A program made the translations under genes and the position numbers. The notes below the pieces were generated by a model. That model was not told the DNA's origin and did not search any database. It saw nothing but the letters and a program-made list of their open reading frames with translations. From Actinomycetota bacterium (GTDB taxonomy: Bacteria > Actinomycetota > Acidimicrobiia > Acidimicrobiales > Ilumatobacteraceae), in assembly GCA_016213625.1 (NCBI GenBank), contig JACQZZ010000013.1, positions 62,001 to 126,000 on the forward strand: 64,000 nt of DNA, in the 5' to 3' direction. Positions 1 to 64,000 of this stretch are shown piece after piece (position 1 is the stretch's first letter; each line of letters opens with the position of its first letter).

Positions 1-1059
1 GCCGTCGGCGGGGTGGTAGTCCTTGCCCTCGATGCGGATCTTGCCGACTTCCTTGGCCTTGTTCCAGCCGCCGATCTCGAGCAGTTCGTCCCAGTGGATG
101 ACCTCGGCCTTGATGAAGCCGCGCTGGAAGTCGGTGTGGATGCGGCCGGCGCACTCAGGGGCGCTGGAACCGGCGTAGAAGGTCCACGCACGGGTCTCCT
201 TCTCGCCGGTGGTGAAGTACGTGCGCAGACCCAGCAGGTGGTACGCCGAACGCACCATGCGGAACAGTGCTCCTTCGCCCAGGCCGAAGCCCTCGAGCAT
301 CTCTGCACGCTCGACCGGGTCGGTGATGGTGGCGGCCTCGGCCTCGAGTTGCACGCACATGCCGATGACTTCCACGTTGTCGCCCGCCGAGGTGAGCTCG
401 GCGCGCACCCGCGCCTCGACGGCAGGGATGGTGTCGAGTTCGTTCTCGCCCACGTTCACCACGGCGAGCACCGAGCGGTTGGTGAGCAGGAAGTACGGCT
501 GCAGTTGCTCTCGCCATTCGGCCTTCAGGCCGGCGCGGTACAGCGGGATGCCCTCGGAGAGACTGTCGTACGCGGCCTGCAACGCTTCCAGTTCGCCGGC
601 GGCGCCCTTGTCGAGCTTCGCCTGGCGTGTTGCCTGGGTGAGGCGCTTCTCGACGGTCTCGAGGTCGGCGAGGGCGAGTTCGATCTCGACCACGCGCAGG
701 TGCTCGATGGGGTCGCTCGGGCCGGGGACGTCGTCGTCCTCGAACGCCCGGAGGACGAACACGATGGCGTCGACCTCGCGGATGTTGGCGAGGAACTTGT
801 TGCCCAGACCCTCACCCTTCGAGGCGCCTTCGACGAGTCCGCCGATGTCGACCACCTGCACGGCGGCGTGCACGAGGGTCTTCGTCTTCGACATCACCGC
901 CAGGCGATCGACCCGCTCGTCGGGCACCTTGGCGACCCCGATGTTGGGGTCCTTGGTGGCGAAGGCGTAGGGCGCAGCGAGGGCGCCTCCACCGGTGAGT
1001 GCGTTGTACAGCGAGCTCTTGCCCGCGTTGGGGAGGCCGACCAGGCCGAAGCGTTCCAT
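1..1059 (-). CDS. ychF: Redox-regulated/ribosome-binding ATPase YchF (3' end cut by window)
   Basis: Obg-family P-loop GTPase-fold protein that binds ATP and associates with ribosomes in the cytoplasm. The reverse-strand reading from an ATG at 1059 begins MERFGLVGLPNAGKSSLYNA, an N-terminal G1/Walker A motif (GLPNAGKSS). It continues with the YchF-typical VQVVDIGGLVEGASKGEGLG switch region at about residues 65-85 and a central coiled-coil stretch (LADLETVEKRLTQATRQAKL). The last codons visible give RIEGKDYHPADG, the TGS-domain signature close to the C-terminus. About 353 residues are present of a usual 355-365, so only a few residues are lost off the left edge. The long plus-strand frame opposite it is an antisense shadow. 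No nucleotide-specificity change is visible. Confidence 0.95.
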   Translation of the reverse strand, partial: MERFGLVGLPNAGKSSLYNALTGGGALAAPYAFATKDPNIGVAKVPDERVDRLAVMSKTKTLVHAAVQVVDIGGLVEGASKGEGLGNKFLANIREVDAIVFVLRAFEDDDVPGPSDPIEHLRVVEIELALADLETVEKRLTQATRQAKLDKGAAGELEALQAAYDSLSEGIPLYRAGLKAEWREQLQPYFLLTNRSVLAVVNVGENELDTIPAVEARVRAELTSAGDNVEVIGMCVQLEAEAATITDPVERAEMLEGFGLGEGALFRMVRSAYHLLGLRTYFTTGEKETRAWTFYAGSSAPECAGRIHTDFQRGFIKAEVIHWDELLEIGGWNKAKEVGKIRIEGKDYHPADG

Positions 1060-1136
1060 GACGGGCTGCAGGCTACCGGCAGGGTGGTGCCGGGGGATTT
1101 TGCCGATCCGGTGAACTCGCCGTGCCCAGTAGGGGC

Positions 1137-2369
1137 ATGAAGCCTCGTGTCGCCCTCTCCATCGCCGCCGGCCTCGTGGCGCTGGGCGCGGCGTCGTCGG
1201 TGTGGGCCGGTCAGCTGGGCGCGTCGGTGCCGCCGTGGTGTGCCGAGCACACCTCGTTCAGCGCTGGCACCGATGCCCCGGGCGACTTCCGTTGCGCCGG
1301 GTTGGCGATTCCGTTCCACACCGCGGGCGCTGCGTCGTCGCCGTACCCGCTGTGGGCAGGCCAGTGGTTGTTCCGCGACGAGGTGGGCCAGTACCGAGTG
1401 GGCACGTGCACGCTGAACCGCGGCATCCACCCCACCACCGCGGTGCCATCGCAGGTGGTGGACCAGTCGTTCCCGAACGACCCCGACGGCACCAAGGGTG
1501 CGTACCTCAGCTGGCGCTACGGCGACTCCGACGACCCACTGGTGGCCGCCGGGCTGTGGGCGGTGTTCCACCACTACGCGCTCGACGCCGCCGGCTCGAA
1601 TCGCAGCAGCGACCCGACGGCACCGTTGGTGCCCCGACTCGACGGACTGGCGGCCGCCACCGGGCGAGCCGACCTGCAAGACGCGGCCATCACGCTCGAC
1701 GCAGAGGCCCGACAGTTCAGCGGATCCTGGGCGCTGGCGGTCCGTATCGACGAGGGCGGCGTCGTGGTCGCCTCGCTCACCAGCGGGGGCACGCCCGTGC
1801 CCGACCGCGAGATCACCGTGCTCGTGAGCGGAGTCGACACTCCGTTCGCTGCCACCACGAGCACGGCCGGCGAAGCCACGGTGACGGTGTCGCTCCCGCC
1901 CGGCACCGTCACCGTGGTCGCCACCGCCGAGGCCCCCGGCCCAGCGCTGGTCTACCGAGGCGCGCCGGCGTTGCCCGACGGCCAGGGCGCGCAGACCCTG
2001 GTCACCGCCGGCCCACCGACCTTGCTGCGCGCCGAAGCCACCGCCGAGGTGGCAGCACCGCCCACCACGGTGCCCGACACGACCACAACCACGACCATCT
2101 CGCCCACGACCATCCCGCCCACGACCGTGCCCGAGACGACCGTCCTCGACACGACCGTCCCCGAGACGACGGTGCTCGACGCGACCAGCACCACCGTGGT
2201 GGAGGTGGCGCCGCCCACCACTCCCGTGCCTCCGGCCCCCACCGTGGCGTCGCCGCCAGCGTTGCCGCGCACGGGAGTGCACGGAGGGGTCGCCTGGTTG
2301 GCCACCGCGTTCCTGGTGGGCGGCATCGGCCTGTTGGGCACCCTCCGGCGCCGCGACCACACCGCGTAG
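1137..2369 (+). CDS. Secreted LPXTG-anchored surface protein with Thr/Pro-rich stalk
   Basis: About 410 residues. It starts with a signal peptide (MKPRVALSIAAGLVALGAASSVWAG). A globular region of about 270 residues follows, with two early cysteines plus GTCTLNRG, and then a Thr/Val/Pro-rich stalk at about residues 300-370 (repeats of the type VPETTVLDTT). The end is a classic sorting signal: LPRTG, a hydrophobic helix, and a basic tail RRRD. It should be exported and linked to peptidoglycan by a sortase; none is encoded in the window. A GTG start 15 bases upstream (1122) is possible, but the ATG at 1137 puts the charged residues directly before the hydrophobic core. The globular domain is not one I recognise. 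Confidence 0.8.
   Translation: MKPRVALSIAAGLVALGAASSVWAGQLGASVPPWCAEHTSFSAGTDAPGDFRCAGLAIPFHTAGAASSPYPLWAGQWLFRDEVGQYRVGTCTLNRGIHPTTAVPSQVVDQSFPNDPDGTKGAYLSWRYGDSDDPLVAAGLWAVFHHYALDAAGSNRSSDPTAPLVPRLDGLAAATGRADLQDAAITLDAEARQFSGSWALAVRIDEGGVVVASLTSGGTPVPDREITVLVSGVDTPFAATTSTAGEATVTVSLPPGTVTVVATAEAPGPALVYRGAPALPDGQGAQTLVTAGPPTLLRAEATAEVAAPPTTVPDTTTTTTISPTTIPPTTVPETTVLDTTVPETTVLDATSTTVVEVAPPTTPVPPAPTVASPPALPRTGVHGGVAWLATAFLVGGIGLLGTLRRRDHTA
2128..2192 (+). repeat. Short tandem repeats encoding the Thr/Pro stalk
   Basis: Imperfect tandem units of roughly 24-30 bases (cccgagacgaccgtcctcga, then cacgaccgtccccgagacga) encode VPETTVLDTTVPETTVLDAT-like stalk sequence in the LPXTG protein. Such units are prone to length variation between strains, which would change how far the head projects from the wall. 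Confidence 0.55.
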
Positions 2370-2379
2370 ACTTCGCCGG

Positions 2380-3384
2380 GTGACACCGGTGGAAGCGCTC
2401 GAGCAAGTGGTGCACTACCTCGATCGCGCCCACGACACCGGCTTCAAGGCGAAGGCGTTCGTGCGTGCGCTCGACGTGGTGCGGTCCGTGCCGCCCGACG
2501 AGTTGCAGCAGCGGGCCGAGGCCGGCACCCTCACCGACCTCGACGGCATCGGCGATTCCACCGCCGCCATCATCACCCAGGCACTCGACGGCGACGATCT
2601 GCCCTATCTGGCCGACCTCGACGCCAAGACCCAGGTGCCCATCACCGCCGAGGGCGAGCGGTACCGCCGGGCGCTGAAGGGCGACCTGCACCTCCACAGC
2701 CGGTGGAGCGACGGCGGCGCCACCATCGAGGCCATGGCCCGCACGGCCATCGCACTGGGCCACGAGTACATGGTGCTCACCGACCACTCGCCCCGGCTCA
2801 CGGTGGCCCACGGGCTGTGCGCCGACCGACTGGCCGAGCAAGTGGCCGACGTCGAGGTCTTGAACGAGCGGCTGGCGCCGTTCCGCATCCTCACCGGCAT
2901 CGAGGTCGACATCCTCGAGGACGGCACGCTCGACCACGGCCCCGAGGTGCTGTCGAAGCTCGACGTGGTGGTGGCCAGCGTGCACAGCAAGTTGCGCATG
3001 GGCCACGACGAGATGACCGCGCGGATGGTGCGGGCCGTGGCCAGTCCCGATGTCGACATCCTGGGTCACTGCACGGGTCGGCTCATCGGCAAACGCGAGC
3101 CGTCCACCTTCGATCCCGATTACGTGTTCGCCGCCTGCGCCCAGTTCCACACTGCCGTCGAGATCAACTGCCGCCCAGAACGACTCGACCCTCCGCGTCC
3201 GCTGCTGCAGATGGCGGTCGAGTACGGGTGCTACTTCACCATCGACTCCGACGCCCACAGCACCGGTCAATTGGAGTGGCAACCTCACGGATGCGACCGG
3301 GCGGCCGAGGTGGGTGTGCCGGTCGAACGGGTGCTCAACACCTGGCCCGTGGAGGAACTCCTCCGTTGGGTCGCGGGGGAGTAG
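2380..3384 (+). CDS. PHP-domain phosphoesterase with N-terminal helix-hairpin-helix domain (PolX-like without the polymerase core)
   Basis: 334 residues with a GTG start 10 bases after the preceding stop. The N-terminal 85 residues resemble the helical 8-kDa/HhH domain of family X polymerases (LEQVVHYLDRAHDTGFKAKAFVRALDVV, then LTDLDGIGDSTAAIITQ). The rest is a PHP metal-dependent phosphoesterase with DLHLHSRWSDG (about residue 105), VLTDHSPR (about 135), TGIEVDIL, ASVHSKL, ILGHCTGR and the terminal DSDAH metal ligand. Bacterial PolX proteins of about 570 residues carry a nucleotidyltransferase core between these parts; here it is missing. The protein is therefore probably a stand-alone phosphatase or nuclease of the YcdX/HisK-like type with a DNA-binding aid. 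The substrate is not known from sequence. Confidence 0.82.
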   Translation: MTPVEALEQVVHYLDRAHDTGFKAKAFVRALDVVRSVPPDELQQRAEAGTLTDLDGIGDSTAAIITQALDGDDLPYLADLDAKTQVPITAEGERYRRALKGDLHLHSRWSDGGATIEAMARTAIALGHEYMVLTDHSPRLTVAHGLCADRLAEQVADVEVLNERLAPFRILTGIEVDILEDGTLDHGPEVLSKLDVVVASVHSKLRMGHDEMTARMVRAVASPDVDILGHCTGRLIGKREPSTFDPDYVFAACAQFHTAVEINCRPERLDPPRPLLQMAVEYGCYFTIDSDAHSTGQLEWQPHGCDRAAEVGVPVERVLNTWPVEELLRWVAGE

Positions 3385-3403
3385 CCCGATAGGGTTGTTC
3401 CCT

Positions 3404-3490
3404 ATGTCGAAGAAGACCAAGAAGCGCAAGGCCCGCCTGCGCCGCAGCAAGGCCAACCACGGCAAGCGCCCGAACATGGGGCGTGGCTGA
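3404..3490 (+). CDS. Small basic ribosomal protein, bL37-like (28 aa)
   Basis: A 28-codon frame from an ATG at 3404 encodes a very basic peptide starting MSKKTKKRKARLRRSKANHG and ending KRPNMGRG. The ANHGKRPN block and the Lys/Arg-rich N-terminus match the tiny actinobacterial large-subunit protein bL37 (about 24 residues) seen in mycobacterial ribosome structures. It is too short for most gene finders. It lies 19 bases after the PHP gene, and its TGA overlaps the GTG start of the peptidase (GTGGCTGA). The assignment rests on motif memory and not on an alignment. Confidence 0.72.
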   Translation: MSKKTKKRKARLRRSKANHGKRPNMGRG

Positions 3491-5516
3491 CACTCCGCTG
3501 ATCTCTTCGCCCGCCACCCGGCGCGGCGAGGAGAGCGACGTCTATCACGGCGTTGCGGTGCCAGATCCCTATCGGTGGCTGGAGGACGGTTCGTCCCCCG
3601 AGGTCGCCGAGTGGGTTGCCATTCACAATTCAAGAACCCGACAGGCGCTCGATGCCCGGCCCACATGGCGTGGGTGGCACGAGCGCCTTTCCGCGCTCGT
3701 GGCGTTGCCCACCACGCTCGATCTGGTGGTCGCGGGTGAGCAGCTGTTCGTGCTCGAGCGGGCGCAGGGCGCCGATCAGTACGCCCTGGTCGTGCGCAGC
3801 GCGGTGCGCCCCGAGGTGCCCGCCCGGGTGCTGCTGGATCCCGCGGCCCTCGCCGCTGACGGCGCCGTGGCCATCGACTGGTTCCACCCCTCGCACGATG
3901 GATCGCTGGTGGCCTACGGGCTCAGCGAGGGCGGCACCGAGAACAGCGTGCTGCACGTCATGCGCGTGGCCACGGGCGAGGTGTTGGCCGATCGCATTCC
4001 CAACACCCGTGCCGCCAGCGTCGCCTGGCTGCCCGATCACAGCGGCTTCTGGTACGCCGTCTACCCCGAGGGCGACGAGTACCACCGGCACATCAGGTTC
4101 CACGTGCTGGGCACGCCGGCGTCCGACGATCCGGTGGTGTTCGACCGGCTGCCCACGCCCCAGTCGTGGCCCGACGTGAGTGTGTCGACCGACGGCGAGT
4201 GGGTGCTCGTCCACTTGATGGTCGGTTGGTCGCAGGTCGATGTGCACCTGCTGCACGTGCCCACCGAAGAGTGGACCGTGGTGGTCGAGGGCGTGGAGGC
4301 ACAGTCGTCGTTCCGCTTCTCGTCGAGTTCGCTGGTGGGAGTCACCACGCTCGACGCGCCGAACAGTCGCGTGGTGCGGGCGTCGCTGGAAGCCCCGGGT
4401 GAGTGGGTCACCGTGGTGCCCGAGCGGCCCGATGTGGTGCTCGGTCGACTGGTGGTCTGCGAGGGCGACCTGGTGGTGTCGGCCAGCAGGGTGGCGGTGG
4501 ATCACCTCGAGCGCTACACGGCCGAGGGCGAGTTGGTGCACACCGTCGACCTGGGCGCGGCCAGCGTTGCCGCGCTCGATGCCGACGACGGCCACCTATT
4601 CGCCGCCGTCGCCACGTTCGGTGCACCCATCGGGGTGGCCCGCATCGAAGCCGACGGTGGCGTGCACGCCTGGAGTCGGGCCATCGACCCGGCGCTGCTG
4701 CCCGAGCTCACCGTCACCCAGGTGTTCTACCCCTCGCTCGACGGCACGCAGATCCCCATGTTCGTGGCCCATCGGGTCGACATCACGCCGTCGGCCGACA
4801 CGCCGCTCATCCTCACCGGCTACGGCGGGTTCGCCATTGCCGAGTCGCCGGTGTGGATGCCGAACCTGGCCGCTTGGTGCGCTGCCGGTGGCGTGTACGC
4901 CATCGCCGGGCTACGCGGCGGGTACGAGTACGGCGAGTCGTGGCACCAGGCGGGTCGCCGCGGCAACAAGCAGCGCGTGTTCGACGACTTCCACTCCGCA
5001 GCCGACTGGCTGGTGGCGCAGGGCCACACCCGGCGCGACCTGCTGGCCCTGCACGGTGGCAGCAACGGTGGCTTGCTGATGGGGGCCGCCATCACCCAGC
5101 GCCCCGACCTCGCGCCGGTCGTGTGGTGCGCGGTGCCGTTGCTCGACATGATCCGGTTTCCGCAGTTCCTCATCGCCCGGCTGTGGACCGACGAGTACGG
5201 CGACCCCGACGTCGCCGAGGAATTCCAGTGGTTGTGGGACTACTCGCCCTATCACCACGTGCAGCAGGGGGCGCAGTATCCAGCGGTGCTGTTCACCACC
5301 GCCGAAGGCGACACACGGGTCGACCCGTGCCATGCCAGGAAGATGGCAGCGCTGCTCACCGAGGCCAGCGCCTCGCAAGCCACACGGCCCATCCTGCTCT
5401 GGCAGGCAGGTCGCGCCGGCCACGGGGTGGGCAAGCCCGCCTCCATGAGGGTGCGCGAGGGTGCCGACGTGCTGGCGTTCTTCTGCTGGCAACTGGGTGT
5501 GGAGCACCTGGCATGA
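3483..5516 (+). CDS. Prolyl oligopeptidase family serine peptidase (S9A)
   Basis: 677 residues, the usual length for the family. The N-terminus (HGVAVPDPYRWLEDGSSPEV) is the typical S9A entry into a seven-bladed beta-propeller. The C-terminal alpha/beta hydrolase begins near residue 430 (LILTGYGGFAIAESPVW) and has the nucleophile elbow HGGSNGGLLMG (Ser at about 524), with the Asp expected in the segment after GDTRVDPCH and the His in GRAGHG near residue 645. No signal peptide is visible, so it is probably cytoplasmic and cleaves after proline in short peptides. The GTG start overlaps the stop of the bL37-like gene, and its own stop overlaps the next ATG, indicating one transcript. Confidence 0.92.
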   Translation: MADTPLISSPATRRGEESDVYHGVAVPDPYRWLEDGSSPEVAEWVAIHNSRTRQALDARPTWRGWHERLSALVALPTTLDLVVAGEQLFVLERAQGADQYALVVRSAVRPEVPARVLLDPAALAADGAVAIDWFHPSHDGSLVAYGLSEGGTENSVLHVMRVATGEVLADRIPNTRAASVAWLPDHSGFWYAVYPEGDEYHRHIRFHVLGTPASDDPVVFDRLPTPQSWPDVSVSTDGEWVLVHLMVGWSQVDVHLLHVPTEEWTVVVEGVEAQSSFRFSSSSLVGVTTLDAPNSRVVRASLEAPGEWVTVVPERPDVVLGRLVVCEGDLVVSASRVAVDHLERYTAEGELVHTVDLGAASVAALDADDGHLFAAVATFGAPIGVARIEADGGVHAWSRAIDPALLPELTVTQVFYPSLDGTQIPMFVAHRVDITPSADTPLILTGYGGFAIAESPVWMPNLAAWCAAGGVYAIAGLRGGYEYGESWHQAGRRGNKQRVFDDFHSAADWLVAQGHTRRDLLALHGGSNGGLLMGAAITQRPDLAPVVWCAVPLLDMIRFPQFLIARLWTDEYGDPDVAEEFQWLWDYSPYHHVQQGAQYPAVLFTTAEGDTRVDPCHARKMAALLTEASASQATRPILLWQAGRAGHGVGKPASMRVREGADVLAFFCWQLGVEHLA

Positions 5517-6112
5517 CCGCCGTGGTGGAGCTGCGCATCAGTTCGGCCGTCGAGCCGTGGGAACGCATCGGGCTGCGTGTGGTGGACGGTGTGGCACACA
5601 TCGGCGGGGTCACGCTGCGGTTCGAACCCGGCGACGCCGGGCTCCTGTCGTGGGGCCTGGCCGACTCGCCCACGCAACCCGAGGCCATCGACGGCCTCCC
5701 CACCTTCCACGTCGACCGGCACGGCGAACCGTCGCACGAGCACCCGTTGCGCATCGTCGGGTTCGATCACGTGGTGGTCATGACCTCGTCGCTCGAGCGC
5801 ACGTGTGGCGCCATCCAGGAGGCCACCGGCGAGGAGCTGCGACGCATCCGCGAAGCGGGTCCGGTGCGCCAGGGCTTCCACCGGCTCGGCGAACTCATCG
5901 TCGAGGTGGTCGAGACGGCCCAGATCACCGCGCCGCAGGCCGCGTTCTGGGGATTCGTGTGGAACGTGGAAGACCTGTACGAGGCGTGCGACCACATCGG
6001 CCCCGAGCTGGTGTCGCTGCCGAAGACGGCCGTGCAGAGCGGTCGGTTCATCGCCACCGTGAAGTCGTCGGCCGGGTTGGGCGTCCCCCTGGCCCTCATG
6101 ACCCCACGCTGA
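5513..6112 (+). CDS. Glyoxalase/VOC-like domain protein
   Basis: 199 residues, starting at an ATG that overlaps the peptidase stop by four bases. The N-terminal 75 residues are a small beta-rich piece. From about residue 80 the sequence IVGFDHVVVMTSSLERTCGAIQEATGEELRRIRE is the first strand-helix unit of a VOC fold. It is followed by GELIVEVVET and a second half with FWGFVWNVEDLYEACDHIG and a final LGVPLALMTP. Metal ligands are not unequivocal, so catalytic activity is unproven. Substrate unknown; the operon-like spacing suggests co-expression with the peptidase. Confidence 0.72.
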   Translation: MTAVVELRISSAVEPWERIGLRVVDGVAHIGGVTLRFEPGDAGLLSWGLADSPTQPEAIDGLPTFHVDRHGEPSHEHPLRIVGFDHVVVMTSSLERTCGAIQEATGEELRRIREAGPVRQGFHRLGELIVEVVETAQITAPQAAFWGFVWNVEDLYEACDHIGPELVSLPKTAVQSGRFIATVKSSAGLGVPLALMTPR

Positions 6113-6139
6113 CTCGTGCGGGCCGTAGAATTCCGGCGT

Positions 6140-7033
6140 ATGTCTCGTAGCTACCGGGTACTCGCCCTCGCCCTCGTCGGTGTGCTGGTGCTCGTGGGCC
6201 TGGCGAAGGTCGCGGGTGGCGATTCCGATGCCGCGCCCGTTGCCGATCCGGCAGCGTCGGGCGCGAGCGAGACCGTTGCCTCGGAGGCGATGACTCCCGT
6301 CGAGTCGGTCACCGACGAAGTCGACGGCGACGTCACCACCACCAGCACCACCGCGCCGCCCGTCACCGGGCCGTGCACCGTGACGGCGGCCATCCAGACG
6401 GGTGCCACCGGCGCCGAAGTGCAATGCCTGGAGAGTCAGCTGGTGGCCGCGGGGCTGATGGCGGCGGCCGATGCGACGTTCGACGCCGCCACCGATCAGG
6501 CCGTGCGTGCCTTTCAGACCGCCAAGTCGCTGGAGGTCGACGGCATCGCCGGTCGCCAGACCGCGCAGGCGATGGGCATCTGGGCCGGGCCCCTCGGCCC
6601 GCAGCCCGCCACCGACGCCGATTGCCCCAGTACCGGGCACGGTGCCATCGTCGACCGGGCCAACCAGCGCGGTGCGCTGTGCGAGAACGGTGCCATCACG
6701 TACCAGTTCCCCCTCACGTCGGCCTGGAGCCAGCCCGACCCCGGGGTGTACCCCGTGTATGCCAAGGACCTGAACGCGTCCAGCAACTTCGGCGGGCACT
6801 ACAGCACGATGACCCACTTCGTGGCCTTCACCCGCGGCAAGTACAAGGGTGCCCGCATCGCTTTCCACAGCGTGCCCAAGCTGAGCAACGGCGACTGGGT
6901 GATGCCGCTCGACGGCGTCGGCACCGAGCAGTACCACGGCGAATCCTCCGGCTGCATCCGAGTGCTGCCCGATGACGCCGTGAAGATCTGGGACTGGCTC
7001 TCGTCGGGCGACGAGGTCCACGTCATCTCGTAG
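6140..7033 (+). CDS. L,D-transpeptidase (YkuD) with peptidoglycan-binding domain
   Basis: 297 residues from an ATG at 6140. An N-terminal membrane anchor or signal (RVLALALVGVLVLVGLAKVA) is followed by a Ser/Thr/Ala-rich linker, then a PG_binding_1 domain at about 80-145 (GATGAEVQCLESQLVAAGL, AVRAFQTAKSLEVDGIAG). The catalytic YkuD domain at about 165-297 has HGAIVDRANQRGALCENG, a His in RIAFHSVP and the nucleophile motif SSGCIRV with Cys at about 274. It forms 3-3 crosslinks or attaches proteins in the cell wall, acting outside the membrane. It ends 10 bases from the convergent nuclease gene. A start 24 bases upstream is possible but adds no signal-like sequence. Confidence 0.9.
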   Translation: MSRSYRVLALALVGVLVLVGLAKVAGGDSDAAPVADPAASGASETVASEAMTPVESVTDEVDGDVTTTSTTAPPVTGPCTVTAAIQTGATGAEVQCLESQLVAAGLMAAADATFDAATDQAVRAFQTAKSLEVDGIAGRQTAQAMGIWAGPLGPQPATDADCPSTGHGAIVDRANQRGALCENGAITYQFPLTSAWSQPDPGVYPVYAKDLNASSNFGGHYSTMTHFVAFTRGKYKGARIAFHSVPKLSNGDWVMPLDGVGTEQYHGESSGCIRVLPDDAVKIWDWLSSGDEVHVIS

Positions 7034-7043
7034 CCCGTGCAGG

Positions 7044-7979
7044 TCAGGGGTCGATGTGGTCGTCGCTCTCGCCGCGCAGGAACACCTGACCCTCGGTGCA
7101 CTCGCTCTGCAGCGGGCACCAGCGGCAGGCCACGCCGACCTTCTTCAGCGGTGTGCGTCCCTCGACGGTGAGCTCCACGTGGCGGGCGATGCCCTCCAAC
7201 GCGCGGGTGAGCGCGGCGTGCAAGGTGCCTTCGGTGACGTCCTCCACGTCGCTCTCGGCGTAGTCGAGGTAGTAGGTGACCAGCTTGCGCGGCGGCACCT
7301 GCTGGCGCAGCGTCTGTACGAGTGCGTAGAAGCGCAAATCGTCGCGATGATGGAACGACTTGTTGCCGCTCTTGAAGTCGATGATGAGCAGCCGGCTCTC
7401 GCGCCCCGCGGGCTTGCCCACCACGAGGTCGACCTTGCCGGTGAACTCGATGGTGCCGGTGGGCTTCCATCTCGCTGCTGCCTCCAGCACCGGCTGGGCC
7501 GACAGGGGGAGCGGCGGGAAGTCCTGGAGGAACTTGGTGGTGCGGTCGATCGCTCGGCTGCGCAGCTCGGCCCACTCGCCCTCGCTGAGGCCGGCCACGT
7601 AGGCCCCGCGGTTGTCGGCCTGATCCACCAGGCGGGCCATCGCGTCGTCGACCACCGCGGCGGGGTGCGGCTCGCCGCGCCAGTTGAGCGAGAGTTCGAT
7701 GGCCTTGTGGGCCACGAATCCGGCGGCCGACGCGGGCTTCCACTGGAAGTCGTCGGGCGCCAGGTGGCGCACCTCACAGCCGTGCACCTTGGCCAGGAAG
7801 CCCTTGCTCACCCACAGCGACTCGCCCTCCAGGCGAGCCGACAGCTGGGCGATCTCGGTGGTCGCCCGCTCGAGCAGCTCGTCGACGAACTCCTGCGGGA
7901 ACACCAGCGGCTCGGTATCGCGCCGGATGAGCGCCAGCGTGCGTTCCTGCGTGGGGGTGAGCGCGGCGGGTTCCTGCAC
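7044..7979 (-). CDS. PD-(D/E)XK nuclease of the RecB/AddB C-terminal type
   Basis: 311 residues. The nuclease core is visible as IEFTGKVDLVVGK (catalytic Asp) followed by RLLIIDFKSGNKSFHHRDDL (the D-x-K pair) and QTLRQQVPPR, near residues 175-230. Downstream, ACRWCPLQSEC with a further Cys-rich tail recalls the iron-sulphur cluster of AddB/Cas4-like RecB nucleases, though the more distal cysteine of that cluster is not obvious. Likely acts on DNA ends in repair. No cas genes or CRISPR repeats are nearby, so a CRISPR role is not supported. It shares a divergent upstream region with the 111-residue protein at 8094. Confidence 0.82.
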   Translation of the reverse strand: MQEPAALTPTQERTLALIRRDTEPLVFPQEFVDELLERATTEIAQLSARLEGESLWVSKGFLAKVHGCEVRHLAPDDFQWKPASAAGFVAHKAIELSLNWRGEPHPAAVVDDAMARLVDQADNRGAYVAGLSEGEWAELRSRAIDRTTKFLQDFPPLPLSAQPVLEAAARWKPTGTIEFTGKVDLVVGKPAGRESRLLIIDFKSGNKSFHHRDDLRFYALVQTLRQQVPPRKLVTYYLDYAESDVEDVTEGTLHAALTRALEGIARHVELTVEGRTPLKKVGVACRWCPLQSECTEGQVFLRGESDDHIDP

Positions 7980-7996
7980 GGCCCGACACTACCGAG

Positions 7997-8044
7997 GAGC
8001 GCGCGAACTTGAGTTCCGGCGTCGGAACTTGAGTTCGCGTGCTC
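7997..8044. repeat. Long imperfect palindrome in a divergent promoter region
   Basis: A 12-bp arm (gagcgcgcgaac, 7997-8008) pairs with 8033-8044 with one G-T wobble. A symmetric TTGA/TTGA internal loop and a second 6-bp arm (gttccg/cggaac) around a GCGT loop follow. Equivalently, the motif gaacttgagttc occurs twice. It lies between the divergent nuclease (start 7979) and the gene at 8094, so it may be an operator for both or a structured leader. Confidence 0.6.
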
Positions 8045-8093
8045 GGTTGATGCACGGGGGAACTGCGTGACACCCATTTGGCACCATGCAGGT

Positions 8094-8429
8094 ATGGCCA
8101 CCCAGCAGACCACGCTCGATTTCGCCCACGCCGCCAGGGCGCTCGGGCGCGAGGCGCGCCGTCGCGGGTTGGTGGCTCCCAGCTTCCGCAGCCCGCCGCG
8201 CATCGTGGGGGTCGATCGGTCCATGCGCCGCTACCCGAAGGGGGCCACGGTGGCGGTGCAACTGAAGGGCCGTCCATGGATGGCCGTGTTGTCCGACATG
8301 ATCGAAGGGGTGGTGGTGGCCAACCGCTTGCAGCCCCCGCACGCCGATCGGCTGCGTACCGAATTGTGGAAGGGGGTCGGCGCCGACGAGGCGGTGGTGC
8401 CGTTCGCCCCGCAGGGAAGGGTGGCCTAG
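8094..8429 (+). CDS. Conserved hypothetical protein of actinobacterial type (111 aa)
   Basis: Starts MATQQTTLDFAHAARALGRE and contains the block FRSPPRIVGVDRSMRRYPKG followed by VAVQLKGRPWMAVLSDMIEG, a pattern I associate with a small uncharacterised actinobacterial family often near RecB-like nucleases. No signal peptide or membrane segment. The basic first half (RRRGLVAPSFR, DRSMRRYPKG) would suit nucleic acid binding, but this is inference. It is divergent from the nuclease gene. It converges with the hydrolase gene with only seven bases between stops, where a small palindrome (tagaccgggtcta) joins the two stop codons. Function unknown. Confidence 0.7.
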   Translation: MATQQTTLDFAHAARALGREARRRGLVAPSFRSPPRIVGVDRSMRRYPKGATVAVQLKGRPWMAVLSDMIEGVVVANRLQPPHADRLRTELWKGVGADEAVVPFAPQGRVA

Positions 8430-8436
8430 ACCGGGT

Positions 8437-10413
8437 CTACTGCGGCAGGTACACCAGCAACAGCACGGTCTTGCCCTCGGGCACCGAGCTCTTCGCCGAC
8501 GACAGCGCGTCGGTGTCGAAAGCCTCCGGCGACATGAAGATCAGCGCGAGGAGTTCGCCTTCGGGGCTGAAGTAGCCGTGCTCGAGCGTGCCGTCGATGC
8601 CGATGTCCTGGACGCCCAGGTCCATGAAGCCCGCATCGGCCAGGGCGGTCGCCCAGGCGGCGTCGGCGTCCTCCATGCTGGCTGCGGTCACTCGCGTCTC
8701 GCCGTAACCCAGGGTGTCGCTCAGCCCCAGCGCGGCCGACACGGCCGGCAGTTCCACGGCCTCCTCGCCCGGAATGGTCGGCAACGTGTCCCACCACGTG
8801 GGCCGCTCGACCACCGGGTCCGGGTCGCACACGGTGCCCTCGTCGGGCAGGGTGAGGTCGATGAGCACGGCCGACTCGGCCTCGGTCACGCACTTGCTGG
8901 CCAACAGCTGGCCGTGCCCCTCGCCGGTGAAGGTCACCAAGCGCGCGTTCGCTCCCAACGCTGCGGTCATCTCCTCGGCCCAGCGGATGGGTGTGGCCGG
9001 GTCGTTGGTGCCGCCGACCACCACGATCGGGCCGTCGCCCGAGTAGTCCAACTCCACGATGTCCTGATCGGGCATCAGGTCGGCGCAGTCGCCGGTGGTG
9101 TCGGTGAGATCCTCGAGCGTCACGTCGGCGCCCCAACGCGGTGCCTGCTCCTTGATCTTGGCCAGCAGTGCGTCGGGGTCGTCGGGCGGTGCCTGCTCGA
9201 TGCCGCTGGCGCACTCGATGATGCCGATGCTCTGGAACAGCGTGTCGAACGTGCCGTCGGCGTTGCGGCCCTTGTAGTCGTCGGCCATCGAGAGGATGCC
9301 CTCGCCATCGCCCGTCTCGGCCTTGGCCAGGGCGTCGGCCAGCACCGGCCAACTGGCCTCGCTGTACAACGCGGCCGACGTCGCCACGTCGAGGGTGCTC
9401 TGGTTCACCACTCGACCGCTCTCCACGGTGATCGGGTTCTCGTCGAGTTGCACGCGCAGCGCGTCCCAGCGGGCGCCCACGTCGGCGGCGTTGAACGGGC
9501 AACCGGCGTCGTCCTGGCACCACTTCGCCCAGTCGTTGAACGCGCCCTCGAAGCCGACGATCTGAGTGAGGTACTGCTCCTCCACCGTGTCGCCATTCGG
9601 CTCGTACGCGCTGTCGAGCACCATGGCCCGCACCCGGTCGGGGAACAGGGTGGCGTACACCGCGCCCAGGTAGGTGCCGTAGGAGATGCCGAGGTAGCTG
9701 ATCTGCTCGTCGCCCATGCCCTCGCGGATGAGGTCCATGTCGCGGGCGGTGAAGTCGGTCGAATAGAACTGCAGCGTGTCGCCGTAGCGCTCCTTGCACC
9801 CGTCGACGAAGCCCTGGGTGTCCTCGTCGAGCAGCGCCTGCTCCTCGGGAGTGTCGGGCGTGTCGTCGAGGTATAGGTGTGTCTCGATGAACGCGTCGTC
9901 CACGCAGCGGATGCCGTTGCTGCGATCGACGCCTCGGGGGTCGAAGCCCACGATGTCGAAGCCGTCGAGGCCCATCTGGCTCTGGATACCCGTGCCGTTC
10001 ATGGCGATGAAGTCGAAGCCCGACCCGCCGGGACCACCAGGGTTCATCAGGATGGCGCCCTGACGATCGGAGGTGGCGGGAGCGCGCACGAGCGCGAGGT
10101 CGATGGTGTCGCCGTCGGGGGCGTTGTGGTCCAGTGGCACGGCGAGGGTGGCGCACTCGAGCGCCTCGTCGGTGGCCGACTCGTCGTCGCACGGCTCCCA
10201 GTCGATGGTGCCGCCGCTCGACGAGCCGCCGGTGGTGTCGGGTGCGCTGTCGTCGGGTGCCGAGTCGTCAGGAGCGGTGTCGTCGGGCGAGGCCGAGTCG
10301 TCGGTCGCGGTGGACCGATCGGTGACCCGCACGCCGGCGTCGGTGCTGCATCCGGCGGCGATCACCGCCAGCAGCACAGACGTGACGATGACACTTCGGG
10401 TACCCGCTCGCAT
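8437..10413 (-). CDS. Secreted lipoprotein alpha/beta hydrolase, TAP/tripeptidyl-aminopeptidase-like
   Basis: 658 residues. A lipoprotein signal (SVIVTSVLLAVIAAGC) ends in a lipobox Cys near residue 22 and is followed by an Asp/Ser/Thr-rich linker. The hydrolase core shows the oxyanion region MNPGGPGGSGFDF, GFDPRGVDRSNGIRC and the nucleophile elbow LGISYGTYLGA (Ser at about 243). The TAP-like C-terminal part has DYSGDGPIVVVGGTNDPATP (Asp) and FTGEGHGQLL (His). A further domain of about 110 residues at the C-terminus (from about 545) is not part of the usual family. It probably trims peptides at the cell surface. The single-gene unit is separated from the next minus-strand gene by a GC-rich hairpin. 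Confidence 0.88.
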   Translation of the reverse strand: MRAGTRSVIVTSVLLAVIAAGCSTDAGVRVTDRSTATDDSASPDDTAPDDSAPDDSAPDTTGGSSSGGTIDWEPCDDESATDEALECATLAVPLDHNAPDGDTIDLALVRAPATSDRQGAILMNPGGPGGSGFDFIAMNGTGIQSQMGLDGFDIVGFDPRGVDRSNGIRCVDDAFIETHLYLDDTPDTPEEQALLDEDTQGFVDGCKERYGDTLQFYSTDFTARDMDLIREGMGDEQISYLGISYGTYLGAVYATLFPDRVRAMVLDSAYEPNGDTVEEQYLTQIVGFEGAFNDWAKWCQDDAGCPFNAADVGARWDALRVQLDENPITVESGRVVNQSTLDVATSAALYSEASWPVLADALAKAETGDGEGILSMADDYKGRNADGTFDTLFQSIGIIECASGIEQAPPDDPDALLAKIKEQAPRWGADVTLEDLTDTTGDCADLMPDQDIVELDYSGDGPIVVVGGTNDPATPIRWAEEMTAALGANARLVTFTGEGHGQLLASKCVTEAESAVLIDLTLPDEGTVCDPDPVVERPTWWDTLPTIPGEEAVELPAVSAALGLSDTLGYGETRVTAASMEDADAAWATALADAGFMDLGVQDIGIDGTLEHGYFSPEGELLALIFMSPEAFDTDALSSAKSSVPEGKTVLLLVYLPQ

Positions 10414-10452
10414 GCCGGCAACGGTAGTTGCGGTCGTGTCGCAGGTGGGATC

Positions 10453-10470
10453 GCGCGCCCTCAGGCGCGC
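10453..10470 (-). terminator. GC-rich hairpin after the TIGR03086 gene
   Basis: Seven-base-pair stem gcgcgcc/ggcgcgc with a four-base loop, four bases beyond the stop at 10475. There is no T-run, as is common for actinobacterial intrinsic terminators. Weak but well placed. Confidence 0.45.
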
Positions 10471-10474
10471 CGCA

Positions 10475-11020
10475 TCAGACGGTGCGGCCGAGGAATTTGA
10501 GGAACTCGGTCTGCAGGTCGTCGCCTTCGGCCGGGGCGATCTTCGGGCCGAAGATGCCGGGCTGACGGATCATCGCGTCCATCGGCTTCAGGCCCGAGTA
10601 GCTGGCGGCCACCACGTCTTCGGGCAGGCGCTCGTCGCCGCCCACCGCGCGCGCCAGGTCCCAGGTGTGTACGAGGATGTCCATGCACATGAACCGGCCG
10701 ATCATCTGCTCGGCGGGCATCGGGCCCATTGGGCCGGGCACGTTCTGGCTGAGGTCGGCGCTGTTGGCCGCGGCGAGCATGCGGTCGCGGGCGCCGTTCC
10801 AGCTGCCCACCGGATCGGTGGCGTCGAACGCAGCCGGCTCGGTGCCGGTGAGGCCGGCGGCCATGCCGTTCATGTTGTTGGCGATGTGGGCGACCACGTC
10901 GGTGGCGGTCCACCCCTCGCACGGGGCGGCGTTGCCCCAGCTGTCGGCGGGGGCGGCCTGGACGCGGGCGTCGAAGCCGTTGGTGAGAGAGGTGAGGCGG
11001 GCGATGACTTCTTGGCTCAT
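10475..11020 (-). CDS. TIGR03086-type metal-binding, DinB/mycothiol-isomerase-fold protein
   Basis: 181 residues from the ATG at 11020; an upstream GTG at 11068 would add an unlikely leader. The N-terminal half has the maleylpyruvate-isomerase/DinB pattern PCEGWTATDVVAHIANNMNG (about 32-52), with the His of the HIA block as a metal ligand. A second ligand region is at FMCMDILVHTWDLARAVGGD (about 110-128), containing HTWDL. This is the four-helix-bundle family common in mycothiol-producing actinobacteria, but its reaction is not established. Single gene, cytoplasmic. Confidence 0.83.
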   Translation of the reverse strand: MSQEVIARLTSLTNGFDARVQAAPADSWGNAAPCEGWTATDVVAHIANNMNGMAAGLTGTEPAAFDATDPVGSWNGARDRMLAAANSADLSQNVPGPMGPMPAEQMIGRFMCMDILVHTWDLARAVGGDERLPEDVVAASYSGLKPMDAMIRQPGIFGPKIAPAEGDDLQTEFLKFLGRTV

Positions 11021-11115
11021 GGCGCGCGACCGTACTACTCCGGCAATGGGCTCCTCGCCTGATGCCAACGTGACGAGCCCTTCACGCGGTCCGCCGCATG
11101 CGGGACAATGGTGCG

Positions 11116-11526
11116 ATGCCGGTCGCGTTCAACCACACCATCGTCCATGCCCACGATGCGCACGAGTCGGCCACGTTCTTCAGTGAGATCATGGGCCTGC
11201 CCGCACCCGTGCGCGCCGGCTACTTCTTGGCGGTGCCGATCGAGCACGGCGTCACCCTCGATTTCGAGGAGGTGGCCGACGGCGAGACCGTGCAGCCACA
11301 GCACTACGCATTCCTGGTGTCGGAAGAGGACTTCGACGGCATCTACGGAAGGATCGTGGCTCGCGGCATCGAGCACTATCCAGAACCGACTCGCGATCGT
11401 GTGAACGAGATCAACCATCACGACGGTGGCCGCGGGGTCTACTGGTGCGACCCGAGCGGTCACTTCCTGGAGATCATCACCGTGCCGTACGGCGGTTGGC
11501 CGACCGGCGTCGATCCTCGCCAGTAG
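11116..11526 (+). CDS. VOC/glyoxalase-family protein
   Basis: 136 residues: AFNHTIVHAHDAHESATFFSEIMG is the first beta-alpha-beta unit with a His ligand. EHGVTLDFEE and HYAFLVSEEDFDGIYGRI follow, and the C-terminal HDGGRGVYWCDPSGHFLEIIT carries the typical D-P-x-G-x-x-x-E signature with a metal-binding Glu. Likely a metal-dependent dioxygenase- or glyoxalase-like enzyme; substrate unknown. The ATG at 11116 fits the domain start better than the one at 11108, which is in another frame. It is the last chromosomal gene before the tRNA at which the mobile element is inserted. Confidence 0.82.
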   Translation: MPVAFNHTIVHAHDAHESATFFSEIMGLPAPVRAGYFLAVPIEHGVTLDFEEVADGETVQPQHYAFLVSEEDFDGIYGRIVARGIEHYPEPTRDRVNEINHHDGGRGVYWCDPSGHFLEIITVPYGGWPTGVDPRQ

Positions 11527-11541
11527 CGTGCACGGCACCTG

Positions 11542-11628
11542 GCCCGGGTGGTGGAACTGGCAGACACGGGGGGCTTAAACCCCCCTGAGGGAGACCTCAT
11601 GTGGGTTCGAACCCCACCCCGGGCACCA
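11542..11628 (+). tRNA. tRNA-Leu (anticodon UAA), CCA encoded
   Basis: The 7-bp acceptor gcccggg/cccgggc closes the molecule, with discriminator A and an encoded CCA (11626-11628). The anticodon loop cttaaac gives UAA at 11576-11578 between five G-C pairs. A long variable arm (ctgagggagacctcat region) marks it as class II, and the T arm is gtgggttcgaaccccac (11601-11617). It is intact and probably functional, and it is the integration target of the element that follows. Confidence 0.96.
11601..11628 (+). other. Probable attachment site (attL) in the tRNA 3' end
   Basis: Inferred: tyrosine integrases of actinobacterial ICEs commonly recombine in the T arm and acceptor of a tRNA and restore the gene. 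The integrase starts 98 bases downstream in the same direction. I looked for a second copy of ttcgaaccccaccccgggca to the right and saw none before 64000, so attR is outside the window or reduced. Confidence 0.55.
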
Positions 11629-11726
11629 CGATCTAGCAGGTATTATGCTCTCTTAGAGCACCGGCGAGCAGGTGACGCCCTGGCCTTTCCTGCACAGATC
11701 CTGCACAGAGTTGCTACGGTTGCACC

Positions 11727-12866
11727 ATGGCTCGTGGTTCTGTGAGACGACACGACGGTGGTTGGGGCTATCGCATCGACCTCGGCGCGGACCCGTCTAC
11801 CGGCAGGCGTCGCCAGGCGTCGAAGCAGGGTTTCCGCACGAAGCGCGAAGCCGAGTTGGCGATGCAGGCGATCATGAAGTCGCATCTCGAGGGGAACGTC
11901 CCGCAGCGAAGCCAGCGGACCGTTGGCGCCTTCCTCGATGAGTGGCTGGTGCTGCAGCGTGATCGGCTCCGCCCGTCGACTTACTACAGCTACGGGGTCG
12001 CGATTGAGCGAATCAAGTCTGGCCTCGGCATGGCAAAGCTCCAGTCGTTGACGCCGTTGCAGATCGAGCGCTTCTACCACTCACTCGGGTCCGACGACGC
12101 CAAGAGCGGCCTGGCTCCAAAGACGGTCCGCAACACCCACGTCGTCCTCCGCAAGGCGCTGTCTGATGCGGAACGCCTGGAGCTCGTGACGCGCAACCCG
12201 GCCGCGTCTGCACGTCCGCCGTCACCCACTCGTTCGGATCGTTCAACGTGGAACTCGGAGCAGCTTCGCGAGTTTCTCGACGGGGTTGAAGGCGAACGCC
12301 TCTTCGCAGCTTTCGTGTTGTTGGCCACTACTGGCATGCGACGAGGCGAAGTGATCGGTCTGCGGTGGCGAGACCTCGACTTCGATGCAGGCGACCTCGC
12401 GGTTGCGAACACTTTGACGACCGCCGGGTCATCGACGGTCGTGTCCGGCCCGCCGAAGACGCCCCGCAGCCGACGTCAGATCTTCCTCGACGAGTGGACA
12501 CTCGATGTGCTTCGAGGGCACCGACGTGCGCAAGCCGCCGAACGTCTGGCGGTAGGACCTGCGTGGAATGCGGGGGAGGACTACGTGTTCACCGACGAGG
12601 TGGGCAACTCGCTGCACCCCGACTCCGTGTCACGGCAGTTCCAGCAGGCGTTGAACCGTTCCGGTCTACCTCGCATCCGACTGCACGACCTCAGGCACTC
12701 GTACGCGACGGTCGCCCTAAAGGCCGGCGTGCATCCGAAGGTCGTATCGGAGCGACTTGGCCACGCAACCGTCGGGGTCACGCTTGACCTGTACTCACAC
12801 GTGACGCCTTCGATTGCTCGCGATGCAGCGAGCGTCGTTGCGTCGAAGATCCGCGCCGCGCAATAG
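11727..12866 (+). CDS. int: Site-specific tyrosine recombinase (phage/ICE integrase)
   Basis: 379 residues. The N-terminal AP2-like arm-binding part (RRHDGGWGYRIDLGADPSTG, QGFRTKREAELAM) is followed by a SAM-like core-binding domain (about 65-150, TVGAFLDEWLVLQRDRLRPS). The catalytic domain has the first Arg in TTGMRRGEVIGLRW (about 198-211), a Lys in PKTPRSRRQ, the H-x-x-R box LHDLRHSYATVALKAG, the second His in LGHATVGVTLDLYSH and the Tyr nucleophile in that segment. It cuts and rejoins DNA at the tRNA-Leu attachment site. No disabling change is visible, so the element may still be mobile. A short hairpin (gctctcttagagc, 11647-11659) lies in the 98-base leader. Confidence 0.95.
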   Translation: MARGSVRRHDGGWGYRIDLGADPSTGRRRQASKQGFRTKREAELAMQAIMKSHLEGNVPQRSQRTVGAFLDEWLVLQRDRLRPSTYYSYGVAIERIKSGLGMAKLQSLTPLQIERFYHSLGSDDAKSGLAPKTVRNTHVVLRKALSDAERLELVTRNPAASARPPSPTRSDRSTWNSEQLREFLDGVEGERLFAAFVLLATTGMRRGEVIGLRWRDLDFDAGDLAVANTLTTAGSSTVVSGPPKTPRSRRQIFLDEWTLDVLRGHRRAQAAERLAVGPAWNAGEDYVFTDEVGNSLHPDSVSRQFQQALNRSGLPRIRLHDLRHSYATVALKAGVHPKVVSERLGHATVGVTLDLYSHVTPSIARDAASVVASKIRAAQ

Positions 12867-12967
12867 GCACGGTCTGTCCAGACGCGCTGAGACATGCGTT
12901 ATGAGCGTCACCTCGGGCCTTGCAAAGTCCGACTCCGGCGAACACTCGTAGCTCGTACGATCTGCTC

Positions 12968-13696
12968 ATGAGCATGACGATGCGAGGTCCTGTTGATCCG
13001 TATGCGTTGCGGACCTTGCCGACGTCGGAGTGCGCCGTTCTGTTGCTGAGGTCGATCGTCAACAGTCGCACTGTCAACTCGCACAACACTTTCCGAGGAG
13101 CCGAGCAGGCGTTCCAGCACAACGGCGAACGAGACGTGAACCTGCTGTTGGAGCGGCTATCTGACGCCTGGGCCTGGCTTGAAGCGCATGCGCTGATCGG
13201 CCCTGATCCGAACCAATCCGGAGGCTGGCAGAGGGTCACGACGCGGGGTCGGACTCTGGCCAACGACGCCCAGGCTGTCGCAGTCGTGCTGGCCGAAGAC
13301 CGCCTCGCGATGGACCTGCATCCCTTGCTGGAGTCGAAGATCCGCCCGTACTTCATGCTCGGCGACTACGAGACGGCGTCCTTCTCGGCGATGAAGGCCG
13401 TTGAGGTTCGCGTAAGACGATTGGCGGATGCGTCGAATTCACTGCTCGGGACCAAGCTCATGCAGGAGGCCTTCAAGCCTGACGGCGGTCGGCTGGCCGA
13501 CGCTGAAGCCGACGGAGGAGAACAAGTTGCCATGATGCAGCTCTTCGCCGGGGCGATTGGCACCTTCAAGAATCCGCCGTCGCATCGCACCGTCGCCTAC
13601 GACGATCCCACGGAGGCAGCGGAAGTCATCCTCCTCGCCGACCTGTTGCTCCGGCTCCTCGACCGCGTAGAGCAACGCACCTCCGGGCCGGCATGA
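12968..13696 (+). CDS. TIGR02391 (Ymh) family protein
   Basis: 242 residues from the ATG at 12968. The C-terminal half is the Ymh/TIGR02391 domain: LESKIRPYFMLGDYETASFSA, KAVEVRVRRL, GTKLMQEAF and the conserved LFAGAIGTFKNPPSHRTV, then DDPTEAAEVILLADLLLRL. The family is found mostly on mobile elements and in defence or plasmid contexts; its biochemical role is unknown and a HEPN-like helical fold is often suspected. The N-terminal 110 residues (LLERLSDAWAWLEAHALIGP) resemble a winged-helix sensor. It is 101 bases after the integrase, so part of the left arm cargo. Confidence 0.75.
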   Translation: MSMTMRGPVDPYALRTLPTSECAVLLLRSIVNSRTVNSHNTFRGAEQAFQHNGERDVNLLLERLSDAWAWLEAHALIGPDPNQSGGWQRVTTRGRTLANDAQAVAVVLAEDRLAMDLHPLLESKIRPYFMLGDYETASFSAMKAVEVRVRRLADASNSLLGTKLMQEAFKPDGGRLADAEADGGEQVAMMQLFAGAIGTFKNPPSHRTVAYDDPTEAAEVILLADLLLRLLDRVEQRTSGPA

Positions 13697-13768
13697 ATCT
13701 GACCCGCTTGATGTGGATGTCGACGCTGTGTCCGAGCACGGGTTCGTGACACATCGCCGATCGCCCGA

Positions 13769-14410
13769 CTAGCCGGATCCCGCCACACGAGCGAACGCAT
13801 GCTGGAGGCGTTCATGGTTCCATCGTGGATCGATGTACGGGCAGAAGTACGCCGGGCCCGAGTTCTGCTGATACGCGTCGCGGAAGAATTCGCCAGCCGC
13901 TTGGTGCAGTTCCTCGGGGATGAACAGGAACGCGACCTGGTCAGGCGTAAATCGCATCCCGCCGGGAACTCGCCACTCTCGCTCCCACTCGAATCGATAG
14001 GACGAACCCCCGTAGTCGCCCGGACGCTCGACGAACGGTGTGAGGCGCCACACGGGGTGGTCGTTGACGAACGGATCTAGCGCCAGGTCCTTCACACCCT
14101 CCACCCAGTCGCCGAGCATCGATGGATGCTCCACGTACCAAACCGGTCCGCCCCCCGCCGCCGTCACGGTTTCCTTACGGAAGGCAAGCCCGAAGTAGCT
14201 CCCTCGCCGGTCGGTCAGTCTCGCGAGGTACTCCAGCGGAATCTCGGAGAAGCACGCACAAGCTTGGGTGTGCGAGACGTGAACCATGTTCCTGGCCATC
14301 CCAAACGCGTTGCGTGCCTCAATGGTTCCGGACCCGAGGATGCCGAGCAGGGCCTGGTAGCCGTCGGCTCCGTCTGTGCCCTTGGTGAAGTGCACCAAGT
14401 ATTCAGACAT
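13769..14410 (-). CDS. AbiGi/DUF2971-like abortive-infection-type protein
   Basis: 213 residues from the ATG at 14410 (MSEYLVHFTKGTDGADGYQA). Diagnostic features are the HFTK start, a conserved ACACFSEIPLEYLARLTDRR block with FGLAFRKE directly after, and near the end WEREWRVPGGMRFTPDQVAF followed by a FIPEE turn. This layout is that of AbiGi/DUF2971-type proteins found in phage-resistance loci; in the AbiG pair AbiGi is the antitoxin-side partner. No AbiGii-like nucleotidyltransferase is adjacent, which argues against a complete AbiG system. It is oriented opposite to its neighbours, typical of cargo. The family assignment is from memory of the motif order. Confidence 0.55.
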   Translation of the reverse strand: MSEYLVHFTKGTDGADGYQALLGILGSGTIEARNAFGMARNMVHVSHTQACACFSEIPLEYLARLTDRRGSYFGLAFRKETVTAAGGGPVWYVEHPSMLGDWVEGVKDLALDPFVNDHPVWRLTPFVERPGDYGGSSYRFEWEREWRVPGGMRFTPDQVAFLFIPEELHQAAGEFFRDAYQQNSGPAYFCPYIDPRWNHERLQHAFARVAGSG

Positions 14411-14565
14411 GTCCCGCCACGCAGCGTTGCCCCGAAAGCCGAGCACCATATGCGATCCAGTCTGTCACGCCGCGAGTGGGGTTCATCCATAGCCGCGCTG
14501 GCATGACCGTTGTCGTTTATGGAGCGACTGGGTGCGCCGTGTTCGAGCGTTCGAGGGAGGTCACG

Positions 14566-14814
14566 ATGAGCGAACCGATGGACGACGAGTGGGCCTGTCT
14601 GCCGATGATGCTCAAGGTGGAGGAGGCAGCGAGCGTCCTTCGGATTGCTCGCTCGACGGCATACGAACTCGCTACCGCATACCTCGAGAGCGGCGGTACG
14701 GAGGGTCTACCGGTGCTCCGAGTCGGCTCCGTTCTGAGGGTCCCTCGCTTCGCGTTGCTCCAGCTCGTGACGACTGGAGAGCTTGTAATGCTGCGCACGC
14801 CTGTGCCGGCATAG
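14566..14814 (+). CDS. Excisionase-like helix-turn-helix protein
   Basis: 82 residues, start ATG 14566 preceded by gggagg. PMMLKVEEAASVLRIARSTA and YELATAYLESGGTEGLPVLR, then a VGSVLRVPRFAL wing, form the MerR/AlpA-type winged helix of Xis and of many helix_turn_helix_17 proteins. In this position, 1.7 kb from the integrase, it most likely directs excision or regulates element genes. It is acidic at the N-terminus. The strand matches the integrase, but 1.7 kb and an antisense gene separate the two, so they are not one operon. Confidence 0.78.
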   Translation: MSEPMDDEWACLPMMLKVEEAASVLRIARSTAYELATAYLESGGTEGLPVLRVGSVLRVPRFALLQLVTTGELVMLRTPVPA

Positions 14815-15136
14815 CGACGAGGGCTGGAAGGCTGAGGTCGGACCAAGCGATTCATCCATGGGGGCTCCTCGATGTCCGTTGTAGGTCGTGGACACGCGGA
14901 CCGTGCTCGGGGTTATCATTCGTGGTGCGTCGCTGCGCATGGTTCGAGAGATCCCTGGCGGCGCTGACGGTCTCTCCTGTGACACGTCTCTTCGCGGCTG
15001 GCGCTGCGTCGAGCGGACTGTGTACGGGAGGTTGATCATGTCTTGCCGCTGGCTCCCATTGCGCGAGCGCTTGCGCTCGTTTAGCGTTTCGTCCTACGGG
15101 CGGGTTGATCGGGGGATTTATGCCGAGGACAATCCG
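14815..15136 (+). other. 322-bp leader region before the Tad-type operon
   Basis: No convincing gene. A 7-bp inverted repeat cgagcgc-tt-gcgctcg at 15064-15079 is followed by tttagcgttt and could form a stem. In-frame upstream starts for the next gene exist (for instance 14888) but encode no plausible protein. It probably holds the promoter of the 15.1-25.7 kb operon. Confidence 0.5.
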
Positions 15137-15820
15137 ATGTGGGGTGTTGACCGTGCGGTAGGTCGTCGTGTGTTCAGCACGACGGCGCTCCTGCTCCTTG
15201 CCCTCGGAGCAGTCGCGTGCGCCGACAGCTCTGACTCCTCGCCGAGCACGCCCAGCTCCACCGATCCCATCAGCGTCACGTCGACGGCGGCATCCTCGAC
15301 GTCGACCTCGATCATCACCTCGACGCCGAGTACGTCGACGTCCTCGACCTCTACGACGACGAGCGAGCCGCCAGCGTCTCCCGAGGACGACATCCGCGCA
15401 GCGATTGCCCTCGCGCAGCAGACCTTCTCCGACTGCCTCGTCGCGATGCCGCAGTGTGACCCCGCAACGCTGAGCGTCGCTCGGGCCGGGAATCTGCTCG
15501 AACGCAACACCGCTCGCGTCCAAGAGTGGAACGCGGCGGGCTACACCGTGCGCAATCGGGACCAGTTCAGGTACGTGGTCGAGACGCTGACGCTGAACCC
15601 CGATGGCATGACTGCATCCGCGACCGTGTGCATCGCGGACGGCAGCGAGCTCGTTCACCCCGGCGCAGGGCCCGGCGGAGCGGACGTGATCGTCGACGAC
15701 GCCTACACGTCAGGACGCTCCGCCTGGGACATCCGACTCGACCCCGATGGGCAGTGGCGGGCATACGACGCACCGGCGGTGGGACCAACTGAATCGAGCG
15801 ACGTGTGTCCCGCCGCCTGA
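15137..15820 (+). CDS. Predicted lipoprotein at the head of the Tad-type operon
   Basis: 227 residues from the ATG at 15137, chosen because it places GRRVFSTTALLLLALGAVAC as a lipoprotein signal with Cys near residue 30. A Ser/Thr-rich linker of about 60 residues follows. The globular part has DIRAAIALAQQTFSDCLVAM, VARAGNLLERNTARVQEWNA and WDIRLDPDGQWRAYD, an NTF2-like or SnoaL-like layout with a final strand ending in the QWR box. Role unknown. The stop overlaps the next GTG start by 16 bases, so it is co-transcribed with the pilus genes and is probably an extracytoplasmic accessory. Confidence 0.65.
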   Translation: MWGVDRAVGRRVFSTTALLLLALGAVACADSSDSSPSTPSSTDPISVTSTAASSTSTSIITSTPSTSTSSTSTTTSEPPASPEDDIRAAIALAQQTFSDCLVAMPQCDPATLSVARAGNLLERNTARVQEWNAAGYTVRNRDQFRYVVETLTLNPDGMTASATVCIADGSELVHPGAGPGGADVIVDDAYTSGRSAWDIRLDPDGQWRAYDAPAVGPTESSDVCPAA

Positions 15821-16659
15821 TCATCGCTGTTCTGGCCGCTAGTTGCTTGCTGCCCGTTCCGACTGCCTTGGCCGGACCCGGTGATGGATCTGGCCAGGGG
15901 AGCGGCGGGCAAGAGGCAGACGTGATCCTCGCTCAGGTCTCCTACAGCACGTCGGGCGGCAGCACGTCGAGCGGTGGTTGCTCCTGGGAGCTGAAGGACG
16001 GGGTGACAATCGGGGTTCCAGAGCTGGGATCGGTCACATGGCCTCGTGTCCAGGACGGTGTCACGCATCACCTGTGGATGCGGACCTGCAACGGCGAGGC
16101 AGTGTGGGTCGACGTTCCGGAGGTCCAGCCAGCGGACATCCTTCCGCAGTTGCTCGATCAGCTGCAGGAGCGCACGCTGCCGAAGCCGGTGCCGGTCTTC
16201 GAGATGCTCGACCCCGAGTTCGGGTGGGCATATGTGCAGACGCCACTCGACTTCCGTGCTGGCGGCGACTCCTGGCGACCGGTGTCCGTGACGGCATCGG
16301 TGGGGCCGATCTGGGCGACGGTCACGGCCCGTCCGACCTCGCTGTCGTTCGATCCGGGCGACCCGGCGAATCCGGGCCCCGTCACCTGTTCTGGCTCCGA
16401 CCCGATCGACGGGTACGACCCTGCGGCGCCGGGTGCTTGCTCGTACACGTACGTCAACTCCTCGTCGACGTCGCAGGTGGACGGGTACCACTTCGCAACT
16501 TCGCTGTCGATCACGTGGGCGATCACTTGGACCTCGTCGACCGGGGCTGGCGGAGCGCTCGATTCGTACACGACGACCTCCACCTCGTTGCTCGCCGTGG
16601 CCGAAGTGAAGGGCCTCGTCGAGTGCACCGGTCCGCGACCCGAACAAGGAGGGTGCTGA
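15805..16659 (+). CDS. Secreted hypothetical protein of the Tad-type operon
   Basis: 284 residues with a GTG start inside the preceding gene. Signal peptide SRRLIIAVLAASCLLPVPTA cleaved near residue 24, then a Gly/Ser-rich linker (GDGSGQGSGGQEAD). The mature part is beta-rich with six cysteines spread along its length (GGCSWELKDG, RTCNGEAVWV, VTCSGSDP, ACSYTYV, VECTG, GGC), likely forming disulphides outside the cell. I do not recognise the family. Such proteins commonly precede the SAF/CpaB gene in actinobacterial Tad clusters, so a surface role linked to the pilus is an inference. The stop shares the A of TGATG with the next gene. Confidence 0.6.
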   Translation: MSRRLIIAVLAASCLLPVPTALAGPGDGSGQGSGGQEADVILAQVSYSTSGGSTSSGGCSWELKDGVTIGVPELGSVTWPRVQDGVTHHLWMRTCNGEAVWVDVPEVQPADILPQLLDQLQERTLPKPVPVFEMLDPEFGWAYVQTPLDFRAGGDSWRPVSVTASVGPIWATVTARPTSLSFDPGDPANPGPVTCSGSDPIDGYDPAAPGACSYTYVNSSSTSQVDGYHFATSLSITWAITWTSSTGAGGALDSYTTTSTSLLAVAEVKGLVECTGPRPEQGGC

Positions 16660-17372
16660 TGTCCCGCACGATGCAACGGCCGAGCGGCCGAATCGGTAGC
16701 GGCCAGAGCGATTCGAACGATCATGCTTCAGCGCCGTCGGTCGTCTCGCTCTCGGCACCGAAGCGCAGACGGCCGTCCTGGGTAGTGGCCGGCGTCTTGT
16801 TGGTGGGCCTCTCTGCGCTGCTCGCGGCGTGGGTGTTCAACGCCACGTCGGAGACGATGAGCGTGATTGTCGCGGCGCGCGACATCGCGCCAGGAGAGGT
16901 GATCGACGCATCAGATCTACGCGTCGTGGAGATGGGCCGAACCAGCGGGCTTCGCGCTATCCAACCATCTCAACAGGATCTGATCATCGGGCGCGCCGCA
17001 CGCGGTCCGATCCCAAACGGCACGGTGCTGAACACGGATCTCTTCGCCGAGAAGGGCCAGGTGATCCCGGCAGGGTTTGTGGTCGTCGGGGCGTCCCTCG
17101 ATGCAGGCGCCGCACCCACGTCCAGGCTCTCGCCCGGCGACCAGGTGGACCTCTTGGGAGTGGTCAAGAGCGCGTCGGCTACACCGGGTGACGCAGCCAC
17201 GGCGACGTTGCTCGGCTCAGGCACGGTCTGGTCCGTCGAACGAGTCGGATCGGGCGCCACGTCGTCCAAACTCTGGGTTTCGGTACTCGTCCCCTCCGAT
17301 GTGCAGGCGGCAGTAGCGCAAGCTGCGGCTGACGGTCGGCTCAGACTCTCGCTCCGTGGAGCTGGCGGATGA
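16659..17372 (+). CDS. SAF-domain protein, CpaB/RcpC-like pilus assembly factor
   Basis: 237 residues. A cytoplasmic N-terminus (about 45) leads into one membrane helix, PSWVVAGVLLVGLSALLAAW. The SAF domain follows: MSVIVAARDIAPGEVIDASDLRVVEM and later GRAARGPIPNGTVLNTDLFA. A CpaB-type extension has RLSPGDQVDLLGVV and WVSVLVPSDVQAAVAQAAAD. CpaB/RcpC proteins are periplasmic or surface parts of Tad secretion systems; in a Gram-positive cell it would sit outside the membrane near the pilus base. It is coupled to both neighbours (TGATG upstream, ATGA downstream). Confidence 0.82.
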   Translation: MSRTMQRPSGRIGSGQSDSNDHASAPSVVSLSAPKRRRPSWVVAGVLLVGLSALLAAWVFNATSETMSVIVAARDIAPGEVIDASDLRVVEMGRTSGLRAIQPSQQDLIIGRAARGPIPNGTVLNTDLFAEKGQVIPAGFVVVGASLDAGAAPTSRLSPGDQVDLLGVVKSASATPGDAATATLLGSGTVWSVERVGSGATSSKLWVSVLVPSDVQAAVAQAAADGRLRLSLRGAGG

Positions 17373-18136
17373 TCGTCACCGTGAGTTCGGTGCGGGGCTC
17401 GCCGGGGGTTACCTCGTGGTGCCTTCTGCTGGCTGCAGCGTGGCCGGAGGAGCTCGGACGCGAGCGTGTCGTGCTCGAAGCTGATGTCGATGGCGGGGTC
17501 CTCGGAGCCCGATACGGCATCGGCGTCGAGCCGGGTGCCGTCTCACTGATCGCGTCGTTGCGTCACGCCGGCAACGAAGTGGCTGTCGGTGAGCACGGAC
17601 GTGAAGCCGCCCCCGGCCTGTGGTTGGTACCTGGACCGGAATCCGGTGAACAGGCCGGTTCGGTGTGGTCGGGTACGGCAGCGCAGGTGGCCGCACAGCT
17701 TGCTCGAGATGACCGGGTCTGGTTACTCGACTGTGGCCGTCTGTCGCCGTCGAAGCCGACGATCCAACTGGCCGAGTGGTCGAACCTCGCGCTCGTCGTG
17801 TGTCGGGCCGGACCCGAGGATCTGGTGCAGGTCCCTCGTCGAGTCGCAGCGATTCAGCAGCACGCAGCAATGGTCGGTGTGCTGGTGATCGGAAAGCCGC
17901 CCTACGACAAGCATGAACTGGCCGACTTCTTCGGAACTGCACCGGTGTGGTCTGTTGCAGCCTCCGATGACCTGGCGCGAATGGCCGGCCATGCTCTGGC
18001 TCCAGGCAAGGCGCGCAGGTCCTGGCTGTGGCGATCGGCCGTCGAGATCGCCGCCGAGGTCGCGAGCTTGGCTGTGATGTCCGAGCCACTGGCGGCGATC
18101 TCGAAGGGAAGCGATGTCGAGAGGCGGTTCGCATGA
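17369..18136 (+). CDS. TadZ/CpaE-like MinD-fold protein with degenerate P-loop
   Basis: 255 residues. The N-terminus IVTVSSVRGSPGVTSWCLLL sits where MinD-type ATPases have K-G-G-x-G-K-T; the signature and P-loop lysines are replaced, so nucleotide hydrolysis is doubtful. VVLEADVDGGVLGARYG matches the switch region, DRVWLLDCGRLSP the second and LALVVCRAGPEDLVQV the later strand. In Tad systems TadZ/CpaE localises the pilus machine, and many TadZ proteins are catalytically atypical. The position directly before the TadA ATPase (4-base overlap) supports the call. Confidence 0.72.
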   Translation: MIVTVSSVRGSPGVTSWCLLLAAAWPEELGRERVVLEADVDGGVLGARYGIGVEPGAVSLIASLRHAGNEVAVGEHGREAAPGLWLVPGPESGEQAGSVWSGTAAQVAAQLARDDRVWLLDCGRLSPSKPTIQLAEWSNLALVVCRAGPEDLVQVPRRVAAIQQHAAMVGVLVIGKPPYDKHELADFFGTAPVWSVAASDDLARMAGHALAPGKARRSWLWRSAVEIAAEVASLAVMSEPLAAISKGSDVERRFA

Positions 18137-19446
18137 GCGCACCGGACCTGATGCTCGTCACGGCGGTGACGCGGGCGGTGCAAGACGCCCTCGAGGCGGA
18201 TGCCACGGAACGCGTGCGCGCTGGCAAACCACCACTCGCACGCTCCGGCCAGGAAGCGCTCGCGTACAAGGTGCTGAGCGCGGAGCTGCAGCGCCATGAC
18301 GCCGAGCGGTTGGGAAGCGGTGGCGCGCGGCTGACGCCCGAGATGGAGCAATCCGTTGTTGATCGTGTCCTCGCGCTGTCTGTGGGCCTTGGTCCGGTCG
18401 AGTTGTTGCTGGCCGACGAATCGGTCGAAGAGATCGTGGCGTCTCGCTTCGACCTCGTGTTCGTCTACCGATCGGACGGCTCCGTCGAGCACCTCGATGA
18501 GCGGCTGTGGGCGAGCGAGCAGGAGCTGGAAGCGTGGCTCTCGCATCTTGCTCGTACCGCTGGACGGACGGAACGTCAGTTCAACAATCAGGTGCCGCTG
18601 CTCGTGATGCGCCTGGGCGAAGGTCTGCGCCTCGCCGCCACTCGGGACGTCTCGCAACACGTCTCGTTCGCGCTCCGACGGAACACGTTGGGCAAGGTGA
18701 CGCTCTCGGATCTGCTGGGCCTCGGGATGATGCCGGCCGCAGTCGCAGAGCTGCTTGCCGCGTGCCTGCGTTCGACGGAGATCCGGCTGGTCTTCTCGGG
18801 GCCGACCGGCTCGGGCAAGTCCACGCTCGTTCGAGCGTGCCTTGCGGAGCTGAGCCCGATGGCGCGAGTCGTGGTGATCGAGGACACTGCCGAGCTCGAC
18901 TTCTTCGACCCTGTGCTGCACCCGAACGTCGAGTCGTGGGAGGAGCGGCTGGCGAACAACGAAGGGGAAGGCTCGATCTCATCGGGCAGTCAGGTGAAGC
19001 ACGCACTGCGTTACCGGCCGGACTGGTTGGTCTTCGGCGAGGTTCGTGACTCGGATGGTGCTGTCCCGATGCTGAAGGCAATGACACACGGGCAGTCGTC
19101 GTTGACGACGGTGCACGCGGCCTCCGCGGTCGGCGCGCTCGACAAGTTGGCCCTCTACCTCGGCACAGGCGAGGACCGACTTCCGCCCGAGGTTGCCCAC
19201 AACCAGCTCCGCCAAGCGATCGACTTCGTCATCCATCTCGATAGAGGATCGGACGGCCGACGCGTGGTCGTCGAAGTGACCGAGGTGGCTGGCTTCGATG
19301 GCCGCCGCTGCACGACGAACTCGATTGTCACCCGAGATCCGGCCACCGGCGAGACCGTGACGTTGAACCGTCTGGAGCAACACCATCGGGAGCGCTTGCG
19401 TCGAGCTGGATTCGATGACTCCGTGCTCGGAGGAGGGTTCAGATGA
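18133..19446 (+). CDS. tadA: Tad/CpaF-type secretion ATPase
   Basis: 437 residues, standard for TadA/CpaF. The N-terminal domain contains LGPVELLLADESVEEIVASR, the ATPase domain has the P-loop SGPTGSGKSTLVRACL (about 222-237), the Asp-box VVVIEDTAELDF, Walker B-like RPDWLVFGEVRD and the His-box HGQSSLTTVHA. It powers assembly of the Flp-type pilus from the cytoplasmic face. It lies between TadZ-like and TadB-like genes with 4-base overlaps on both sides. I name it tadA by family, with no closer orthology claimed. Confidence 0.92.
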   Translation: MSAPDLMLVTAVTRAVQDALEADATERVRAGKPPLARSGQEALAYKVLSAELQRHDAERLGSGGARLTPEMEQSVVDRVLALSVGLGPVELLLADESVEEIVASRFDLVFVYRSDGSVEHLDERLWASEQELEAWLSHLARTAGRTERQFNNQVPLLVMRLGEGLRLAATRDVSQHVSFALRRNTLGKVTLSDLLGLGMMPAAVAELLAACLRSTEIRLVFSGPTGSGKSTLVRACLAELSPMARVVVIEDTAELDFFDPVLHPNVESWEERLANNEGEGSISSGSQVKHALRYRPDWLVFGEVRDSDGAVPMLKAMTHGQSSLTTVHAASAVGALDKLALYLGTGEDRLPPEVAHNQLRQAIDFVIHLDRGSDGRRVVVEVTEVAGFDGRRCTTNSIVTRDPATGETVTLNRLEQHHRERLRRAGFDDSVLGGGFR

Positions 19447-20291
19447 GAACTCTCGCTGGAGCGGTCACGGGGCTGCTGTTCGCCGCCGGCTTGTGGATCG
19501 TGATTGCCGGCTTTCGTGGTGTCACACAGCGTTCCACGGTGCGTCGGCCGATCTCGTGGGATCAGCTCTGGTGGCGCGGTGGACTCGTCGTGGCTGCTGC
19601 CGCCGCCGGATGGGCGTTGACGGGTTGGCCGGCCGCCGGTGTGCTCGCAGGTGGCGCCGCTGCCGTTGCGCCGCTGCTGTCAGGCACTCGGCGACGTCGA
19701 GACGAACTCAACGCCAAGAGCGAAGCCCTTGCGTCGTGGGCGGAGATGCTGCGCGACACGATCACCGCTCATGCAGGTCTTCGCGAGGCGATTGCCTTGA
19801 CCGCGCGGGTGGCGCCTGCACCGATACGGAAGGAGGTGCAGCTGCTCGCCGTGCGGGCCGAGCGGGAATCGCTCACGTCGGCGTTGCGTCGGTTCGCTGT
19901 CGAAGTCGCCGACCCTGTCGCCGATCTCATCGTGGCTTCGCTGGTGATCGCAGCGGAGCGGCAGGCACAGCGGCTCGCCGAGCTGCTGACGCAGATTGCA
20001 GGATCGGCGAGGGATCAGTCGGCGATGCGTCTGCGGGTCGAGACCGGCCGGGCTCGCACCTACGCGTCGTCACGGGCGCTCGTCGCGATCACGTTCGGAC
20101 TTGCCGTCATCCTGCTGGTGTTCTCCCCGACCTTCATGTCCCCGTACGACAGCGCGACGGGGCAGATCGTTCTGATGGCGATCGGCGCGTTGTTCGCTGG
20201 AGCGCTTTGGTCGTTGGTTCAACTCGGTCGTCCGGTCACGCCGCCGCGACTTCTCGCCGGCATCGAGGACGAACGGGTGGGTCGATCGTGA
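19443..20291 (+). CDS. tadB: TadB-like inner-membrane platform protein
   Basis: 282 residues with membrane helices at both ends (GLLFAAGLWIVIAGFRGV, then a hydrophobic pair around VAAAAAGWALTG and VLAGGAAAVAPLL, and LVAITFGLAVILLVFS plus IVLMAIGALFAGALWSLV near the C-terminus). Between them lies the cytoplasmic type II secretion F domain (EMLRDTITAHAGLREAIALT, LADLIVASLVIAAERQAQRL-like segment). With the next gene it forms the platform on which TadA acts. Start overlaps the tadA stop (ATGA). Confidence 0.84.
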   Translation: MRTLAGAVTGLLFAAGLWIVIAGFRGVTQRSTVRRPISWDQLWWRGGLVVAAAAAGWALTGWPAAGVLAGGAAAVAPLLSGTRRRRDELNAKSEALASWAEMLRDTITAHAGLREAIALTARVAPAPIRKEVQLLAVRAERESLTSALRRFAVEVADPVADLIVASLVIAAERQAQRLAELLTQIAGSARDQSAMRLRVETGRARTYASSRALVAITFGLAVILLVFSPTFMSPYDSATGQIVLMAIGALFAGALWSLVQLGRPVTPPRLLAGIEDERVGRS

Positions 20292-21151
20292 GCGTGCTCA
20301 TGGTGGCTCTGGCAGGCGGTCTCGCGGGTGCCGGTGTGCTCCTGGTGGTGAGGGGCCTCGTCGGCGCAACCACACCACTCGCGGCTCTCGTCGCCGAGCT
20401 CCACCGACCTCGACTCGTTCAGGTGCCGGTGGACCATCGAGGACTCGCCGTTCGATGGCTGGCAGGCTCTGGCACGCCGTCCCGCGACGCCGACTTGGCG
20501 GTGTGCGAGCGCGATCTCGCTCGCTGGGTGCAAGACCGACTCGTCTGGTCGTTGCTGTTGGCCTCGCCCGGACTCGCACTGGTGCTCTTGTCGGTGGCTG
20601 GTGGCGTTGCGCCGGTTTCTCCCTTCGTGGCCGTCGCAGCGGCATGCGTCGGCGCGATCGGCGGTTGGTTCTATGCCCGCATCGACCTGGCGTCCGATGC
20701 GGACAAGGCGAGGCGCGCGTTCCGCCACGGTCTGGCCGGCTACCTCGAGTTGGTGACCATCTTGATGTCAGGCGGCGCAGGCGTCGAGACGGCCATGTTC
20801 GACGCAGTGGCAGTGGGGCGTGGTGGACCCTTCCGTCATCTGCGAGCAGCCCTCTCCGCTGCGCAAGCGCGACGTGAACCTCCCTGGCGAGCGCTCGGCC
20901 AGCTCGGTGATCGGCTCGGAATCGTGGAGTTGGAGGAGCTCGAGGCCTCGATGACGCTCGCCGGTGGCGGCGCCCAGGTTCGTGACTCGCTGACAGCGAA
21001 AGCGACGGCGATTCGAATCAAGGATCTCTCGCAGATCGAGTCGGAGGCGCAGTCGCGCTCCGAGACCATGGTGCTTCCCGTCGCCTTGATGTTCGCGGGG
21101 TTCCTCGTCCTCATTGGCTACCCGGCGCTGGCTGCGCTCTCGTCGCCATGA
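20288..21151 (+). CDS. tadC: TadC-like inner-membrane platform protein
   Basis: 287 residues from the GTG at 20288 that overlaps the tadB stop. Helices: VLMVALAGGLAGAGVLLVVR, then a pair at about 100-145 (SLLLASPGLALVLLSVAGGV, FVAVAAACVGAIGGWFYA), and a C-terminal MVLPVALMFAGFLVLIGYPA. The type II secretion F domain between shows LAGYLELVTILMSGGAGVET and LEELEASMTLAGGGAQVRDS. Paired with TadB it forms the platform. The transcription unit continues after an 87-base gap with the pilin gene. Confidence 0.84.
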   Translation: MSVLMVALAGGLAGAGVLLVVRGLVGATTPLAALVAELHRPRLVQVPVDHRGLAVRWLAGSGTPSRDADLAVCERDLARWVQDRLVWSLLLASPGLALVLLSVAGGVAPVSPFVAVAAACVGAIGGWFYARIDLASDADKARRAFRHGLAGYLELVTILMSGGAGVETAMFDAVAVGRGGPFRHLRAALSAAQARREPPWRALGQLGDRLGIVELEELEASMTLAGGGAQVRDSLTAKATAIRIKDLSQIESEAQSRSETMVLPVALMFAGFLVLIGYPALAALSSP

Positions 21152-21238
21152 GACCGCTCGACCGAAGCCGTCGTGGTGTTCCGGCCCACCACGAAGTACG
21201 TCCACTCTCGACCGGCACTCACGAGAGGAGCACCAGCC

Positions 21239-21451
21239 ATGCTGGAACTACAGGTACAACTCTGGTCGGTGTGGCTGCGCGCTGTGGCGGCGACGCGGGA
21301 GCGACTGGTCGAGGCCGGCCACGAGAGGGATCGTGGCGAGGTGACGGCGACAACGGCCTTGATCGTGATCCTCGTGATCGCGGCCATTGCCGCCGGCGGC
21401 GTGATTGCGATCAAGATCGCAAACAACGCGAACAACGTGCCGGAACCCTGA
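21239..21451 (+). CDS. Flp-type pilin (type IVb-like prepilin)
   Basis: 70 residues, ATG after an agaggag ribosome site. A hydrophilic leader of about 34 residues ends in ERDRG, followed by EVTATTALIVILVIAAIAAG, so prepilin peptidase would cut between Gly and Glu and leave Glu at +1 and a hydrophobic helix, then the short polar tail KIANNANNVPEP. This fits Flp pilins, though they usually have Glu at +5. No prepilin peptidase is encoded in the window, so maturation would need a host or distant enzyme. The next protein repeats the same RDRGEVTAT motif. Confidence 0.68.
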   Translation: MLELQVQLWSVWLRAVAATRERLVEAGHERDRGEVTATTALIVILVIAAIAAGGVIAIKIANNANNVPEP

Positions 21452-21831
21452 GGCACCGCGATCGGGGAGAGGTCACGGCCACCGTCCTCATGGTCCCGCT
21501 GATTCTTCTCGCCACGTTGTTCGTCGTTCAGTACGGGCTGGCGTACTACGCCCGGCAGGTGCTGGCCGGCGCGACACAAGATGGTGCCTCTGCCGCGGCG
21601 CGTCAGGACTCGTCTCCCGAGTCCGGCGCTGCGCTCGCAGAGGACCTCATCGACGAGGGCGGCGGCTCCTTGCTCGATTCGTACTCTGCCTCGGGGACAT
21701 CGGATGGCGAGACCGTCACGGTTGCCGCCAGCGGTGAGGTCGTTTCGCTGCTGCCGTTCTTCGGGACGATCACGGTGAAGGCCCAGGCGACCGCCAAGGT
21801 GGAGTCGTTCGACCCGCAGGGTGCGCCATGA
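21448..21831 (+). CDS. TadE-like pseudopilin, start codon uncertain
   Basis: About 127 residues if translation begins at a CTG that overlaps the pilin stop (CTGA); this gives MRHRDRGEVTATVLMVPLIL, a normal TadE entry with RG|E processing. The only downstream ATG (21490) would remove the processing site and start inside the membrane helix, and there is no ATG or GTG in frame close upstream. The mature part (ARQVLAGATQDGASAAARQD, then VTVAASGEVVSLLPFFG, ending VKAQATAKVESF) is the TadE/TadG-like outside domain. Minor pilin role inferred. The stop overlaps the next ATG. Confidence 0.65.
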   Translation: MRHRDRGEVTATVLMVPLILLATLFVVQYGLAYYARQVLAGATQDGASAAARQDSSPESGAALAEDLIDEGGGSLLDSYSASGTSDGETVTVAASGEVVSLLPFFGTITVKAQATAKVESFDPQGAP

Positions 21832-22262
21832 GAGAGGTGGACGAGCGATCGATGCGGCACGATGACCGGGGCTCGGCTGGCGTAGAAGCGGCCATCGCCG
21901 TCACGTCGCTCCTCCTCGTCGGCTTCTTCATCATCGGCGCGATTCGAGTCGTTGGGAGCGGCGGAGACGTCGACGCCGCTGCGCGCTCCGCAGCTCGTGC
22001 GGCGGCCGCGGAGTACGACCAGGGCTCGGCTTCGGCTGCCGCCGAACAGGTCGCTTCGCAGACTCTCGCCGCACGAGGAGTTGCATGTCAGAACCTGGCA
22101 GTCACGGTCGAGGGCGACCTGTCGCCGGGCAGTGTCGTCGTCGTCGAGGTCACCTGCAATGTGTCCCTTGCCGATGTGGTGCTCGCGGGCTTTCCTGGCA
22201 GTCGCACCGTCACGGGCCGAGGCGTCGAGCACGTCGACGTCGTTCGGGGAGGTCAAGCGTGA
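21828..22262 (+). CDS. TadE-like pseudopilin
   Basis: 144 residues. DDRGSAGVEAAIAVTSLLLV with FFIIGAIRVV directly after is a TadE helix with a processing-like RG|S and Glu at +5 (SAGVE). DVDAAARSAARAAAAEYDQG follows, the alanine-rich segment usual after the helix, and then a small beta domain with two cysteines (GVACQNLAVTV, VVEVTCNVSL) that probably form a disulphide. Four-base overlaps on both sides place it in the same operon. Probably a minor pilin or an assembly factor. Confidence 0.76.
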   Translation: MREVDERSMRHDDRGSAGVEAAIAVTSLLLVGFFIIGAIRVVGSGGDVDAAARSAARAAAAEYDQGSASAAAEQVASQTLAARGVACQNLAVTVEGDLSPGSVVVVEVTCNVSLADVVLAGFPGSRTVTGRGVEHVDVVRGGQA

Positions 22263-22696
22263 GAGGGTGCAGGAGCCAGCGCCGTCATCGACCGGACGAG
22301 CTGCGTGACAGCGGCTCGGTCATGCCGATGACGACGATCCTCGTGGTCTTCCTCATGTTCGGAGCGTGGTCGCTCGTGTCGGCCACACAGCAGTGGTCTG
22401 CTCGCCGCGATGCGCACGCCGTGGCGGCAGCGGCCGCCCGTGCGGGCGCGCAGGGTGATGCAACAGCGCTTCGATCCGGCGGCGTGATCGACGAAGCCGC
22501 TGCCGTCGAGCGCGCCGAGGCGATCATCGCTGCGTCGGGTTACTCGGGCGACGTCGCCGTGGATGGTGAGACGGTCACGGTGACGGTCTCAGCGGGTGTG
22601 GGCTACGCGTTTCCCGCACCAGGATTTCCCGAGAGTGTGAGCGGCAGTGCGACGGCCGTCGCTCAGCGCGGTGTGACCGGGGAGGAGGGAGGCTGA
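22259..22696 (+). CDS. TadE/TadG-like membrane-anchored pilus protein
   Basis: 145 residues from a GTG overlapping the previous stop. A basic N-terminus (RGCRSQRRHRPDELRDSG) leads to a helix MPMTTILVVFLMFGAWSLVS and then QQWSARRDAHAVAAAAARAG, the alanine-rich pattern seen in the other TadE-like proteins of the operon, followed by VDGETVTVTVSAGVGYAF. It is the third pseudopilin-like gene in a row. The upstream frame has no convincing alternative start. Function as minor pilin is inferred from position and shape. Confidence 0.68.
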   Translation: MRGCRSQRRHRPDELRDSGSVMPMTTILVVFLMFGAWSLVSATQQWSARRDAHAVAAAAARAGAQGDATALRSGGVIDEAAAVERAEAIIAASGYSGDVAVDGETVTVTVSAGVGYAFPAPGFPESVSGSATAVAQRGVTGEEGG

Positions 22697-22697
22697 C

Positions 22698-25600
22698 GTG
22701 GCCCGTCTAACGAATCGCATCCGCTCGCTGGCTGCGCTGCTGGCACTCTTTGCCCTCCTCGTCGGTGTACCGATGTTGCTCGCCCTCGTGGCTGGCTGGC
22801 CGCTGCCCCGCCGTGCGCCCGATTGGAGTCGCATCTCGACCGCTGTGCAGCAGGGCGACATTCCCGGCGAGGCCGTCATCAAGGTTCTCGCCGTCCTGGT
22901 CTGGATCGCCTGGGCGCAGCTTGCGTGGGCCATCGTGTGGGAGCTGGTGGTCAACGTGCCTCGCTCGAACCGGGGTCAGCTCGCCCAACCAGCACCACTG
23001 GTGCCGGCGGGGGTGGGTAGGGGCATCGGAAGGCTGGTGGCGCTGGCCCTGTCGATCGGCATCACACTCGCATCGACGCCCACTCCATCGCTGGCTCGCC
23101 CTGCCCCAGCGGTTGCCATGGCGTCGCGGGCGCCCTCTGCGAGCACCATCGTGCTGGGCGCATCCGGACCCGACAACGCGACGACGGTCGAGCAGGTCCG
23201 CTCTTGGCGCGTCGCCGACAGCGACAGCCTGTGGGACATAGCGGTCGTCGCACTGGGCGACGGATCTCGTTCATCGGAGATCATCGACCTCAACTGGCAA
23301 CTGCGATCTCCGCGCGACGTTCGAGCGGGACAGGTCCTTCGGCTTCCGGCCGACGCAGCGGTGCCGGCCGACAGAGTGCCCTCATCGGCCCCGCCCGAGG
23401 GACTGCTTGATCGCGTCGATTCGTATCTCGCGCCGGCCGTCGTCACCATCGAGCCGGGGGACACGCTGTGGGATCTCTCCGAGGACCGCCTCGAGGTGGC
23501 GAAAGCTGAACCCGTCAGCGGTCGCGAGACGATCGAGTACCTCGACGAGGTGATTGCAGCGAACCCCGACACGATCGAGGACCCGAACCTCATCTTCCCC
23601 GGCGAGCAGTTCATGTTTCCGGCGGTCGGTGAGGCTCCTGCACCGACCGCCCCAGCACCCGAGAGCACCCCAGCGCCGGAACCCTCTCCGCCTGAGTCCC
23701 AAACCGTACCGACGACATCACCGACGGTCGTGCCGGAAACGCCACCCTTGGTGCCCGTGACGACCACTGTCGTGCCGGCGGCTGCGGTGCCATCGGCAAC
23801 GGACCCGGCCACGACGCCTCTGTCCGAGACACCGATCGTCTCGTCGTCTGACTCCGATCGCGCAGCGACAGAGGATGGGAGCGCGGCGCAATGGTTCGCT
23901 GGCTTGGCCGGTGCGACGGTTCTCAGCGCTGGAGCGCTTGCGGCGTACCGACGGCAACAACGTCGACGCGCAGCGCGTGGGGAGCGGACGCTTCGCCGCG
24001 ATGCTGCGGTACGCACGGAGACGGAGCGGCAACTGGTGAGAGTTGGCGATGTGTCCTTCGTTCGATGGGCGAATCTTGAGCTGGCTGAACTTGCTCGGTG
24101 TCTTGTCCCGGCCGACGTGCGCGGCACGCCGATCGCGGTCGAGATGTCCGCCGACCACGGGCTCGAGTTGCTCTGGGATGAACCGAACCCTGTCGCTCCC
24201 CGACCATGGGAGGCTGCCGACGGTGGATGGTCGTGGCGGCTGATCTACGACGCCGACCTCCACTTGCCGGCGACACCCCAGACCGCGCCGATCCCCGGTC
24301 TGGTCACCTTCGGCAGCAGAGACGGCGGAACGCTGCTCGTCAATCTCGAAGCGCTCGGCTCCCTCGCGGTGACCGGTGATGCAACGGCGGTCGAGGCATT
24401 CATCCGCTCATTGGTGCTCGAGCTCTCGCTGTCGGAGGAGCTGGCAAACAGCTACTTGTTCCTCGTCGATACAGATCCCGAAGCGGAGGCCAACACGGGG
24501 CGAGCCTCTCCCGCCAGTGAGAGGGATGCAGTCTCACGGATCACTTCGGTCGCAGAGCAGCACGAAGAAGTCCTTCGAGCCGCTTCTCTGGACTCCTCGT
24601 TCGGGCTTCGCCTGAACGGAGCCGCTGACGGTCGCGAATTGACGGTTGTCGTCGCTGCTGCTGACCAGCTGAAGCACGCGGATGTGCTGTCGGCTGAGGC
24701 GCCCCCGAATCGAGGCGTGGCCGTCGTTCTGACAGGTGACGCGCCGGCGCGTGCGACTCTCGCAGTCGATGCCGATGGATCGGCGCTGCTGTCGCCTATC
24801 GGCCTGCGCTTTCAAGCTGTCGCACTCGAGGTGGCTCCGGCCGAGGCTCTCGTCTCGCTACTGCACGGGTTCGAGATGAGCGACGAAGACACTGTTGACG
24901 GCGAGGATGAGGATGGAGTCGGTGAGGCTCGCCCGCTCGACGTCGATGCGCTCGACATCGATGTGCTCGACGACGATCTCGGTGAGGATGACGAGTGGGA
25001 GCCGCCGGCGCCAGAGGTTCTCGTGCGAGTTCTCGGCCCGCCACGCGTCGACGGCTACCCGAACCTCGGTCGCCTGGACGTGAGCCTCGTTGCATTCCTC
25101 GCCTGCAACGGCGGTCAAGCCACGGAGGATCAGGTCGTCAACGCGGTCTGGGGAGGCAGAGCAATCGAGAAGGTGACACTCTGGAATCGCATCTCGAAGG
25201 CAAGGGTCTCGCTTGGTGCTGCGCTTCCAGCCAGGGAACAGGGTGCCAGCACCGTTCGCCTCGCCGACGGCGTCCTGACCGACCTGAGTGTGATGAAGGC
25301 CTTCGCCGCGCGTGCGGCAGAGGTGTCGTCCGGCGAAGCCATCGACTTGCTCCTCCATGCGACGGCTCTCATCGAGGGCACGCCGTTCGACGCCCAGGGA
25401 TACGACTGGTCGTACGAGCACCAGTTCAACGCCGAGGCATGCGAGGCGATCGAGAGTGTCTGCGTGAGGCTCGCAGAGTTGGCGCTCGAGCACGGAGACC
25501 TGTCAGTAGCTCGGAGCGCGATCGCTCGGGGCCTCCGGGCACTCCCACTCAACGAGCCCCTGTACCGCTGGCGAATGCGGGCCGAGGCGTACGCAGGCAA

Positions 25601-25739
25601 CCGTGGAGGGGTCCGTGTCGCGTTCGAAGAGCTGTGCAATCGTCTCGCTGAGCTCGACTCGGAGAGTGCACCTAGCGCACCCACTTTGCTGCTCTACAAC
25701 CAACTCGTGTCCCCGCCATCGGCTCTGCGCACGGCGTGA
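22698..25739 (+). CDS. Membrane protein with LysM repeats and C-terminal SARP/BTAD regulator module
   Basis: 1013 residues, GTG start one base after the previous stop. Membrane helices at about 10-33, 62-86 and 110-130. Two LysM-type units follow outside: SWRVADSDSLWDIAVVALGD (about 170-215) and VTIEPGDTLWDLSEDRLEVA (about 248-310). A Pro/Thr-rich linker (about 312-385) and a fourth helix near 398-416 (FAGLAGATVLSAGALAAY) lead back into the cytoplasm. An acidic segment near 735-770 precedes a winged-helix plus BTAD module: LDVSLVAFLACNGGQATEDQ, VVNAVWGGRAIEKVTLWNRI and ARGLRALPLNEPLYRWRMRA. It could sense the wall and control genes from the membrane. Such LysM-BTAD proteins occur with actinobacterial Tad-type loci; target unknown. 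Confidence 0.8.
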   Translation: MARLTNRIRSLAALLALFALLVGVPMLLALVAGWPLPRRAPDWSRISTAVQQGDIPGEAVIKVLAVLVWIAWAQLAWAIVWELVVNVPRSNRGQLAQPAPLVPAGVGRGIGRLVALALSIGITLASTPTPSLARPAPAVAMASRAPSASTIVLGASGPDNATTVEQVRSWRVADSDSLWDIAVVALGDGSRSSEIIDLNWQLRSPRDVRAGQVLRLPADAAVPADRVPSSAPPEGLLDRVDSYLAPAVVTIEPGDTLWDLSEDRLEVAKAEPVSGRETIEYLDEVIAANPDTIEDPNLIFPGEQFMFPAVGEAPAPTAPAPESTPAPEPSPPESQTVPTTSPTVVPETPPLVPVTTTVVPAAAVPSATDPATTPLSETPIVSSSDSDRAATEDGSAAQWFAGLAGATVLSAGALAAYRRQQRRRAARGERTLRRDAAVRTETERQLVRVGDVSFVRWANLELAELARCLVPADVRGTPIAVEMSADHGLELLWDEPNPVAPRPWEAADGGWSWRLIYDADLHLPATPQTAPIPGLVTFGSRDGGTLLVNLEALGSLAVTGDATAVEAFIRSLVLELSLSEELANSYLFLVDTDPEAEANTGRASPASERDAVSRITSVAEQHEEVLRAASLDSSFGLRLNGAADGRELTVVVAAADQLKHADVLSAEAPPNRGVAVVLTGDAPARATLAVDADGSALLSPIGLRFQAVALEVAPAEALVSLLHGFEMSDEDTVDGEDEDGVGEARPLDVDALDIDVLDDDLGEDDEWEPPAPEVLVRVLGPPRVDGYPNLGRLDVSLVAFLACNGGQATEDQVVNAVWGGRAIEKVTLWNRISKARVSLGAALPAREQGASTVRLADGVLTDLSVMKAFAARAAEVSSGEAIDLLLHATALIEGTPFDAQGYDWSYEHQFNAEACEAIESVCVRLAELALEHGDLSVARSAIARGLRALPLNEPLYRWRMRAEAYAGNRGGVRVAFEELCNRLAELDSESAPSAPTLLLYNQLVSPPSALRTA

Positions 25740-25855
25740 GGGGAGGTTCGACTGAGAAATCGGCGAGTCATCGGTCACCTCGCAATCGCTTCGCAGCGGG
25801 GGCCGCCCCGGTGGACGCGGAGAGTGTCGAACCGCGAACTTGCCGACGGCCCCAT

Positions 25856-25873
25856 CGGCGAGTCGACTCGCCG
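25856..25873. repeat. 18-bp perfect palindrome between convergent genes
   Basis: cggcgagtcgactcgccg is self-complementary over its full length. It lies 117 bases after the LysM-BTAD gene and 25 bases beyond the stop of the minus-strand HTH/zinc-ribbon gene. It may be a protein-binding site or part of a two-way termination signal. Confidence 0.55.
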
Positions 25874-25874
25874 C

Positions 25875-25916
25875 CGGATGGACGTTGATGTAGATCGCTA
25901 TGGAAGCGTCCATCCG
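25875..25916 (-). terminator. Inverted repeat spanning the stop of the HTH/zinc-ribbon gene
   Basis: Ten-base arms cggatggacg (25875-25884) and cgtccatccg (25907-25916) are perfectly complementary with a 22-base loop that contains the stop codon. No T-run; a termination or RNA-stability role is possible only. Confidence 0.35.
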
Positions 25917-26425
25917 ATCGGGCCCGCCGATCGGTAGCGCGTTCCGCACTCATCACACGTGCCGGTGCGTCGAAGTGTCGCACCGACGCCGGACGAGCCG
26001 CCGGTGGCAGTGATGCGGCCTGCGCAGTAGACACACTCGAGTATCGGTGCGGCGAGGCGGAACTCGGGGTCGTAGTGAAGCGGAGCGAAAGCAGCGTTGA
26101 TAGCAGCGCGAACCCGGTGTTCGACGGTTGCGAAGGCGTGATCCGGCTCAACCTGGGCGACTTGAGGCAGACCGTTGGTGCTCATCGCCCAAGTGTCGTC
26201 GCCAAGTCGCTCGCACCAGACGAGCGGGCCGCGCTGCGCTTTCCTGCGCCAGTCGTCCCAATCCTGCACTGCGACGCGGTTCCACAGCACACACGTCCCC
26301 TTCTCGATCATCGGTGAAGGGAACTCCGGATACCGGCCACGGTATGTGGCAACCGCCTCTCGGTGTCGAAGTCCGAGTTCCGCGGCGACCTCGGTTGAGT
26401 TGAGTAGATCCTTGGGATCGATCAT
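25898..26425 (-). CDS. Helix-turn-helix plus zinc-ribbon regulator
   Basis: 175 residues. The N-terminal 55 residues are an AlpA/excisionase-like winged helix (LLNSTEVAAELGLRHREAVA, TYRGRYPEFPSPMIEKGTCV, WNRVAVQDW). The C-terminal 50 contain a treble-clef or ribbon with CVYC and CDEC pairs separated by about 22 residues. The middle (VEHRVRAAINAAFAPLHY) is helical. DNA binding is likely. A 19-bp-arm palindrome begins 17 bases upstream of its ATG, consistent with autoregulation. It is divergent from the gene at 26562. It may be a transfer regulator of the element; no named family recognised. Confidence 0.66.
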   Translation of the reverse strand: MIDPKDLLNSTEVAAELGLRHREAVATYRGRYPEFPSPMIEKGTCVLWNRVAVQDWDDWRRKAQRGPLVWCERLGDDTWAMSTNGLPQVAQVEPDHAFATVEHRVRAAINAAFAPLHYDPEFRLAAPILECVYCAGRITATGGSSGVGATLRRTGTCDECGTRYRSAGPIGWTLP

Positions 26426-26441
26426 GTCGCTCCTCGTGGCG

Positions 26442-26488
26442 CAGTTTACGATCTGGATACTACCGCTTGGTATCCAGATCGTAAACTG
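26442..26488. promoter_or_regulatory. Perfect 19-bp-arm palindrome, probable operator
   Basis: Left arm cagtttacgatctggatac (26442-26460) and right arm gtatccagatcgtaaactg (26470-26488) are exact reverse complements around a 9-base spacer (taccgcttg). It sits in the divergent region between the HTH/zinc-ribbon gene (start 26425) and the plus-strand gene at 26562, so the neighbouring regulator is the obvious candidate ligand. The arms are AT-richer than the surroundings. Confidence 0.75.
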
Positions 26489-26561
26489 AAGACGCGAAAC
26501 GGTTCAGCTCGTCTCCGGGTACGTGCAGCACTGCGATGTTGCGGCCTGTCACGCTTGTGCC

Positions 26562-27230
26562 ATGACCAAGCGCCCCACCGATGCGATCCTCGTTGACTTG
26601 CAGCAGTTCAAGGACCTGGATGACGCGCTTCAACGGATTGCTCTCGATAAACCGTTCGATGATCTCGCGCACGAGATCCTGAAGACGTTCTTGGGGCGTG
26701 GTGGCGAGTGGAACCACAGTCTCGTCTTCTTCGGTAGCGCAGTCTCACGGGCTCGCGCACTCCGTGAAGGGATCGTTCGGGAGATTGCTGCGGCCAATCC
26801 GCACGCAACCATGACGCTGCTGCGCCAGTTCGCCGAGACCGTGGCAATGGCGTTCTACGTCGCCGACCATCCGAAGTACGTAGAGGTCCTGATGACACGG
26901 CCGAGTGAGACCAAGAAGGGCGCGCCGAACCGGAAGTCCGTTCAAGCGCTTGTCAGCTATATGGACGCCAACCACACCGACCAGTTCGCTGTGGTCTACA
27001 GCGAACTGTGCGAGATGGCTCACTTCGGGACCATCGCGCTGTGGTCGTCGCATCAAACGAGAGACAACGAGGACGGCACCATCGGATGGTCGTGGTCGAG
27101 CGTTCCGGCGTGGAAGACGGAGAGCGAAGCACTGGTGTGCTGCGCGCAGTTGCTGGAGCTGAGTGACGGCATGAACTCGGCGCTGATAGCCCTCGGCAAG
27201 TCACTCGTCGGTACGGCGGAGCAGAGCTAG
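26562..27230 (+). CDS. Hypothetical helical protein with ELCEMAHFG motif
   Basis: 222 residues from the ATG at 26562; an upstream frame extension to 26523 lacks a better start. Predicted mostly helical. Landmarks are NPHATMTLLRQFAETVAMAF followed by YVADHPKYVEVLM, a Lys-rich loop (TKKGAPNRKS) and VVYSELCEMAHFGTIALWSS. The combination of a helix bearing R-x-x-x-E and a later S/C-E-x-A-H-(F)G motif recalls two other hypothetical proteins of this element (46030-46902 and 62274-63185) and of many actinobacterial cargo genes. A HEPN-like fold is conceivable but unproven. Controlled probably from the palindrome at 26442-26488. Confidence 0.62.
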   Translation: MTKRPTDAILVDLQQFKDLDDALQRIALDKPFDDLAHEILKTFLGRGGEWNHSLVFFGSAVSRARALREGIVREIAAANPHATMTLLRQFAETVAMAFYVADHPKYVEVLMTRPSETKKGAPNRKSVQALVSYMDANHTDQFAVVYSELCEMAHFGTIALWSSHQTRDNEDGTIGWSWSSVPAWKTESEALVCCAQLLELSDGMNSALIALGKSLVGTAEQS

Positions 27231-27242
27231 CGGGTGCTTCGG

Positions 27243-27273
27243 GGCGCCGGCTCAGCGCTCGCTATCCGGCGCC
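27243..27273. terminator. Bidirectional GC-rich hairpin between convergent genes
   Basis: Arms ggcgccgg (27243-27250) and ccggcgcc (27266-27273) with a 15-base loop, 12 bases after the stop of the plus-strand gene and 60 bases beyond the minus-strand peptidoglycan hydrolase. Likely terminator for one or both. Confidence 0.5.
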
Positions 27274-27332
27274 GTGGCGGCTAGGACGCTGCGGAGTGGA
27301 TCCTCAGCAGCGCTGCGATACCGGCGCCCGCA

Positions 27333-28397
27333 TCAGAACCGACAGCCGGCGGACGGCAGACTGGCGGGGTCGATGCCTGTGCTTTCGAAGTACAGGCTTC
27401 GGACAAGTGGCTGTGGGCAAACCTGCACTCCATCGACCTGGATCTCGAGGTGGACGTGGGGTGTACCAGAGCGTCCGGTGTTGCCGCTCCGCATGATCTG
27501 CTGGCCGGCAAGGACGGTGTCGCCGGGCTGCACCATCAGGGCGCTGCCGTGGCAGTACGTCCAGTGGGTGCCCTGCTCGTCGATGATCGTCACGCCGATA
27601 CCGCAGGTGTCGCAGCCGTTGCCGCCCTCCGAGCCGCAACCTCGGTTCCACCAGTTGTACGGCCAGGTCCGCGCGACGGCGACGCGGCCTCCTCGAACGG
27701 CGTAGACCGGCGTGCCCACAGGGATGAGCCAGTCCCACGCGGGATAGTCGTGGTGCGGCTGGTCAAGTGCTGACGGGTTGGCATCGATCAAGCTGCGCGG
27801 TCCTGGCAGGGACCAGTCGCCGTCCATGGGCACGACTCCGCCGCCGAGACAATCGGCCGCTGGCTCGGTCGTCGTCGACGAAGCCTCTGTCGTACCGACT
27901 CCGGTCGACGCGTCGACGAGCCTGTTGTACACCACCATCCATCGCGCTTGGTATTGCCGTGGCGTGAGTCGGTTACCTGCGGCTGGGTACGGCACGGTGT
28001 CCCACTCCGCCGAGGTCGGACCCGGAACGTGGCCGATGTACCAAACGACCGGCACGGTCGTGACGTCGCCACCGTGGTCGTTGAGGATCCCCGTGACGTT
28101 CTCCGCTGCCTTCGCGTCCTGGACCTCGGGCGGAGCGTCCTTGGCGTGGGTGTAGCCGCCGTAGCCCGCCCACGAGCTGTCGAGGAACTGATAGGCGCCG
28201 GAGGCGGTCGACCCGGCTGCCTGGGCCCGGTAGTTGCCTCCCGACTCGAGCGTGCGAATCGTGGCGAGCACGGTGTCGGTCGAACCGGCCTGCTGACCGC
28301 AGATGGTCATCGGTGGCGGGTCGCCTCCAGCAACGAGCACCGGCAGCACGACGATGCCGAGGAGCAGAGAACTCGTGAGAACGATCGCGGACTTCAT
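27333..28397 (-). CDS. Bifunctional peptidoglycan hydrolase: lytic transglycosylase-like plus M23 endopeptidase
   Basis: 354 residues. Signal or anchor SAIVLTSSLLLGIVVLPVLV. The first domain (about 35-150) has RTLESGGNYRAQAAGSTASG and AYQFLDSSWAGYGGY, an Rpf/transglycosylase-like layout with the catalytic Glu in LESGG. The second (about 215-340) is LytM/M23: HHDYPAWDWLIPVGTPVYAV (His and Asp ligands), then HWTYCHGSALMVQPGD and SGTPHVHLEIQVDG (HxH). It should open the wall locally for the conjugation channel, as VirB1/TcpG-type enzymes do. Start at ATG 28397 or TTG 28406, unclear because the GGAGG lies between them. It is divergent from the pilin gene at 28521. Confidence 0.84.
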   Translation of the reverse strand: MKSAIVLTSSLLLGIVVLPVLVAGGDPPPMTICGQQAGSTDTVLATIRTLESGGNYRAQAAGSTASGAYQFLDSSWAGYGGYTHAKDAPPEVQDAKAAENVTGILNDHGGDVTTVPVVWYIGHVPGPTSAEWDTVPYPAAGNRLTPRQYQARWMVVYNRLVDASTGVGTTEASSTTTEPAADCLGGGVVPMDGDWSLPGPRSLIDANPSALDQPHHDYPAWDWLIPVGTPVYAVRGGRVAVARTWPYNWWNRGCGSEGGNGCDTCGIGVTIIDEQGTHWTYCHGSALMVQPGDTVLAGQQIMRSGNTGRSGTPHVHLEIQVDGVQVCPQPLVRSLYFESTGIDPASLPSAGCRF

Positions 28398-28520
28398 CAC
28401 CTCCAACGGACATCCCAGTGATGCATTCGGTGAAGCGATTCATCCTCGGCGGTCGGGGTGTGTCCGTTGGTGGTCGAACCCCTGCCATGTCGGTCGGGAG
28501 CGAACACCCAGGAGGACTCG

Positions 28521-28898
28521 ATGGACGTAAGGACAAAGGCGAACAGTCGAAAGGCTCGATTGCTGGCCGTTGCCTCGGCGATGTGCTTGGTCAGTGTGAT
28601 GACGTTGCCGCAAGTGGCCTGGGCGGGTGCGGCGATCCCGAACCCACCAGCAGACGGCACGGCTCCCGGCGCCGAGCTGGTGGGGCAAGTGCTCGGTTGG
28701 CTGAAGTGGGGCGGCCTCACGGCCGCACTGGCCGGCCTCCTCATCGGCGCAATCACCACCGGGATCGGTCATTTCGGCTCGAACTACGGGGCATCGTCTG
28801 CCGGGCGCAAGTGGCTGCTCGGCGGGATGGGTGCGGCGATCCTCTCAGGCCTCGCGTGGACGATCGCTACCACCCTCTACGCGGCGACAGGCGGCTGA
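28521..28898 (+). CDS. VirB2/TrbC-like conjugative pilin or small channel protein
   Basis: 125 residues; ATG follows GGAGG by five bases. A long signal sequence (KARLLAVASAMCLVSVMTLP ending VAWAGA) is cleaved near residue 37, leaving a small mature protein with two hydrophobic helices (WLKWGGLTAALAGLLIGAIT and KWLLGGMGAAILSGLAWTIA) linked by a short Gly/Ser/Lys loop. That is the layout of VirB2/TrbC-type subunits. It begins the T4SS operon, immediately before membrane proteins and ATPases. Confidence 0.75.
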   Translation: MDVRTKANSRKARLLAVASAMCLVSVMTLPQVAWAGAAIPNPPADGTAPGAELVGQVLGWLKWGGLTAALAGLLIGAITTGIGHFGSNYGASSAGRKWLLGGMGAAILSGLAWTIATTLYAATGG

Positions 28899-28900
28899 TC

Positions 28901-29548
28901 GTGCGTCGGCTCACCGTGTTCTTCGCAGTGCTCGCTGCAGTGGCCGCGATCGGTGTCGTCGTCATGCGCATCGGCTCCCACGAGTCGACCGCATCCACGG
29001 ACGCGGTGGTCGATGACCACCAACTCCAGCTGCCACCCACTGAACCAAGCGATGACATGGAGGATGCGCGCATCGCAGCGGTGGCAGCCGTCGCCCTCAC
29101 CGATGACGTGGCTCGCGCCGGGTTCATCTCTCGCCGCGAGTTGATCGAGTCCTTCACCACTGATTCGTACGGGCCGACCCTGGCGGAAGAGACCTCGGCG
29201 GCCGTCACCGCAATGCTGCTCGACCTCGGCGAGCGTGACGTCAATCCGGCCGATCTGCACGTCGTCGAACAGCCGATCTCCGCACGAGCTGAGGTGACCG
29301 CGAGCGGCGTGCGCGTCGAGGTGTGGTCCGTCTTGGTGGTGGCGGTGCCGGGCACGGGACCCGGCCGACAGGTGTGGCGCACCGTGACGCTCGACATGGT
29401 GCAGGTGGGCAGCCGTTGGTTGGTCGACCGGTGGTCCTCGGTGCCCGGGCCGACTCCTTCGCCCGCAGCGGAAGCAGCGTTCGATGACGCCAAGGCGTTC
29501 GTCGAGCCGCTCGGTTGGCCACCGGCAAGTACAGCGGCGGTGCGCTGA
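28901..29548 (+). CDS. Conjugal transfer protein with N-terminal membrane anchor (VirB8/TcpC position)
   Basis: 215 residues from GTG 28901, two bases after the previous stop. One N-terminal helix (LTVFFAVLAAVAAIGVVVM), an acidic linker, and an outside domain with DDVARAGFISRRELIESFTT, VEVWSVLVVAVPGTGPGRQV and VTLDMVQVGSRWLVDRWSSV. The final strand-turn-W-L-V-D-R-W pattern is that of NTF2-like VirB8/TcpC domains. Role in channel assembly is inferred from anchor, fold pattern and gene order. Its last codon shares the A of the next ATG. Confidence 0.62.
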   Translation: MRRLTVFFAVLAAVAAIGVVVMRIGSHESTASTDAVVDDHQLQLPPTEPSDDMEDARIAAVAAVALTDDVARAGFISRRELIESFTTDSYGPTLAEETSAAVTAMLLDLGERDVNPADLHVVEQPISARAEVTASGVRVEVWSVLVVAVPGTGPGRQVWRTVTLDMVQVGSRWLVDRWSSVPGPTPSPAAEAAFDDAKAFVEPLGWPPASTAAVR

Positions 29549-30771
29549 TGTGGCCGTTCCCGAACCCCCTTGACTTGTTCGGCGACGCCATCGGGGGCGT
29601 GGTCGGCTGGGCTTGGGACAAGGTGATCCAAGGGATCTACACGTGGTTCGCGAATGGGTTGCTGCTCTTGATGGAATGGGTGTGGCGAGTCCTCGATACG
29701 GCAACCACTCCTCGGCTGAGCGAAGCCTGGTTCGAGACGGGTCTTGTGCGTCCGCTCGCCGGCATCTCGCTCGGAATCACGATCGCGTTGATGCTCGCGT
29801 CGGCTGTTCAAGCCGGGTTCGGCGGGCGTCCGGAGCTGGTCGTCGATGCCCTCAAGGAAGGCCCGAAGGCGATCGTCGCGTCTGCGCTGACGGTGACCGT
29901 CATGGACGTCCTGATCCGCGGCGCAGACGTGCTGTCCGACGTCGCTTGGCAGGCCGGTCGCACCGATGCGCAGTCCGTGCTGGACGGACTCGCCCGCACG
30001 ATGAGCAGTGCTGGCGGATTGGCCACCACGTTCCTCGGCCCGCTTGCTCTGCTGTTCGGGATGATCGGCCTCATCGTCACCACCGTGGTGCTCTTCATGC
30101 GTTCCTCGCTGCTGTACCTCGTTGCAGCATTCGCGCCAATCGTCTGGTCGTCATCGGTGTCGCCGATGATGCGCGGCTCGGGTCGTCGACTCGTGCACGT
30201 CACCGTGGCGCTGGTCCTCGCCAAGCCGGCGATCGCAATGACGCTGGTGGTCGGCGTCAAGTTGCTGGCCAACGCCGGTGCTCCCGGCGCGGAGGGAACG
30301 ACGGACGGCGCAGCAGCGCTCGGCACATTGATCTCGGGCTTCGCCTGCTTCGCGATCGCGGGCCTCTCTCCGTGGGTCGTCTATCGACTCCTGCCGTCCG
30401 TCGAGGGTGCCGCCGTGTCCTCGGGAATCGTCGGCGGCTGGGGACGTGCCGGCCTGACTGCGGCGCAGGCCGGTCTGATGGTGAAGTCACTCGGCGCGAG
30501 CGCGGCGGCATCCGCCGCAACTCGTGCGTTGCCGCAGCAGCTCTCGTCCGCCGGCGCGACGGGGGGAGGCGGGAGTGCGACGACGGGTACATCCGGTACC
30601 TCGGGCTCGCAGGGCTCATCACCGGCGACTGCCAGCGTGGGGTCGCCAGGAGCCGGCAGCGCGGGTGGTCTTGGCGCATCGGCACGAACTCGACCTGCCC
30701 GGCCATCGGTGGCTCCGAGGCCCGGCGCAGTTCCGGCGCCACAGCGCGACGATGAGGAGGTGCAGTCGTGA
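29548..30771 (+). CDS. VirB6/TrbL-like polytopic channel protein
   Basis: 407 residues. An amphipathic N-terminus (WPFPNPLDLFGDAIGG) is followed by about six membrane helices: YTWFANGLLLLMEWVWRVL, LAGISLGITIALMLASAV, IVASALTVTVMDVLI, TTFLGPLALLFGMIGLIVTT, VTVALVLAKPAIAMTLVVGV and LISGFACFAIAGLSPWVVYR. The last 110 residues are a Gly/Ser/Ala/Pro-rich cytoplasmic tail. This is the usual form of VirB6/TrbL proteins in Gram-positive T4SSs, the membrane core of the channel. Tight coupling to both neighbours. Confidence 0.78.
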   Translation: MWPFPNPLDLFGDAIGGVVGWAWDKVIQGIYTWFANGLLLLMEWVWRVLDTATTPRLSEAWFETGLVRPLAGISLGITIALMLASAVQAGFGGRPELVVDALKEGPKAIVASALTVTVMDVLIRGADVLSDVAWQAGRTDAQSVLDGLARTMSSAGGLATTFLGPLALLFGMIGLIVTTVVLFMRSSLLYLVAAFAPIVWSSSVSPMMRGSGRRLVHVTVALVLAKPAIAMTLVVGVKLLANAGAPGAEGTTDGAAALGTLISGFACFAIAGLSPWVVYRLLPSVEGAAVSSGIVGGWGRAGLTAAQAGLMVKSLGASAAASAATRALPQQLSSAGATGGGGSATTGTSGTSGSQGSSPATASVGSPGAGSAGGLGASARTRPARPSVAPRPGAVPAPQRDDEEVQS

Positions 30772-32249
30772 GCGACGCAGCACCAGTGCGCTATCGGTTC
30801 GGCGACCCCGCACGTGCCTCGCTGCTCCTCGGCCTCTCGCTGCGCCAGTCGATCCCGCTCGTCGTTGGCGTGCTCTGGCTCACCCTCTGCCTGATGGCTG
30901 GTCTGCCACTCGTGGGCGCGGTCGGCCCGGCGGTCGGCCTTGCCCTGGCGTTCGGCCGCTGGCGGCGCACACCGCTGTTCGATGTAGCCGGCCCCGGCAT
31001 CCGCCTGTGGTGGACTCGGAGTCGCAACCGCAGTCCATGGGTACGGGCCTCGTTGCTGGCGGCGGGCCCCGGCTTCGACGACGATCTCCCGGAGCCATTG
31101 CGCGGTCTTGCGATGCTCGACGCACCGATCGACTGGCAAGCCGGCCGCCGGAGCGTTGCCGTTGTGCACGACCAGCGAGCCGGATCGGTGTCCTTGGTGT
31201 TGCAAGCGACTGGCGCCGGTTTCCCCGTCGCTTCACTGCGGGAGCAGGACGGGTTGATCGCCAGTTGGGGAGCAGCGCTCGGCCCGCTGGCCCGAGCTCA
31301 GTGCGCAGTCAGCCGACTCACGTGGCAGGAATGGGCACACCCGATCGGAGTGAGCGGTCATCGGGAGTTCCTCGACGGCCTCGACTGCCCGTCGAGCTCG
31401 GCGGCGAGCAAGGACTACCAGCAGCTGCTCGACCTGCAGGACCCGTTCACGATTGCGCACGAGGTACTGCTCACCCTGACCGTCGACATCCGTCGGGTCC
31501 GGACGCGCCGGCGAGAACCAGTCGCGGCGGCGATCGACACGCTGACGGATGAGGCTCGGCTGTTGGTCTCGCGGCTGGAGTCGGCGGGGGTTCGAGTCAC
31601 TGGCCCCTTGGATGCACTCGAGCTGTCGACGGCGATTCGTCTCAGGTCGGATCCGTCACGAGTTGCACAGGTGTCGACAGTGCGGCGCTCCTTGGCGGCC
31701 GCGATCCGGAGAGGGCCAATCGAGTGGGGCCCGATGGCAGTCGAACCGCGCTGGGATGTCGTCTCCGTCGACGGCTCGATGCACCGGTCCTTCCGCGTCG
31801 CGGGTTGGCCGATGCTCCCGGTCGGCGCTGATTGGATGGCGCCCCTCCTCGCAGGCGACGGTGCGACCCGCATCGTCACAGTGGTCCTCGAGCCGGTGCC
31901 ACTGCAGCGAGCCGCTGCAGACGCGAATCGACAACTGACGTCGATCGAGGCGGATCACGCGCAGAAGGAACGACACGGCTTCCGGTTGACCGCCCGCGAG
32001 CGGCGACGCCAGGCCGACGTCGAGACACGCGAGCGAGAGCTCGCCGAGGGGCATCCCGAGTTCCGACACGCAGCAATCGTCACCGTGGTGGCGGGCGGAA
32101 GCGACGAGCTCGACGACGCATGTGCCCGCGTCGAGCAAGCTGCGGCGCAGTCGATGCTCGATCTCCGACCACTTGCAGCGCGCCAGGGCGAAGGGTGGGT
32201 GGCGTCGCTGCCGCTGGGGCGATCGTTCACAACTGGTACTCGCGCATGA
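30768..32249 (+). CDS. SCO6880-family conjugation protein
   Basis: 493 residues. RYRFGDPARASLLLGLSLRQ is followed by two membrane helices, SIPLVVGVLWLTLCLMAGLP and LVGAVGPAVGLALAFGRWRR. The soluble part resembles the N-terminal, non-ATPase domain of VirB4/TraC proteins, with VSLVLQATGAGFPVASLREQ and the late conserved helix EADHAQKERHGFRLTARERR. SCO6880-type proteins are found only in actinobacterial elements beside a short VirB4. Together the two neighbouring genes appear to represent a split VirB3-VirB4. Stop overlaps the next start (ATGA). Confidence 0.8.
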   Translation: MSDAAPVRYRFGDPARASLLLGLSLRQSIPLVVGVLWLTLCLMAGLPLVGAVGPAVGLALAFGRWRRTPLFDVAGPGIRLWWTRSRNRSPWVRASLLAAGPGFDDDLPEPLRGLAMLDAPIDWQAGRRSVAVVHDQRAGSVSLVLQATGAGFPVASLREQDGLIASWGAALGPLARAQCAVSRLTWQEWAHPIGVSGHREFLDGLDCPSSSAASKDYQQLLDLQDPFTIAHEVLLTLTVDIRRVRTRRREPVAAAIDTLTDEARLLVSRLESAGVRVTGPLDALELSTAIRLRSDPSRVAQVSTVRRSLAAAIRRGPIEWGPMAVEPRWDVVSVDGSMHRSFRVAGWPMLPVGADWMAPLLAGDGATRIVTVVLEPVPLQRAAADANRQLTSIEADHAQKERHGFRLTARERRRQADVETRERELAEGHPEFRHAAIVTVVAGGSDELDDACARVEQAAAQSMLDLRPLAARQGEGWVASLPLGRSFTTGTRA

Positions 32250-33652
32250 GCCGCCAGAGTGATCTCCGGCTGCTGCCATCCGAGCAGGCGCGCCAACGTC
32301 GGGCGCAAGCCGTCCTCAGCGGCAGCGCGCTTCGGCGTGAGCGTCCTCACTCTGATGTACGCCCACCGGGAGTTCTCTCGGCCCACCGCGGGATACCTGG
32401 CGACTGGGCGCGGTCCACCATGGCGCACCTCTGCTCCGTGTACCCGTTCCACGCGGATGCATCGTTCGGTGAGCGGGGAGTGCTCATGGGCGCCAACGTC
32501 ACGGCTGGGATGGGCGGCTTCTTCTTCGACCCATTCGAGTTCTACGCCCAAGGCCACTTGACCAACCCGAACATGATCGTGATGGGTTCCGTCGGCTTCG
32601 GGAAGTCGGCCACCGTCAAGGCGCTCGTGCGGCGCCTGAAGGCGGTGTACGGCACCGGGCGGTATCTGGCGATCGTCGACCCGAAGGGCGAGTACAGCTC
32701 CCTCGCTCACGACCTCGGGCTCACCGTGGTGCGCCTCTACCCCGGAGGCACCGATCGCGTCAACCCGATGGACGCCGGAGGTGGCGACCAGGACGGAAGC
32801 GTGATCGCCCGCCAGAACCTGGCTGCGCAACTCGTCGTCGGGGTGCTGGGTCGCGAGCTCTCTCCGCTCGAGGACGCAGTCCTCGGGTGGGCGATCGAAC
32901 GCCGATGTCAGAGCCCGGTGCCCTTCACGCTCCGCGATCTGTGCGCCGAGATACTCGACCCTCCCGACGAGCTGGTGCGCCTCTCTCGACACTCGCCGCT
33001 CGAACTCGCCCGGGCCACGGCTCCGGTGACCTTCGCTCTCGACAAGCTCTGCAGTCGCACGCTCCGGGGAATGTTCGATGGGCCGACCACCGTCTCGATC
33101 GATTGGGACAACGGTCCGGGCGTGGTGCTCGATCTCTCCACGGTGTACGGGAACGCCGAAGCGTTGCCCTTGGTGATGGTGGCCGCCACACACTGGTTGA
33201 CCGGTGCCCTTCGAGGCAGACCGGAACGGCGGTCGGTGCAGGTGATCGACGAGGCGTGGGCAGCGGTCCGTCACGGCGCCAGCTACTTCCAGTCGTCGCT
33301 GAAGCTCTCACGCACCTACGGCGTCGCAACCGTGCTCGTCTGCCATCGCCCATCCGACCTCACGGCGCAGGCCGACGACGGCACAGCCTCAGCCAAGATC
33401 GCAGCGGGGCTGCTGTCCGACATTCAAACGCGCGTGTTGCTGCGCCAACCACCCGAGCAGGTGGCGCTCGCTGCCGAGATGTTCGATCTCACCGAACGAG
33501 AGCGTGACTGGCTCGGGCAGCTCGTGCAGGGCCGCGGCATCTGGCGTGTGGGCGCAAGGTCCGCCGTCGTGCACACCGTGCTGACCGCGAACGAACGGCG
33601 GCTGTTCGACACCGACCAGGCGATGGTGGATCAGGGCGATGGGCCAGCGTGA
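32246..33652 (+). CDS. VirB4/TraC-like conjugation ATPase
   Basis: 468 residues from the ATG that overlaps the SCO6880-type stop. A short N-terminal stretch ends in YPFHADASFGERGVLMGANV, then GGFFFDPFEFYAQGHLTNPN and the P-loop MGSVGFGKSATVKALVRRL (about 113-131). IVDPKGEYSSLAHDLG follows, and Walker B RRSVQVIDEAWAAVRHG near residue 331. The C-terminal LLSDIQTRVLLRQPPEQVAL and LVQGRGIWRVG are typical VirB4 endings. It is the energy source for channel assembly. Shorter than full VirB4 (about 800) because the N-terminal domain is encoded by the preceding gene. Confidence 0.88.
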   Translation: MSRQSDLRLLPSEQARQRRAQAVLSGSALRRERPHSDVRPPGVLSAHRGIPGDWARSTMAHLCSVYPFHADASFGERGVLMGANVTAGMGGFFFDPFEFYAQGHLTNPNMIVMGSVGFGKSATVKALVRRLKAVYGTGRYLAIVDPKGEYSSLAHDLGLTVVRLYPGGTDRVNPMDAGGGDQDGSVIARQNLAAQLVVGVLGRELSPLEDAVLGWAIERRCQSPVPFTLRDLCAEILDPPDELVRLSRHSPLELARATAPVTFALDKLCSRTLRGMFDGPTTVSIDWDNGPGVVLDLSTVYGNAEALPLVMVAATHWLTGALRGRPERRSVQVIDEAWAAVRHGASYFQSSLKLSRTYGVATVLVCHRPSDLTAQADDGTASAKIAAGLLSDIQTRVLLRQPPEQVALAAEMFDLTERERDWLGQLVQGRGIWRVGARSAVVHTVLTANERRLFDTDQAMVDQGDGPA

Positions 33653-34745
33653 CCACCGCACCCATTGGCCGATCGGTGACGTGCTCGATCGCACCGACCT
33701 CGCTTCTCTGCTCGACGAACTCACGGAGTCCTCGGGCCGATCAGGGCCCGGCAGGAAGTGGCATTGCCCAGTAGCCGACCACGATGACCACCACGCCTCC
33801 GTCACCATGTTCCGTGACCGACACGGGCACGAGCGCTGGCGGTGTTGGTCGGCCGACCATCGGGGCGATGCCGTCGACCTGGTGGCCAGCGTCAGGCATT
33901 GCGATCGCCTCGACGCCGTCGATTGGCTGGCGACGCGAGCCGGGCTGATCCCCGACAGACCCCTTCCGCCCATACCGATCAAGCGAACCCAGCCAGCGGT
34001 GGCAGCGGTCGAACCGAGCCCCATGGTCGAGCGATACGTGCGGGTCTGCGAGAGCGTCCTTCGGGGTCCGCAGGGTCGTGAGGTGCGTGACTGGCTGCAC
34101 GCTCGCGGCTTGAACGACGACACGATTCGCACCAACAGGATCGGCGCTGATCCGGGGCGGAAGGTGATGCGCCGCGATCGTGGGCTGCCTTACGGCGCTG
34201 GGATCGCCGCCGTCATGCCGGCGCTCGATCCTGCGACTCGTGCCGTGTACGTCCAGGCCCGCTATCTCGACCCCGACACGACGGGGCGCAAGTACGACAA
34301 TCCATCAGCGGCGATCGCCCCGCACCCGCGCCTCGCTTACCCCGTCCCGAGCGGCGAGCGCTGCCAGACACTGTTGGTGTGCGAAGGCCTGCCCGACGCG
34401 CTCACGGCGAGCCAGGCCGGCTTTCGATCGGTCGCACTGCTTGGTGCTCAGACCCCCGACGAGTCGGTTGCTGCTCGTCTTGCGAACTACGCCGCGAATC
34501 ACGGCCTCGAGATCGCGATTGCCGCCGATCCGGACGCCGCCGGGCGCCGGTTGACAGCGACGCTCACAGATCTGCTCGACCAGCAGCAGGTCGGGGCCCG
34601 CTCGATCATCCCGCCCGAGGGGCTCGATGTGAACGCCTGGGCGCTCGCCGATCCGACCTGGCATCAGACGATTGACGCACAGCTCCGACGTGCCTCGCTG
34701 GCAGCGTCGGCCGATCGTCCCGAGATCGACGGAATCGACCTCTGA
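33639..34745 (+). CDS. DnaG-type primase: CHC2 zinc finger plus Toprim domain
   Basis: 368 residues, overlapping the VirB4-like gene by 14 bases. The zinc ribbon near 40-80 is KWHCPVADHDDHHASVTMFR and HERWRCWSADHRGDAVDLV. A middle RNAP-like domain includes GLPYGAGIAAVMPALDPATR and the Toprim domain has LLVCEGLPDALTASQAGFRS (catalytic Glu) and IAIAADPDAAGRRLTATLTD (DxD). It could prime complementary-strand synthesis in the recipient. It lacks the DnaB-interaction C-terminus of chromosomal DnaG (about 600 residues), as is usual for mobile-element primases. Confidence 0.83.
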   Translation: MGQRDHRTHWPIGDVLDRTDLASLLDELTESSGRSGPGRKWHCPVADHDDHHASVTMFRDRHGHERWRCWSADHRGDAVDLVASVRHCDRLDAVDWLATRAGLIPDRPLPPIPIKRTQPAVAAVEPSPMVERYVRVCESVLRGPQGREVRDWLHARGLNDDTIRTNRIGADPGRKVMRRDRGLPYGAGIAAVMPALDPATRAVYVQARYLDPDTTGRKYDNPSAAIAPHPRLAYPVPSGERCQTLLVCEGLPDALTASQAGFRSVALLGAQTPDESVAARLANYAANHGLEIAIAADPDAAGRRLTATLTDLLDQQQVGARSIIPPEGLDVNAWALADPTWHQTIDAQLRRASLAASADRPEIDGIDL

Positions 34746-34858
34746 AAGGAGATGTGCGACATGTGTCGACAGCTGCGCGGTAGCGTGAAACCAACCGGTT
34801 CGAGGTGCTCCGTTCAAGCGCCCCCCATCATGCACTCACAGATGTGGAGGGGGCTGCT

Positions 34859-35191
34859 ATGAACGTCTTGAGCCTTACAGGGGCGCTCGCAGCGGACCCG
34901 GTTCGGCGCGACACCAACAAGGGTGTTGTCTGCGAGTTTCGTCTCGCCGTCGACTCGCGGCCGCGATTGTGGATCGTTGTCCAGACCTGGGGACAACTCG
35001 CCGGCCGGTGTGCACAGCACCTCACATCCGGTCGCCACGTGGCCGTCAGCGGTCAGCTGCTGTGCGAGGAGTTCGTGACGCGTGCCGGCGACAAGGCGAC
35101 TCGATGGTTCACCAGGGCCACGACCGTCACCTTCCTCGACCGCCCCGCTCATGATGCGGGAGAGACCGCACTGGATGAGGTGGCACGATGA
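34859..35191 (+). CDS. ssb: Single-stranded DNA-binding protein (SSB-like, short)
   Basis: 110 residues. ATG follows GGAGGGGG by six bases. MNVLSLTGALAADPVRRDTN is the opening beta strand and loop of an SSB OB-fold. FRLAVDSRP, WIVVQTWGQLAGRCAQHLTS and GRHVAVSGQLLCEEFVTRAG are the remaining strands with the classic oligomer interface pattern. There is no acidic C-terminal tail with the D-F motif found in chromosomal SSB. It fits a plasmid/ICE SSB protecting the transferred strand. The 113 bases before it hold small palindromes (tgtcgaca, aaccggtt) but no gene. Confidence 0.82.
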   Translation: MNVLSLTGALAADPVRRDTNKGVVCEFRLAVDSRPRLWIVVQTWGQLAGRCAQHLTSGRHVAVSGQLLCEEFVTRAGDKATRWFTRATTVTFLDRPAHDAGETALDEVAR

Positions 35192-35652
35192 CCGCCGTCG
35201 GCGAGTGGGTGTTCCGCCATGCCGGTGGGTGCCTCATCGACTGGCCGGACCTTCCGATCCCGGCGAATCGGATCGCATGGCGATGGGTCGCAACGCTCTG
35301 GCCTGATGCGCTCTGTCACGACGGCTTCGCTGCGCTCGATTGGGAGGAAGGGGCGCGCGGCTGGCAGATCCCGATGACGTTGTCAGTCGGCGACGTCATC
35401 GAGTTCGGCATCACCACACATGACCCGGCCGGCGCGCCGATCGAGGCGAGCACGCATCGTTGGTACGGTTGGCTCGACCACGCCACCGAAATCGGCCTGA
35501 TCATCTCGGGTCCCTACTCGCATCCCAGCGATGCCGTGGCCGACGCCCGAGCGCTCGTCGACGAGCTTCGCCTCGATCAACTCGACCCGCCCATCGAAGC
35601 GCTGGTCGAACTGATGCAGGCTGCGGTGGATCGGCCGGGAGAACCTCGGTGA
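35188..35652 (+). CDS. Hypothetical protein between ssb and the coupling protein gene
   Basis: 154 residues, coupled to both neighbours by 4-base overlaps. Tryptophan-rich N-terminal half (GEWVFRHAGGCLIDWPDLPI, IAWRWVATLWPDALCHDGFA, WEEGARGWQIPMTLSVGDVI). The second half is beta strands, then VADARALVDELRLDQLDPPI. No signal peptide, no membrane helix, one Cys pair far apart. I do not recognise a family. Its position in the transfer operon suggests an accessory of DNA processing. Confidence 0.62.
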   Translation: MTAVGEWVFRHAGGCLIDWPDLPIPANRIAWRWVATLWPDALCHDGFAALDWEEGARGWQIPMTLSVGDVIEFGITTHDPAGAPIEASTHRWYGWLDHATEIGLIISGPYSHPSDAVADARALVDELRLDQLDPPIEALVELMQAAVDRPGEPR

Positions 35653-37907
35653 CGAGCGAGAGAGAACCGGGAGCGGGAGGGGAACTGGCGCTCATCGGTC
35701 TCGGCCTCGCCGTCATCGGCACGGGCTTCTCGATCTGGCTCGGTGCGCGACTCTCGGTGCTGTTCACCGGCGGCAGCGTTCACGGGGGACTCGACCTGTG
35801 GCTGCGTGTCGGCTGGCGTCTCGTGTCCGGCACTCAGCCGTCCGACGCGTGGGGTGCTTCTGCGGTCGCCTTGCCCGCCGACTGGCTGTACTGGGTGTGC
35901 ACCGCGACGGCAGTGCTCGCTACGGCCGCGGCCGGCACGGCGCTCGTCTGGTGCTGGCGACGCCTCGACGGCACGACCAAGGAACGCCGTCGGTTCGGGC
36001 AACAGACCGAGGCGCGCCAAGCGACGCCGGCCGACATCGGACCGCTGGTTGTCGATGACGTGGTGCCGCCGACTGGCCGCATGTTGCTCGGTCGCCTCGC
36101 CGATCACAAGCACCTGCTCGCGACCGAGGACCGCAATCGTCATCCGCTCACGGGCAAGGCCGCGCGACGTCAAGGAAACCGCGGTTCCGTCGCGCTCATC
36201 GGGCCGACCGGCTCGGGCAAGACGGCGCTGGCCACGTCCGCCATTGCGACCTGGGACGGGCCCGTCGTTGCCGTGTCGGTGAAGCGGGACCTGTACGACT
36301 CCACTGCCGCAGTACGCGCTCGGAAGGGTGAGATCGCAGTGTTCGACCCTGGAGCAGCGACCAACCTGCCCAGTGCGCGGTGGACGCCGCTCAACGCTGC
36401 GGTCACCTCGTCGGGTGCTCTTCGTACAGGCCGGGCTCTCGCGCAGGCGATACCGCGCAGCGGCGTGAGCAACGCGGAGTACTGGGCGAAGCACGGCGAG
36501 AACCTGCTCGGTGCGTTCATGTGTGTCGCCGGGTTGTCGCGGCTGACGACGGAGGCGGAAGGGAAGCCGGCTCGGCCTGTGTCGATGGAGCAGTTGGCTG
36601 CCTGGGTCACGGTGCTTGCGGTTGCATCGGAGCCGACGATCAACGGTCTTCTCCGACGGGGCCTCGATCAACGGCAGCCCCTCGAAGTGAAGTTGCTGGC
36701 GCGACACGCGGCCACGACGTTCGCTGGCGTGGCGAAGGAGGACCACAAGATCCGGTCGAGTATCTACTCGACGGCCGCTCTTGCGCTGGCTCCATGGTTG
36801 GAGCCGTCCGTCGCTCACTCCGCGACCGACTCGCCGCGGCCTTACTACTTCTCAGAGGATTCGTTTCCGCTCCAGCCCCGGTACATCGACCTCGAGTGGC
36901 TCCTCGGTGGAGACTCCGATCGCGGCAACACGCTCTACCTCACGGCGTCTCAGCCGGAGTTCGAACGGCTGTCTCCGGTGCTCGGTGGGCTGCTCGCTGA
37001 CCTGAAGGACACCATCCACTCGTGGGACATCGCCGGCCGTCGGCTCGACAAGCCGCTGCTGTTCGTGATCGACGAGGCCGGGCAACTCGAGCTCGGTTGG
37101 CTGCCGGCCGAGGTATCGACGATCGCCGGACTCGGTGCGTTCTTCGTCACTTGCTGGCAGAACCTGTCGCAGGTGCAGCACCGCTACAACACGCTCGCCG
37201 ACGCCGTCTTGTCGGGTCATCGCACCAAGTGCTTCTTCGCGGGCGTCGATGACCTGTCGACTGTGAGGTACCTCTCCAGCCTTCTCGGGCACGAGTACGT
37301 AACCCGGTGGAACTCGTCGCGTGACATCCCATCGCTCTTCGGTGGTGAGCGTCAGGGTCGACGAAGCGTCTCGCAGAGCGTCCAGCGCGAGGAGTTCGCT
37401 CCTGCGAACGCACTGCGTCAGATGTATCCAGGTGAAGCCGTCCTCCTGCACGGCACGCTCCCGCCGATCCACCTCGACGCGGTGCGCTGGTGGAACGAGA
37501 AGCAGCTCGCCGGGCTGGTGCCGCTCGACGACAACGGCAACCCTCGTCCTCCCGACGACCTTCGCACATGCCCACTGACCGACCTGCCGGCAAGCGAGCC
37601 CGTGAGCCCGGTCGATCCTGCGACGCTCGCCGCTGCGCTTGCCCAGCTGCCGGCCCCCGACGGCCAAGGCAAGCAGACGGTCCCGCCATCGACATCTCCT
37701 TCGGCGAGCCGTCAGCGTGACGGCTCAGACGGTGTCGATCCACCGCCAAAACGGCCCGTCGGCGAGGGGAGGGTGACGAAGGTCCGCTGCGATCTCTGCG
37801 GTCAGCTCATCGCTGCCGACGACTGTCGAGTTGACCAACAGGGCCGACGTTCGGTCAGGCAATGCTGGCCGACATGCGTCGAACGACGGAGAAGAGCGCT
37901 GCGATGA
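35649..37907 (+). CDS. VirD4/TraG-type coupling protein (T4CP)
   Basis: 752 residues from the GTG overlapping the previous stop. Two membrane helices near the N-terminus (LALIGLGLAVIGTGFSIWLG, then LPADWLYWVCTATAVLATAA). P-loop SVALIGPTGSGKTALATSAI (about 181-200), AVSVKRDLYDSTAAV, NAEYWAKHGENLLGAFM, and Walker B LLFVIDEAGQLELGW near 470. TCWQNLSQVQHRYNTLADAV and the TKCFFAGVDDLSTVRYLSSL box are typical of TraG-like T4CPs. A short C-terminal zinc-finger-like piece (CDLCGQLIAADDC and later CWPTC) ends the protein. It feeds the relaxase-DNA complex into the channel. Confidence 0.9.
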   Translation: MTSEREPGAGGELALIGLGLAVIGTGFSIWLGARLSVLFTGGSVHGGLDLWLRVGWRLVSGTQPSDAWGASAVALPADWLYWVCTATAVLATAAAGTALVWCWRRLDGTTKERRRFGQQTEARQATPADIGPLVVDDVVPPTGRMLLGRLADHKHLLATEDRNRHPLTGKAARRQGNRGSVALIGPTGSGKTALATSAIATWDGPVVAVSVKRDLYDSTAAVRARKGEIAVFDPGAATNLPSARWTPLNAAVTSSGALRTGRALAQAIPRSGVSNAEYWAKHGENLLGAFMCVAGLSRLTTEAEGKPARPVSMEQLAAWVTVLAVASEPTINGLLRRGLDQRQPLEVKLLARHAATTFAGVAKEDHKIRSSIYSTAALALAPWLEPSVAHSATDSPRPYYFSEDSFPLQPRYIDLEWLLGGDSDRGNTLYLTASQPEFERLSPVLGGLLADLKDTIHSWDIAGRRLDKPLLFVIDEAGQLELGWLPAEVSTIAGLGAFFVTCWQNLSQVQHRYNTLADAVLSGHRTKCFFAGVDDLSTVRYLSSLLGHEYVTRWNSSRDIPSLFGGERQGRRSVSQSVQREEFAPANALRQMYPGEAVLLHGTLPPIHLDAVRWWNEKQLAGLVPLDDNGNPRPPDDLRTCPLTDLPASEPVSPVDPATLAAALAQLPAPDGQGKQTVPPSTSPSASRQRDGSDGVDPPPKRPVGEGRVTKVRCDLCGQLIAADDCRVDQQGRRSVRQCWPTCVERRRRALR

Positions 37908-38035
37908 GCGGATGCGCCGCGGCTCGTCGCCTGTCGGCCTGCGTGCGGTCGATGGATGCTCTGCGCGTTCGCTGCCTGGTTGCTCGATTTGGCCATCGAG
38001 GTCGGCTTGGGCGACCGCCCATGGTGGCGTCGTAG
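37904..38035 (+). CDS. Possible 43-residue coupled small protein
   Basis: ATG overlaps the T4CP stop (ATGA) and an open frame of 44 codons follows: MSGCAAARRLSACVRSMDAL, then RVRCLVARFGHRGRLGRPPM. It is basic with three cysteines in the first 31 residues. The only support is the overlap typical of this operon; codon choice gives no clear signal at this length. May be spurious. Confidence 0.3.
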   Translation: MSGCAAARRLSACVRSMDALRVRCLVARFGHRGRLGRPPMVAS

Positions 38036-38068
38036 CTCGAGGGGTAGCAAGGTTGGGTCTTCGAGGCC

Positions 38069-38707
38069 TCAGCGTCGGCTGTGCGAACGCTCGGCACGCT
38101 TCCAGGCGCCGGCGTCGTTGAATGCCCACTGCATCAGCTCGGTGCTGACGTTCATGTGGCTGGCCGCTTCGCGAATGACCTCGCGTCGTTCATTAGCGCT
38201 CGCCGCGAAGTTGCGTCGAGCAGTTGCCACGGTGAACGCCTCCGAGATGAGCAGGCATCGGCCGAGGAGCCCGGCTTCTGCCTCGACTCGGGCGTCGCTG
38301 ATGCGCACCTTCGTGCCGGACAGGAATGGGGTGTTGCTGTGCTGGAGGATCGCATGAGCGGCCTCATGGGTCTCCGTGGCTCGCTGGCGTTCGACGCCGT
38401 GAGAGTCGTTGATCAGAACGACACGCCTTCCGCCTCGATTGACGAGAGCGCCAGAGAAAGAACTCTGATCAACGACGTACAGTTGAGCGGTCGCGACCCA
38501 CAGCGATTCGTCGACCTCGGCGACCTCGGACAGACCCCAGCGACGAAGGTCGAGCAGCTCGAAGAGAGCGGTCGTGTCGAGGCGGTCGTTGGTCCTGAGG
38601 CCCAGGGTGGAGCGGATCGCCTCGGCCTGTCGACTTGCCTTGGCCTTGAAGCCGTGCAGGTACTCCTTACCGCGCAGCGCGCTTCTTGCGATGAGCTCCT
38701 CTTCCAC
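38069..38707 (-). CDS. ImmA/IrrE-type metallopeptidase
   Basis: 212 residues from a GTG at 38707, two bases after the stop of the XRE gene. The active site RATETHEAAHAILQH gives HExxH near residue 118, and a third ligand is expected in the helix ARVEAEAGLLGRCLLI (E-x-x-A pattern, about 145). The N-terminal half (AIRSTLGLRTNDRLDTTALF, ELLDLRRWGLSEV) is the usual IrrE lead-in. ImmA/IrrE proteins cleave an XRE-family repressor to switch on mobile-element or stress genes; the partner is the gene just upstream in the same operon. Confidence 0.86.
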   Translation of the reverse strand: MEEELIARSALRGKEYLHGFKAKASRQAEAIRSTLGLRTNDRLDTTALFELLDLRRWGLSEVAEVDESLWVATAQLYVVDQSSFSGALVNRGGRRVVLINDSHGVERQRATETHEAAHAILQHSNTPFLSGTKVRISDARVEAEAGLLGRCLLISEAFTVATARRNFAASANERREVIREAASHMNVSTELMQWAFNDAGAWKRAERSHSRR

Positions 38708-38708
38708 A

Positions 38709-39068
38709 TCAGCCGTCCTCTTTGAGCCTCTCGTACGCCGCTCTGACGATTGCGGCGATCGCGTCTGCCGAGTGAGAACTGAGCTGCGGATCGGCTCGGA
38801 GGAGGGCAGCGATCGAGGTGGGCGCGTAGTGCACCTCGTCGCTGCGACGGAGGAACAGGTTGGCGTCGACCGACGCCCATTTGCAGAGTCGAGCGAAGCT
38901 GTCGATATCGGGCCGCGTTCCCGTTTTCAGTCGCGACAACGTGGACTGGCTGACACCGCTGGCGTCGCTGACCTCCTTCCAGCTCGCGAGGTCGTGCGCA
39001 GCCTTCGCTCCTTCAAGCGCCTCGACGAAAGCATCGAGGTCGAATGTGTGTGGGTTGTCCTCCGGCAT
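38709..39068 (-). CDS. XRE-family repressor, partner of the ImmA-like peptidase
   Basis: 119 residues (120 if the first of two adjacent ATGs, 39071, is used; the GGAGG spacing favours the second). HTH of the lambda-repressor type: ASWKEVSDASGVSQSTLSRL and KTGTRPDIDSFARLCKWAS at about 35-70. SVDANLFLRRSDEVHYAPTS and a C-terminal helical part follow. It is divergent from the ubiquitin-like operon, with two inverted repeats in the intergenic region, so it probably represses both itself and that operon until ImmA cleaves it. Confidence 0.84.
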   Translation of the reverse strand: MPEDNPHTFDLDAFVEALEGAKAAHDLASWKEVSDASGVSQSTLSRLKTGTRPDIDSFARLCKWASVDANLFLRRSDEVHYAPTSIAALLRADPQLSSHSADAIAAIVRAAYERLKEDG

Positions 39069-39103
39069 CATGCCTCCTACCGGGGAAAGCATAACTCTTT
39101 TCG

Positions 39104-39161
39104 TTGCGCGCTTGCAATCTTCTCCCGACTGCGCGATTGTGGGAGTGCAACAACGTTGCAC
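39104..39161. promoter_or_regulatory. Probable XRE operators between the XRE gene and the Ubl operon
   Basis: GTGCAACAACGTTGCAC at 39145-39161 is a perfect 7-bp inverted repeat with a 3-base spacer. A related half-site pair TTGC...GCAA lies at 39104-39117. Both contain the same TTGC/GCAA core. They flank the two divergent transcription starts expected here, with the GTG of the Ubl gene 19 bases beyond the stronger site. Confidence 0.65.
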
Positions 39162-39179
39162 ATACGAAAGGAGAGCGGC

Positions 39180-39476
39180 GTGAACGAACCGCACACCGAG
39201 CAGAGCCACACCGACAAGCAGGACGACGTCTCGAAGCGACCCCGCTTCGTGGTGATCCCTGTGAATACCGAACCGGTCCGCTTCGAGAAGAAGGACGAGT
39301 TGACCGGGCTCGAAGTGAAGGAGACAGCGATCGACCAGGGCGTCGACATCAAGGTCGACTTCGTTCTGACTGTCGTCCATGCCGGCGGGCACAGCCGTCA
39401 GGTCGGCGACTCGGACACGGTGAAGATCACCGAGAACATCGAGTTCTTCGCGATCCCGGACGACGACAACTCGTGA
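39180..39476 (+). CDS. Multiubiquitin-family ubiquitin-like protein (single Ubl domain)
   Basis: 98 residues, GTG start after AAAGGAGAG. A polar tail of about 20 residues precedes one beta-grasp domain: PRFVVIPVNTEPVRFEKKDE, LTGLEVKETAIDQGVDIKVD, FVLTVVHAGGHSRQVGDSDT and VKITENIEFFAIPDDDNS. This order (LTG-x-E/I-K-x-x-A, G-D-x-D-T-V-x-I/V, F-x-A-I) is that of the bacterial Multiubiquitin family, the modifier in operons with E1, E2 and JAB proteins. The end is DDDNS without glycine, and there is no Cys. GTGA overlap with the next gene. Confidence 0.78.
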   Translation: MNEPHTEQSHTDKQDDVSKRPRFVVIPVNTEPVRFEKKDELTGLEVKETAIDQGVDIKVDFVLTVVHAGGHSRQVGDSDTVKITENIEFFAIPDDDNS

Positions 39477-39880
39477 ACACCACCGTCGCATCCGCGATCG
39501 AGAGCGCTATCGACGATCTGCGCCGACACTTCGGCAACAACTCGGTAACCGTGCTCGGACACGACACGGGCGGCACCTGGGTGCGAGTCGATGGTGTCGC
39601 TCTTGGAGGGGTGTGGATCCAGGCGACGACGTTTGTGATCGTCCACCTCGCGTCGACACTGCCGTTCGCCGACATCTATCCGATCTTCGTCCGTGCCGAT
39701 CTCGGTCGAGCCGACGGCCGACCGTTGCAGACACCGGTGACGCCGGGCCATCAGGCCGGCCCGATCGGTGCTCAGGTGCCTGCGGCCCAGGTGTCGCGCA
39801 GAACGCGCGGAGACGCATCACGCCAGACCGCCGGACAGAAGATCACCAAGGTCATCGAGTGGCTGCGAGTCCAGCCATGA
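39473..39880 (+). CDS. E2/UBC-fold-like protein without cysteine
   Basis: 135 residues from a GTG overlapping the Ubl stop. An N-terminal helix (AIESAIDDLRRHFGNNSVTV), a beta sheet (TWVRVDGVALGGVWIQATTF, VIVHLASTLPFADIYPIFVR) with the L-P-x-x-(D)-x-Y-P element of E2 proteins, then ADLGRADGRPL, and a C-terminal QVSRRTRGDASRQTAGQKIT helix ending KVIEWLRVQP. The layout matches prokaryotic E2-like proteins of Ubl operons. The sequence contains no cysteine, so a thioester-forming E2 reaction is excluded for this protein alone. Overlaps the E1 gene by four bases. Confidence 0.68.
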   Translation: MNTTVASAIESAIDDLRRHFGNNSVTVLGHDTGGTWVRVDGVALGGVWIQATTFVIVHLASTLPFADIYPIFVRADLGRADGRPLQTPVTPGHQAGPIGAQVPAAQVSRRTRGDASRQTAGQKITKVIEWLRVQP

Positions 39881-41271
39881 CGACGTGGAAGGTGTACATC
39901 CGGGGAGACCACTGGCATCGCCTCCACGAGCACCTCCACGGTTCTCCCGGCGAACACGGCGCCGTGTTGCTTTGCGGCGTCGCTCGCGGCGTCGACCACG
40001 AGCGTCTGCTCGTCCACGAAGTGCACATTGCGCAGGACGGGAGCGACTACACGTACGGCGACGGGGTGTACCGACTGAACGGCGCATTCGCGACCCGCCA
40101 GGCGTTACGCGCCCGAAGCGAAGCCCTCGTTTACATTGCGGTCCATCCGCACGGCGGCTTCGACTCGGTCGAGTTTTCCGGCGTCGACTTGCGTAGCCAG
40201 CACAACAGCACCAAACCCCTGCTCGCCGCCTCGGGCAAGGACCGGGTCGGCTGGCTCGTCACCGCTCCCGCCGCGGCGAATGGCGTCATCCGCACGAAGG
40301 ACGGCGAGGAGCCGATCGCAGAGGTGGTCGTCCTCGACGAGTACCAAAGGCTGGTACGCACCCCGCGGCCTGCGAACTCGACGATCGTCAGAACCGAGCC
40401 GAGGTTCGCTCGGCAGGCATTGATCTACGGTGATGTCGGTCAGCGCATGTTCGCGGGTGCCACAGTCGGCATCGTTGGGCTCGGCGGCGGTGGGGCAGTG
40501 CTCAATGACATGCTGTCGTCGCTTGGCGTCGGACACCTCGTGCACATCGACCCCGAGCGGGTCGACATCAGCAATCTGCCGAGGCTCATCGGCGCTACGC
40601 GGTGGGATGCCCTCGAACCGATCTCCCGATGGCTGCCCGAGAAGCTGCGGGAACGGCTCTCCAGGTCGAAGGTCGCCGTCGCCAAACGGGTCGCCCGACG
40701 CAACAACCCGAAGATTCGTCTCACCACGCTGCGTCGCGCGGCGAACCACAACGACGCCGTCGAGGCGTTACTCAAGTGCGATTACATCTTCCTCGCCGCG
40801 GACACGGCCGGGGCTCGCCTGCTCGTCAACGCCGTCAGCGCTCAGTATCTGATTCCGATGACCCAGATCGGCGCAAAGGTCCGCCTCGACGACGAAGGCA
40901 CCGTCAAAGACGTCTACTCGGTGTCACGCGTCGTCGGCAGGGCGCCCGGCTGTATGTGGTGCAACGGGCTGATCAACACCACCCGTCTCGCCGAGGAGGC
41001 GGTCAGCGTGGAGCAGCGAGCCGACCAGCAGTACGTGCAGGGCGTTGCCAACCCCAGCGTCAAGAGCCTCAACGTCATCGGAGCTGCGTGGGCGGTCGAG
41101 GACTTCCGAAACTGGTTCACCGGTCTCCGTTCCGCCGGACAGCTCTACACCACCGCTCATCCTCACGAACCCAGGGTGACGAGCTCGATCCCGCGCCACG
41201 ACGCCGAGTGCCCCTTCTGCACGGACGCTCTCGGGCGAGGCGCTACCGCTGCTCTTCCTGGCGTCACATGA
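39877..41271 (+). CDS. JAB (JAMM) isopeptidase-like domain fused to ThiF/E1-like adenylyltransferase
   Basis: 464 residues. The JAB domain spans about 1-150: Glu26 in SPGEHGAVLLCG, then VYIAVHPHGGFDSVEFSGVD with His90, His92, Ser101 and Asp104. The HxH-to-Ser spacing is 8, one more than the canonical JAMM motif. The ThiF domain begins near 178: MFAGATVGIVGLGGGGAVLN (P-loop-like), HIDPERVDISNLPRLIG (Asp and Arg boxes) and LLKCDYIFLAADTAGARLLV. Cys359/362 and Cys445/448 look like the structural zinc of MoeB/ThiF. Only Cys33 and Cys301 remain, neither at a typical E1 catalytic place. It should adenylate the Ubl and trim or remove it. Last gene of the coupled operon. Confidence 0.83.
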   Translation: MTTWKVYIRGDHWHRLHEHLHGSPGEHGAVLLCGVARGVDHERLLVHEVHIAQDGSDYTYGDGVYRLNGAFATRQALRARSEALVYIAVHPHGGFDSVEFSGVDLRSQHNSTKPLLAASGKDRVGWLVTAPAAANGVIRTKDGEEPIAEVVVLDEYQRLVRTPRPANSTIVRTEPRFARQALIYGDVGQRMFAGATVGIVGLGGGGAVLNDMLSSLGVGHLVHIDPERVDISNLPRLIGATRWDALEPISRWLPEKLRERLSRSKVAVAKRVARRNNPKIRLTTLRRAANHNDAVEALLKCDYIFLAADTAGARLLVNAVSAQYLIPMTQIGAKVRLDDEGTVKDVYSVSRVVGRAPGCMWCNGLINTTRLAEEAVSVEQRADQQYVQGVANPSVKSLNVIGAAWAVEDFRNWFTGLRSAGQLYTTAHPHEPRVTSSIPRHDAECPFCTDALGRGATAALPGVT

Positions 41272-41446
41272 TCGGCCCCAGCACCGCTCATCGCATGACC
41301 GAAGGCGGGACATCGACAGAACCGGGCGCTCGTTGGGGGGCGCAGAACGACTGTGATCACGCTCACCAGCGGAATGTGCCACATCGGCGCATCGGAGCGC
41401 CTTCCGCGGGTCCCGCCAGCTGGCGGCATTTCATAGGATCGATTTC

Positions 41447-42295
41447 GTGAGTCGAATCGGCAGTGTCGGAGGTGTTCCCGTTCGGGTACCTGAATCGAGC
41501 GGTCCGGTCGAGCAGTTGTTGGAGTTCGCCGCTACCTACAACGCGTACGAGACGTTTGCGCGGACGCCGAACGAGCTGGAGCGCATCGTCATGCCGATCT
41601 ACGACGCGATCAGTCGCTCGGGTCAGGTTCCGGATTGGCTCGGTATCGATCTTGCACGCGCCGTCCTATTCTGCGCGTACCGAGCCGATCACTTCGGCGG
41701 CGGCTACGGCCCCTACGAGCCGATGAGAACGCTCGTCGAGGCAATCCGCCAGATGAGCGGAGGTTGGGTCGATCGCCGCGCAGCGGCCCAAACGTCGGAA
41801 CCGCCGAATGCTCGTGAGGCAGATGAGTTTGTTGACACGGCTGAGTACTCAGAAGACGCGATCTATCGCTGGTGGTTCCGCCGGCGCTGGGCTCACGGGC
41901 CCACGCTGTGCTTCATCGGCCTGAACCCCGCAACGGGCGATACCGACGGCAAGCCCCGCCCGACGCTTCGACGTGTTGTCGGATGGGCACGCCGCGAGGG
42001 TTGCGGATCGGTAGTTGTCGTCAACCTCTTCGCATATCGGGCGACGAAACCTGACGATCTCCTTCACGCAACAGTTGACATCGTGGGTGAACAAACTGAC
42101 GACGTCATTCGTCGAGAGTCGTCTGACGCGGCGATCACGCTTGTGGCGTGGGGCTCGCACCGGCTCGCCACGTCGAGAGCCTCGATCGTTCTGCCGCTGC
42201 TGCGCCATCCGGTGTGCGTTGGAATCACGAAGTCGGGTTCACCTTCCCATCCGCTCTTCATGCCGGCAGCCGCGCGCTTCAAGCCCTACCCCTGA
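41447..42295 (+). CDS. DUF1643-domain protein with extra N-terminal domain
   Basis: 282 residues, GTG start. The C-terminal half is DUF1643: GPTLCFIGLNPATGDTDGKP, RPTLRRVVGWARREGCGSVV, VVNLFAYRATKPDDLLHA and GITKSGSPSHPLFMPAAA. The first 130 residues (VEQLLEFAATYNAYETFART, LARAVLFCAYRADHFGGGYG) are not part of that family and look helical. DUF1643 is common on phages and mobile elements; its activity is unknown. It lies 175 bases after the JAB-E1 gene on the same strand, so it could belong to that cargo unit, but the gap shows no coupling. No gene is seen in the gap. Confidence 0.75.
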   Translation: MSRIGSVGGVPVRVPESSGPVEQLLEFAATYNAYETFARTPNELERIVMPIYDAISRSGQVPDWLGIDLARAVLFCAYRADHFGGGYGPYEPMRTLVEAIRQMSGGWVDRRAAAQTSEPPNAREADEFVDTAEYSEDAIYRWWFRRRWAHGPTLCFIGLNPATGDTDGKPRPTLRRVVGWARREGCGSVVVVNLFAYRATKPDDLLHATVDIVGEQTDDVIRRESSDAAITLVAWGSHRLATSRASIVLPLLRHPVCVGITKSGSPSHPLFMPAAARFKPYP

Positions 42296-42463
42296 GAAGA
42301 CCACCAGCGGAATACGCCGCGACCAACGCCGCTGTGTCGAACGAGATCCAGACCGCCAAGTCCACGGAGTTCATCGACTCCGGTCCGGACTCGGGCAGGA
42401 CCGACGAGACGGCTGCGCTTGGTCTTTAACTTCGGGCTCGACCTGCCGTAGCACGACGCCAGC

Positions 42464-43204
42464 TTGAGTCGCAGGTGTGTGGTCGAGTGTGCGGACCGGT
42501 GTGCCGCGATCGTCAGCGTCGACGGCATGTTCGACGTTGGAACTCTCGATGTCTGCCTTCAAGCCCGTCGGCGGCGAGCGCTGCCTGGTGAGTGGCGGGT
42601 TGACCGCCGACTCGATGCGGTCGGGTCCGTCGACGAGGTCGTCGCTGCAATCCGGAGGCTCGATGATCAGTCGGACGTCGTCCTTCGAGGGCTGCTGGAT
42701 GTGCGTGACCGTCAGCAATCGGCAGGCGAATTGATCTTGGCTGCGCTGGTGCCGTTCGTGCTGGCGCGATGCGTCGGGCGTCCAGACCGGGTGGATGAGT
42801 TCGTGGCCGAGCTGGCGATCGTGATCGGGGAGGAGCGGGAAGTCGGTGTTCTCCGGTCGACCACGCGTCGGGTGGCGAACCAACTGCTCGACCGCGCCTG
42901 GGGACGCGTGCGTCTTCCGGCTCGGCGTGTGCAACAGCCGATTGCCGTGGACCCTGTTCGGCTCCATCGCCGGCTGCTTGCAGTCGAACCCGATCCGGCC
43001 GACCTCGCCATCGAGCGTGTCGACCGCGCCGCCGCGAACGACCGCCTTGCGGGCTGTCGGCGGTCCGACGCAGCGGTCGACCGTGCGTGGAGGACGGCCG
43101 TGCATCTGATGGATGTCGACGGCCGCACGGAGCGTGAGAGGCAGCAGCTCAACTATGCCCGGAGGATCCTGCGGCAGTCGATCGACCCGCAGAAGGTGGC
43201 CTGA
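42464..43204 (+). CDS. Hypothetical element protein (about 240 aa)
   Basis: Start uncertain: TTG 42464, GTG 42479 or ATG 42527 are in frame. The protein looks genuine: IVSVDGMFDVGTLDVCLQAR, DAVGSVDEVVAAIRRLDDQS, LILAALVPFVLARCVGRPDR followed by VDEFVAELAIVIGEE, and an Arg-rich C-terminal half ending ERERQQLNYARRILRQSIDP. Helical throughout, basic C-terminus, so nucleic-acid binding is possible. A competing 388-residue frame on the minus strand across this region and into the next gene has no recognisable domain. Short repeats of gtggtcgagtg precede both this gene and the following one. Confidence 0.55.
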   Translation: MSRRCVVECADRCAAIVSVDGMFDVGTLDVCLQARRRRALPGEWRVDRRLDAVGSVDEVVAAIRRLDDQSDVVLRGLLDVRDRQQSAGELILAALVPFVLARCVGRPDRVDEFVAELAIVIGEEREVGVLRSTTRRVANQLLDRAWGRVRLPARRVQQPIAVDPVRLHRRLLAVEPDPADLAIERVDRAAANDRLAGCRRSDAAVDRAWRTAVHLMDVDGRTERERQQLNYARRILRQSIDPQKVA

Positions 43205-43255
43205 CCTCGAGAGTGCGTGGTCGAGTGAGCGGTCGAGTGCGTCGTCCTCATCACC

Positions 43256-45580
43256 GTGAGTCCCGTGGTAGTCGTATCTCGGCCCTTCTCGTTCGACGAG
43301 GAAGATCCTCGCCCGATGTTGCAGCACCTCGACTCGTGGGCGCGGCACTCGCTCCGATCGCCGGAGGCCTGGGCGTCGGCGCTGGAACGATGCGGCCAGT
43401 GGGTCGACTACTCGGCGAGGAATCAGGTGTTGCTCGTGTCGTACGGAGTTGTCGGTCCGGTCGCCGGCGCAGCGACCTGGGAGCGGGTGGCCTCGACCGA
43501 GACCGGACGGAACTGCGCCGTGCGTGCAGGCGAGCACGGTCTCCCTGTGAGGGTGCCAGTCGTGTCCGAGGGGCCGACCACCAGTGAGCGGTCCCGCACA
43601 GGAGCCTCGTCAGAGTCGGTCGCACGCGGACTGCGCTGGGAGCCCGTCTTCGCACTCGAGCAGCTCGCGCGCCGGCCTCATCCTTCAACGCTCAATTCGG
43701 TCGCGGCTCCCAAGCTGTCGGCCGCCGACTGGATCGAAGTTGTACGTGTGGCGTCCGGCCGCGTGCTGGGACGGACCCCCAGGAAGGTGAGCGACCCTGA
43801 AGTCCAGCTGGCCTCCCTTGCGTCGAGGGTGACTCACGGGGCGGGCAGGGTGCGACTGCCAGACGAGCTGGCGGCTCAGGCCGGTTGGCTTGTGGCCGAC
43901 CGGCTCGGACTCGCCTCCGGCGCGATGCCGGCATTCGACCCGGTGGACTCGTCGGCACGCGAGAAGTGGCGAACGCTCGTCGATGTGCGCCATGCGGCGG
44001 GCGTTGTCATGGATGGCGTGTCGCACGGCCTCGGGGTGGACCTCGCACAATCTCCGATCCCTCGACACGAGTTGGTCGACGATCGTGAGGTGGCGCCCGG
44101 CCGGCGGAACTACCTCGCGCCGGCCGACCTGCGGGCACTGCCGATTGGCGTGTGGATCGAGGCTGGGCCGTACTCGCGATCTGAGTGGCTGTCACGAGGT
44201 GTCGCTGGTGCCGTCGGCGTCGGTTCGTTCTGCCGAGTGAACGAGCGCTCGTATCTGGGGGTCTACGAGACCCGCCAGGGAGCGATATGGCGACTCGAGA
44301 CGACAGGGCGTGGCGCCCACCACGGGCTCGTGTGCGAAGGCACCGCCGACTCGCTCGCGGAGGGGAAGGAGGCCGCCTGCCACGCGCTGCAGGAGCGCTT
44401 TCCCGAAGTCGCTCGCTCCATTGAGGTGGCGGGCGAGTCCAGGGTGGTCGGCGCCTCGCTCGCGTGGATGCCGATGCCGGAAGCGCGTGACGAGCGAACG
44501 CTGCAGCGCGTGATCGACGATCGCGTCGCGGCGGTGGTGGCGCCGGGTCCAGGCGGTCGATGGCAGACATGGGCGACGGTGGACGGTGTGCTGAGACAGG
44601 GTCCACTTAGTGCCTCTGTCGACTCGGCCAAGGATGCGGCCGACGCGCTAGTCGCAGGAGCGTTGGCCGACCTCGCGATCTACGCGCCGGACCGGGCGGA
44701 CCGCTTTGTTGCCGACCTCGCCGCGAGCGACAACTGGGATCGTTCGAAGGTGATCGCAGTTGTGGGTCACCGACTCTCTGACCACGACCGACAGTCGCTT
44801 GATGCGACTCAGGACCCGGTGGAGCTCGTCGACGCGCTGAATTCCACGGGTGTGCTCGCACCGCGCACGATCCTGGCTGTGCTTCGGGCCGAGGACGTGC
44901 CTCTGGACCTGGTCGTCGGACTTGTCCCTGCGATCGGTCTTGGTGTGCCCGAGGCGATCGCGGGCATCCACGAGTGTTGGGATGCAGATCGTCTCGACAT
45001 TGCGGCCTCGATTGGCGCCACGGTCGAGGAGCTGCGCGCTGCCGGATGCACACCAACCGAGCTGCTCGCCGCCGCTCCCAGGGAGACTCTGCGAAGCCTC
45101 GACTCGCGCGAATGCACGTGGGAACGAGTCGGGCCGTCGCTCCTTGAAGCCGGCTACACGGTTGGGGAAGCGGTGGCGCACATCGCTGCGCACGCGCCGA
45201 CTCCTCAGGCGTTCGTCGCTGGAGTGGTGACGCTCGTGGACGATGCTCCGACAGCATTCGCATTCTCGGCACGCCGAGCCGGCCCCGAGGATCTCGCCGC
45301 TCTCTCCGAGCGCTACGAGCTCGACCCACGCGAGACGGCTCGCACCCTCGTCGACGCGTCGGTTCCGCTCGACCGAGCGATCGAAACGGTCCACCTCCGA
45401 TGTGACCACGACGTCGACGCGACCTTCGAGCTGGCATCGTCGGTCCTAAGCGCCGATGGGCAGCTCATCAACCAGGTGTTGGCGGGCGAGCAGTGCGCTG
45501 TCGTCGAACTCCACGCCTACGACGTGACACGCGAGCTCGTTGATGCCGCGTCGCTTGCAGATTCCGGAGTGGAACTGTGA
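43256..45580 (+). CDS. Large ArdC-N-like accessory protein
   Basis: 774 residues from GTG 43256. The N-terminal 110 residues (MLQHLDSWARHSLRSPEAWA, CGQWVDYSARNQVLLVSYGV, AATWERVASTETGRNCAVRA with a following GEHGLPVRVPV) follow the ArdC N-terminal single-strand-DNA-binding pattern: helix, S-x-R-N-x-x-L-L, then W and a G-rich beta hairpin. About 200 residues after it are zincin-like in composition but show no HExxH motif. The C-terminal half is helical with regular DPVELVDALNSTGVLAPRTI-type repeats. Probably a DNA-protecting or replication accessory of the ICE. ATG/GTG coupling with the following gene (GTGA). Confidence 0.6.
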   Translation: MSPVVVVSRPFSFDEEDPRPMLQHLDSWARHSLRSPEAWASALERCGQWVDYSARNQVLLVSYGVVGPVAGAATWERVASTETGRNCAVRAGEHGLPVRVPVVSEGPTTSERSRTGASSESVARGLRWEPVFALEQLARRPHPSTLNSVAAPKLSAADWIEVVRVASGRVLGRTPRKVSDPEVQLASLASRVTHGAGRVRLPDELAAQAGWLVADRLGLASGAMPAFDPVDSSAREKWRTLVDVRHAAGVVMDGVSHGLGVDLAQSPIPRHELVDDREVAPGRRNYLAPADLRALPIGVWIEAGPYSRSEWLSRGVAGAVGVGSFCRVNERSYLGVYETRQGAIWRLETTGRGAHHGLVCEGTADSLAEGKEAACHALQERFPEVARSIEVAGESRVVGASLAWMPMPEARDERTLQRVIDDRVAAVVAPGPGGRWQTWATVDGVLRQGPLSASVDSAKDAADALVAGALADLAIYAPDRADRFVADLAASDNWDRSKVIAVVGHRLSDHDRQSLDATQDPVELVDALNSTGVLAPRTILAVLRAEDVPLDLVVGLVPAIGLGVPEAIAGIHECWDADRLDIAASIGATVEELRAAGCTPTELLAAAPRETLRSLDSRECTWERVGPSLLEAGYTVGEAVAHIAAHAPTPQAFVAGVVTLVDDAPTAFAFSARRAGPEDLAALSERYELDPRETARTLVDASVPLDRAIETVHLRCDHDVDATFELASSVLSADGQLINQVLAGEQCAVVELHAYDVTRELVDAASLADSGVEL

Positions 45581-45942
45581 GCGACGGGGCGTGCAGCGTT
45601 GAGTACAGCGAGGCGTGGATCGATGTCGCCGCCGCCGTTGAGTACCTCGGCGCCACCCACCGACCCGGGCTCACGGTCTGGGACGCGCTCGCAGAGGCGG
45701 TGCGCTGGTGGATCGAGGGCGCGAGTTGGCAAGCTGACGCGGGTCGCGGAGGTGGCAGCCTTCCGTGGAGCGATCCCGACCCCTTGCGCACGGCGCTCGA
45801 GTCGCTGCTCGGAGTCGTGGGCCCTGCCGGCACACTTGATGGGCACGATCTGCCGACCGTCGTGGACGGCGCGCTGTGCGGTTGGCTGGATGCAATGGCC
45901 GAGGCGTTCAACGACGGTTCCAGATTCGCTCGTAGGGCATAG
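45577..45942 (+). CDS. Small acidic hypothetical protein
   Basis: 121 residues, GTG overlapping the previous stop. Acidic and tryptophan-containing helices: EYSEAWIDVAAAVEYLGATH, RPGLTVWDALAEAVRWWIEG and DGALCGWLDAMAEAFNDGSR. No family recognised, no signal peptide or membrane helix. Coupling indicates it works with the ArdC-N-like protein; a DNA-mimic or inhibitor role would fit the charge but is only a guess. Confidence 0.58.
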   Translation: MSDGACSVEYSEAWIDVAAAVEYLGATHRPGLTVWDALAEAVRWWIEGASWQADAGRGGGSLPWSDPDPLRTALESLLGVVGPAGTLDGHDLPTVVDGALCGWLDAMAEAFNDGSRFARRA

Positions 45943-46029
45943 TGCTGCTTCGGCACGTTTCTGTCCCCAGCCGAGCATTGCCGGAGAGTCGAGCAGCTCC
46001 AGAGGCGAGCGTGGGCGACCACCTGCGAG

Positions 46030-46902
46030 CTACAAGGCAAGTTCTGGCAAACCGGATCGCATCGCGAACAGGGCCCACCCTCGCGAGGCCACATGGAAGG
46101 CCGTGAAGTAGTCAATCGCGAGAGTTTCAACACTGCCGGTGATTGTTGCTAGACCGATACCCTCCGGGCCCAGATCCGTAATGGTGGTGCCCGCTGCGCC
46201 GAAGTGGGGCCAGATGAATCCGTGCGCCGCTCCGGACATCACACGCCACCGCGACTCCAGCTGTGCTCGTTGACGTTGCTCGGGGACGGTCGCCTGCATG
46301 GCTGCAGGGATGATTATGTCAGTCAGATTCCAGCTGGTTGGTCCACCCAGGGGAGCAAGCACTGCTCGGATTTCGTCGGATCGTTGCCTCATACGACCCA
46401 TCTGCTCGTCCGCCGTCTGATGGATGTCGTCGATATGGAAGGTCCGGCTCACCTGAGCCCCGAATGCGAGATGGTTGCGGTAGTCCTCGAGCGCGAAAGT
46501 AAGCATCCGTCGTCGTCGCTCGTTCGCATCGTCGGGCGCAAGCATCCACACCGCGATGGAGCCGCTCATGAGAGCGGAACGTGCAAGCGTGCTCGTAACA
46601 GAAGGGAACAGTTCGCCAGCTTCGATCAGAAGTCGAATGGCGTGGAGATGCTCGCGAGCGCTGCCCAGGCTCGCGATACAGAGGGACGTCGGGGGCGCCC
46701 ATGGCCAGACTCGGTCGTCATTCACGAGGTCGGCGTCGGGCCTGGGCTCGGGACGACTGGCGATCACCGTTCTCCAACGGTCGAGTCGGCCGAACGTCTT
46801 GCGAAGCTCCACCATCGTCTCGGTATCGGAGGGCTCGTGGGGTTCATCAGCGTTCGTCGCGTCTTCGGTCACCACTCGATCTTCGCGTGTGACAGCCCCC
46901 AC
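46030..46902 (-). CDS. Hypothetical helical protein of the ARS...AHG type
   Basis: 290 residues from a GTG at 46902 (an internal ATG at MVELRKTFGR is an alternative). Helical, with SVTSTLARSALMSGSIAVWM and LAPDDANERRRRMLTFALED at about 105-145, and SRWRVMSGAAHGFIWPHFGA near 225. This combination, an R-S-A/x-x-x-x-x-x-x-W-x-L-x-P helix and a later S-x-x-A-H-G, is shared with 62274-63185 and more loosely with 26562-27230. Function unknown. It is downstream of the relaxase gene on the same strand, 39 bases after its stop. Confidence 0.62.
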   Translation of the reverse strand: MGAVTREDRVVTEDATNADEPHEPSDTETMVELRKTFGRLDRWRTVIASRPEPRPDADLVNDDRVWPWAPPTSLCIASLGSAREHLHAIRLLIEAGELFPSVTSTLARSALMSGSIAVWMLAPDDANERRRRMLTFALEDYRNHLAFGAQVSRTFHIDDIHQTADEQMGRMRQRSDEIRAVLAPLGGPTSWNLTDIIIPAAMQATVPEQRQRAQLESRWRVMSGAAHGFIWPHFGAAGTTITDLGPEGIGLATITGSVETLAIDYFTAFHVASRGWALFAMRSGLPELAL

Positions 46903-46941
46903 TCCGGCGCCGTCTCGGCGGGCCAGCAGCGTATGACGCGG

Positions 46942-49900
46942 CTAAATCTCAAGGTCGAACGAGTCGACGGCAGCCGAGGACTGCAGCTGCGGCACGCGAG
47001 AATTGGCTAGCTCTCGATCGATCTCCTGGAGTTCGACCACGTGGGGCCAGTGCTCCAGGATCCATGCTCGGCGATCGGCCTGGCCGTTGAGGGCGTCGCG
47101 TAGGAGTTCGGCGGTGTCGTCGAGGGTGAGTTGGCCCGCGGCGAGGTCGGCGATGACGTGCCGCCAGTCGGCCGGTGCTTCGTCCAGGATCTGCTGCAGC
47201 TCGGCGCGGCGGTGAAGGAGCTCGTCGGAGGTTGGCACCTGAAGCGGCTGGGTCTCCAGCCGGTCGGTGGTGGCGAGCCAGGTCCGGGTGAAGGCGAGGT
47301 GCTCTTGCAGTTGCTCCCAATGCATCACTGCAGGACTGAATTCCGGTTGAGGGCCGAGCCCGGCCTCTCCGTCGGGTAGCTGACGGCTCGAACGCCAACG
47401 AGCGATCGACTCGACGGCGTCGTCCCACGTGACGGAGCCGACAACGTCAAGGGGACGATGGCCGACGAGCTTCGTGAGCCACGCCGGCCGGTCGGCGGTG
47501 AGTGCGTTGGCTGCACTCTCCACGTGTTGGCGCACGGCTCGCTCGAAGGTGCGGGCATCGCCCGGCTCCACGCCGAAGGTTCGGACGTGATCGCCCCACT
47601 GTCCGATCAGCTGGTCAGCCTCGGCGCGACGAGCGGAGAGGTGCTGCTCCGCAGCGGGAGTGAGCGGCCGAAGGTCGGGAGTGTGTGCTTCTACGATGCG
47701 AAGGTCAGCCCAGTCGAACGTCCTGGTGGCCTCCCGTCCGCTCTCGGCGATGAAGTGCAGGGTGGCAGTTCCGTGGGTGTCGTCGAACGCGACCACGATG
47801 CCGAGGTTGTGCCGGTCACCGGGGCTGAAGGTGGCGCCGATCGACATGTGGCGGGCGATCCCGTCGACGAGAGTGAGTCGTTCGAGAAGGTCGAGTGCGT
47901 TGTGGCCGAGGTGGTTGGTGGCATTCCGCTCGGCGGAGACCGCGAGGTTTCGCCGCTCTTCAAGCTCACTGAGGGACAGGTGCCTGGCAAGGCGATCGAT
48001 GCGCTCGATGTCGTGGTCGAGGCTGTGGGCGAGTTGCTTGGCGTGGGACCGGCTGACTCGCTCGACGAGGTCCTGCTCGACATCGCCAACCTGGTCCCAG
48101 TCGGGCGTCAGGTCGCTGTCGTGCCGTTGAATTTCGGCGGAGGCCTGGCGGTGAAGCTCAGCCGCTTCGGGATCGGTGAGGAAGATCCAGTTCTCATGGC
48201 TCCCGCGTGACAGCTCGACGTACGCGCCCTCCCGGTACAGGCCGTCCGCACCTACGGCGATGGCGAGGTCCCAGGTTCCTCCTTGGGCTCGGTGTGTGGT
48301 GAGGGCGTATGCGTGCGTGAGTGCTCCGCCCCGCCGGAGGTAGCGGTCCGTGAGCGTCACCTCGTCGCCAGCGTCGAGCCGGACGGTGATCTGCGAGTCC
48401 GCGATTGCCGTGACGATTCCAGCTTGGCCGTTGGCGATGTCCAACAGATCGCCTTCGATTGTCCGCTCCGTGCTGTTCCGCCGGACGATGACGCGCTCGC
48501 CGAGGCGGAAGGAATGCGGCCCGAAGCCAGCGGGGTCGTCCGTCAGCTCACCGTTCTCGACCAACCGCTCGATGACGGTGGCGTTCAGGCGGTCGACCGT
48601 CTGGTTCGTGCCGGCGAGCAGGACCGGGTTGAGACCCTGAGCTCGTGCCGCGAACCACCGATCGACCGCGCCGCAAATCATCTCGTCATGCGTCTCCGTC
48701 ACCACGACTCGATCGTTGGCAAGGTAGGCATCGACCGCACGCGCGACGCTGCCGGATCGGAGCTGCTCGAGCGCGATCTGTTCCCACTGGTGGCGTTGGC
48801 GGCGATTCACGGTGAGCTCGGCGACGGTGGGTGAGTGCGTGGCTGCGTAGGCGAAGCCGCCGCCCGCGCCGACTTCGGGCAGCTGGTGGTGGTCGCCAAC
48901 GAGTAGAACGCGGCCACCAGCGGCCACTTGGCGAGTGACAACACACTGGAGCGTGCGGATGTCGGCCATGCCCGCCTCGTCAATGATGAGGAGCGAGTGA
49001 GCGGTGGGTGCGTCGTGCTGGCGATCCCAGGCAAGCAGCAACGAGTGGAGCGTGCGCGCCGGGACTTGCGCTCCGCCGGCCAGTTCGAGGGCGGCGCGTG
49101 CCGATGGCGCAGCTCCATGGACGTGCCAGCCTGCGGTCTCGAAGACGGTGCGCACAGCGTCCATCGTGAAGGTCTTGCCGGTGCCTGCGGGGCCGACCAA
49201 GACGGCTACTTGGTTGTCAGCGGAGGCAACCGCACGAACGGCTGCTGCCTGGTCGGAGCCGAGTGCTCCGAAGCCAGCGATTACCGAAGCAAGCTGAGCG
49301 GCCGGGACTGCGGCAGCGGAGTCACGAGCATCGAGCGCTCGAATGAACTGTGACTCGACGTCCATCAACTCTCGGCTCGTCCAACGCTGCACGCCGTCCC
49401 GGCCCGCCTCGACGGGAATGACCAGTGGTGAGGAGAGCGCCCGAGCAGCGATCCGCTCCAATGTCTCGATGGTGGCGCCGTGGCCCTGGCGAGCGGCGAT
49501 GGCTCGGACGAGGTCGGGTTCGGTGAACGTTGACCGATCGCTCGTCAGGTCCACGCGCAGAACGTGCTCGATCCATTCCTCGGGATCAACGATTCGCTCG
49601 ATCTGCTCTGGGTTGCCGTGCTCATCGAATGCAACGCCTTCGAGACGCCAGACCTCATCGTATGCCGGCGCGGTACGAGCCTGGTACCAGCCGACCAGTC
49701 GCTCGGCTTCGGCCGGGCCCCATCCGGCAGCCTCGGCCTCGACCTTCCAGGCTTCGTCGAAGCGGTGACCTTCGAGTTCGCGCTTGTGCCGCCTCGTCGC
49801 AAGCACCGCCTCCTGGCGACCCTCAGGTGTATCGGGAGTGCCTGTCGCAGCGAGCCACGCGTCGATCTCGTTCGTGCGCTTCGAGAAGGTGTCGAGCAAC

Positions 49901-50658
49901 TGCTGCGGGATGCCCGCGATCTCCGGCACGTGTCGACCGGGCCGCCACTCGACACCGAGCGAGTGGGACAGCTCGGTGCGGTACACGGCCTGGAACACCT
50001 CGCCGGCGGCTCGAACGTGCCGGTAGAGGTCGGGGTGGGTGAACGCCGACCATTTGCCGTCGGTCCCCTCGGCGAGGTTGGCAACCAGTGTGTGCCAGTG
50101 CAACAGCGGGTCACCGGCTCGAGAAGTGCGGTGGCGGAACGACGCTGCCACGACGCCAGAGGTGGGCAGCTGGCGGGGGCCGGCGCCTGGCTCGTCGGCA
50201 TGGGCAGCAAGCCACGCTTGATTGTGCGAGCCGCGCCGGACGCGGATTGCCTCGCGCTCGATCCAGCCGATGGCAGCGACCATCGCCACCTCTCCCGCCT
50301 CGATCATCGCTCCCTGCACTCGGGGGTCGTCGGAGACGGCGTAGAGCACTGATGCGGACTTCGGAGCCTTGAACGTGAGGTCGAAGCCTGGAACGCGCCG
50401 GGGATGCGGATGTTGCCGATCACCGTTGGGCGTGAGCCCGCCGACACCTGGCGCCAAGCCAGCAAGCACCGCTTGAAGATCCTCAGCCACGACATCGCCG
50501 CCGAGACCGAGCCGCTTCGCGCCGCCGCCCACCCACACACCGTTCGCTTCGCCGGCGTCGGTGTAGTAGGCGTCGAGGGACTCCGCAACGCCCGACAAGT
50601 GGTACGCCTCCTGTCCCACGCGGAGCTTTGCAATCGAGAGCACGACCCCAACGGACAC
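46942..50658 (-). CDS. MobF relaxase-helicase (TrwC/TraA-like)
   Basis: 1238 residues from GTG 50658; GTG 50643 would give the commoner opening LSIAKLRVGQEAYHL at residue 1 and is equally possible. The relaxase domain (1-300) has the tyrosines in AESLDAYYTDAGEANG (about 31-32), FDLTFKAPKSASVLYAV, and the metal-binding His in RHRTSRAGDPLLHWHTLVAN (about 170-190). The helicase domain has P-loop VLVGPAGTGKTFTMDAV (near 490), LLIIDEAGMADIRT, LVGDHHQLPEVGAG, and motif VI-like LTTHRAQGGTWDLAIAV. It nicks oriT and unwinds the transferred strand. The C-terminal 350 residues are helical. Complete, so conjugation functions appear intact. Confidence 0.93.
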   Translation of the reverse strand: MSVGVVLSIAKLRVGQEAYHLSGVAESLDAYYTDAGEANGVWVGGGAKRLGLGGDVVAEDLQAVLAGLAPGVGGLTPNGDRQHPHPRRVPGFDLTFKAPKSASVLYAVSDDPRVQGAMIEAGEVAMVAAIGWIEREAIRVRRGSHNQAWLAAHADEPGAGPRQLPTSGVVAASFRHRTSRAGDPLLHWHTLVANLAEGTDGKWSAFTHPDLYRHVRAAGEVFQAVYRTELSHSLGVEWRPGRHVPEIAGIPQQLLDTFSKRTNEIDAWLAATGTPDTPEGRQEAVLATRRHKRELEGHRFDEAWKVEAEAAGWGPAEAERLVGWYQARTAPAYDEVWRLEGVAFDEHGNPEQIERIVDPEEWIEHVLRVDLTSDRSTFTEPDLVRAIAARQGHGATIETLERIAARALSSPLVIPVEAGRDGVQRWTSRELMDVESQFIRALDARDSAAAVPAAQLASVIAGFGALGSDQAAAVRAVASADNQVAVLVGPAGTGKTFTMDAVRTVFETAGWHVHGAAPSARAALELAGGAQVPARTLHSLLLAWDRQHDAPTAHSLLIIDEAGMADIRTLQCVVTRQVAAGGRVLLVGDHHQLPEVGAGGGFAYAATHSPTVAELTVNRRQRHQWEQIALEQLRSGSVARAVDAYLANDRVVVTETHDEMICGAVDRWFAARAQGLNPVLLAGTNQTVDRLNATVIERLVENGELTDDPAGFGPHSFRLGERVIVRRNSTERTIEGDLLDIANGQAGIVTAIADSQITVRLDAGDEVTLTDRYLRRGGALTHAYALTTHRAQGGTWDLAIAVGADGLYREGAYVELSRGSHENWIFLTDPEAAELHRQASAEIQRHDSDLTPDWDQVGDVEQDLVERVSRSHAKQLAHSLDHDIERIDRLARHLSLSELEERRNLAVSAERNATNHLGHNALDLLERLTLVDGIARHMSIGATFSPGDRHNLGIVVAFDDTHGTATLHFIAESGREATRTFDWADLRIVEAHTPDLRPLTPAAEQHLSARRAEADQLIGQWGDHVRTFGVEPGDARTFERAVRQHVESAANALTADRPAWLTKLVGHRPLDVVGSVTWDDAVESIARWRSSRQLPDGEAGLGPQPEFSPAVMHWEQLQEHLAFTRTWLATTDRLETQPLQVPTSDELLHRRAELQQILDEAPADWRHVIADLAAGQLTLDDTAELLRDALNGQADRRAWILEHWPHVVELQEIDRELANSRVPQLQSSAAVDSFDLEI

Positions 50659-50815
50659 GCCCGTCCACCCTTGGGTGATTATCTGTGCAAGAAGACCGCC
50701 CCTCGGGCACCACCGTCTCGAGTGGACCGTGCCGACAGCGGATCAACGCCGGGCGGACGCGAAGATGCCCCGGCCCTGAGCGGACCGGGGCATCAAGTTT
50801 GCGTTGTGGAGTGGA
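50659..50815. other. Intergenic region upstream of the relaxase; oriT candidate with two hairpins
   Basis: No gene. caccc-tt-gggtg (50666-50677) lies eight bases before the relaxase GTG. A 10-bp perfect stem gatgccccgg/ccggggcatc (50764-50773 and 50785-50794, loop 11) lies next to the small gene upstream. MobF relaxases often recognise a hairpin beside the nic site in the region before their gene, so this is the first place to look for oriT; the second hairpin could equally be a terminator of the minus-strand gene at 50816. Confidence 0.4.
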
Positions 50816-51127
50816 TCAGTAGTCGCTGGGCCAGAGGATGGTCGTCGCAGTGTCGGGATCGTCGAGGTCGTCGGTGATGATCCACACGGCGTCCTCGTCG
50901 GTGTCGGCGGCCAGCGAATCCGAGACCACGAAGCGCGAGAACAGTCGACCTTCGTGACGGCGGAGCGCGAGTTGGTTTGCTGCTCGGTCCTCGTGGTCCA
51001 GGTCGCCCCAGTCGCTGTTGTCGTGGCGGGCCAGGCACTCCGCCAGCCACGCTTGCCGCTCGATGTCGTCGTCGGCCCAAGCGGCGACGTAGGCCGTGAT
51101 CACCACAGTCGACGGGTCGACGATCAT
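50816..51127 (-). CDS. Small acidic element protein (103 aa)
   Basis: Starts MIVDPSTVVITAYVAAWADD, includes ERQAWLAECLARHDNSDWGD and LALRRHEGRLFSRFVVSDSL, and ends in a strongly acidic WIITDDLDDPDTATTILW segment. Net charge clearly negative. The ATG overlaps the stop of the upstream minus-strand gene (ATGA), so the two are co-translated. Acidic small proteins next to ArdC genes may be antirestriction or transfer accessories, but I recognise no family. Confidence 0.6.
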   Translation of the reverse strand: MIVDPSTVVITAYVAAWADDDIERQAWLAECLARHDNSDWGDLDHEDRAANQLALRRHEGRLFSRFVVSDSLAADTDEDAVWIITDDLDDPDTATTILWPSDY

Positions 51128-51369
51128 GACCACACCTCGTCGTCGGCGAAGCGGTCGTCGTAGGCGGCCTCGAGGTGTTCGTCCGGAGAGCCATCGATCG
51201 CCGGTCGAGCGATTCGGCCGGCCTCGTCGAGGAGTGCGATGCGATCTTCGCCCACGGGCGTGAAGCCACCGCCGTGAAGCCAAGCGATCAGATCTCGTGC
51301 GGCGTCGATCCGTTCGTCGAGCTCGGCGTCGGGGTCGCGCATGACGCGCATTGCGGTGGTCGGGTCCAT
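51124..51369 (-). CDS. Small element protein with leader repeat (81 aa)
   Basis: Starts at the ATG 51369 (MDPTTAMRVMRDPDAELDER, then IDAARDLIAWLHGGGFTPVG). Helical first half, Asp/Glu-rich second half. An open frame continues upstream to 51567 but that part is the structured repeat at 51404-51538, so it is not counted as coding. Coupled to the next gene by ATGA. No family recognised. Confidence 0.58.
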   Translation of the reverse strand: MDPTTAMRVMRDPDAELDERIDAARDLIAWLHGGGFTPVGEDRIALLDEAGRIARPAIDGSPDEHLEAAYDDRFADDEVWS

Positions 51370-51403
51370 GTGGCTGCTCCTGTCGTTCGCCCGCTGAGAT
51401 GCC

Positions 51404-51538
51404 GGGTTCGTCGTTACGGGTGGCGTCGCCGACGAACGGCCGGTCAACCCGAAGGGCTCGGCCCCGAGCTTGCGAGTGGGCTTGACCGGCCGTGAGCGGG
51501 GACGCGCCCACTGCACCCGCCCGGCGGGCGGCAACGTC
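51404..51538 (-). ncRNA. Structured leader repeat, copy 1
   Basis: First of three related elements of about 135 bases. Described on the plus strand: P2 stem acggccggtcaa (51436-51447) with ttgaccggccgt (51482-51493), 12 perfect pairs enclosing 34 bases that include cccgaaggg-like and gctcgg-cc-ccgagc hairpins. P1 is gttcgtcg with cgacgaac. P3 is ccgccc-ggc-gggcgg (51517-51531). It lies 35 bases upstream of the minus-strand gene starting at 51369, so the transcript is probably the minus strand and the element a 5' leader. Confidence 0.62.
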
Positions 51539-51552
51539 ACCGCTACGCCGAG

Positions 51553-51585
51553 CGTGGCGAGCGGCACCCTCCGCCGCTCGCCACG
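51553..51585 (-). terminator. Strong 13-bp hairpin after the 51592-51969 gene
   Basis: Arms cgtggcgagcggc (51553-51565) and gccgctcgccacg (51573-51585), perfect, loop of 7, six bases beyond the stop at 51592. No T-run. Very likely ends the upstream minus-strand transcript or processes it before the next leader repeat begins. Confidence 0.62.
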
Positions 51586-51591
51586 AGTCGG

Positions 51592-51969
51592 TCAGGCCGT
51601 CGGCTGGTAGGCAATCGCCAGGCACTCGGGGAGGCAGGCCAGCTGTCGCTCGGTGAGCGTCGGAAGGTTGAGGCGGATCGTCACGACGTCGGTGGCGAGG
51701 AAGGTGACCACATGGAACTGGCTGAGCCGCTCCAGGCTGGCCCAGAGCTTGCACCGGTTCCCTGCCAGGCCGACTGACCGAGCAAGCACCGCGGTGTCCC
51801 AGCAGGTCTCGTTGTAGACGGCGTGGCGGGCGAGCAGGTAGGCCAGCACGGTTGCGGTCGGTCCTAGGACGGGGAGCCACCACCAGATGTCGTCGCTGTC
51901 GGTGCGGTGTGGTCCGTCGCAGTGGTCGGCGATCACTCGCACGCTGGTCGGTCGGGTCGTGTCGTTCAT
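51592..51969 (-). CDS. Hypothetical element protein, winged-helix-like (125 aa)
   Basis: From the ATG 51969, preceded by GGAGGAGCTCCCG. WWWLPVLGPTATVLAYLLAR begins a helix-rich domain, then NETCWDTAVLARSVGLAGNR followed by CKLWASLERLSQFHVVTFLA, which reads like a winged helix (helix, turn, recognition helix, beta wing TDVVTIRLNLPTL). It may be a replication-initiator-like or regulatory DNA-binding protein. An upstream open extension to 52203 is leader repeat copy 2 and not counted. The hairpin directly after the stop ends the unit. Confidence 0.62.
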   Translation of the reverse strand: MNDTTRPTSVRVIADHCDGPHRTDSDDIWWWLPVLGPTATVLAYLLARHAVYNETCWDTAVLARSVGLAGNRCKLWASLERLSQFHVVTFLATDVVTIRLNLPTLTERQLACLPECLAIAYQPTA

Positions 51970-52065
51970 CGGGAGCTCCTCCGGGGATTGGGGTGTCCGA
52001 ACGGAGCGGCCGAGTGCTTCCCCAAGACTCGACCGCTCCGACCGGCGACCCGCCCGTTGAGTGGG

Positions 52066-52200
52066 CGGGCTTGCTCTTACGGGTGGCGTCGCTAGCGACC
52101 ACCCGGTCAACCCGAAGGGCTTGGCCCCGAGCTTGCGAGCGGGCTTGACGGGGTGGGAGCAGCGACGCGCCCACCGCAACCGCCCGAAGGGCGGCAACGG
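52066..52200 (-). ncRNA. Structured leader repeat, copy 2 (most diverged)
   Basis: P2 stem ccacccggtcaa (52099-52110) with ttgacggggtgg (52145-52156): the outer five pairs differ from copies 1 and 3 on both sides yet still pair (acggc/gccgt becomes ccacc/ggtgg), with one internal G-G mismatch. The enclosed 34 bases are nearly identical in all copies. P3 is ccgccc-gaa-gggcgg (52180-52194). P1 is not conserved here. It lies 97 bases upstream of the gene starting at 51969. Confidence 0.6.
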
Positions 52201-52422
52201 CACGAGCTGCCGGCTCGCTCACGCTGGGCTGAACCGCTCACCCGACCACTCACTGCACCACTCACTCGGCCGGGAGAGCGTGGTCCGGTTCCGCTACGGA
52301 GACAGACGCGGCCCGGCTCGCTTCTATGGCTGCGCACACGACCTCGACGGCAACGATCTGTCGGTGGTCGAGGTCCGCCACCCAGATCAGGCGGCGGACC
52401 TCCCTCACAGCATCGTCGACTC
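52201..52422. other. Region without a confident gene after ardC
   Basis: Both strands have short open frames of 50-85 codons (for example a minus-strand one containing REVRRLIWVADLDHRQIVAV and a plus-strand one containing RGPARFYGCAHDLDGNDLSV) that are antisense to each other, and neither has a good ribosome site. The left part has tandem actcact-type repeats (ccactcactgcaccactcac, about 52242-52264). Confidence 0.4.
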
Positions 52423-53331
52423 TCACGCCGCGGCCTCGAGCTGCTCGTCGGCCGAGCCGCTGGGCGGTGACCAGCCAGCAAGAGTGTTGAGATGGTCGAC
52501 CGCTCGCTGCGCATGTCCGCACGCGGCAACGAGTGCTCGCGAGTCACTCTGCAGGAGAGCCAACCAGTCGGCGAGGTAGGCGGCGTGGTCCTCGCGAGTC
52601 GCCTGGGCCAGTTCGAACTGAGCACACCAGAAAGCCGCGCCCAACTCTGCGATGAGCTCTTCAGCGCCATAGGCGTGATCGCCGAACCTGCCCGAGAGGT
52701 CACGCCCGAGCCGGTCGGCGTGTCCCGTCCAGTGGGTGTGCTCGTGCGCCGAGGTCGAGTAGAAGTCACTCGGGCGGTCGAACTGCTCGAACGCTGGCAG
52801 GTGGATGGTGTCGAGAGATGGGACGTAGCACGCACGGTCTCCGCCGAGCAGCACTCGCGAGCCGATCGCCGAGAAGTAGGCGTCCGCAGCCGCCACGCGT
52901 TCGCGCTCGGGTCGATCGATGCGCGAGATGAGGACCCGGTCGCCACCCTCGACCTGCTCGGCCGCGAACACGGTGAACGTGCGAGCCAGCAGCGAGCGAC
53001 TCGCCCGACCCGTCTCGTCCTCGCTCGTCACTTGGTCCTTGCGCTCGGTTGGCTTCCACAGGACGACCTGCGTGCCACGCTCGCCGCGGCGAACCTGGCA
53101 GTTGTGCCGCTGCCAGCCGCGGTAGGTCGCCCAGGTCGAGGACCATCCGCGATCTGCCGCGGTCATCGCCAGAACGAGCGCGTTCCATCCGCGATACGGC
53201 CGCCCGTCGATGCTTCGCGGCGTGCCTGCTGCAGCGAGCTGCTGCCATGGCATCCGCCAGCCGCCCGCCCCTTCCTCGATCGCCGCCACCAGATCGGCGG
53301 TCACCTTCTCGAACAGATCATTTGCCGACAT
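52423..53331 (-). CDS. ardC: ArdC-type antirestriction protein
   Basis: 302 residues from ATG 53331. N-terminal ssDNA-binding domain: DLFEKVTADLVAAIEEGAGG, then WRMPWQQLA, SIDGRPYRGWNALVLAMTAA and ATYRGWQRHNCQVRRGERGT. The C-terminal zincin domain has SAHEHTHWTGHADRLGRDLS with HExxH near residue 202 and YGAEELIAELGAAFWCAQFE supplying the third ligand. ArdC protects entering DNA from host restriction. A structured leader repeat lies 24 bases upstream of the start, the same element as upstream of the two smaller genes that follow on this strand. Confidence 0.92.
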   Translation of the reverse strand: MSANDLFEKVTADLVAAIEEGAGGWRMPWQQLAAAGTPRSIDGRPYRGWNALVLAMTAADRGWSSTWATYRGWQRHNCQVRRGERGTQVVLWKPTERKDQVTSEDETGRASRSLLARTFTVFAAEQVEGGDRVLISRIDRPERERVAAADAYFSAIGSRVLLGGDRACYVPSLDTIHLPAFEQFDRPSDFYSTSAHEHTHWTGHADRLGRDLSGRFGDHAYGAEELIAELGAAFWCAQFELAQATREDHAAYLADWLALLQSDSRALVAACGHAQRAVDHLNTLAGWSPPSGSADEQLEAAA

Positions 53332-53354
53332 CTCGACTCCCCCTTCGCAAGTGC

Positions 53355-53490
53355 GGGTTCGTCGTTACGGGATGCGGCGGCGACGAACGGCCGGTCAACC
53401 CGAAGGGCTTGGCCCCGAGCTTGCGAGGGGGCTTGACCGGCCGTGAGCGCCGACGCACCCACTGCACCCGCCCGGAGGGCGGCAACGTCC
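53355..53490 (-). ncRNA. Structured leader repeat, copy 3 (ardC leader)
   Basis: P1 gttcgtcg (53357-53364) with cgacgaac (53381-53388). P2 acggccggtcaa (53387-53398) with ttgaccggccgt (53433-53444), 12 perfect pairs. P3 ccgccc-gga-gggcgg (53468-53482). P1 and P2 share two bases, so they may be mutually exclusive at their junction. The frame that is open through copies 1 and 2 is not in frame with ardC here, which argues for RNA and against a peptide. Confidence 0.65.
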
Positions 53491-53659
53491 GGTTGTCCGC
53501 GGCAATCAGTGCTCGCCCCGTCCGCAGGGCCGGTCGCTGTCAGGTTGAACGTCACTTGTGCGCCCTGGAAACGACGACCGAGGTGCTGGCGTGACGTCGC
53601 CTCGTCACCAGCTGGCGGTTGCTGGGAATGGGGGCCGGGTCGCCGTTAGGTTCACCGTC

Positions 53660-54484
53660 GTGGCTAGGCCGAAGCGAGTGTTCCTTGACAACAACCTTTG
53701 GAACCTCCTGGCCGACAGCAGGTGTGCGTTCACGGTCGACGACCTTGTTGCCGCCTTCCGGTCTGGACGGCTTGAGATCGTCTCCACGATCGAATTGTTC
53801 GAGGAGGTTCTTGCGACTGCCCGTCGGAACCAGTCGAAATTCAAACGGATGCGTTCAGCGATGGTGAAGCTGACCGGTGACCGCCTACTGCTGACGTTGC
53901 CGGAACGACACCGACTCGAACTGGCGAGCGGTGGCCTCTTGTCCGAGGCGACCCGCTATCAGCCAGCACGTGTGCGGCGGCAAGTATTTGCTCTCTCGCC
54001 TCGGTCGGTCGTGGCCAAATCGATCAACGATGAGGTCTATCAACGGAAGTTGGATCGCAAGGGGATCGACGCAGCGATGACCAGGGATGTATTGGACGCT
54101 CTGTCAGCGACCGGCCGCAAGCTCAAAGACGTCGGCAGGTTCGTCACCGCCGAGACGGTTCGGGAGAACGCGATCGACACGATCCGTGATGGCCCCAGCT
54201 TTGGCCTTCCCGTCATCCCAGATGACTCTGTCTCATTTGAACGGGTTCCCTCGCTGTGGCTGAGCAAGGGTGTTGAGGCGGCTCGCCTCACCCGCACTGC
54301 GGGCGAAGGCCGGGCGGTTAGAGCGTCTGACAATCATGATCGATTGCACGCCGCCGCGGGCGCGTACTTCGAGGTGCTCGTCACCGACGACGACGAGTTC
54401 CGGCGCACTCTGGCCCTTGTGCCGGACCTACCGTGCGTTGTCATGACCCCCGAGGAGTTCGACGCCTGGCTCTCCAAGGAGTAG
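53660..54484 (+). CDS. PIN-like domain nuclease, putative toxin/defence protein
   Basis: 274 residues from GTG 53660 (an upstream extension to 53558 overlaps unconserved leader sequence). RVFLDNNLWNLLADSRCAFT gives the first PIN Asp at the end of strand 1. IVSTIELFEEVLATARRNQS follows, with the Glu of helix 2-3. The C-terminal SDNHDRLHAAAGAYFEVLVT and TDDDEFRRTLALV supply the D-x-x-H-A-A and T-D-D-x-x-F pattern. The middle insertion of about 130 residues is unusual. No antitoxin-like gene is adjacent on this strand. It converges with another PIN gene. Confidence 0.66.
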   Translation: MARPKRVFLDNNLWNLLADSRCAFTVDDLVAAFRSGRLEIVSTIELFEEVLATARRNQSKFKRMRSAMVKLTGDRLLLTLPERHRLELASGGLLSEATRYQPARVRRQVFALSPRSVVAKSINDEVYQRKLDRKGIDAAMTRDVLDALSATGRKLKDVGRFVTAETVRENAIDTIRDGPSFGLPVIPDDSVSFERVPSLWLSKGVEAARLTRTAGEGRAVRASDNHDRLHAAAGAYFEVLVTDDDEFRRTLALVPDLPCVVMTPEEFDAWLSKE

Positions 54485-54556
54485 CTGTGTCCGCAGGAAG
54501 TTGTGTCAGCCGGCGATGACGTGGCGCGTCTTGAGTCGTCGTTCTGTCAGGTCCGA

Positions 54557-55591
54557 TCAGCACTCGCTGGCTCGTGTTGGCAACATCGTCGCCCCGAGCT
54601 GCCAATGGTGTCGGGTCACCTCGACGAAGCACGGCATTGCACGCACGGTCTCTCGGATCTTGGTCTCCGACGGCGGTGGATTCGGGCGACGCTGCTCGAG
54701 CATCGTTCGCCTGATAGCCGGAACCGTCATGGGGCCCGAACAGGTGGCCAGTACCGCAGCAATGTGGCACTCCAACGGTGGACTCTCGAACGCGTCGATC
54801 GCGGCGGATGCAAGCTCGGCCTTCGCTGCCTCGCCAGCCAGCAAGACCTCGCTAACTGCGGCAACAGCAACTCCCAGCCCCTTGCCGACTTTGGCCCGCC
54901 GAGCGGGATCAGCCACAACCCATGCGGTCAGAACGGCGATCAGTGACCAGCCTGCGAGTTTCGGGAGCCCCAGATGTCGTGCGGCTGCTTCGACCGCTGC
55001 GTTCATCGAGAGGGCCGTCAGTGTTCCCGTGAACTCGATGCTCTGCGGGACAGCCCCTGCCAATTCGAGGGCTTTGACGGCGGCAAGAACCGGTGACAGA
55101 TCTGGCGGTGCGATTCTTGGCCGCCGAAGGTCCCGGTCGTGCGAATACACGACACATTCTGTGAGTGCGAGCAGGGCGGCGAGCTGGCCGGTGGGCTTGT
55201 CTTTCGCATCGAACGTCGCGACCGCGAGTGCCATGTGGCTGTCCATCAGAACGCCTGTCACGTCGACAAAGCGGATCGAACGCAAATACTCGGCCTCGAA
55301 CACTTGACGAAACGTCGCCGCGTGCGTGGGCCACCCCTGCTCCATCGATTGTGCGCACAGCTTGTGGAACTTGTCGGGAAAGAAGAGGGGATCCTCCTGG
55401 TACATCTCGATGAGGACGTGCGTCGACGCGTACCAGGGTGCTGGGCGACCGCCGAGTCTGCTGGTGAACACAGAGTCGAGCGCCGATCCGCGCACGCGAG
55501 CCTTCAAGTCGTTCATCAGGGCGTCGGTGTCGATGACCCCGATGCGCCGTCCCTGAGAAGTCGTGACCTTGGGCGGGCGTGGCGTCTTCAT
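54557..55591 (-). CDS. PIN-domain protein downstream of hsdR
   Basis: 344 residues from the ATG at 55591. RRIGVIDTDALMNDLKARVR gives the first Asp, WYASTHVLIEMYQEDPLFFP the helix with Glu, and VTGVLMDSHMALAVATFDAK with CVVYSHDRDLRRPRIAPPDL the last acidic cluster (D-S-H-x-A-L-A, H-D-R-D-L). The C-terminal 160 residues are helical and Ala-rich with a hydrophobic segment LAGWSLIAVLTAWVVA, not part of PIN. It begins 68 bases after the hsdR stop on the same strand, so it is likely co-transcribed with the restriction-modification operon and may be a back-up effector. Confidence 0.66.
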   Translation of the reverse strand: MKTPRPPKVTTSQGRRIGVIDTDALMNDLKARVRGSALDSVFTSRLGGRPAPWYASTHVLIEMYQEDPLFFPDKFHKLCAQSMEQGWPTHAATFRQVFEAEYLRSIRFVDVTGVLMDSHMALAVATFDAKDKPTGQLAALLALTECVVYSHDRDLRRPRIAPPDLSPVLAAVKALELAGAVPQSIEFTGTLTALSMNAAVEAAARHLGLPKLAGWSLIAVLTAWVVADPARRAKVGKGLGVAVAAVSEVLLAGEAAKAELASAAIDAFESPPLECHIAAVLATCSGPMTVPAIRRTMLEQRRPNPPPSETKIRETVRAMPCFVEVTRHHWQLGATMLPTRASEC

Positions 55592-55659
55592 GTCGAAAGT
55601 ATGGACGGACCGCCGGGTACGGCGGCCCGAGAATCGCTTGGGGGTGAGACTCGTCTGGT

Positions 55660-58600
55660 TCAGTCGGTTTCCGCGACCCACTCGTACAGAAGCGCTCCAA
55701 CGAGGCGGACGATTTCCGCGCGCGTGCCGCTGTCGGAGTAGAAGACGTCGGCCATCTGGTTGTGGGCACCATTGTTGTCGGAGACCGCATCGAGCACCCC
55801 GTCCGTCAGGTGAGGCGACTCGAGGAATTGCTTCTTCGTGTTCACACGCGCTTGCCCGACCAAGGTCGCATCGCCGAGAAGCGTGTTCAGCAAGCCCTCC
55901 ACAAACGTCTGCTTCTGACCGGCCGTGAACGCCTCGTCGCCGAAGAGGTCGTTTAGCCGGTCGATCACCTCCTGGAGCGCGACCATCTTCGGCTCCCGTC
56001 GAGCACCTGACCCGGCGCCAGTAATGCCTCTCAGCCCGACATCGGCATCGACGCCGAGCTTGATGTCGGCGGCACCGCGATCGATCTGTGCGACGTTCCG
56101 TAACGCCACGTCTCCCAAGTCGATCTCGGTCTGTGAACTGCCCGGACGAATCACGCGCTCAAGAAGCCGGTAGAAGTTCGCCCGCTTCTCCATCTCGGCG
56201 CCGTAATCGATGACCTGTGAGATGAAGTCGTACACCCGCACAAACGCCGCGACGTCGTTGCGAAACAATTCCAACTTCGCGAGCTCGGTGCGGTCGCTGT
56301 CCGACTCGGCCTGACGGTAAGCGGCCAGGAACCGTCGTTGCGCCGGCTGCACCGCAGCAGCAAGCGCGTTATTCCCGCCCCCCTTTCCGCGCGCCCCCGC
56401 AACCCAAGCCACGGCCGCCTGATCGATCTCTGCTTGTGTGTAGAGGTTCGACTGATCGAGTTTGGCGGCGATGTCGTTGACGACGTTCGGATCGGTCTCG
56501 ATTTCGATCCACGCGTCCTTGAAGTACGGCTCGAACGCAGAGCGGATCTCGGCGGCGTCGTTAACGAAGTCGAGCACCATCGTGGTGTCCTTCACCTTCC
56601 CGGACGGCGTGACATAGGTGCGGTTCAAGCGGGACAGGGTCTGCACCGCGGCCACACCAGCCAGCCGTTTGAACACATACATCGCCGACAGCAACGGTTG
56701 ATCGAACCCGGTCTGGAACTTGTTCGCCACGAGCATGATCTGGAACTCGCCCGACGCGAACGCCGAGGGCAAGTCCCGTCCACGAAGGTTCGTGTTCATC
56801 GACGCCTCAGTGAACGCGTTCGGCCCCGACTCGGGATCATCCACGGAACCTGAGAACGCGACGAGCGTCCCGATCTCGTAGCCCCGGTCCGCGATGTAAC
56901 GGTCGATCTCCAACTTGTACCGCACCGCCGCCTTCCGCGAATCGGTGACCACCATCGCCTTCGCGTGCCCCTCGAGAAGGTGGGCGACGTTCGCTCGGTA
57001 GTGCTCGACGACGATCCCGACTCGTTGAGCGATGTTCGTCGGATGCAGCGCCACCCACCGCACCAGACCCTTGGTCGCGGCGGCTTGGTCGACGAGCTCG
57101 TCACCGTGCTCGGTGCGCTGTGCGATCTGGAAGGCGAGGGCGTACGTCTGATAGCCGCGCAGTACGTCGAGAATGAACCGTTCCTCGATCGCCTGCTTCA
57201 TTGTGTAGACGTGGAATGGGACCGGCTTGCCGTCGCCGCCGGGTCGTCCGAACAGCTCCAACGTCTTCGCCTTCGGTGTGGCGGTGAACGCGTAGTACGA
57301 GATGTTCGACGAATCCGCTCGCGCCGCCGTCTCCGCGGCGAGCACCGCTTCGATATCGATCTCTCCGCCGTCCTCAACGTCGGCGAGCTCCTCAGTCGTG
57401 AGGACCGCCTTGAGTTTCGAGGCCGTTTGCCCTGTCTGGGAGGAGTGCGCTTCGTCTGCGATCACAGCGAAGCGTTTGCCGGCGAGACCCTTGTGCTTGC
57501 GGATCGCTTCCATGGCGTGAGGGAAAGTCTGGATCGTCACCACGACGATTCGAGTGCCCTTCACGAGTTCGTTGGCGAGGACCGTGGACTTCGACGCGCC
57601 CTCACCCGCGTTGCGGATCGCGGCGTCGTCGACCGTGGAGATGTAGCCGGCGCCCGGCTCGATCTGCCGGATCGCCTGCTGCAGTTGCGAGTCGAGCACC
57701 GTACGATCAGTGATCACGATGACCGTGTCGAACACCGGATCGTTGTTGTCGTCGTGAAGCTTCGACAACCGGTGCGCGGTCCACGAAATCGACCCCGTCT
57801 TGCCGGAGCCGGCCGAGTGCTGCACGAGGTATCGATTCCCGGGCCCTTCGGAGCGACTGCTCTCGACGAGTCTCGTGACGACATCCCACTGGTGAAGCCT
57901 CGGGAAGATGAGCGTGGTGTCGGTCGACTTCACGGCAGAGATCGGGTCGACGGTCGTCTCCGTGGTGACGAACACGAACTTGCCGATGATGTCGAGCCAG
58001 TTGTCGCGGGCCAGCACCCGCTCCCACAGGTAGGCGGTCGCCGAGCCTTTCGGGTTGACCGGGTTGCCTGCCCCGCCGCCGACGCCGAGGTTGAACGGCA
58101 GGAACCGGGTTGTCGGCCCGCGCAACTTGGTGGTCATGTACACGTCGGTGTTTGACACGGCGAAGTGGACAAGCGCACCAGAGATCGGCGTCAATAGCGG
58201 CTCATTACGCGGATCTCGGTCGTGCTGGTATTGGCGGATCGCATCCTGGACGGACTGCGTGAAGTCAGTCTTCAGCTCGGCGGTCGCAACGGGGATGCCG
58301 TTCACGAAGAACACCAAGTCGATGGAGTTTCCGTTCGTCTTCGAGTAGTGCACCTGGCGCATCACGCGCAGCCGAACGCTGGCGTACCGCTCGCCTGTCG
58401 CGGAGTTAAGCGAGTTCTCCGGCCGGAACTGCGCCATCGAGAGCCGGGCATTGATATGAGAGAAGCCCTTGCGGAGTACCGTCACGGTACCGCCACCATG
58501 ATCGTGAGGCGTGTCCAGGGCTGCCCGCAACCGGGCCAACAGCTGAGCTCGCTGCTTCGCCTCTCCGGCCGTCCCCAGCTTCACCACCTTCATCAGCTCG

Positions 58601-58755
58601 TCCGGCTGGGTGGACTCCAACCACCCGACCACGTCGCTCGCGAACAGCGCCAAGTCGCTGTCGTAGCCGGCATCCGTCGGCGAGTACAGCCACCCGTGTG
58701 CTGCAAGGTGATCGCACAGCTCCGTCTCGAACTGCAGCTCGTGGAAGTCACTCAC
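55660..58755 (-). CDS. hsdR: Type I restriction enzyme, restriction/translocase subunit HsdR
   Basis: 1031 residues, complete. The nuclease domain has NSIDLVFFVNGIPVATAELK with the D and E-x-K residues near 155-175. The translocase has the P-loop VQHSAGSGKTGSISWTAHRL (about 305-325), VIVITDRTVLDSQLQQ, RFAVIADEAHSSQTGQTASK (DEAH, near 425), YYAFTATPKAKTLELFG (motif III) and ANKFQTGFDQPLLSAMYVFK with the QTLSRLNRT motif VI. It cuts DNA lacking the HsdM mark after translocation. ATGA overlap with hsdS. Confidence 0.95.
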   Translation of the reverse strand: MSDFHELQFETELCDHLAAHGWLYSPTDAGYDSDLALFASDVVGWLESTQPDELMKVVKLGTAGEAKQRAQLLARLRAALDTPHDHGGGTVTVLRKGFSHINARLSMAQFRPENSLNSATGERYASVRLRVMRQVHYSKTNGNSIDLVFFVNGIPVATAELKTDFTQSVQDAIRQYQHDRDPRNEPLLTPISGALVHFAVSNTDVYMTTKLRGPTTRFLPFNLGVGGGAGNPVNPKGSATAYLWERVLARDNWLDIIGKFVFVTTETTVDPISAVKSTDTTLIFPRLHQWDVVTRLVESSRSEGPGNRYLVQHSAGSGKTGSISWTAHRLSKLHDDNNDPVFDTVIVITDRTVLDSQLQQAIRQIEPGAGYISTVDDAAIRNAGEGASKSTVLANELVKGTRIVVVTIQTFPHAMEAIRKHKGLAGKRFAVIADEAHSSQTGQTASKLKAVLTTEELADVEDGGEIDIEAVLAAETAARADSSNISYYAFTATPKAKTLELFGRPGGDGKPVPFHVYTMKQAIEERFILDVLRGYQTYALAFQIAQRTEHGDELVDQAAATKGLVRWVALHPTNIAQRVGIVVEHYRANVAHLLEGHAKAMVVTDSRKAAVRYKLEIDRYIADRGYEIGTLVAFSGSVDDPESGPNAFTEASMNTNLRGRDLPSAFASGEFQIMLVANKFQTGFDQPLLSAMYVFKRLAGVAAVQTLSRLNRTYVTPSGKVKDTTMVLDFVNDAAEIRSAFEPYFKDAWIEIETDPNVVNDIAAKLDQSNLYTQAEIDQAAVAWVAGARGKGGGNNALAAAVQPAQRRFLAAYRQAESDSDRTELAKLELFRNDVAAFVRVYDFISQVIDYGAEMEKRANFYRLLERVIRPGSSQTEIDLGDVALRNVAQIDRGAADIKLGVDADVGLRGITGAGSGARREPKMVALQEVIDRLNDLFGDEAFTAGQKQTFVEGLLNTLLGDATLVGQARVNTKKQFLESPHLTDGVLDAVSDNNGAHNQMADVFYSDSGTRAEIVRLVGALLYEWVAETD

Positions 58756-60017
58756 GCCGCACCCTGAACATCGATCTGGCCGGTAACTGCCGCCGCGACT
58801 AGAGCTCCACGGCGCTCTTTCGCCAACACGACGAAATGCTCCGCCTTCTGGATCAGCGCGTCGATTCTTGACGTCTCGTTTCGGAAGAGGTCAACACTAG
58901 CCTTCTGCTCGTCGAGACCTGGCGCATCGATCTCGATATCAACCAGGTCTGAGAAGTTGATGCGTGGCGTTCGCACGCTACCCGATTCGATGTTTCCGAT
59001 ACCCCGAACACGGGACGCCATTTCGCTGACAAAGGCCGGAGTACGCATGATGGCTGCGAGCCATCCCGATGCGAGGTTTTCGTGAGTTCTGAGCACCAAG
59101 TAGTCGGGACTGGTAAGGCCCGGCTGAGGCGCTACGCCGAGTGCGCCTTGGAACGCACGCATGCGGTTCACGACGATGTCCCCTCGGTTAACGACTTTGT
59201 AGGTGCTCAGATCGTCGGAGCGGGGCTCGTCATCGGAAATCTCACTGCGCGGACGCACTCCCCAGCTGATCGAGACGGACAGCAACGGAAGGTCTCTCCA
59301 GCGTTCGCCGGCGCGCTCGTCTACGGCGTCGACGTACCACTTCAACCGTCTGCCGGAGCCTACGGCGGGCCCCAGCACCTTGCTCGAAACAGCAGTCGCT
59401 CGCTCTCGAAGCGTCTCGATCAGAAGGATCTGCTTGTCGATCACCTGATCGATCTGGGCCGTTTCCGCGTCGAGGAAGTCCGCGATCCTTCGTTGTTCAT
59501 CCAGCGGGGGCAGGAGCCATGGCGCGTCCGCGAGCTCTTCACGGTTGATCTTCGGCATCTTCACTCTCATCGCGATCGAGCTCGCATAGTCAGAAAAGAG
59601 CTTCGACAGGATGAAGTTCAACGCGTAGCGGACGTCGACCTCGGGCACCGGAGTCATCGCGTACATGTCGGCGCTGCACAGGCAGTCCTCGACGGCGATC
59701 GCCGCCTTGTTCAGGGCCGGGCGGATCTTCGAGTACAAAATCTGACCGGCGGCAGCCACGTACTTCCCGCTGTCAGCGCTCTGGTCGCGAGCTGTCTCTC
59801 GCCCGATAATTCGTCCCGTGTCAGGCTCTATGTGATTCGGCGAGACGAGAACCATGCTTGCCCACGGTTCCTCCCGCGGATCGATCTGACCGCCGTTGAT
59901 CATCATGACGCGACGGAACTTCGTCGCCGTCCAGCCAGCTGGCACCGACCCAACCAATGGGTCCGCCCCAGCTTGCCGTTCTGCGACCGAGCGGTCGGTA
60001 GTCAAGTCCGTCACCAC
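58752..60017 (-). CDS. hsdS: Type I restriction enzyme, specificity subunit HsdS
   Basis: 421 residues, GTG start. Two target-recognition domains separated by a conserved helix: VGSVPAGWTATKFRRVMMIN starts the first, PLLSVSISWGVRPRSEISDD the second. The helical spacers are LLPPLDEQRRIADFLDAETA and IDAPGLDEQKASVDLFRNET. The repeated PxxDEQ-x-x-I-A-type helix start is the hallmark of HsdS. It sets which sequence both HsdM and HsdR act on. Specificity cannot be read from sequence. It starts 73 bases after the hsdM stop. Confidence 0.93.
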   Translation of the reverse strand: MVTDLTTDRSVAERQAGADPLVGSVPAGWTATKFRRVMMINGGQIDPREEPWASMVLVSPNHIEPDTGRIIGRETARDQSADSGKYVAAAGQILYSKIRPALNKAAIAVEDCLCSADMYAMTPVPEVDVRYALNFILSKLFSDYASSIAMRVKMPKINREELADAPWLLPPLDEQRRIADFLDAETAQIDQVIDKQILLIETLRERATAVSSKVLGPAVGSGRRLKWYVDAVDERAGERWRDLPLLSVSISWGVRPRSEISDDEPRSDDLSTYKVVNRGDIVVNRMRAFQGALGVAPQPGLTSPDYLVLRTHENLASGWLAAIMRTPAFVSEMASRVRGIGNIESGSVRTPRINFSDLVDIEIDAPGLDEQKASVDLFRNETSRIDALIQKAEHFVVLAKERRGALVAAAVTGQIDVQGAA

Positions 60018-60090
60018 TGCCGGACCCCTCTCGTCGACCTTGACAGTCCACTGATCTCATTGCCCTGGGACGTCCAAAACCAACGGCCGC

Positions 60091-61854
60091 TCACTTCTCC
60101 ACCTCGCGGAGCAACGCAATGATCTCGCCAGCGAGCTGGTTGAGGTCCGCATCGATCTCGCTGAGTGGGCGCGGAGGGACGTATTTGTAGAAGTAGCGGG
60201 TCAGCGGGATCTCGTAACCGACCCGTGTCTTCCTGTAGTCGATCCACGCATCCGGAACGTGCGGCAGCACCTCGCGTTCGAAGTACGCCTTGATCGTCGC
60301 TTCGACTGGGACAGCTGCATCCAGATCGAACGGGACGTTCTCAGTGTCCCGGAGCCGCGGGTCCGGCTTCGGTTTGACCTTCCGATCTGCTGTTGAGACG
60401 CCGTCGCCGTGGAGCGGACGTTCGACGGTAATCGTGTAGTAGCCGAAGGCCCGACTGTCGAACACTTTGGAAAATTCGAGGTTTTCGGTCGCCTGCTCGT
60501 CGAAGTCGGAGTACATCCGCAGGATGCGGGCACGGCTCGAGTCGTCGATCTTGCGGTTCTTGTTGCCGAGGTTCTTGCTGAGCTTCGTGTAGAACGTCGT
60601 GGCGTCGATCAGTTGAACCTTGCCTCGCCGCTCTACGGGTTTTGTGTTGTCGAGCAACCAGATGTAAGTGGCGATCCCGGTGTTGTAGAACATGTTGGTG
60701 GGCAAGGCGACGATCGTGTCAACGAGGTCGGACTCCAGCAGCCAGCGGCGGATCTCTGACTCGCCGGACTCGGCAGCGCCGTTGAATAACGGTGAGCCAT
60801 TCAACACGATTGCAGCCCGGCCACCGCCGTCGCGTTCGGGTCGCATCTTCGACGCCAGGTGCGACAGGAAGAGCATCTGGCCGTCACTGATCTTTGGCAG
60901 CCCGGCACCGAACCGGCCCGCCTTGCCGGTGGCGGCTCGTTCCTTCTTCACCGCCGCCTCTGACGCCTTCCAGTCGACGCCGTACGGTGGGTTCGAGAGG
61001 CAGTAGTCGAACGTCTTCCCAGCGAACTTGTCGTTGGCGAGGGTGTCGCCCATCTGGATGTTCGAGGCGTCCTGACCCTTCACGATCATGTCGGACTTGC
61101 AGATCGCGTACGACTGATCGTTGATCTCCTGGCCGTACAGCACCATGGTCGCCGTTGGGTTCTGTCGAAGTAGATGCTCTTCAGCAAGCGACAGCATTCC
61201 TCCGGTGCCGGCCGTCGGGTCGTACACCGAGCGAATCACGTCGGGTTTGGTGAGTGCCTCGCTGTCCTCGGCGAACAGCAGGTCGACCATCAGTCTGATC
61301 GCGTCACGAGGTGTGTAGTGCTCGCCGGCCTCTTCGTTCGATGCCTCAGCGAACTTGCGGATCAGTTCCTCGAACAGATCGCCCATTGCTGCGTTCGGGA
61401 CAGTGTCGGGGTGGAGGTCCACATCGGCGAACTGCTTGACGACGAGGTAGAGCCGGTCCTTCTCGGCGAGCGTGGCGATCTCATTTTCAAACTTGAACCT
61501 GCTGAAGACGTCAACGTTCGAGGAGAAACGACTGATGTAGTCGATCAGGTTGTCGGCGAGGCCGTCGGGGTCCGCCAGCAACCGGTCGAAGTCGTATTCC
61601 GACGCGCAGTAGAAACGCAGGTCGGTCTGTTTGCGGATCTGACGTGCCAACAGGTCCGGGTTATCGGTCTTCTCTGCGAGCTTTCGCATGACGGGTCGAT
61701 GTTCGGCCATCACGGCGTCGAGCCGTCGCAGGATTGTCATAGGCAGGATCACGCTGCCGTACTGGTGTGGTTTGTAGACCCCTCGAAGCTGGTCGGCAAT
61801 CTGCCAGATGAAGTTCGCCAGGTTGACCGGGCGCACGGGGCTGCTGGCTGACAT
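60091..61854 (-). CDS. hsdM: Type I DNA methyltransferase subunit HsdM
   Basis: 587 residues from the ATG 61854 overlapping the stop of the RHH gene (TGATG). The N-terminal HsdM_N domain includes FIWQIADQLRGVYKPHQYGS followed by VILPMTILRRLD. The methyltransferase part has SAM motif I SVYDPTAGTGGMLSLAEEHL near 215 and the catalytic motif DYCLSNPPYGVDWK (N-P-P-Y, near 288), an N6-adenine enzyme. The end YEIPLTRYFYKYVPPRPLSE with the following DADLNQLAGEI helix is typical of hsdM products. It modifies the sites chosen by HsdS. Confidence 0.96.
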   Translation of the reverse strand: MSASSPVRPVNLANFIWQIADQLRGVYKPHQYGSVILPMTILRRLDAVMAEHRPVMRKLAEKTDNPDLLARQIRKQTDLRFYCASEYDFDRLLADPDGLADNLIDYISRFSSNVDVFSRFKFENEIATLAEKDRLYLVVKQFADVDLHPDTVPNAAMGDLFEELIRKFAEASNEEAGEHYTPRDAIRLMVDLLFAEDSEALTKPDVIRSVYDPTAGTGGMLSLAEEHLLRQNPTATMVLYGQEINDQSYAICKSDMIVKGQDASNIQMGDTLANDKFAGKTFDYCLSNPPYGVDWKASEAAVKKERAATGKAGRFGAGLPKISDGQMLFLSHLASKMRPERDGGGRAAIVLNGSPLFNGAAESGESEIRRWLLESDLVDTIVALPTNMFYNTGIATYIWLLDNTKPVERRGKVQLIDATTFYTKLSKNLGNKNRKIDDSSRARILRMYSDFDEQATENLEFSKVFDSRAFGYYTITVERPLHGDGVSTADRKVKPKPDPRLRDTENVPFDLDAAVPVEATIKAYFEREVLPHVPDAWIDYRKTRVGYEIPLTRYFYKYVPPRPLSEIDADLNQLAGEIIALLREVEK

Positions 61855-62066
61855 CAGGCGGCGGCCTTCCGGCCCGCGCCCGAGCGTGGCCCGCCGCGCC
61901 GATCGGGTTCGATCCGCCTCCGGATCGATGCGGCCCCAGGCGCCTTGTCCCGGAGCGTCTCCGCAGCGGCGCGCACGACAGCGCTGACCGTCGTTCCATG
62001 AGCAGCTGCTTCCGCCCGTAGCGCTGCCAGCTGGTCGTCCTCGATGGTGACTGTCATCCGCTGCAT
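61854..62066 (-). CDS. Ribbon-helix-helix regulator heading the hsd operon
   Basis: 70 residues from ATG 62066 (ATG 62057 also possible). RMTVTIEDDQLAALRAEAAA and HGTTVSAVVRAAAETLRDKA are the ribbon and two helices of a CopG/Arc-type DNA-binding protein. A flexible Arg/Gly tail (RRRIEPDRRGGPRSGAGRKA) may add DNA affinity. The position, coupled to hsdM, suggests control of the operon, for instance delay of restriction after transfer to a new host. Could alternatively be the antitoxin-like partner of the PIN protein at the operon end. Confidence 0.72.
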   Translation of the reverse strand: MQRMTVTIEDDQLAALRAEAAAHGTTVSAVVRAAAETLRDKAPGAASIRRRIEPDRRGGPRSGAGRKAAA

Positions 62067-62273
62067 GCGGTGACCGTAGCCGTGCTCTGGATTCAGAGTG
62101 TGACTTTGCCCCCGGCGCTTGACATGACCACGTGCGAGATGGAGCGCCCGGCGGGCTGCCCAGCCAGGCCCGTAACCTTGTGTCACGGCTTACTACGGTG
62201 AGTTGGGGCACGCATGGCTAGTTGCTGCGTGCTGACTGGACCGGGATCGTGCGAGTGACGGGGAGGCACAGGT

Positions 62274-63185
62274 TTGGCTGAGGAGACGGCATCCGCTGGC
62301 TGGCCCGATAGAGGTATCGATCTAGCGAGTTGGATCAACAGCGGCCGCGAGGCGTGGCTACTCCTCGGAGTTGCAAACGGTTGGCAGCCGACGGAGGGGA
62401 GTCCGCTACGGCTTGACGATCTCACGCTCCATGCCGGGGCAAGGAGCAGCAACAGCGGCTGGTTCTCCCGCCTGTCGATGCTCGGCGCAGCAGACATGCT
62501 CAGCGGTGTGGCGACGTTGTATGCCGCCACACCTGCGGTCCCACTTTCTCGAGCCCACTTCCCGATAGCTCGTTCTATCCAAGAACATCTCGGACAGGTG
62601 ATTTGGCTCCTGGAGCCTGGCAGCCTCGTCACGCACGATGGACAGCAGCCGCCTGTGGCTTCGCACGACCTCGACGCTGACCTGTTCCGCGCCCGTTCGC
62701 GGCGAGCGGCGATGTTGTACTGGAAGTTCTTGGACGACGCTTGTTCGTCGGTCAGGTTGGAGTTTGGGGAGGGTTCGGCGGAGCACACCGAAGCCGTGAG
62801 TAACAGGACCGAGGCGAAGCACATCGTCGCTGAACTCAGCGGCGATACGAACGCGTTCCCAAGCTCGACGGACTTCGCGAACATGACGATCCAATTCGTC
62901 TACAAGCTGAACGGCCAGGCGGTGACCGACGCCACCAAGCACGTGTACAAACGTCTGTCCGAGACGGCACACGGAGGCCTATACGGGTTGTACGGAGACA
63001 AGACCGTGGATCCGCAGTCTGGCCACTACGGCTTCGTCCAGGACGATGCCGACCTGGACGCTGTGGCCCGCCAGGTCGGAATCTGGTGGTACGCGACCAC
63101 CCAATTGGTTGCATCTGGACACGGTTGGAGTTGGGCCAGCGAGTTCAGCGAGTGGGACCGCGAGATGCGCAGACTGTTCAACTGA
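62274..63185 (+). CDS. Hypothetical helical protein of the ARS...AHG type
   Basis: 303 residues from a TTG preceded by GGGGAGG. Helices with HFPIARSIQEHLGQVIWLLE and RARSRRAAMLYWKFLDDACS, and near residue 225 YKRLSETAHGGLYGLYGDKT. The R-S-x-x-E-x-x-x-x-x-x-W-L-L-E/x-P and S-E-T-A-H-G motifs match those of 46030-46902. Function unknown. It is divergent from the hsd operon, 207 bases from the RHH gene, so a shared control region is possible. Confidence 0.62.
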   Translation: MAEETASAGWPDRGIDLASWINSGREAWLLLGVANGWQPTEGSPLRLDDLTLHAGARSSNSGWFSRLSMLGAADMLSGVATLYAATPAVPLSRAHFPIARSIQEHLGQVIWLLEPGSLVTHDGQQPPVASHDLDADLFRARSRRAAMLYWKFLDDACSSVRLEFGEGSAEHTEAVSNRTEAKHIVAELSGDTNAFPSSTDFANMTIQFVYKLNGQAVTDATKHVYKRLSETAHGGLYGLYGDKTVDPQSGHYGFVQDDADLDAVARQVGIWWYATTQLVASGHGWSWASEFSEWDREMRRLFN

Positions 63186-63219
63186 AAGGGCCGCCTGCTG
63201 GACGAGGCAGGCTTGACCT

Positions 63220-63444
63220 TCACAGGCGAGTCAGTCGGTTGAGTTCGTTGAGCGCGTGGCGCACGCCCGGCCAGCGGCTGCCAAGTGAGTCAAGTGCCCT
63301 GGCGATGTCGCGTTGCCGTCGAGCTAACTCAACGGCGGTCTCGATGAGTTCGTCGATCTGGCTCTGCGGAAGCGATCCCATCGAGTTCGACCGCCGGAGG
63401 CTCTCGATCTGCTCGACGACAATGGCATTTGGCGAGTTTCGCAT
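63220..63444 (-). CDS. Small hypothetical protein (74 aa)
   Basis: Starts at ATG 63444 (MRNSPNAIVVEQIESLRRSN). A single amphipathic helical stretch, LPQSQIDELIETAVELARRQ and RDIARALDSLGSRWPGVRHA, then NELNRLTRL. An upstream extension to 63612 is open but of implausible composition. No family recognised. It converges with the preceding gene, 34 bases between stops. Confidence 0.45.
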   Translation of the reverse strand: MRNSPNAIVVEQIESLRRSNSMGSLPQSQIDELIETAVELARRQRDIARALDSLGSRWPGVRHALNELNRLTRL

Positions 63445-63529
63445 GAGCGAACGTACGTTCGCAAATGGCGACCTTGGGCGGCGCGCAGCTTCTCGTCGAG
63501 AGCACAGCATCGGTTGCCTATCGAGTGGG

Positions 63530-63751
63530 TCAGCCGGCGCAGGCGTCAGAGCACACGGTGCACGCTGCGTCGGGCTCGGTGAGGACGATGCCGGCTTCGC
63601 CGTCGGCCGCAACGAGTGAGCCGGCGGGATGGGTCAATCGAAAGGAGCATTCAATCGTGCCGTCGGGCCAGCGGACGCCGGTGAGGTCGGCCGGAAGCGG
63701 CTGGCTCGAGCCGGCCACGAATGTCCGTTTCGATGGTGAGGTCGTGGACAT
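63530..63751 (-). CDS. Possible small cysteine-tailed protein (73 aa)
   Basis: ATG 63751. TFVAGSSQPLPADLTGVRWP and DGTIECSFRLTHPAGSLVAA read like a small beta domain, and the end is EPDAACTVCSDACAG with three cysteines that could bind metal. It follows the DUF305 gene on the same strand by 27 bases. Plausible but unsupported by any family I know. Confidence 0.4.
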   Translation of the reverse strand: MSTTSPSKRTFVAGSSQPLPADLTGVRWPDGTIECSFRLTHPAGSLVAADGEAGIVLTEPDAACTVCSDACAG

Positions 63752-63778
63752 CGGATGGATCGTACGGCGGCTGGATGC

Positions 63779-64000
63779 TCAGCCCTGGAGGAGGGCCTTC
63801 ATCTCGGTGATCTCGCCTTGTTGGGCGGTGATGATCTGGTCGGCGAGGGCGAGCACGTCGGCGTTCGAGCCGTCGGCCTTAACGGCCTGGGACTGGGTGA
63901 TGGCGCCTTCGTGGTGAGCGATCATCATCTCGAGCCACGTCTTGTCGAACTCCGTGCCGGTCATGGCCGCCATGGTGTCCATCTGTTCGGCGGTCATCAT
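63779..64000 (-). CDS. DUF305 family protein, C-terminal part (5' end beyond window)
   Basis: 73 residues visible, in frame to the right edge. MAAMTGTEFDKTWLEMMIAH followed by HEGAITQSQAVKADG and ALADQIITAQQGEITEMKAL is the second helical pair of DUF305, a ferritin-like fold; the MIAHHEGA motif with HH is a proposed metal site and Met-rich helices suggest copper. Usually exported and linked to metal resistance. Whether it is ICE cargo or chromosome cannot be decided here. Confidence 0.85.
   Translation of the reverse strand: MMTAEQMDTMAAMTGTEFDKTWLEMMIAHHEGAITQSQAVKADGSNADVLALADQIITAQQGEITEMKALLQG

Follow-up and report, generated by a model that had tools for sequence, protein, structure and literature searches.

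The operon described here occupies positions 39180-41271 of the window, by which we mean the whole 64,000-nucleotide stretch of an Actinomycetota contig (JACQZZ010000013.1) that was analysed. Its three genes follow the order ubiquitin-like protein (Ubl), standalone E2-like protein and JAB-E1 fusion, each sharing four bases with the next, and a pair of genes on the opposite strand lies upstream. The features, with counts from the homologue clade defined below, are:

38069..38707, - strand: ImmA/IrrE-type zinc peptidase, CapP-like (Peptidase_M78, E 3.2e-8; PADLOC capP, E 2.1e-6)
38709..39071, - strand: XRE-type HTH repressor, CapH-like, divergent (HTH_3, 26.2 bits, cut-off 23)
39180..39476, + strand: BubA-like Ubl of 98 aa, translated from a GTG start and made up of one Multi_ubiq beta-grasp domain (39-sequence alignment A4)
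39462..39473, + strand: codons of the Ubl C-terminal Asp-Asp-Asn-Ser, residues 95-98 (exact DDNS in 45/52 tails)
39473..39880, + strand: BubB-like protein of E2 fold, 135 residues, free of Cys and divergently related to Prok-E2_E
39794..39796, + strand: Ser108 codon of the E2-like protein, invariant (43/43; 42/42 in alignment A5)
39877..41271, + strand: JAB-E1 fusion (BubCD-like), 464 aa (profile A1 against the PDB: BubCD, E 7.8e-32)
39952..40188, + strand: region holding the JAMM-type residues E26, H90, H92, S101 and D104 (45/45; 52/52 clade and 12/12 other rows)
40951..41220, + strand: span of the CxxC pairs C359/C362 and C445/C448, a probable structural zinc site (45/45)

A sequence-only reading of the window had proposed a multiubiquitin-family Ubl, an E2-fold-like protein and a JAB-ThiF fusion. 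The first and last assignments are borne out by Pfam: the Ubl scores above the Multi_ubiq cut-off (PF14452), and the fusion matches ThiF, its JAB part sitting N-terminally on the E1 module and its JAMM and adenylation residues being complete. The E2-fold assignment holds through profile-profile comparison, which ties the protein to Prok-E2_E (PF14462), but the window copy, with zero cysteines, has no Pfam family match and does not reach the curated cut-off of that family. Among the clade E2s, 25/42 match Prok-E2_E at E values up to 1 (best 4.3e-5), and the fold list for the clade E2 has UEV domains, which are inactive E2 folds, near the top. Against the PDB, the Ubl profile gave a rice protein (0.0012) and the multi-ubiquitin 9CD2 (0.0028) as best matches; the E1 profile matched BubCD chains best, and ThiF, MoeB and MccB chains as well. 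PADLOC models matched neither the Ubl nor the E2, and the fusion matched just models named E1-E2 (best 7.7e-6). A promoter scan gave zero promoter-like sites; terminator-like sites numbered four, versus 1.2 in shuffles. A DUF1643 gene (41447-42295) adjoins the operon on its downstream side.

An operon of this layout has been published as type 6e, the fifth operon type of Iyer et al. 2006 (PMC1779556). It has between one and three Ubl repeats plus an E2/RWD-type domain without cysteine, which may be part of the Ubl protein or have its own gene between the Ubl and JAB-E1 genes, and which the authors judged likely to be catalytically inactive. An E2 that lacks cysteine and stands in this place was thus on record in 2006, a point the sequence-only reading missed, and the family has solved relatives, the closest being BubB and BubCD of the Citrobacter Bub pathway (PDB 9EA4, 9EAE, 9EAV). 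A 2026 paper (PMC13373217) puts the number of Bub operons at 544, CapW or CapH+CapP accompanying 219, and credits the pathway to Ye et al. 2026 (PMC12885553) and Gong et al. 2025 (PMC12145246). The window operon shares with type 6e its gene order, the JAB domain N-terminal to the E1 module and a sporadic spread, for which Iyer et al. (PMC1779556) name certain actinobacteria. Membership in this Bub-type, or type 6e, conjugation family is firm and we hold it with high confidence. Two differences set the homologues of the window operon apart. Their Ubl ends in DDNS, not in FG, TTEG or similar, and tblastn with four DUF6527 queries matched 0/56 clade loci (the window lying outside this search) versus 5/15 other loci, four of the five positive loci being themselves query sources. 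We take DUF6527 as the zinc-finger partner that Iyer et al. describe in some type 6e members. Loci L103 and L105 encode Ubl-E2 fusions whose junction contains TTEG and may be cut by JAB, with DUF6527 downstream. The kind of operon is therefore known already, and what is new is the DDNS clade; no description of a fixed DDNS tail was found in the literature searched, which lacked the two papers likeliest to show one.

A genome scan with the E1 alignment found at least 45 loci, of which 44 were retained, many of them from metagenome bins. Adding the window locus, nine plasmid loci and three loci of related genomes brings the clade set to 57. Among the matches listed, the 44 scan loci span ten phyla: 16 come from Actinomycetota, 12 from Pseudomonadota, 5 from Cyanobacteriota, 3 each from Chloroflexota and Verrucomicrobiota, and one from each of five further phyla. 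One plasmid locus, outside the trees, adds Deinococcota as the eleventh phylum. The plasmid relatives (H1-H9) were taken from the best 40 of 99 records, leaving out H27, of similar identity; L071 (28% identity, partial) was dropped. In an E1 tree of 54 rows (44 clade, 10 other), from which eight near-copies were removed, as were L023 and L102, the longest of the other rows, the clade splits off at 100/100 support, and a quick tree of 64 rows gives the same grouping; both used LG+G4 with no mixture model and carry long-branch warnings. The window E1 has the longest terminal branch within the clade in the quick tree, and its exact placement is unsure. E1 counts omit the partial rows L063, L066 and L068, and the 52-clade/12-other residue check also omits L054 and L101 and, among the others, L005, L020, L024 and L025; E2 counts omit L037, L041, L057, L066 and L068, and A5 also L055. 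Counts exceed independent events, since near-copies were kept (L093 of L017, L099 of L058, L055 of L053). A genome scan with the single protein gave no relative among 16 pattern matches, none of 127 pattern matches on viral contigs encodes a relative, and phage records gave no match.

The most distinctive property of the clade is the end of its Ubl. Exact DDNS closes 45 of the 52 countable tails among the 57 loci and Ser closes 51, the remainder being DNNS, EDNS and QEDS (once each), HEDS (three times) and DDTSWR (once). Uncounted are L041 and L057 (contig ends), L066 (Ubl not found), L068, where DDNS continues into the E2 frame, and L069, whose Ubl frame stops early at ...EQIDR; counting L069 too gives 45/53. 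L068 (near 7374-7802) is a broken clade locus, its DDNS standing in frame with the E2-like protein with no stop between. In the window a stop codon follows DDNS directly, so that the glycine-free DDDNS end reported by the sequence-only reading is the actual end of the frame and, as the counts show, one kept in homologues. Because homologues were retrieved by E1 sequence alone, the conservation of the tail is not a sampling choice, and chance or truncation is ruled out as its origin; the plasmid relatives retrieved later have DDNS in eight of nine cases and HEDS in the ninth. The 45 exact tails are encoded by 13 DNA strings that use TCN as well as AGY serine codons and three stop codons, and 31/52 Ubl genes do not overlap the next start codon, which argues for selection on the protein and rules out that the tail is kept through that overlap. 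Judged from these comparisons, the glycine-free tail is under selection and is not a truncated one.

The non-clade tails compared end in FG, LG, RG, TTEG, TTEGGAE, FGGTHDRR or PGIRR, and several also in VS, QS, KS or VA, so a glycine-free end is not specific to the clade; among the tails compared, a fixed DDNS was found in clade Ubls only. Five non-clade Ubls end in serine (L080, GQS; L081, RKS; L088, TVS; L090, HVS; L020, GVS), and a C-terminal serine may be of wider use in the Ubl family. One could also suppose that the JAMM domain removes DDNS and that the true C-terminus lies further inside. Bil provides the precedent, the JAMM protease BilC maturing the Ubl BilA according to a review, but the final four residues are the most conserved of the tail, those immediately N-terminal vary and have no common Gly (A4, 39 sequences), and a discarded propeptide is unlikely to be kept exactly in 45/52 tails. 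We regard such trimming as highly improbable.

A second question is which residue, if any, could carry the Ubl. In the fusion, C359, C362, C445 and C448 are invariant (45/45 aligned fusions), and by analogy with the ThiF/MoeB family the two CxxC pairs presumably bind zinc. The other two cysteines, Cys33 and Cys301, which had been singled out from the sequence, are ruled out as catalytic residues, neither being invariant (Cys in 14/45 and 36/45). The E2 alignment has Cys in at most 7/43 rows of any column and 22/43 E2s are Cys-free. The observation that the operon lacks both thioester cysteines and a terminal glycine thus survives comparison with homologues. E1 and E2 of type II CBASS work through cysteines. 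Bil and type II CBASS, which the literature links to phage defence, share with the clade an E1, E2 and JAB set; Bil has named cysteines in E1 and E2, whereas the invariant cysteines of the clade are the CxxC pairs only. Ubl systems that work by thioesters, whether Bil, type II CBASS or eukaryotic, are expected to have conserved E1/E2 cysteines and a Gly-ended Ubl, and neither was found.

What the sequence-only reading overlooked is a candidate for catalysis in the E2: Ser108 is among the invariant residues (43/43 clade E2s; 42/42 in A5) and is the final residue of the strand preceding the last helix. In the canonical E2 fold, this is where the catalytic Cys lies. Assigning Ser108 to the canonical Cys position is a reading of element order, since the profile alignment with yeast Ubc4 (one canonical E2, approximate sequence) failed, at a probability under 1%. 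In nine wider E2 relatives (A6), the only invariant columns are S96 (9/9) and a Trp. A two-step profile route aligns Ser108 with S96 and S96 with a BubB Ser; the equivalence of Ser108 and the BubB Ser would rest on this route, and direct, non-significant alignments between clade E2s and BubB (E 0.098, 0.44) place Ser108 one residue off.

These data bear on whether the E2 carries the Ubl at all. In an alternative scheme, the E1 makes a Ubl adenylate, the E2-fold protein merely holds the target, no covalent Ubl-E2 forms and Ser108 is structural. Invariant cysteines other than the CxxC pairs are absent from E2 and E1, UEV domains score well, and Iyer et al. (PMC1779556) judged these domains likely inactive; all this fits, and the last two points, like the chance that the invariant Ser may be structural, also count against a catalytic Ser108. 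On the other side, most other columns vary, yet the Ser is invariant in the clade (43/43) and also in the nine relatives outside it, a constancy that exceeds obvious scaffold needs. Because of the one-residue BubB offset and the failed canonical E2 alignment, we have lowered our confidence in a serine step to a little above even and raised that in the adenylate-only scheme, which we still consider unlikely.

In the fusion, the JAMM residues E26, H90, H92, S101 and D104 and the adenylation-domain residues R179, N233, R236, K265 and D309 are all kept in 52/52 clade and 12/12 other rows; the roles of the latter five we take from the adenylation family. The completeness of the JAMM site bears on a further possibility, namely that the Ubl is adenylated for sulfur transfer or for an MccB-like peptide-nucleotide, or is a non-covalent regulator. 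The E1 matches to ThiF, MoeB and MccB chains and the tail without Gly would suit it, but a JAMM site complete in 52/52 and an E2-fold partner suggest attach-and-remove chemistry, and BubCD outranks both MoeB and MccB among the E1 matches. We think a function outside conjugation quite improbable.

The clade fusions also differ in charge. Positions 66, 108, 110, 330, 334 and 351 are basic or neutral in the clade and acidic or neutral in the other rows, whereas positions 137 and 211 have changed in the opposite direction, the clade having gained an acid. BubCD has Asp at 330, as do 11/12 other rows, against Gln in 52/52 clade rows; it resembles the clade in having Lys at 334, and the first CxxC pair is missing from its aligned part. 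The first set of changes is what one would expect if both active sites read an acidic tail, a pattern that is only suggestive because the changes are a single event on the tree and mixed in sign. The window fusion keeps R66, Q330, K334 and R351 and carries Q108 and N110, where the clade residues are missing; together with the longest end branch in the clade, this suggests that the window copy of the operon could be drifting.

The window thus holds a Bub-type operon (type 6e of Iyer et al.) that belongs to a separate and widespread clade, marked by DDNS. In the reading we modestly favour, an adenylated, DDNS-ended Ubl is passed on by a serine instead of cysteines and removed by the JAMM protease; we infer adenylation, the serine step, targets, regulation and a role in defence from sequence comparison. 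The E1 half of the fusion would bind ATP and adenylate the C-terminal carboxylate of a Ubl that is ready-made, the conserved -DDNS being its end. The E2-fold protein would then receive the Ubl, most likely as an oxyester on Ser108 in place of a Cys thioester; alternatively, Ser108 could position the attack of a target amine on the adenylate. In the work of Ye and colleagues, Bub conjugation is said to proceed via ester, not thioester, intermediates. The JAMM half would finally take the Ubl off its targets, and the CapP/CapH-like pair probably keeps the operon silent as long as neither DNA damage nor infection occurs. A broader proposal is that the clade, across 11 phyla, embodies a second solution to Ubl tagging, in which a -DDNS Ubl is activated and attached without Cys or Gly by a serine relay and both halves of the fusion, E1 and JAMM, may have changed in concert so as to read this tail; the single, sign-mixed event behind the charge changes lowers our confidence in this to somewhat short of even.

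Control of the operon by the CapP/CapH-like pair is probable. CapP-like matches occur in 28/56 clade loci and HTH matches in 31/56 (either in 43, both in 16), some lying kilobases from the operon and some on cut contigs. The sequence-only reading had also placed the operon on an integrative and conjugative element, with which this part of the window agrees:

11542-11628: tRNA-Leu, with a tyrosine integrase immediately after (span 11542-12866)

After the integrase come genes for a coupling protein, a relaxase of the TrwC type and type I restriction. The integrase beside tRNA-Leu, the relaxase and the coupling protein fit such an element, but its far end was not found. Contig C23 carries the 3' part of the tRNA-Leu again, in one match of 57 bases (98%) and another of 46 bases (100%), and these repeats may be attachment sites or further tRNA-Leu genes. 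Beyond the relaxase, a 136-base direct repeat occurs three times (100, 82 and 93% identity; 51403-53489) around a gene read as a candidate ArdC-like one, and type I restriction-modification genes lie at 55660-62211 of the same stretch. Only gene context bears on a possible anti-phage role of the operon: the CapP/CapH-like pair and the type I restriction genes that share its element.

Textbook Ubl conjugation moves Gly-ended modifiers over Cys thioesters. With a near-invariant non-Gly end and an invariant E2 Ser, the DDNS clade provides a clean test of the need for thioester and glycine, and the old label of a catalytically inactive E2 becomes a testable claim with named residues. The DDNS operon would also add a mobile, probably damage-regulated candidate immune pathway.
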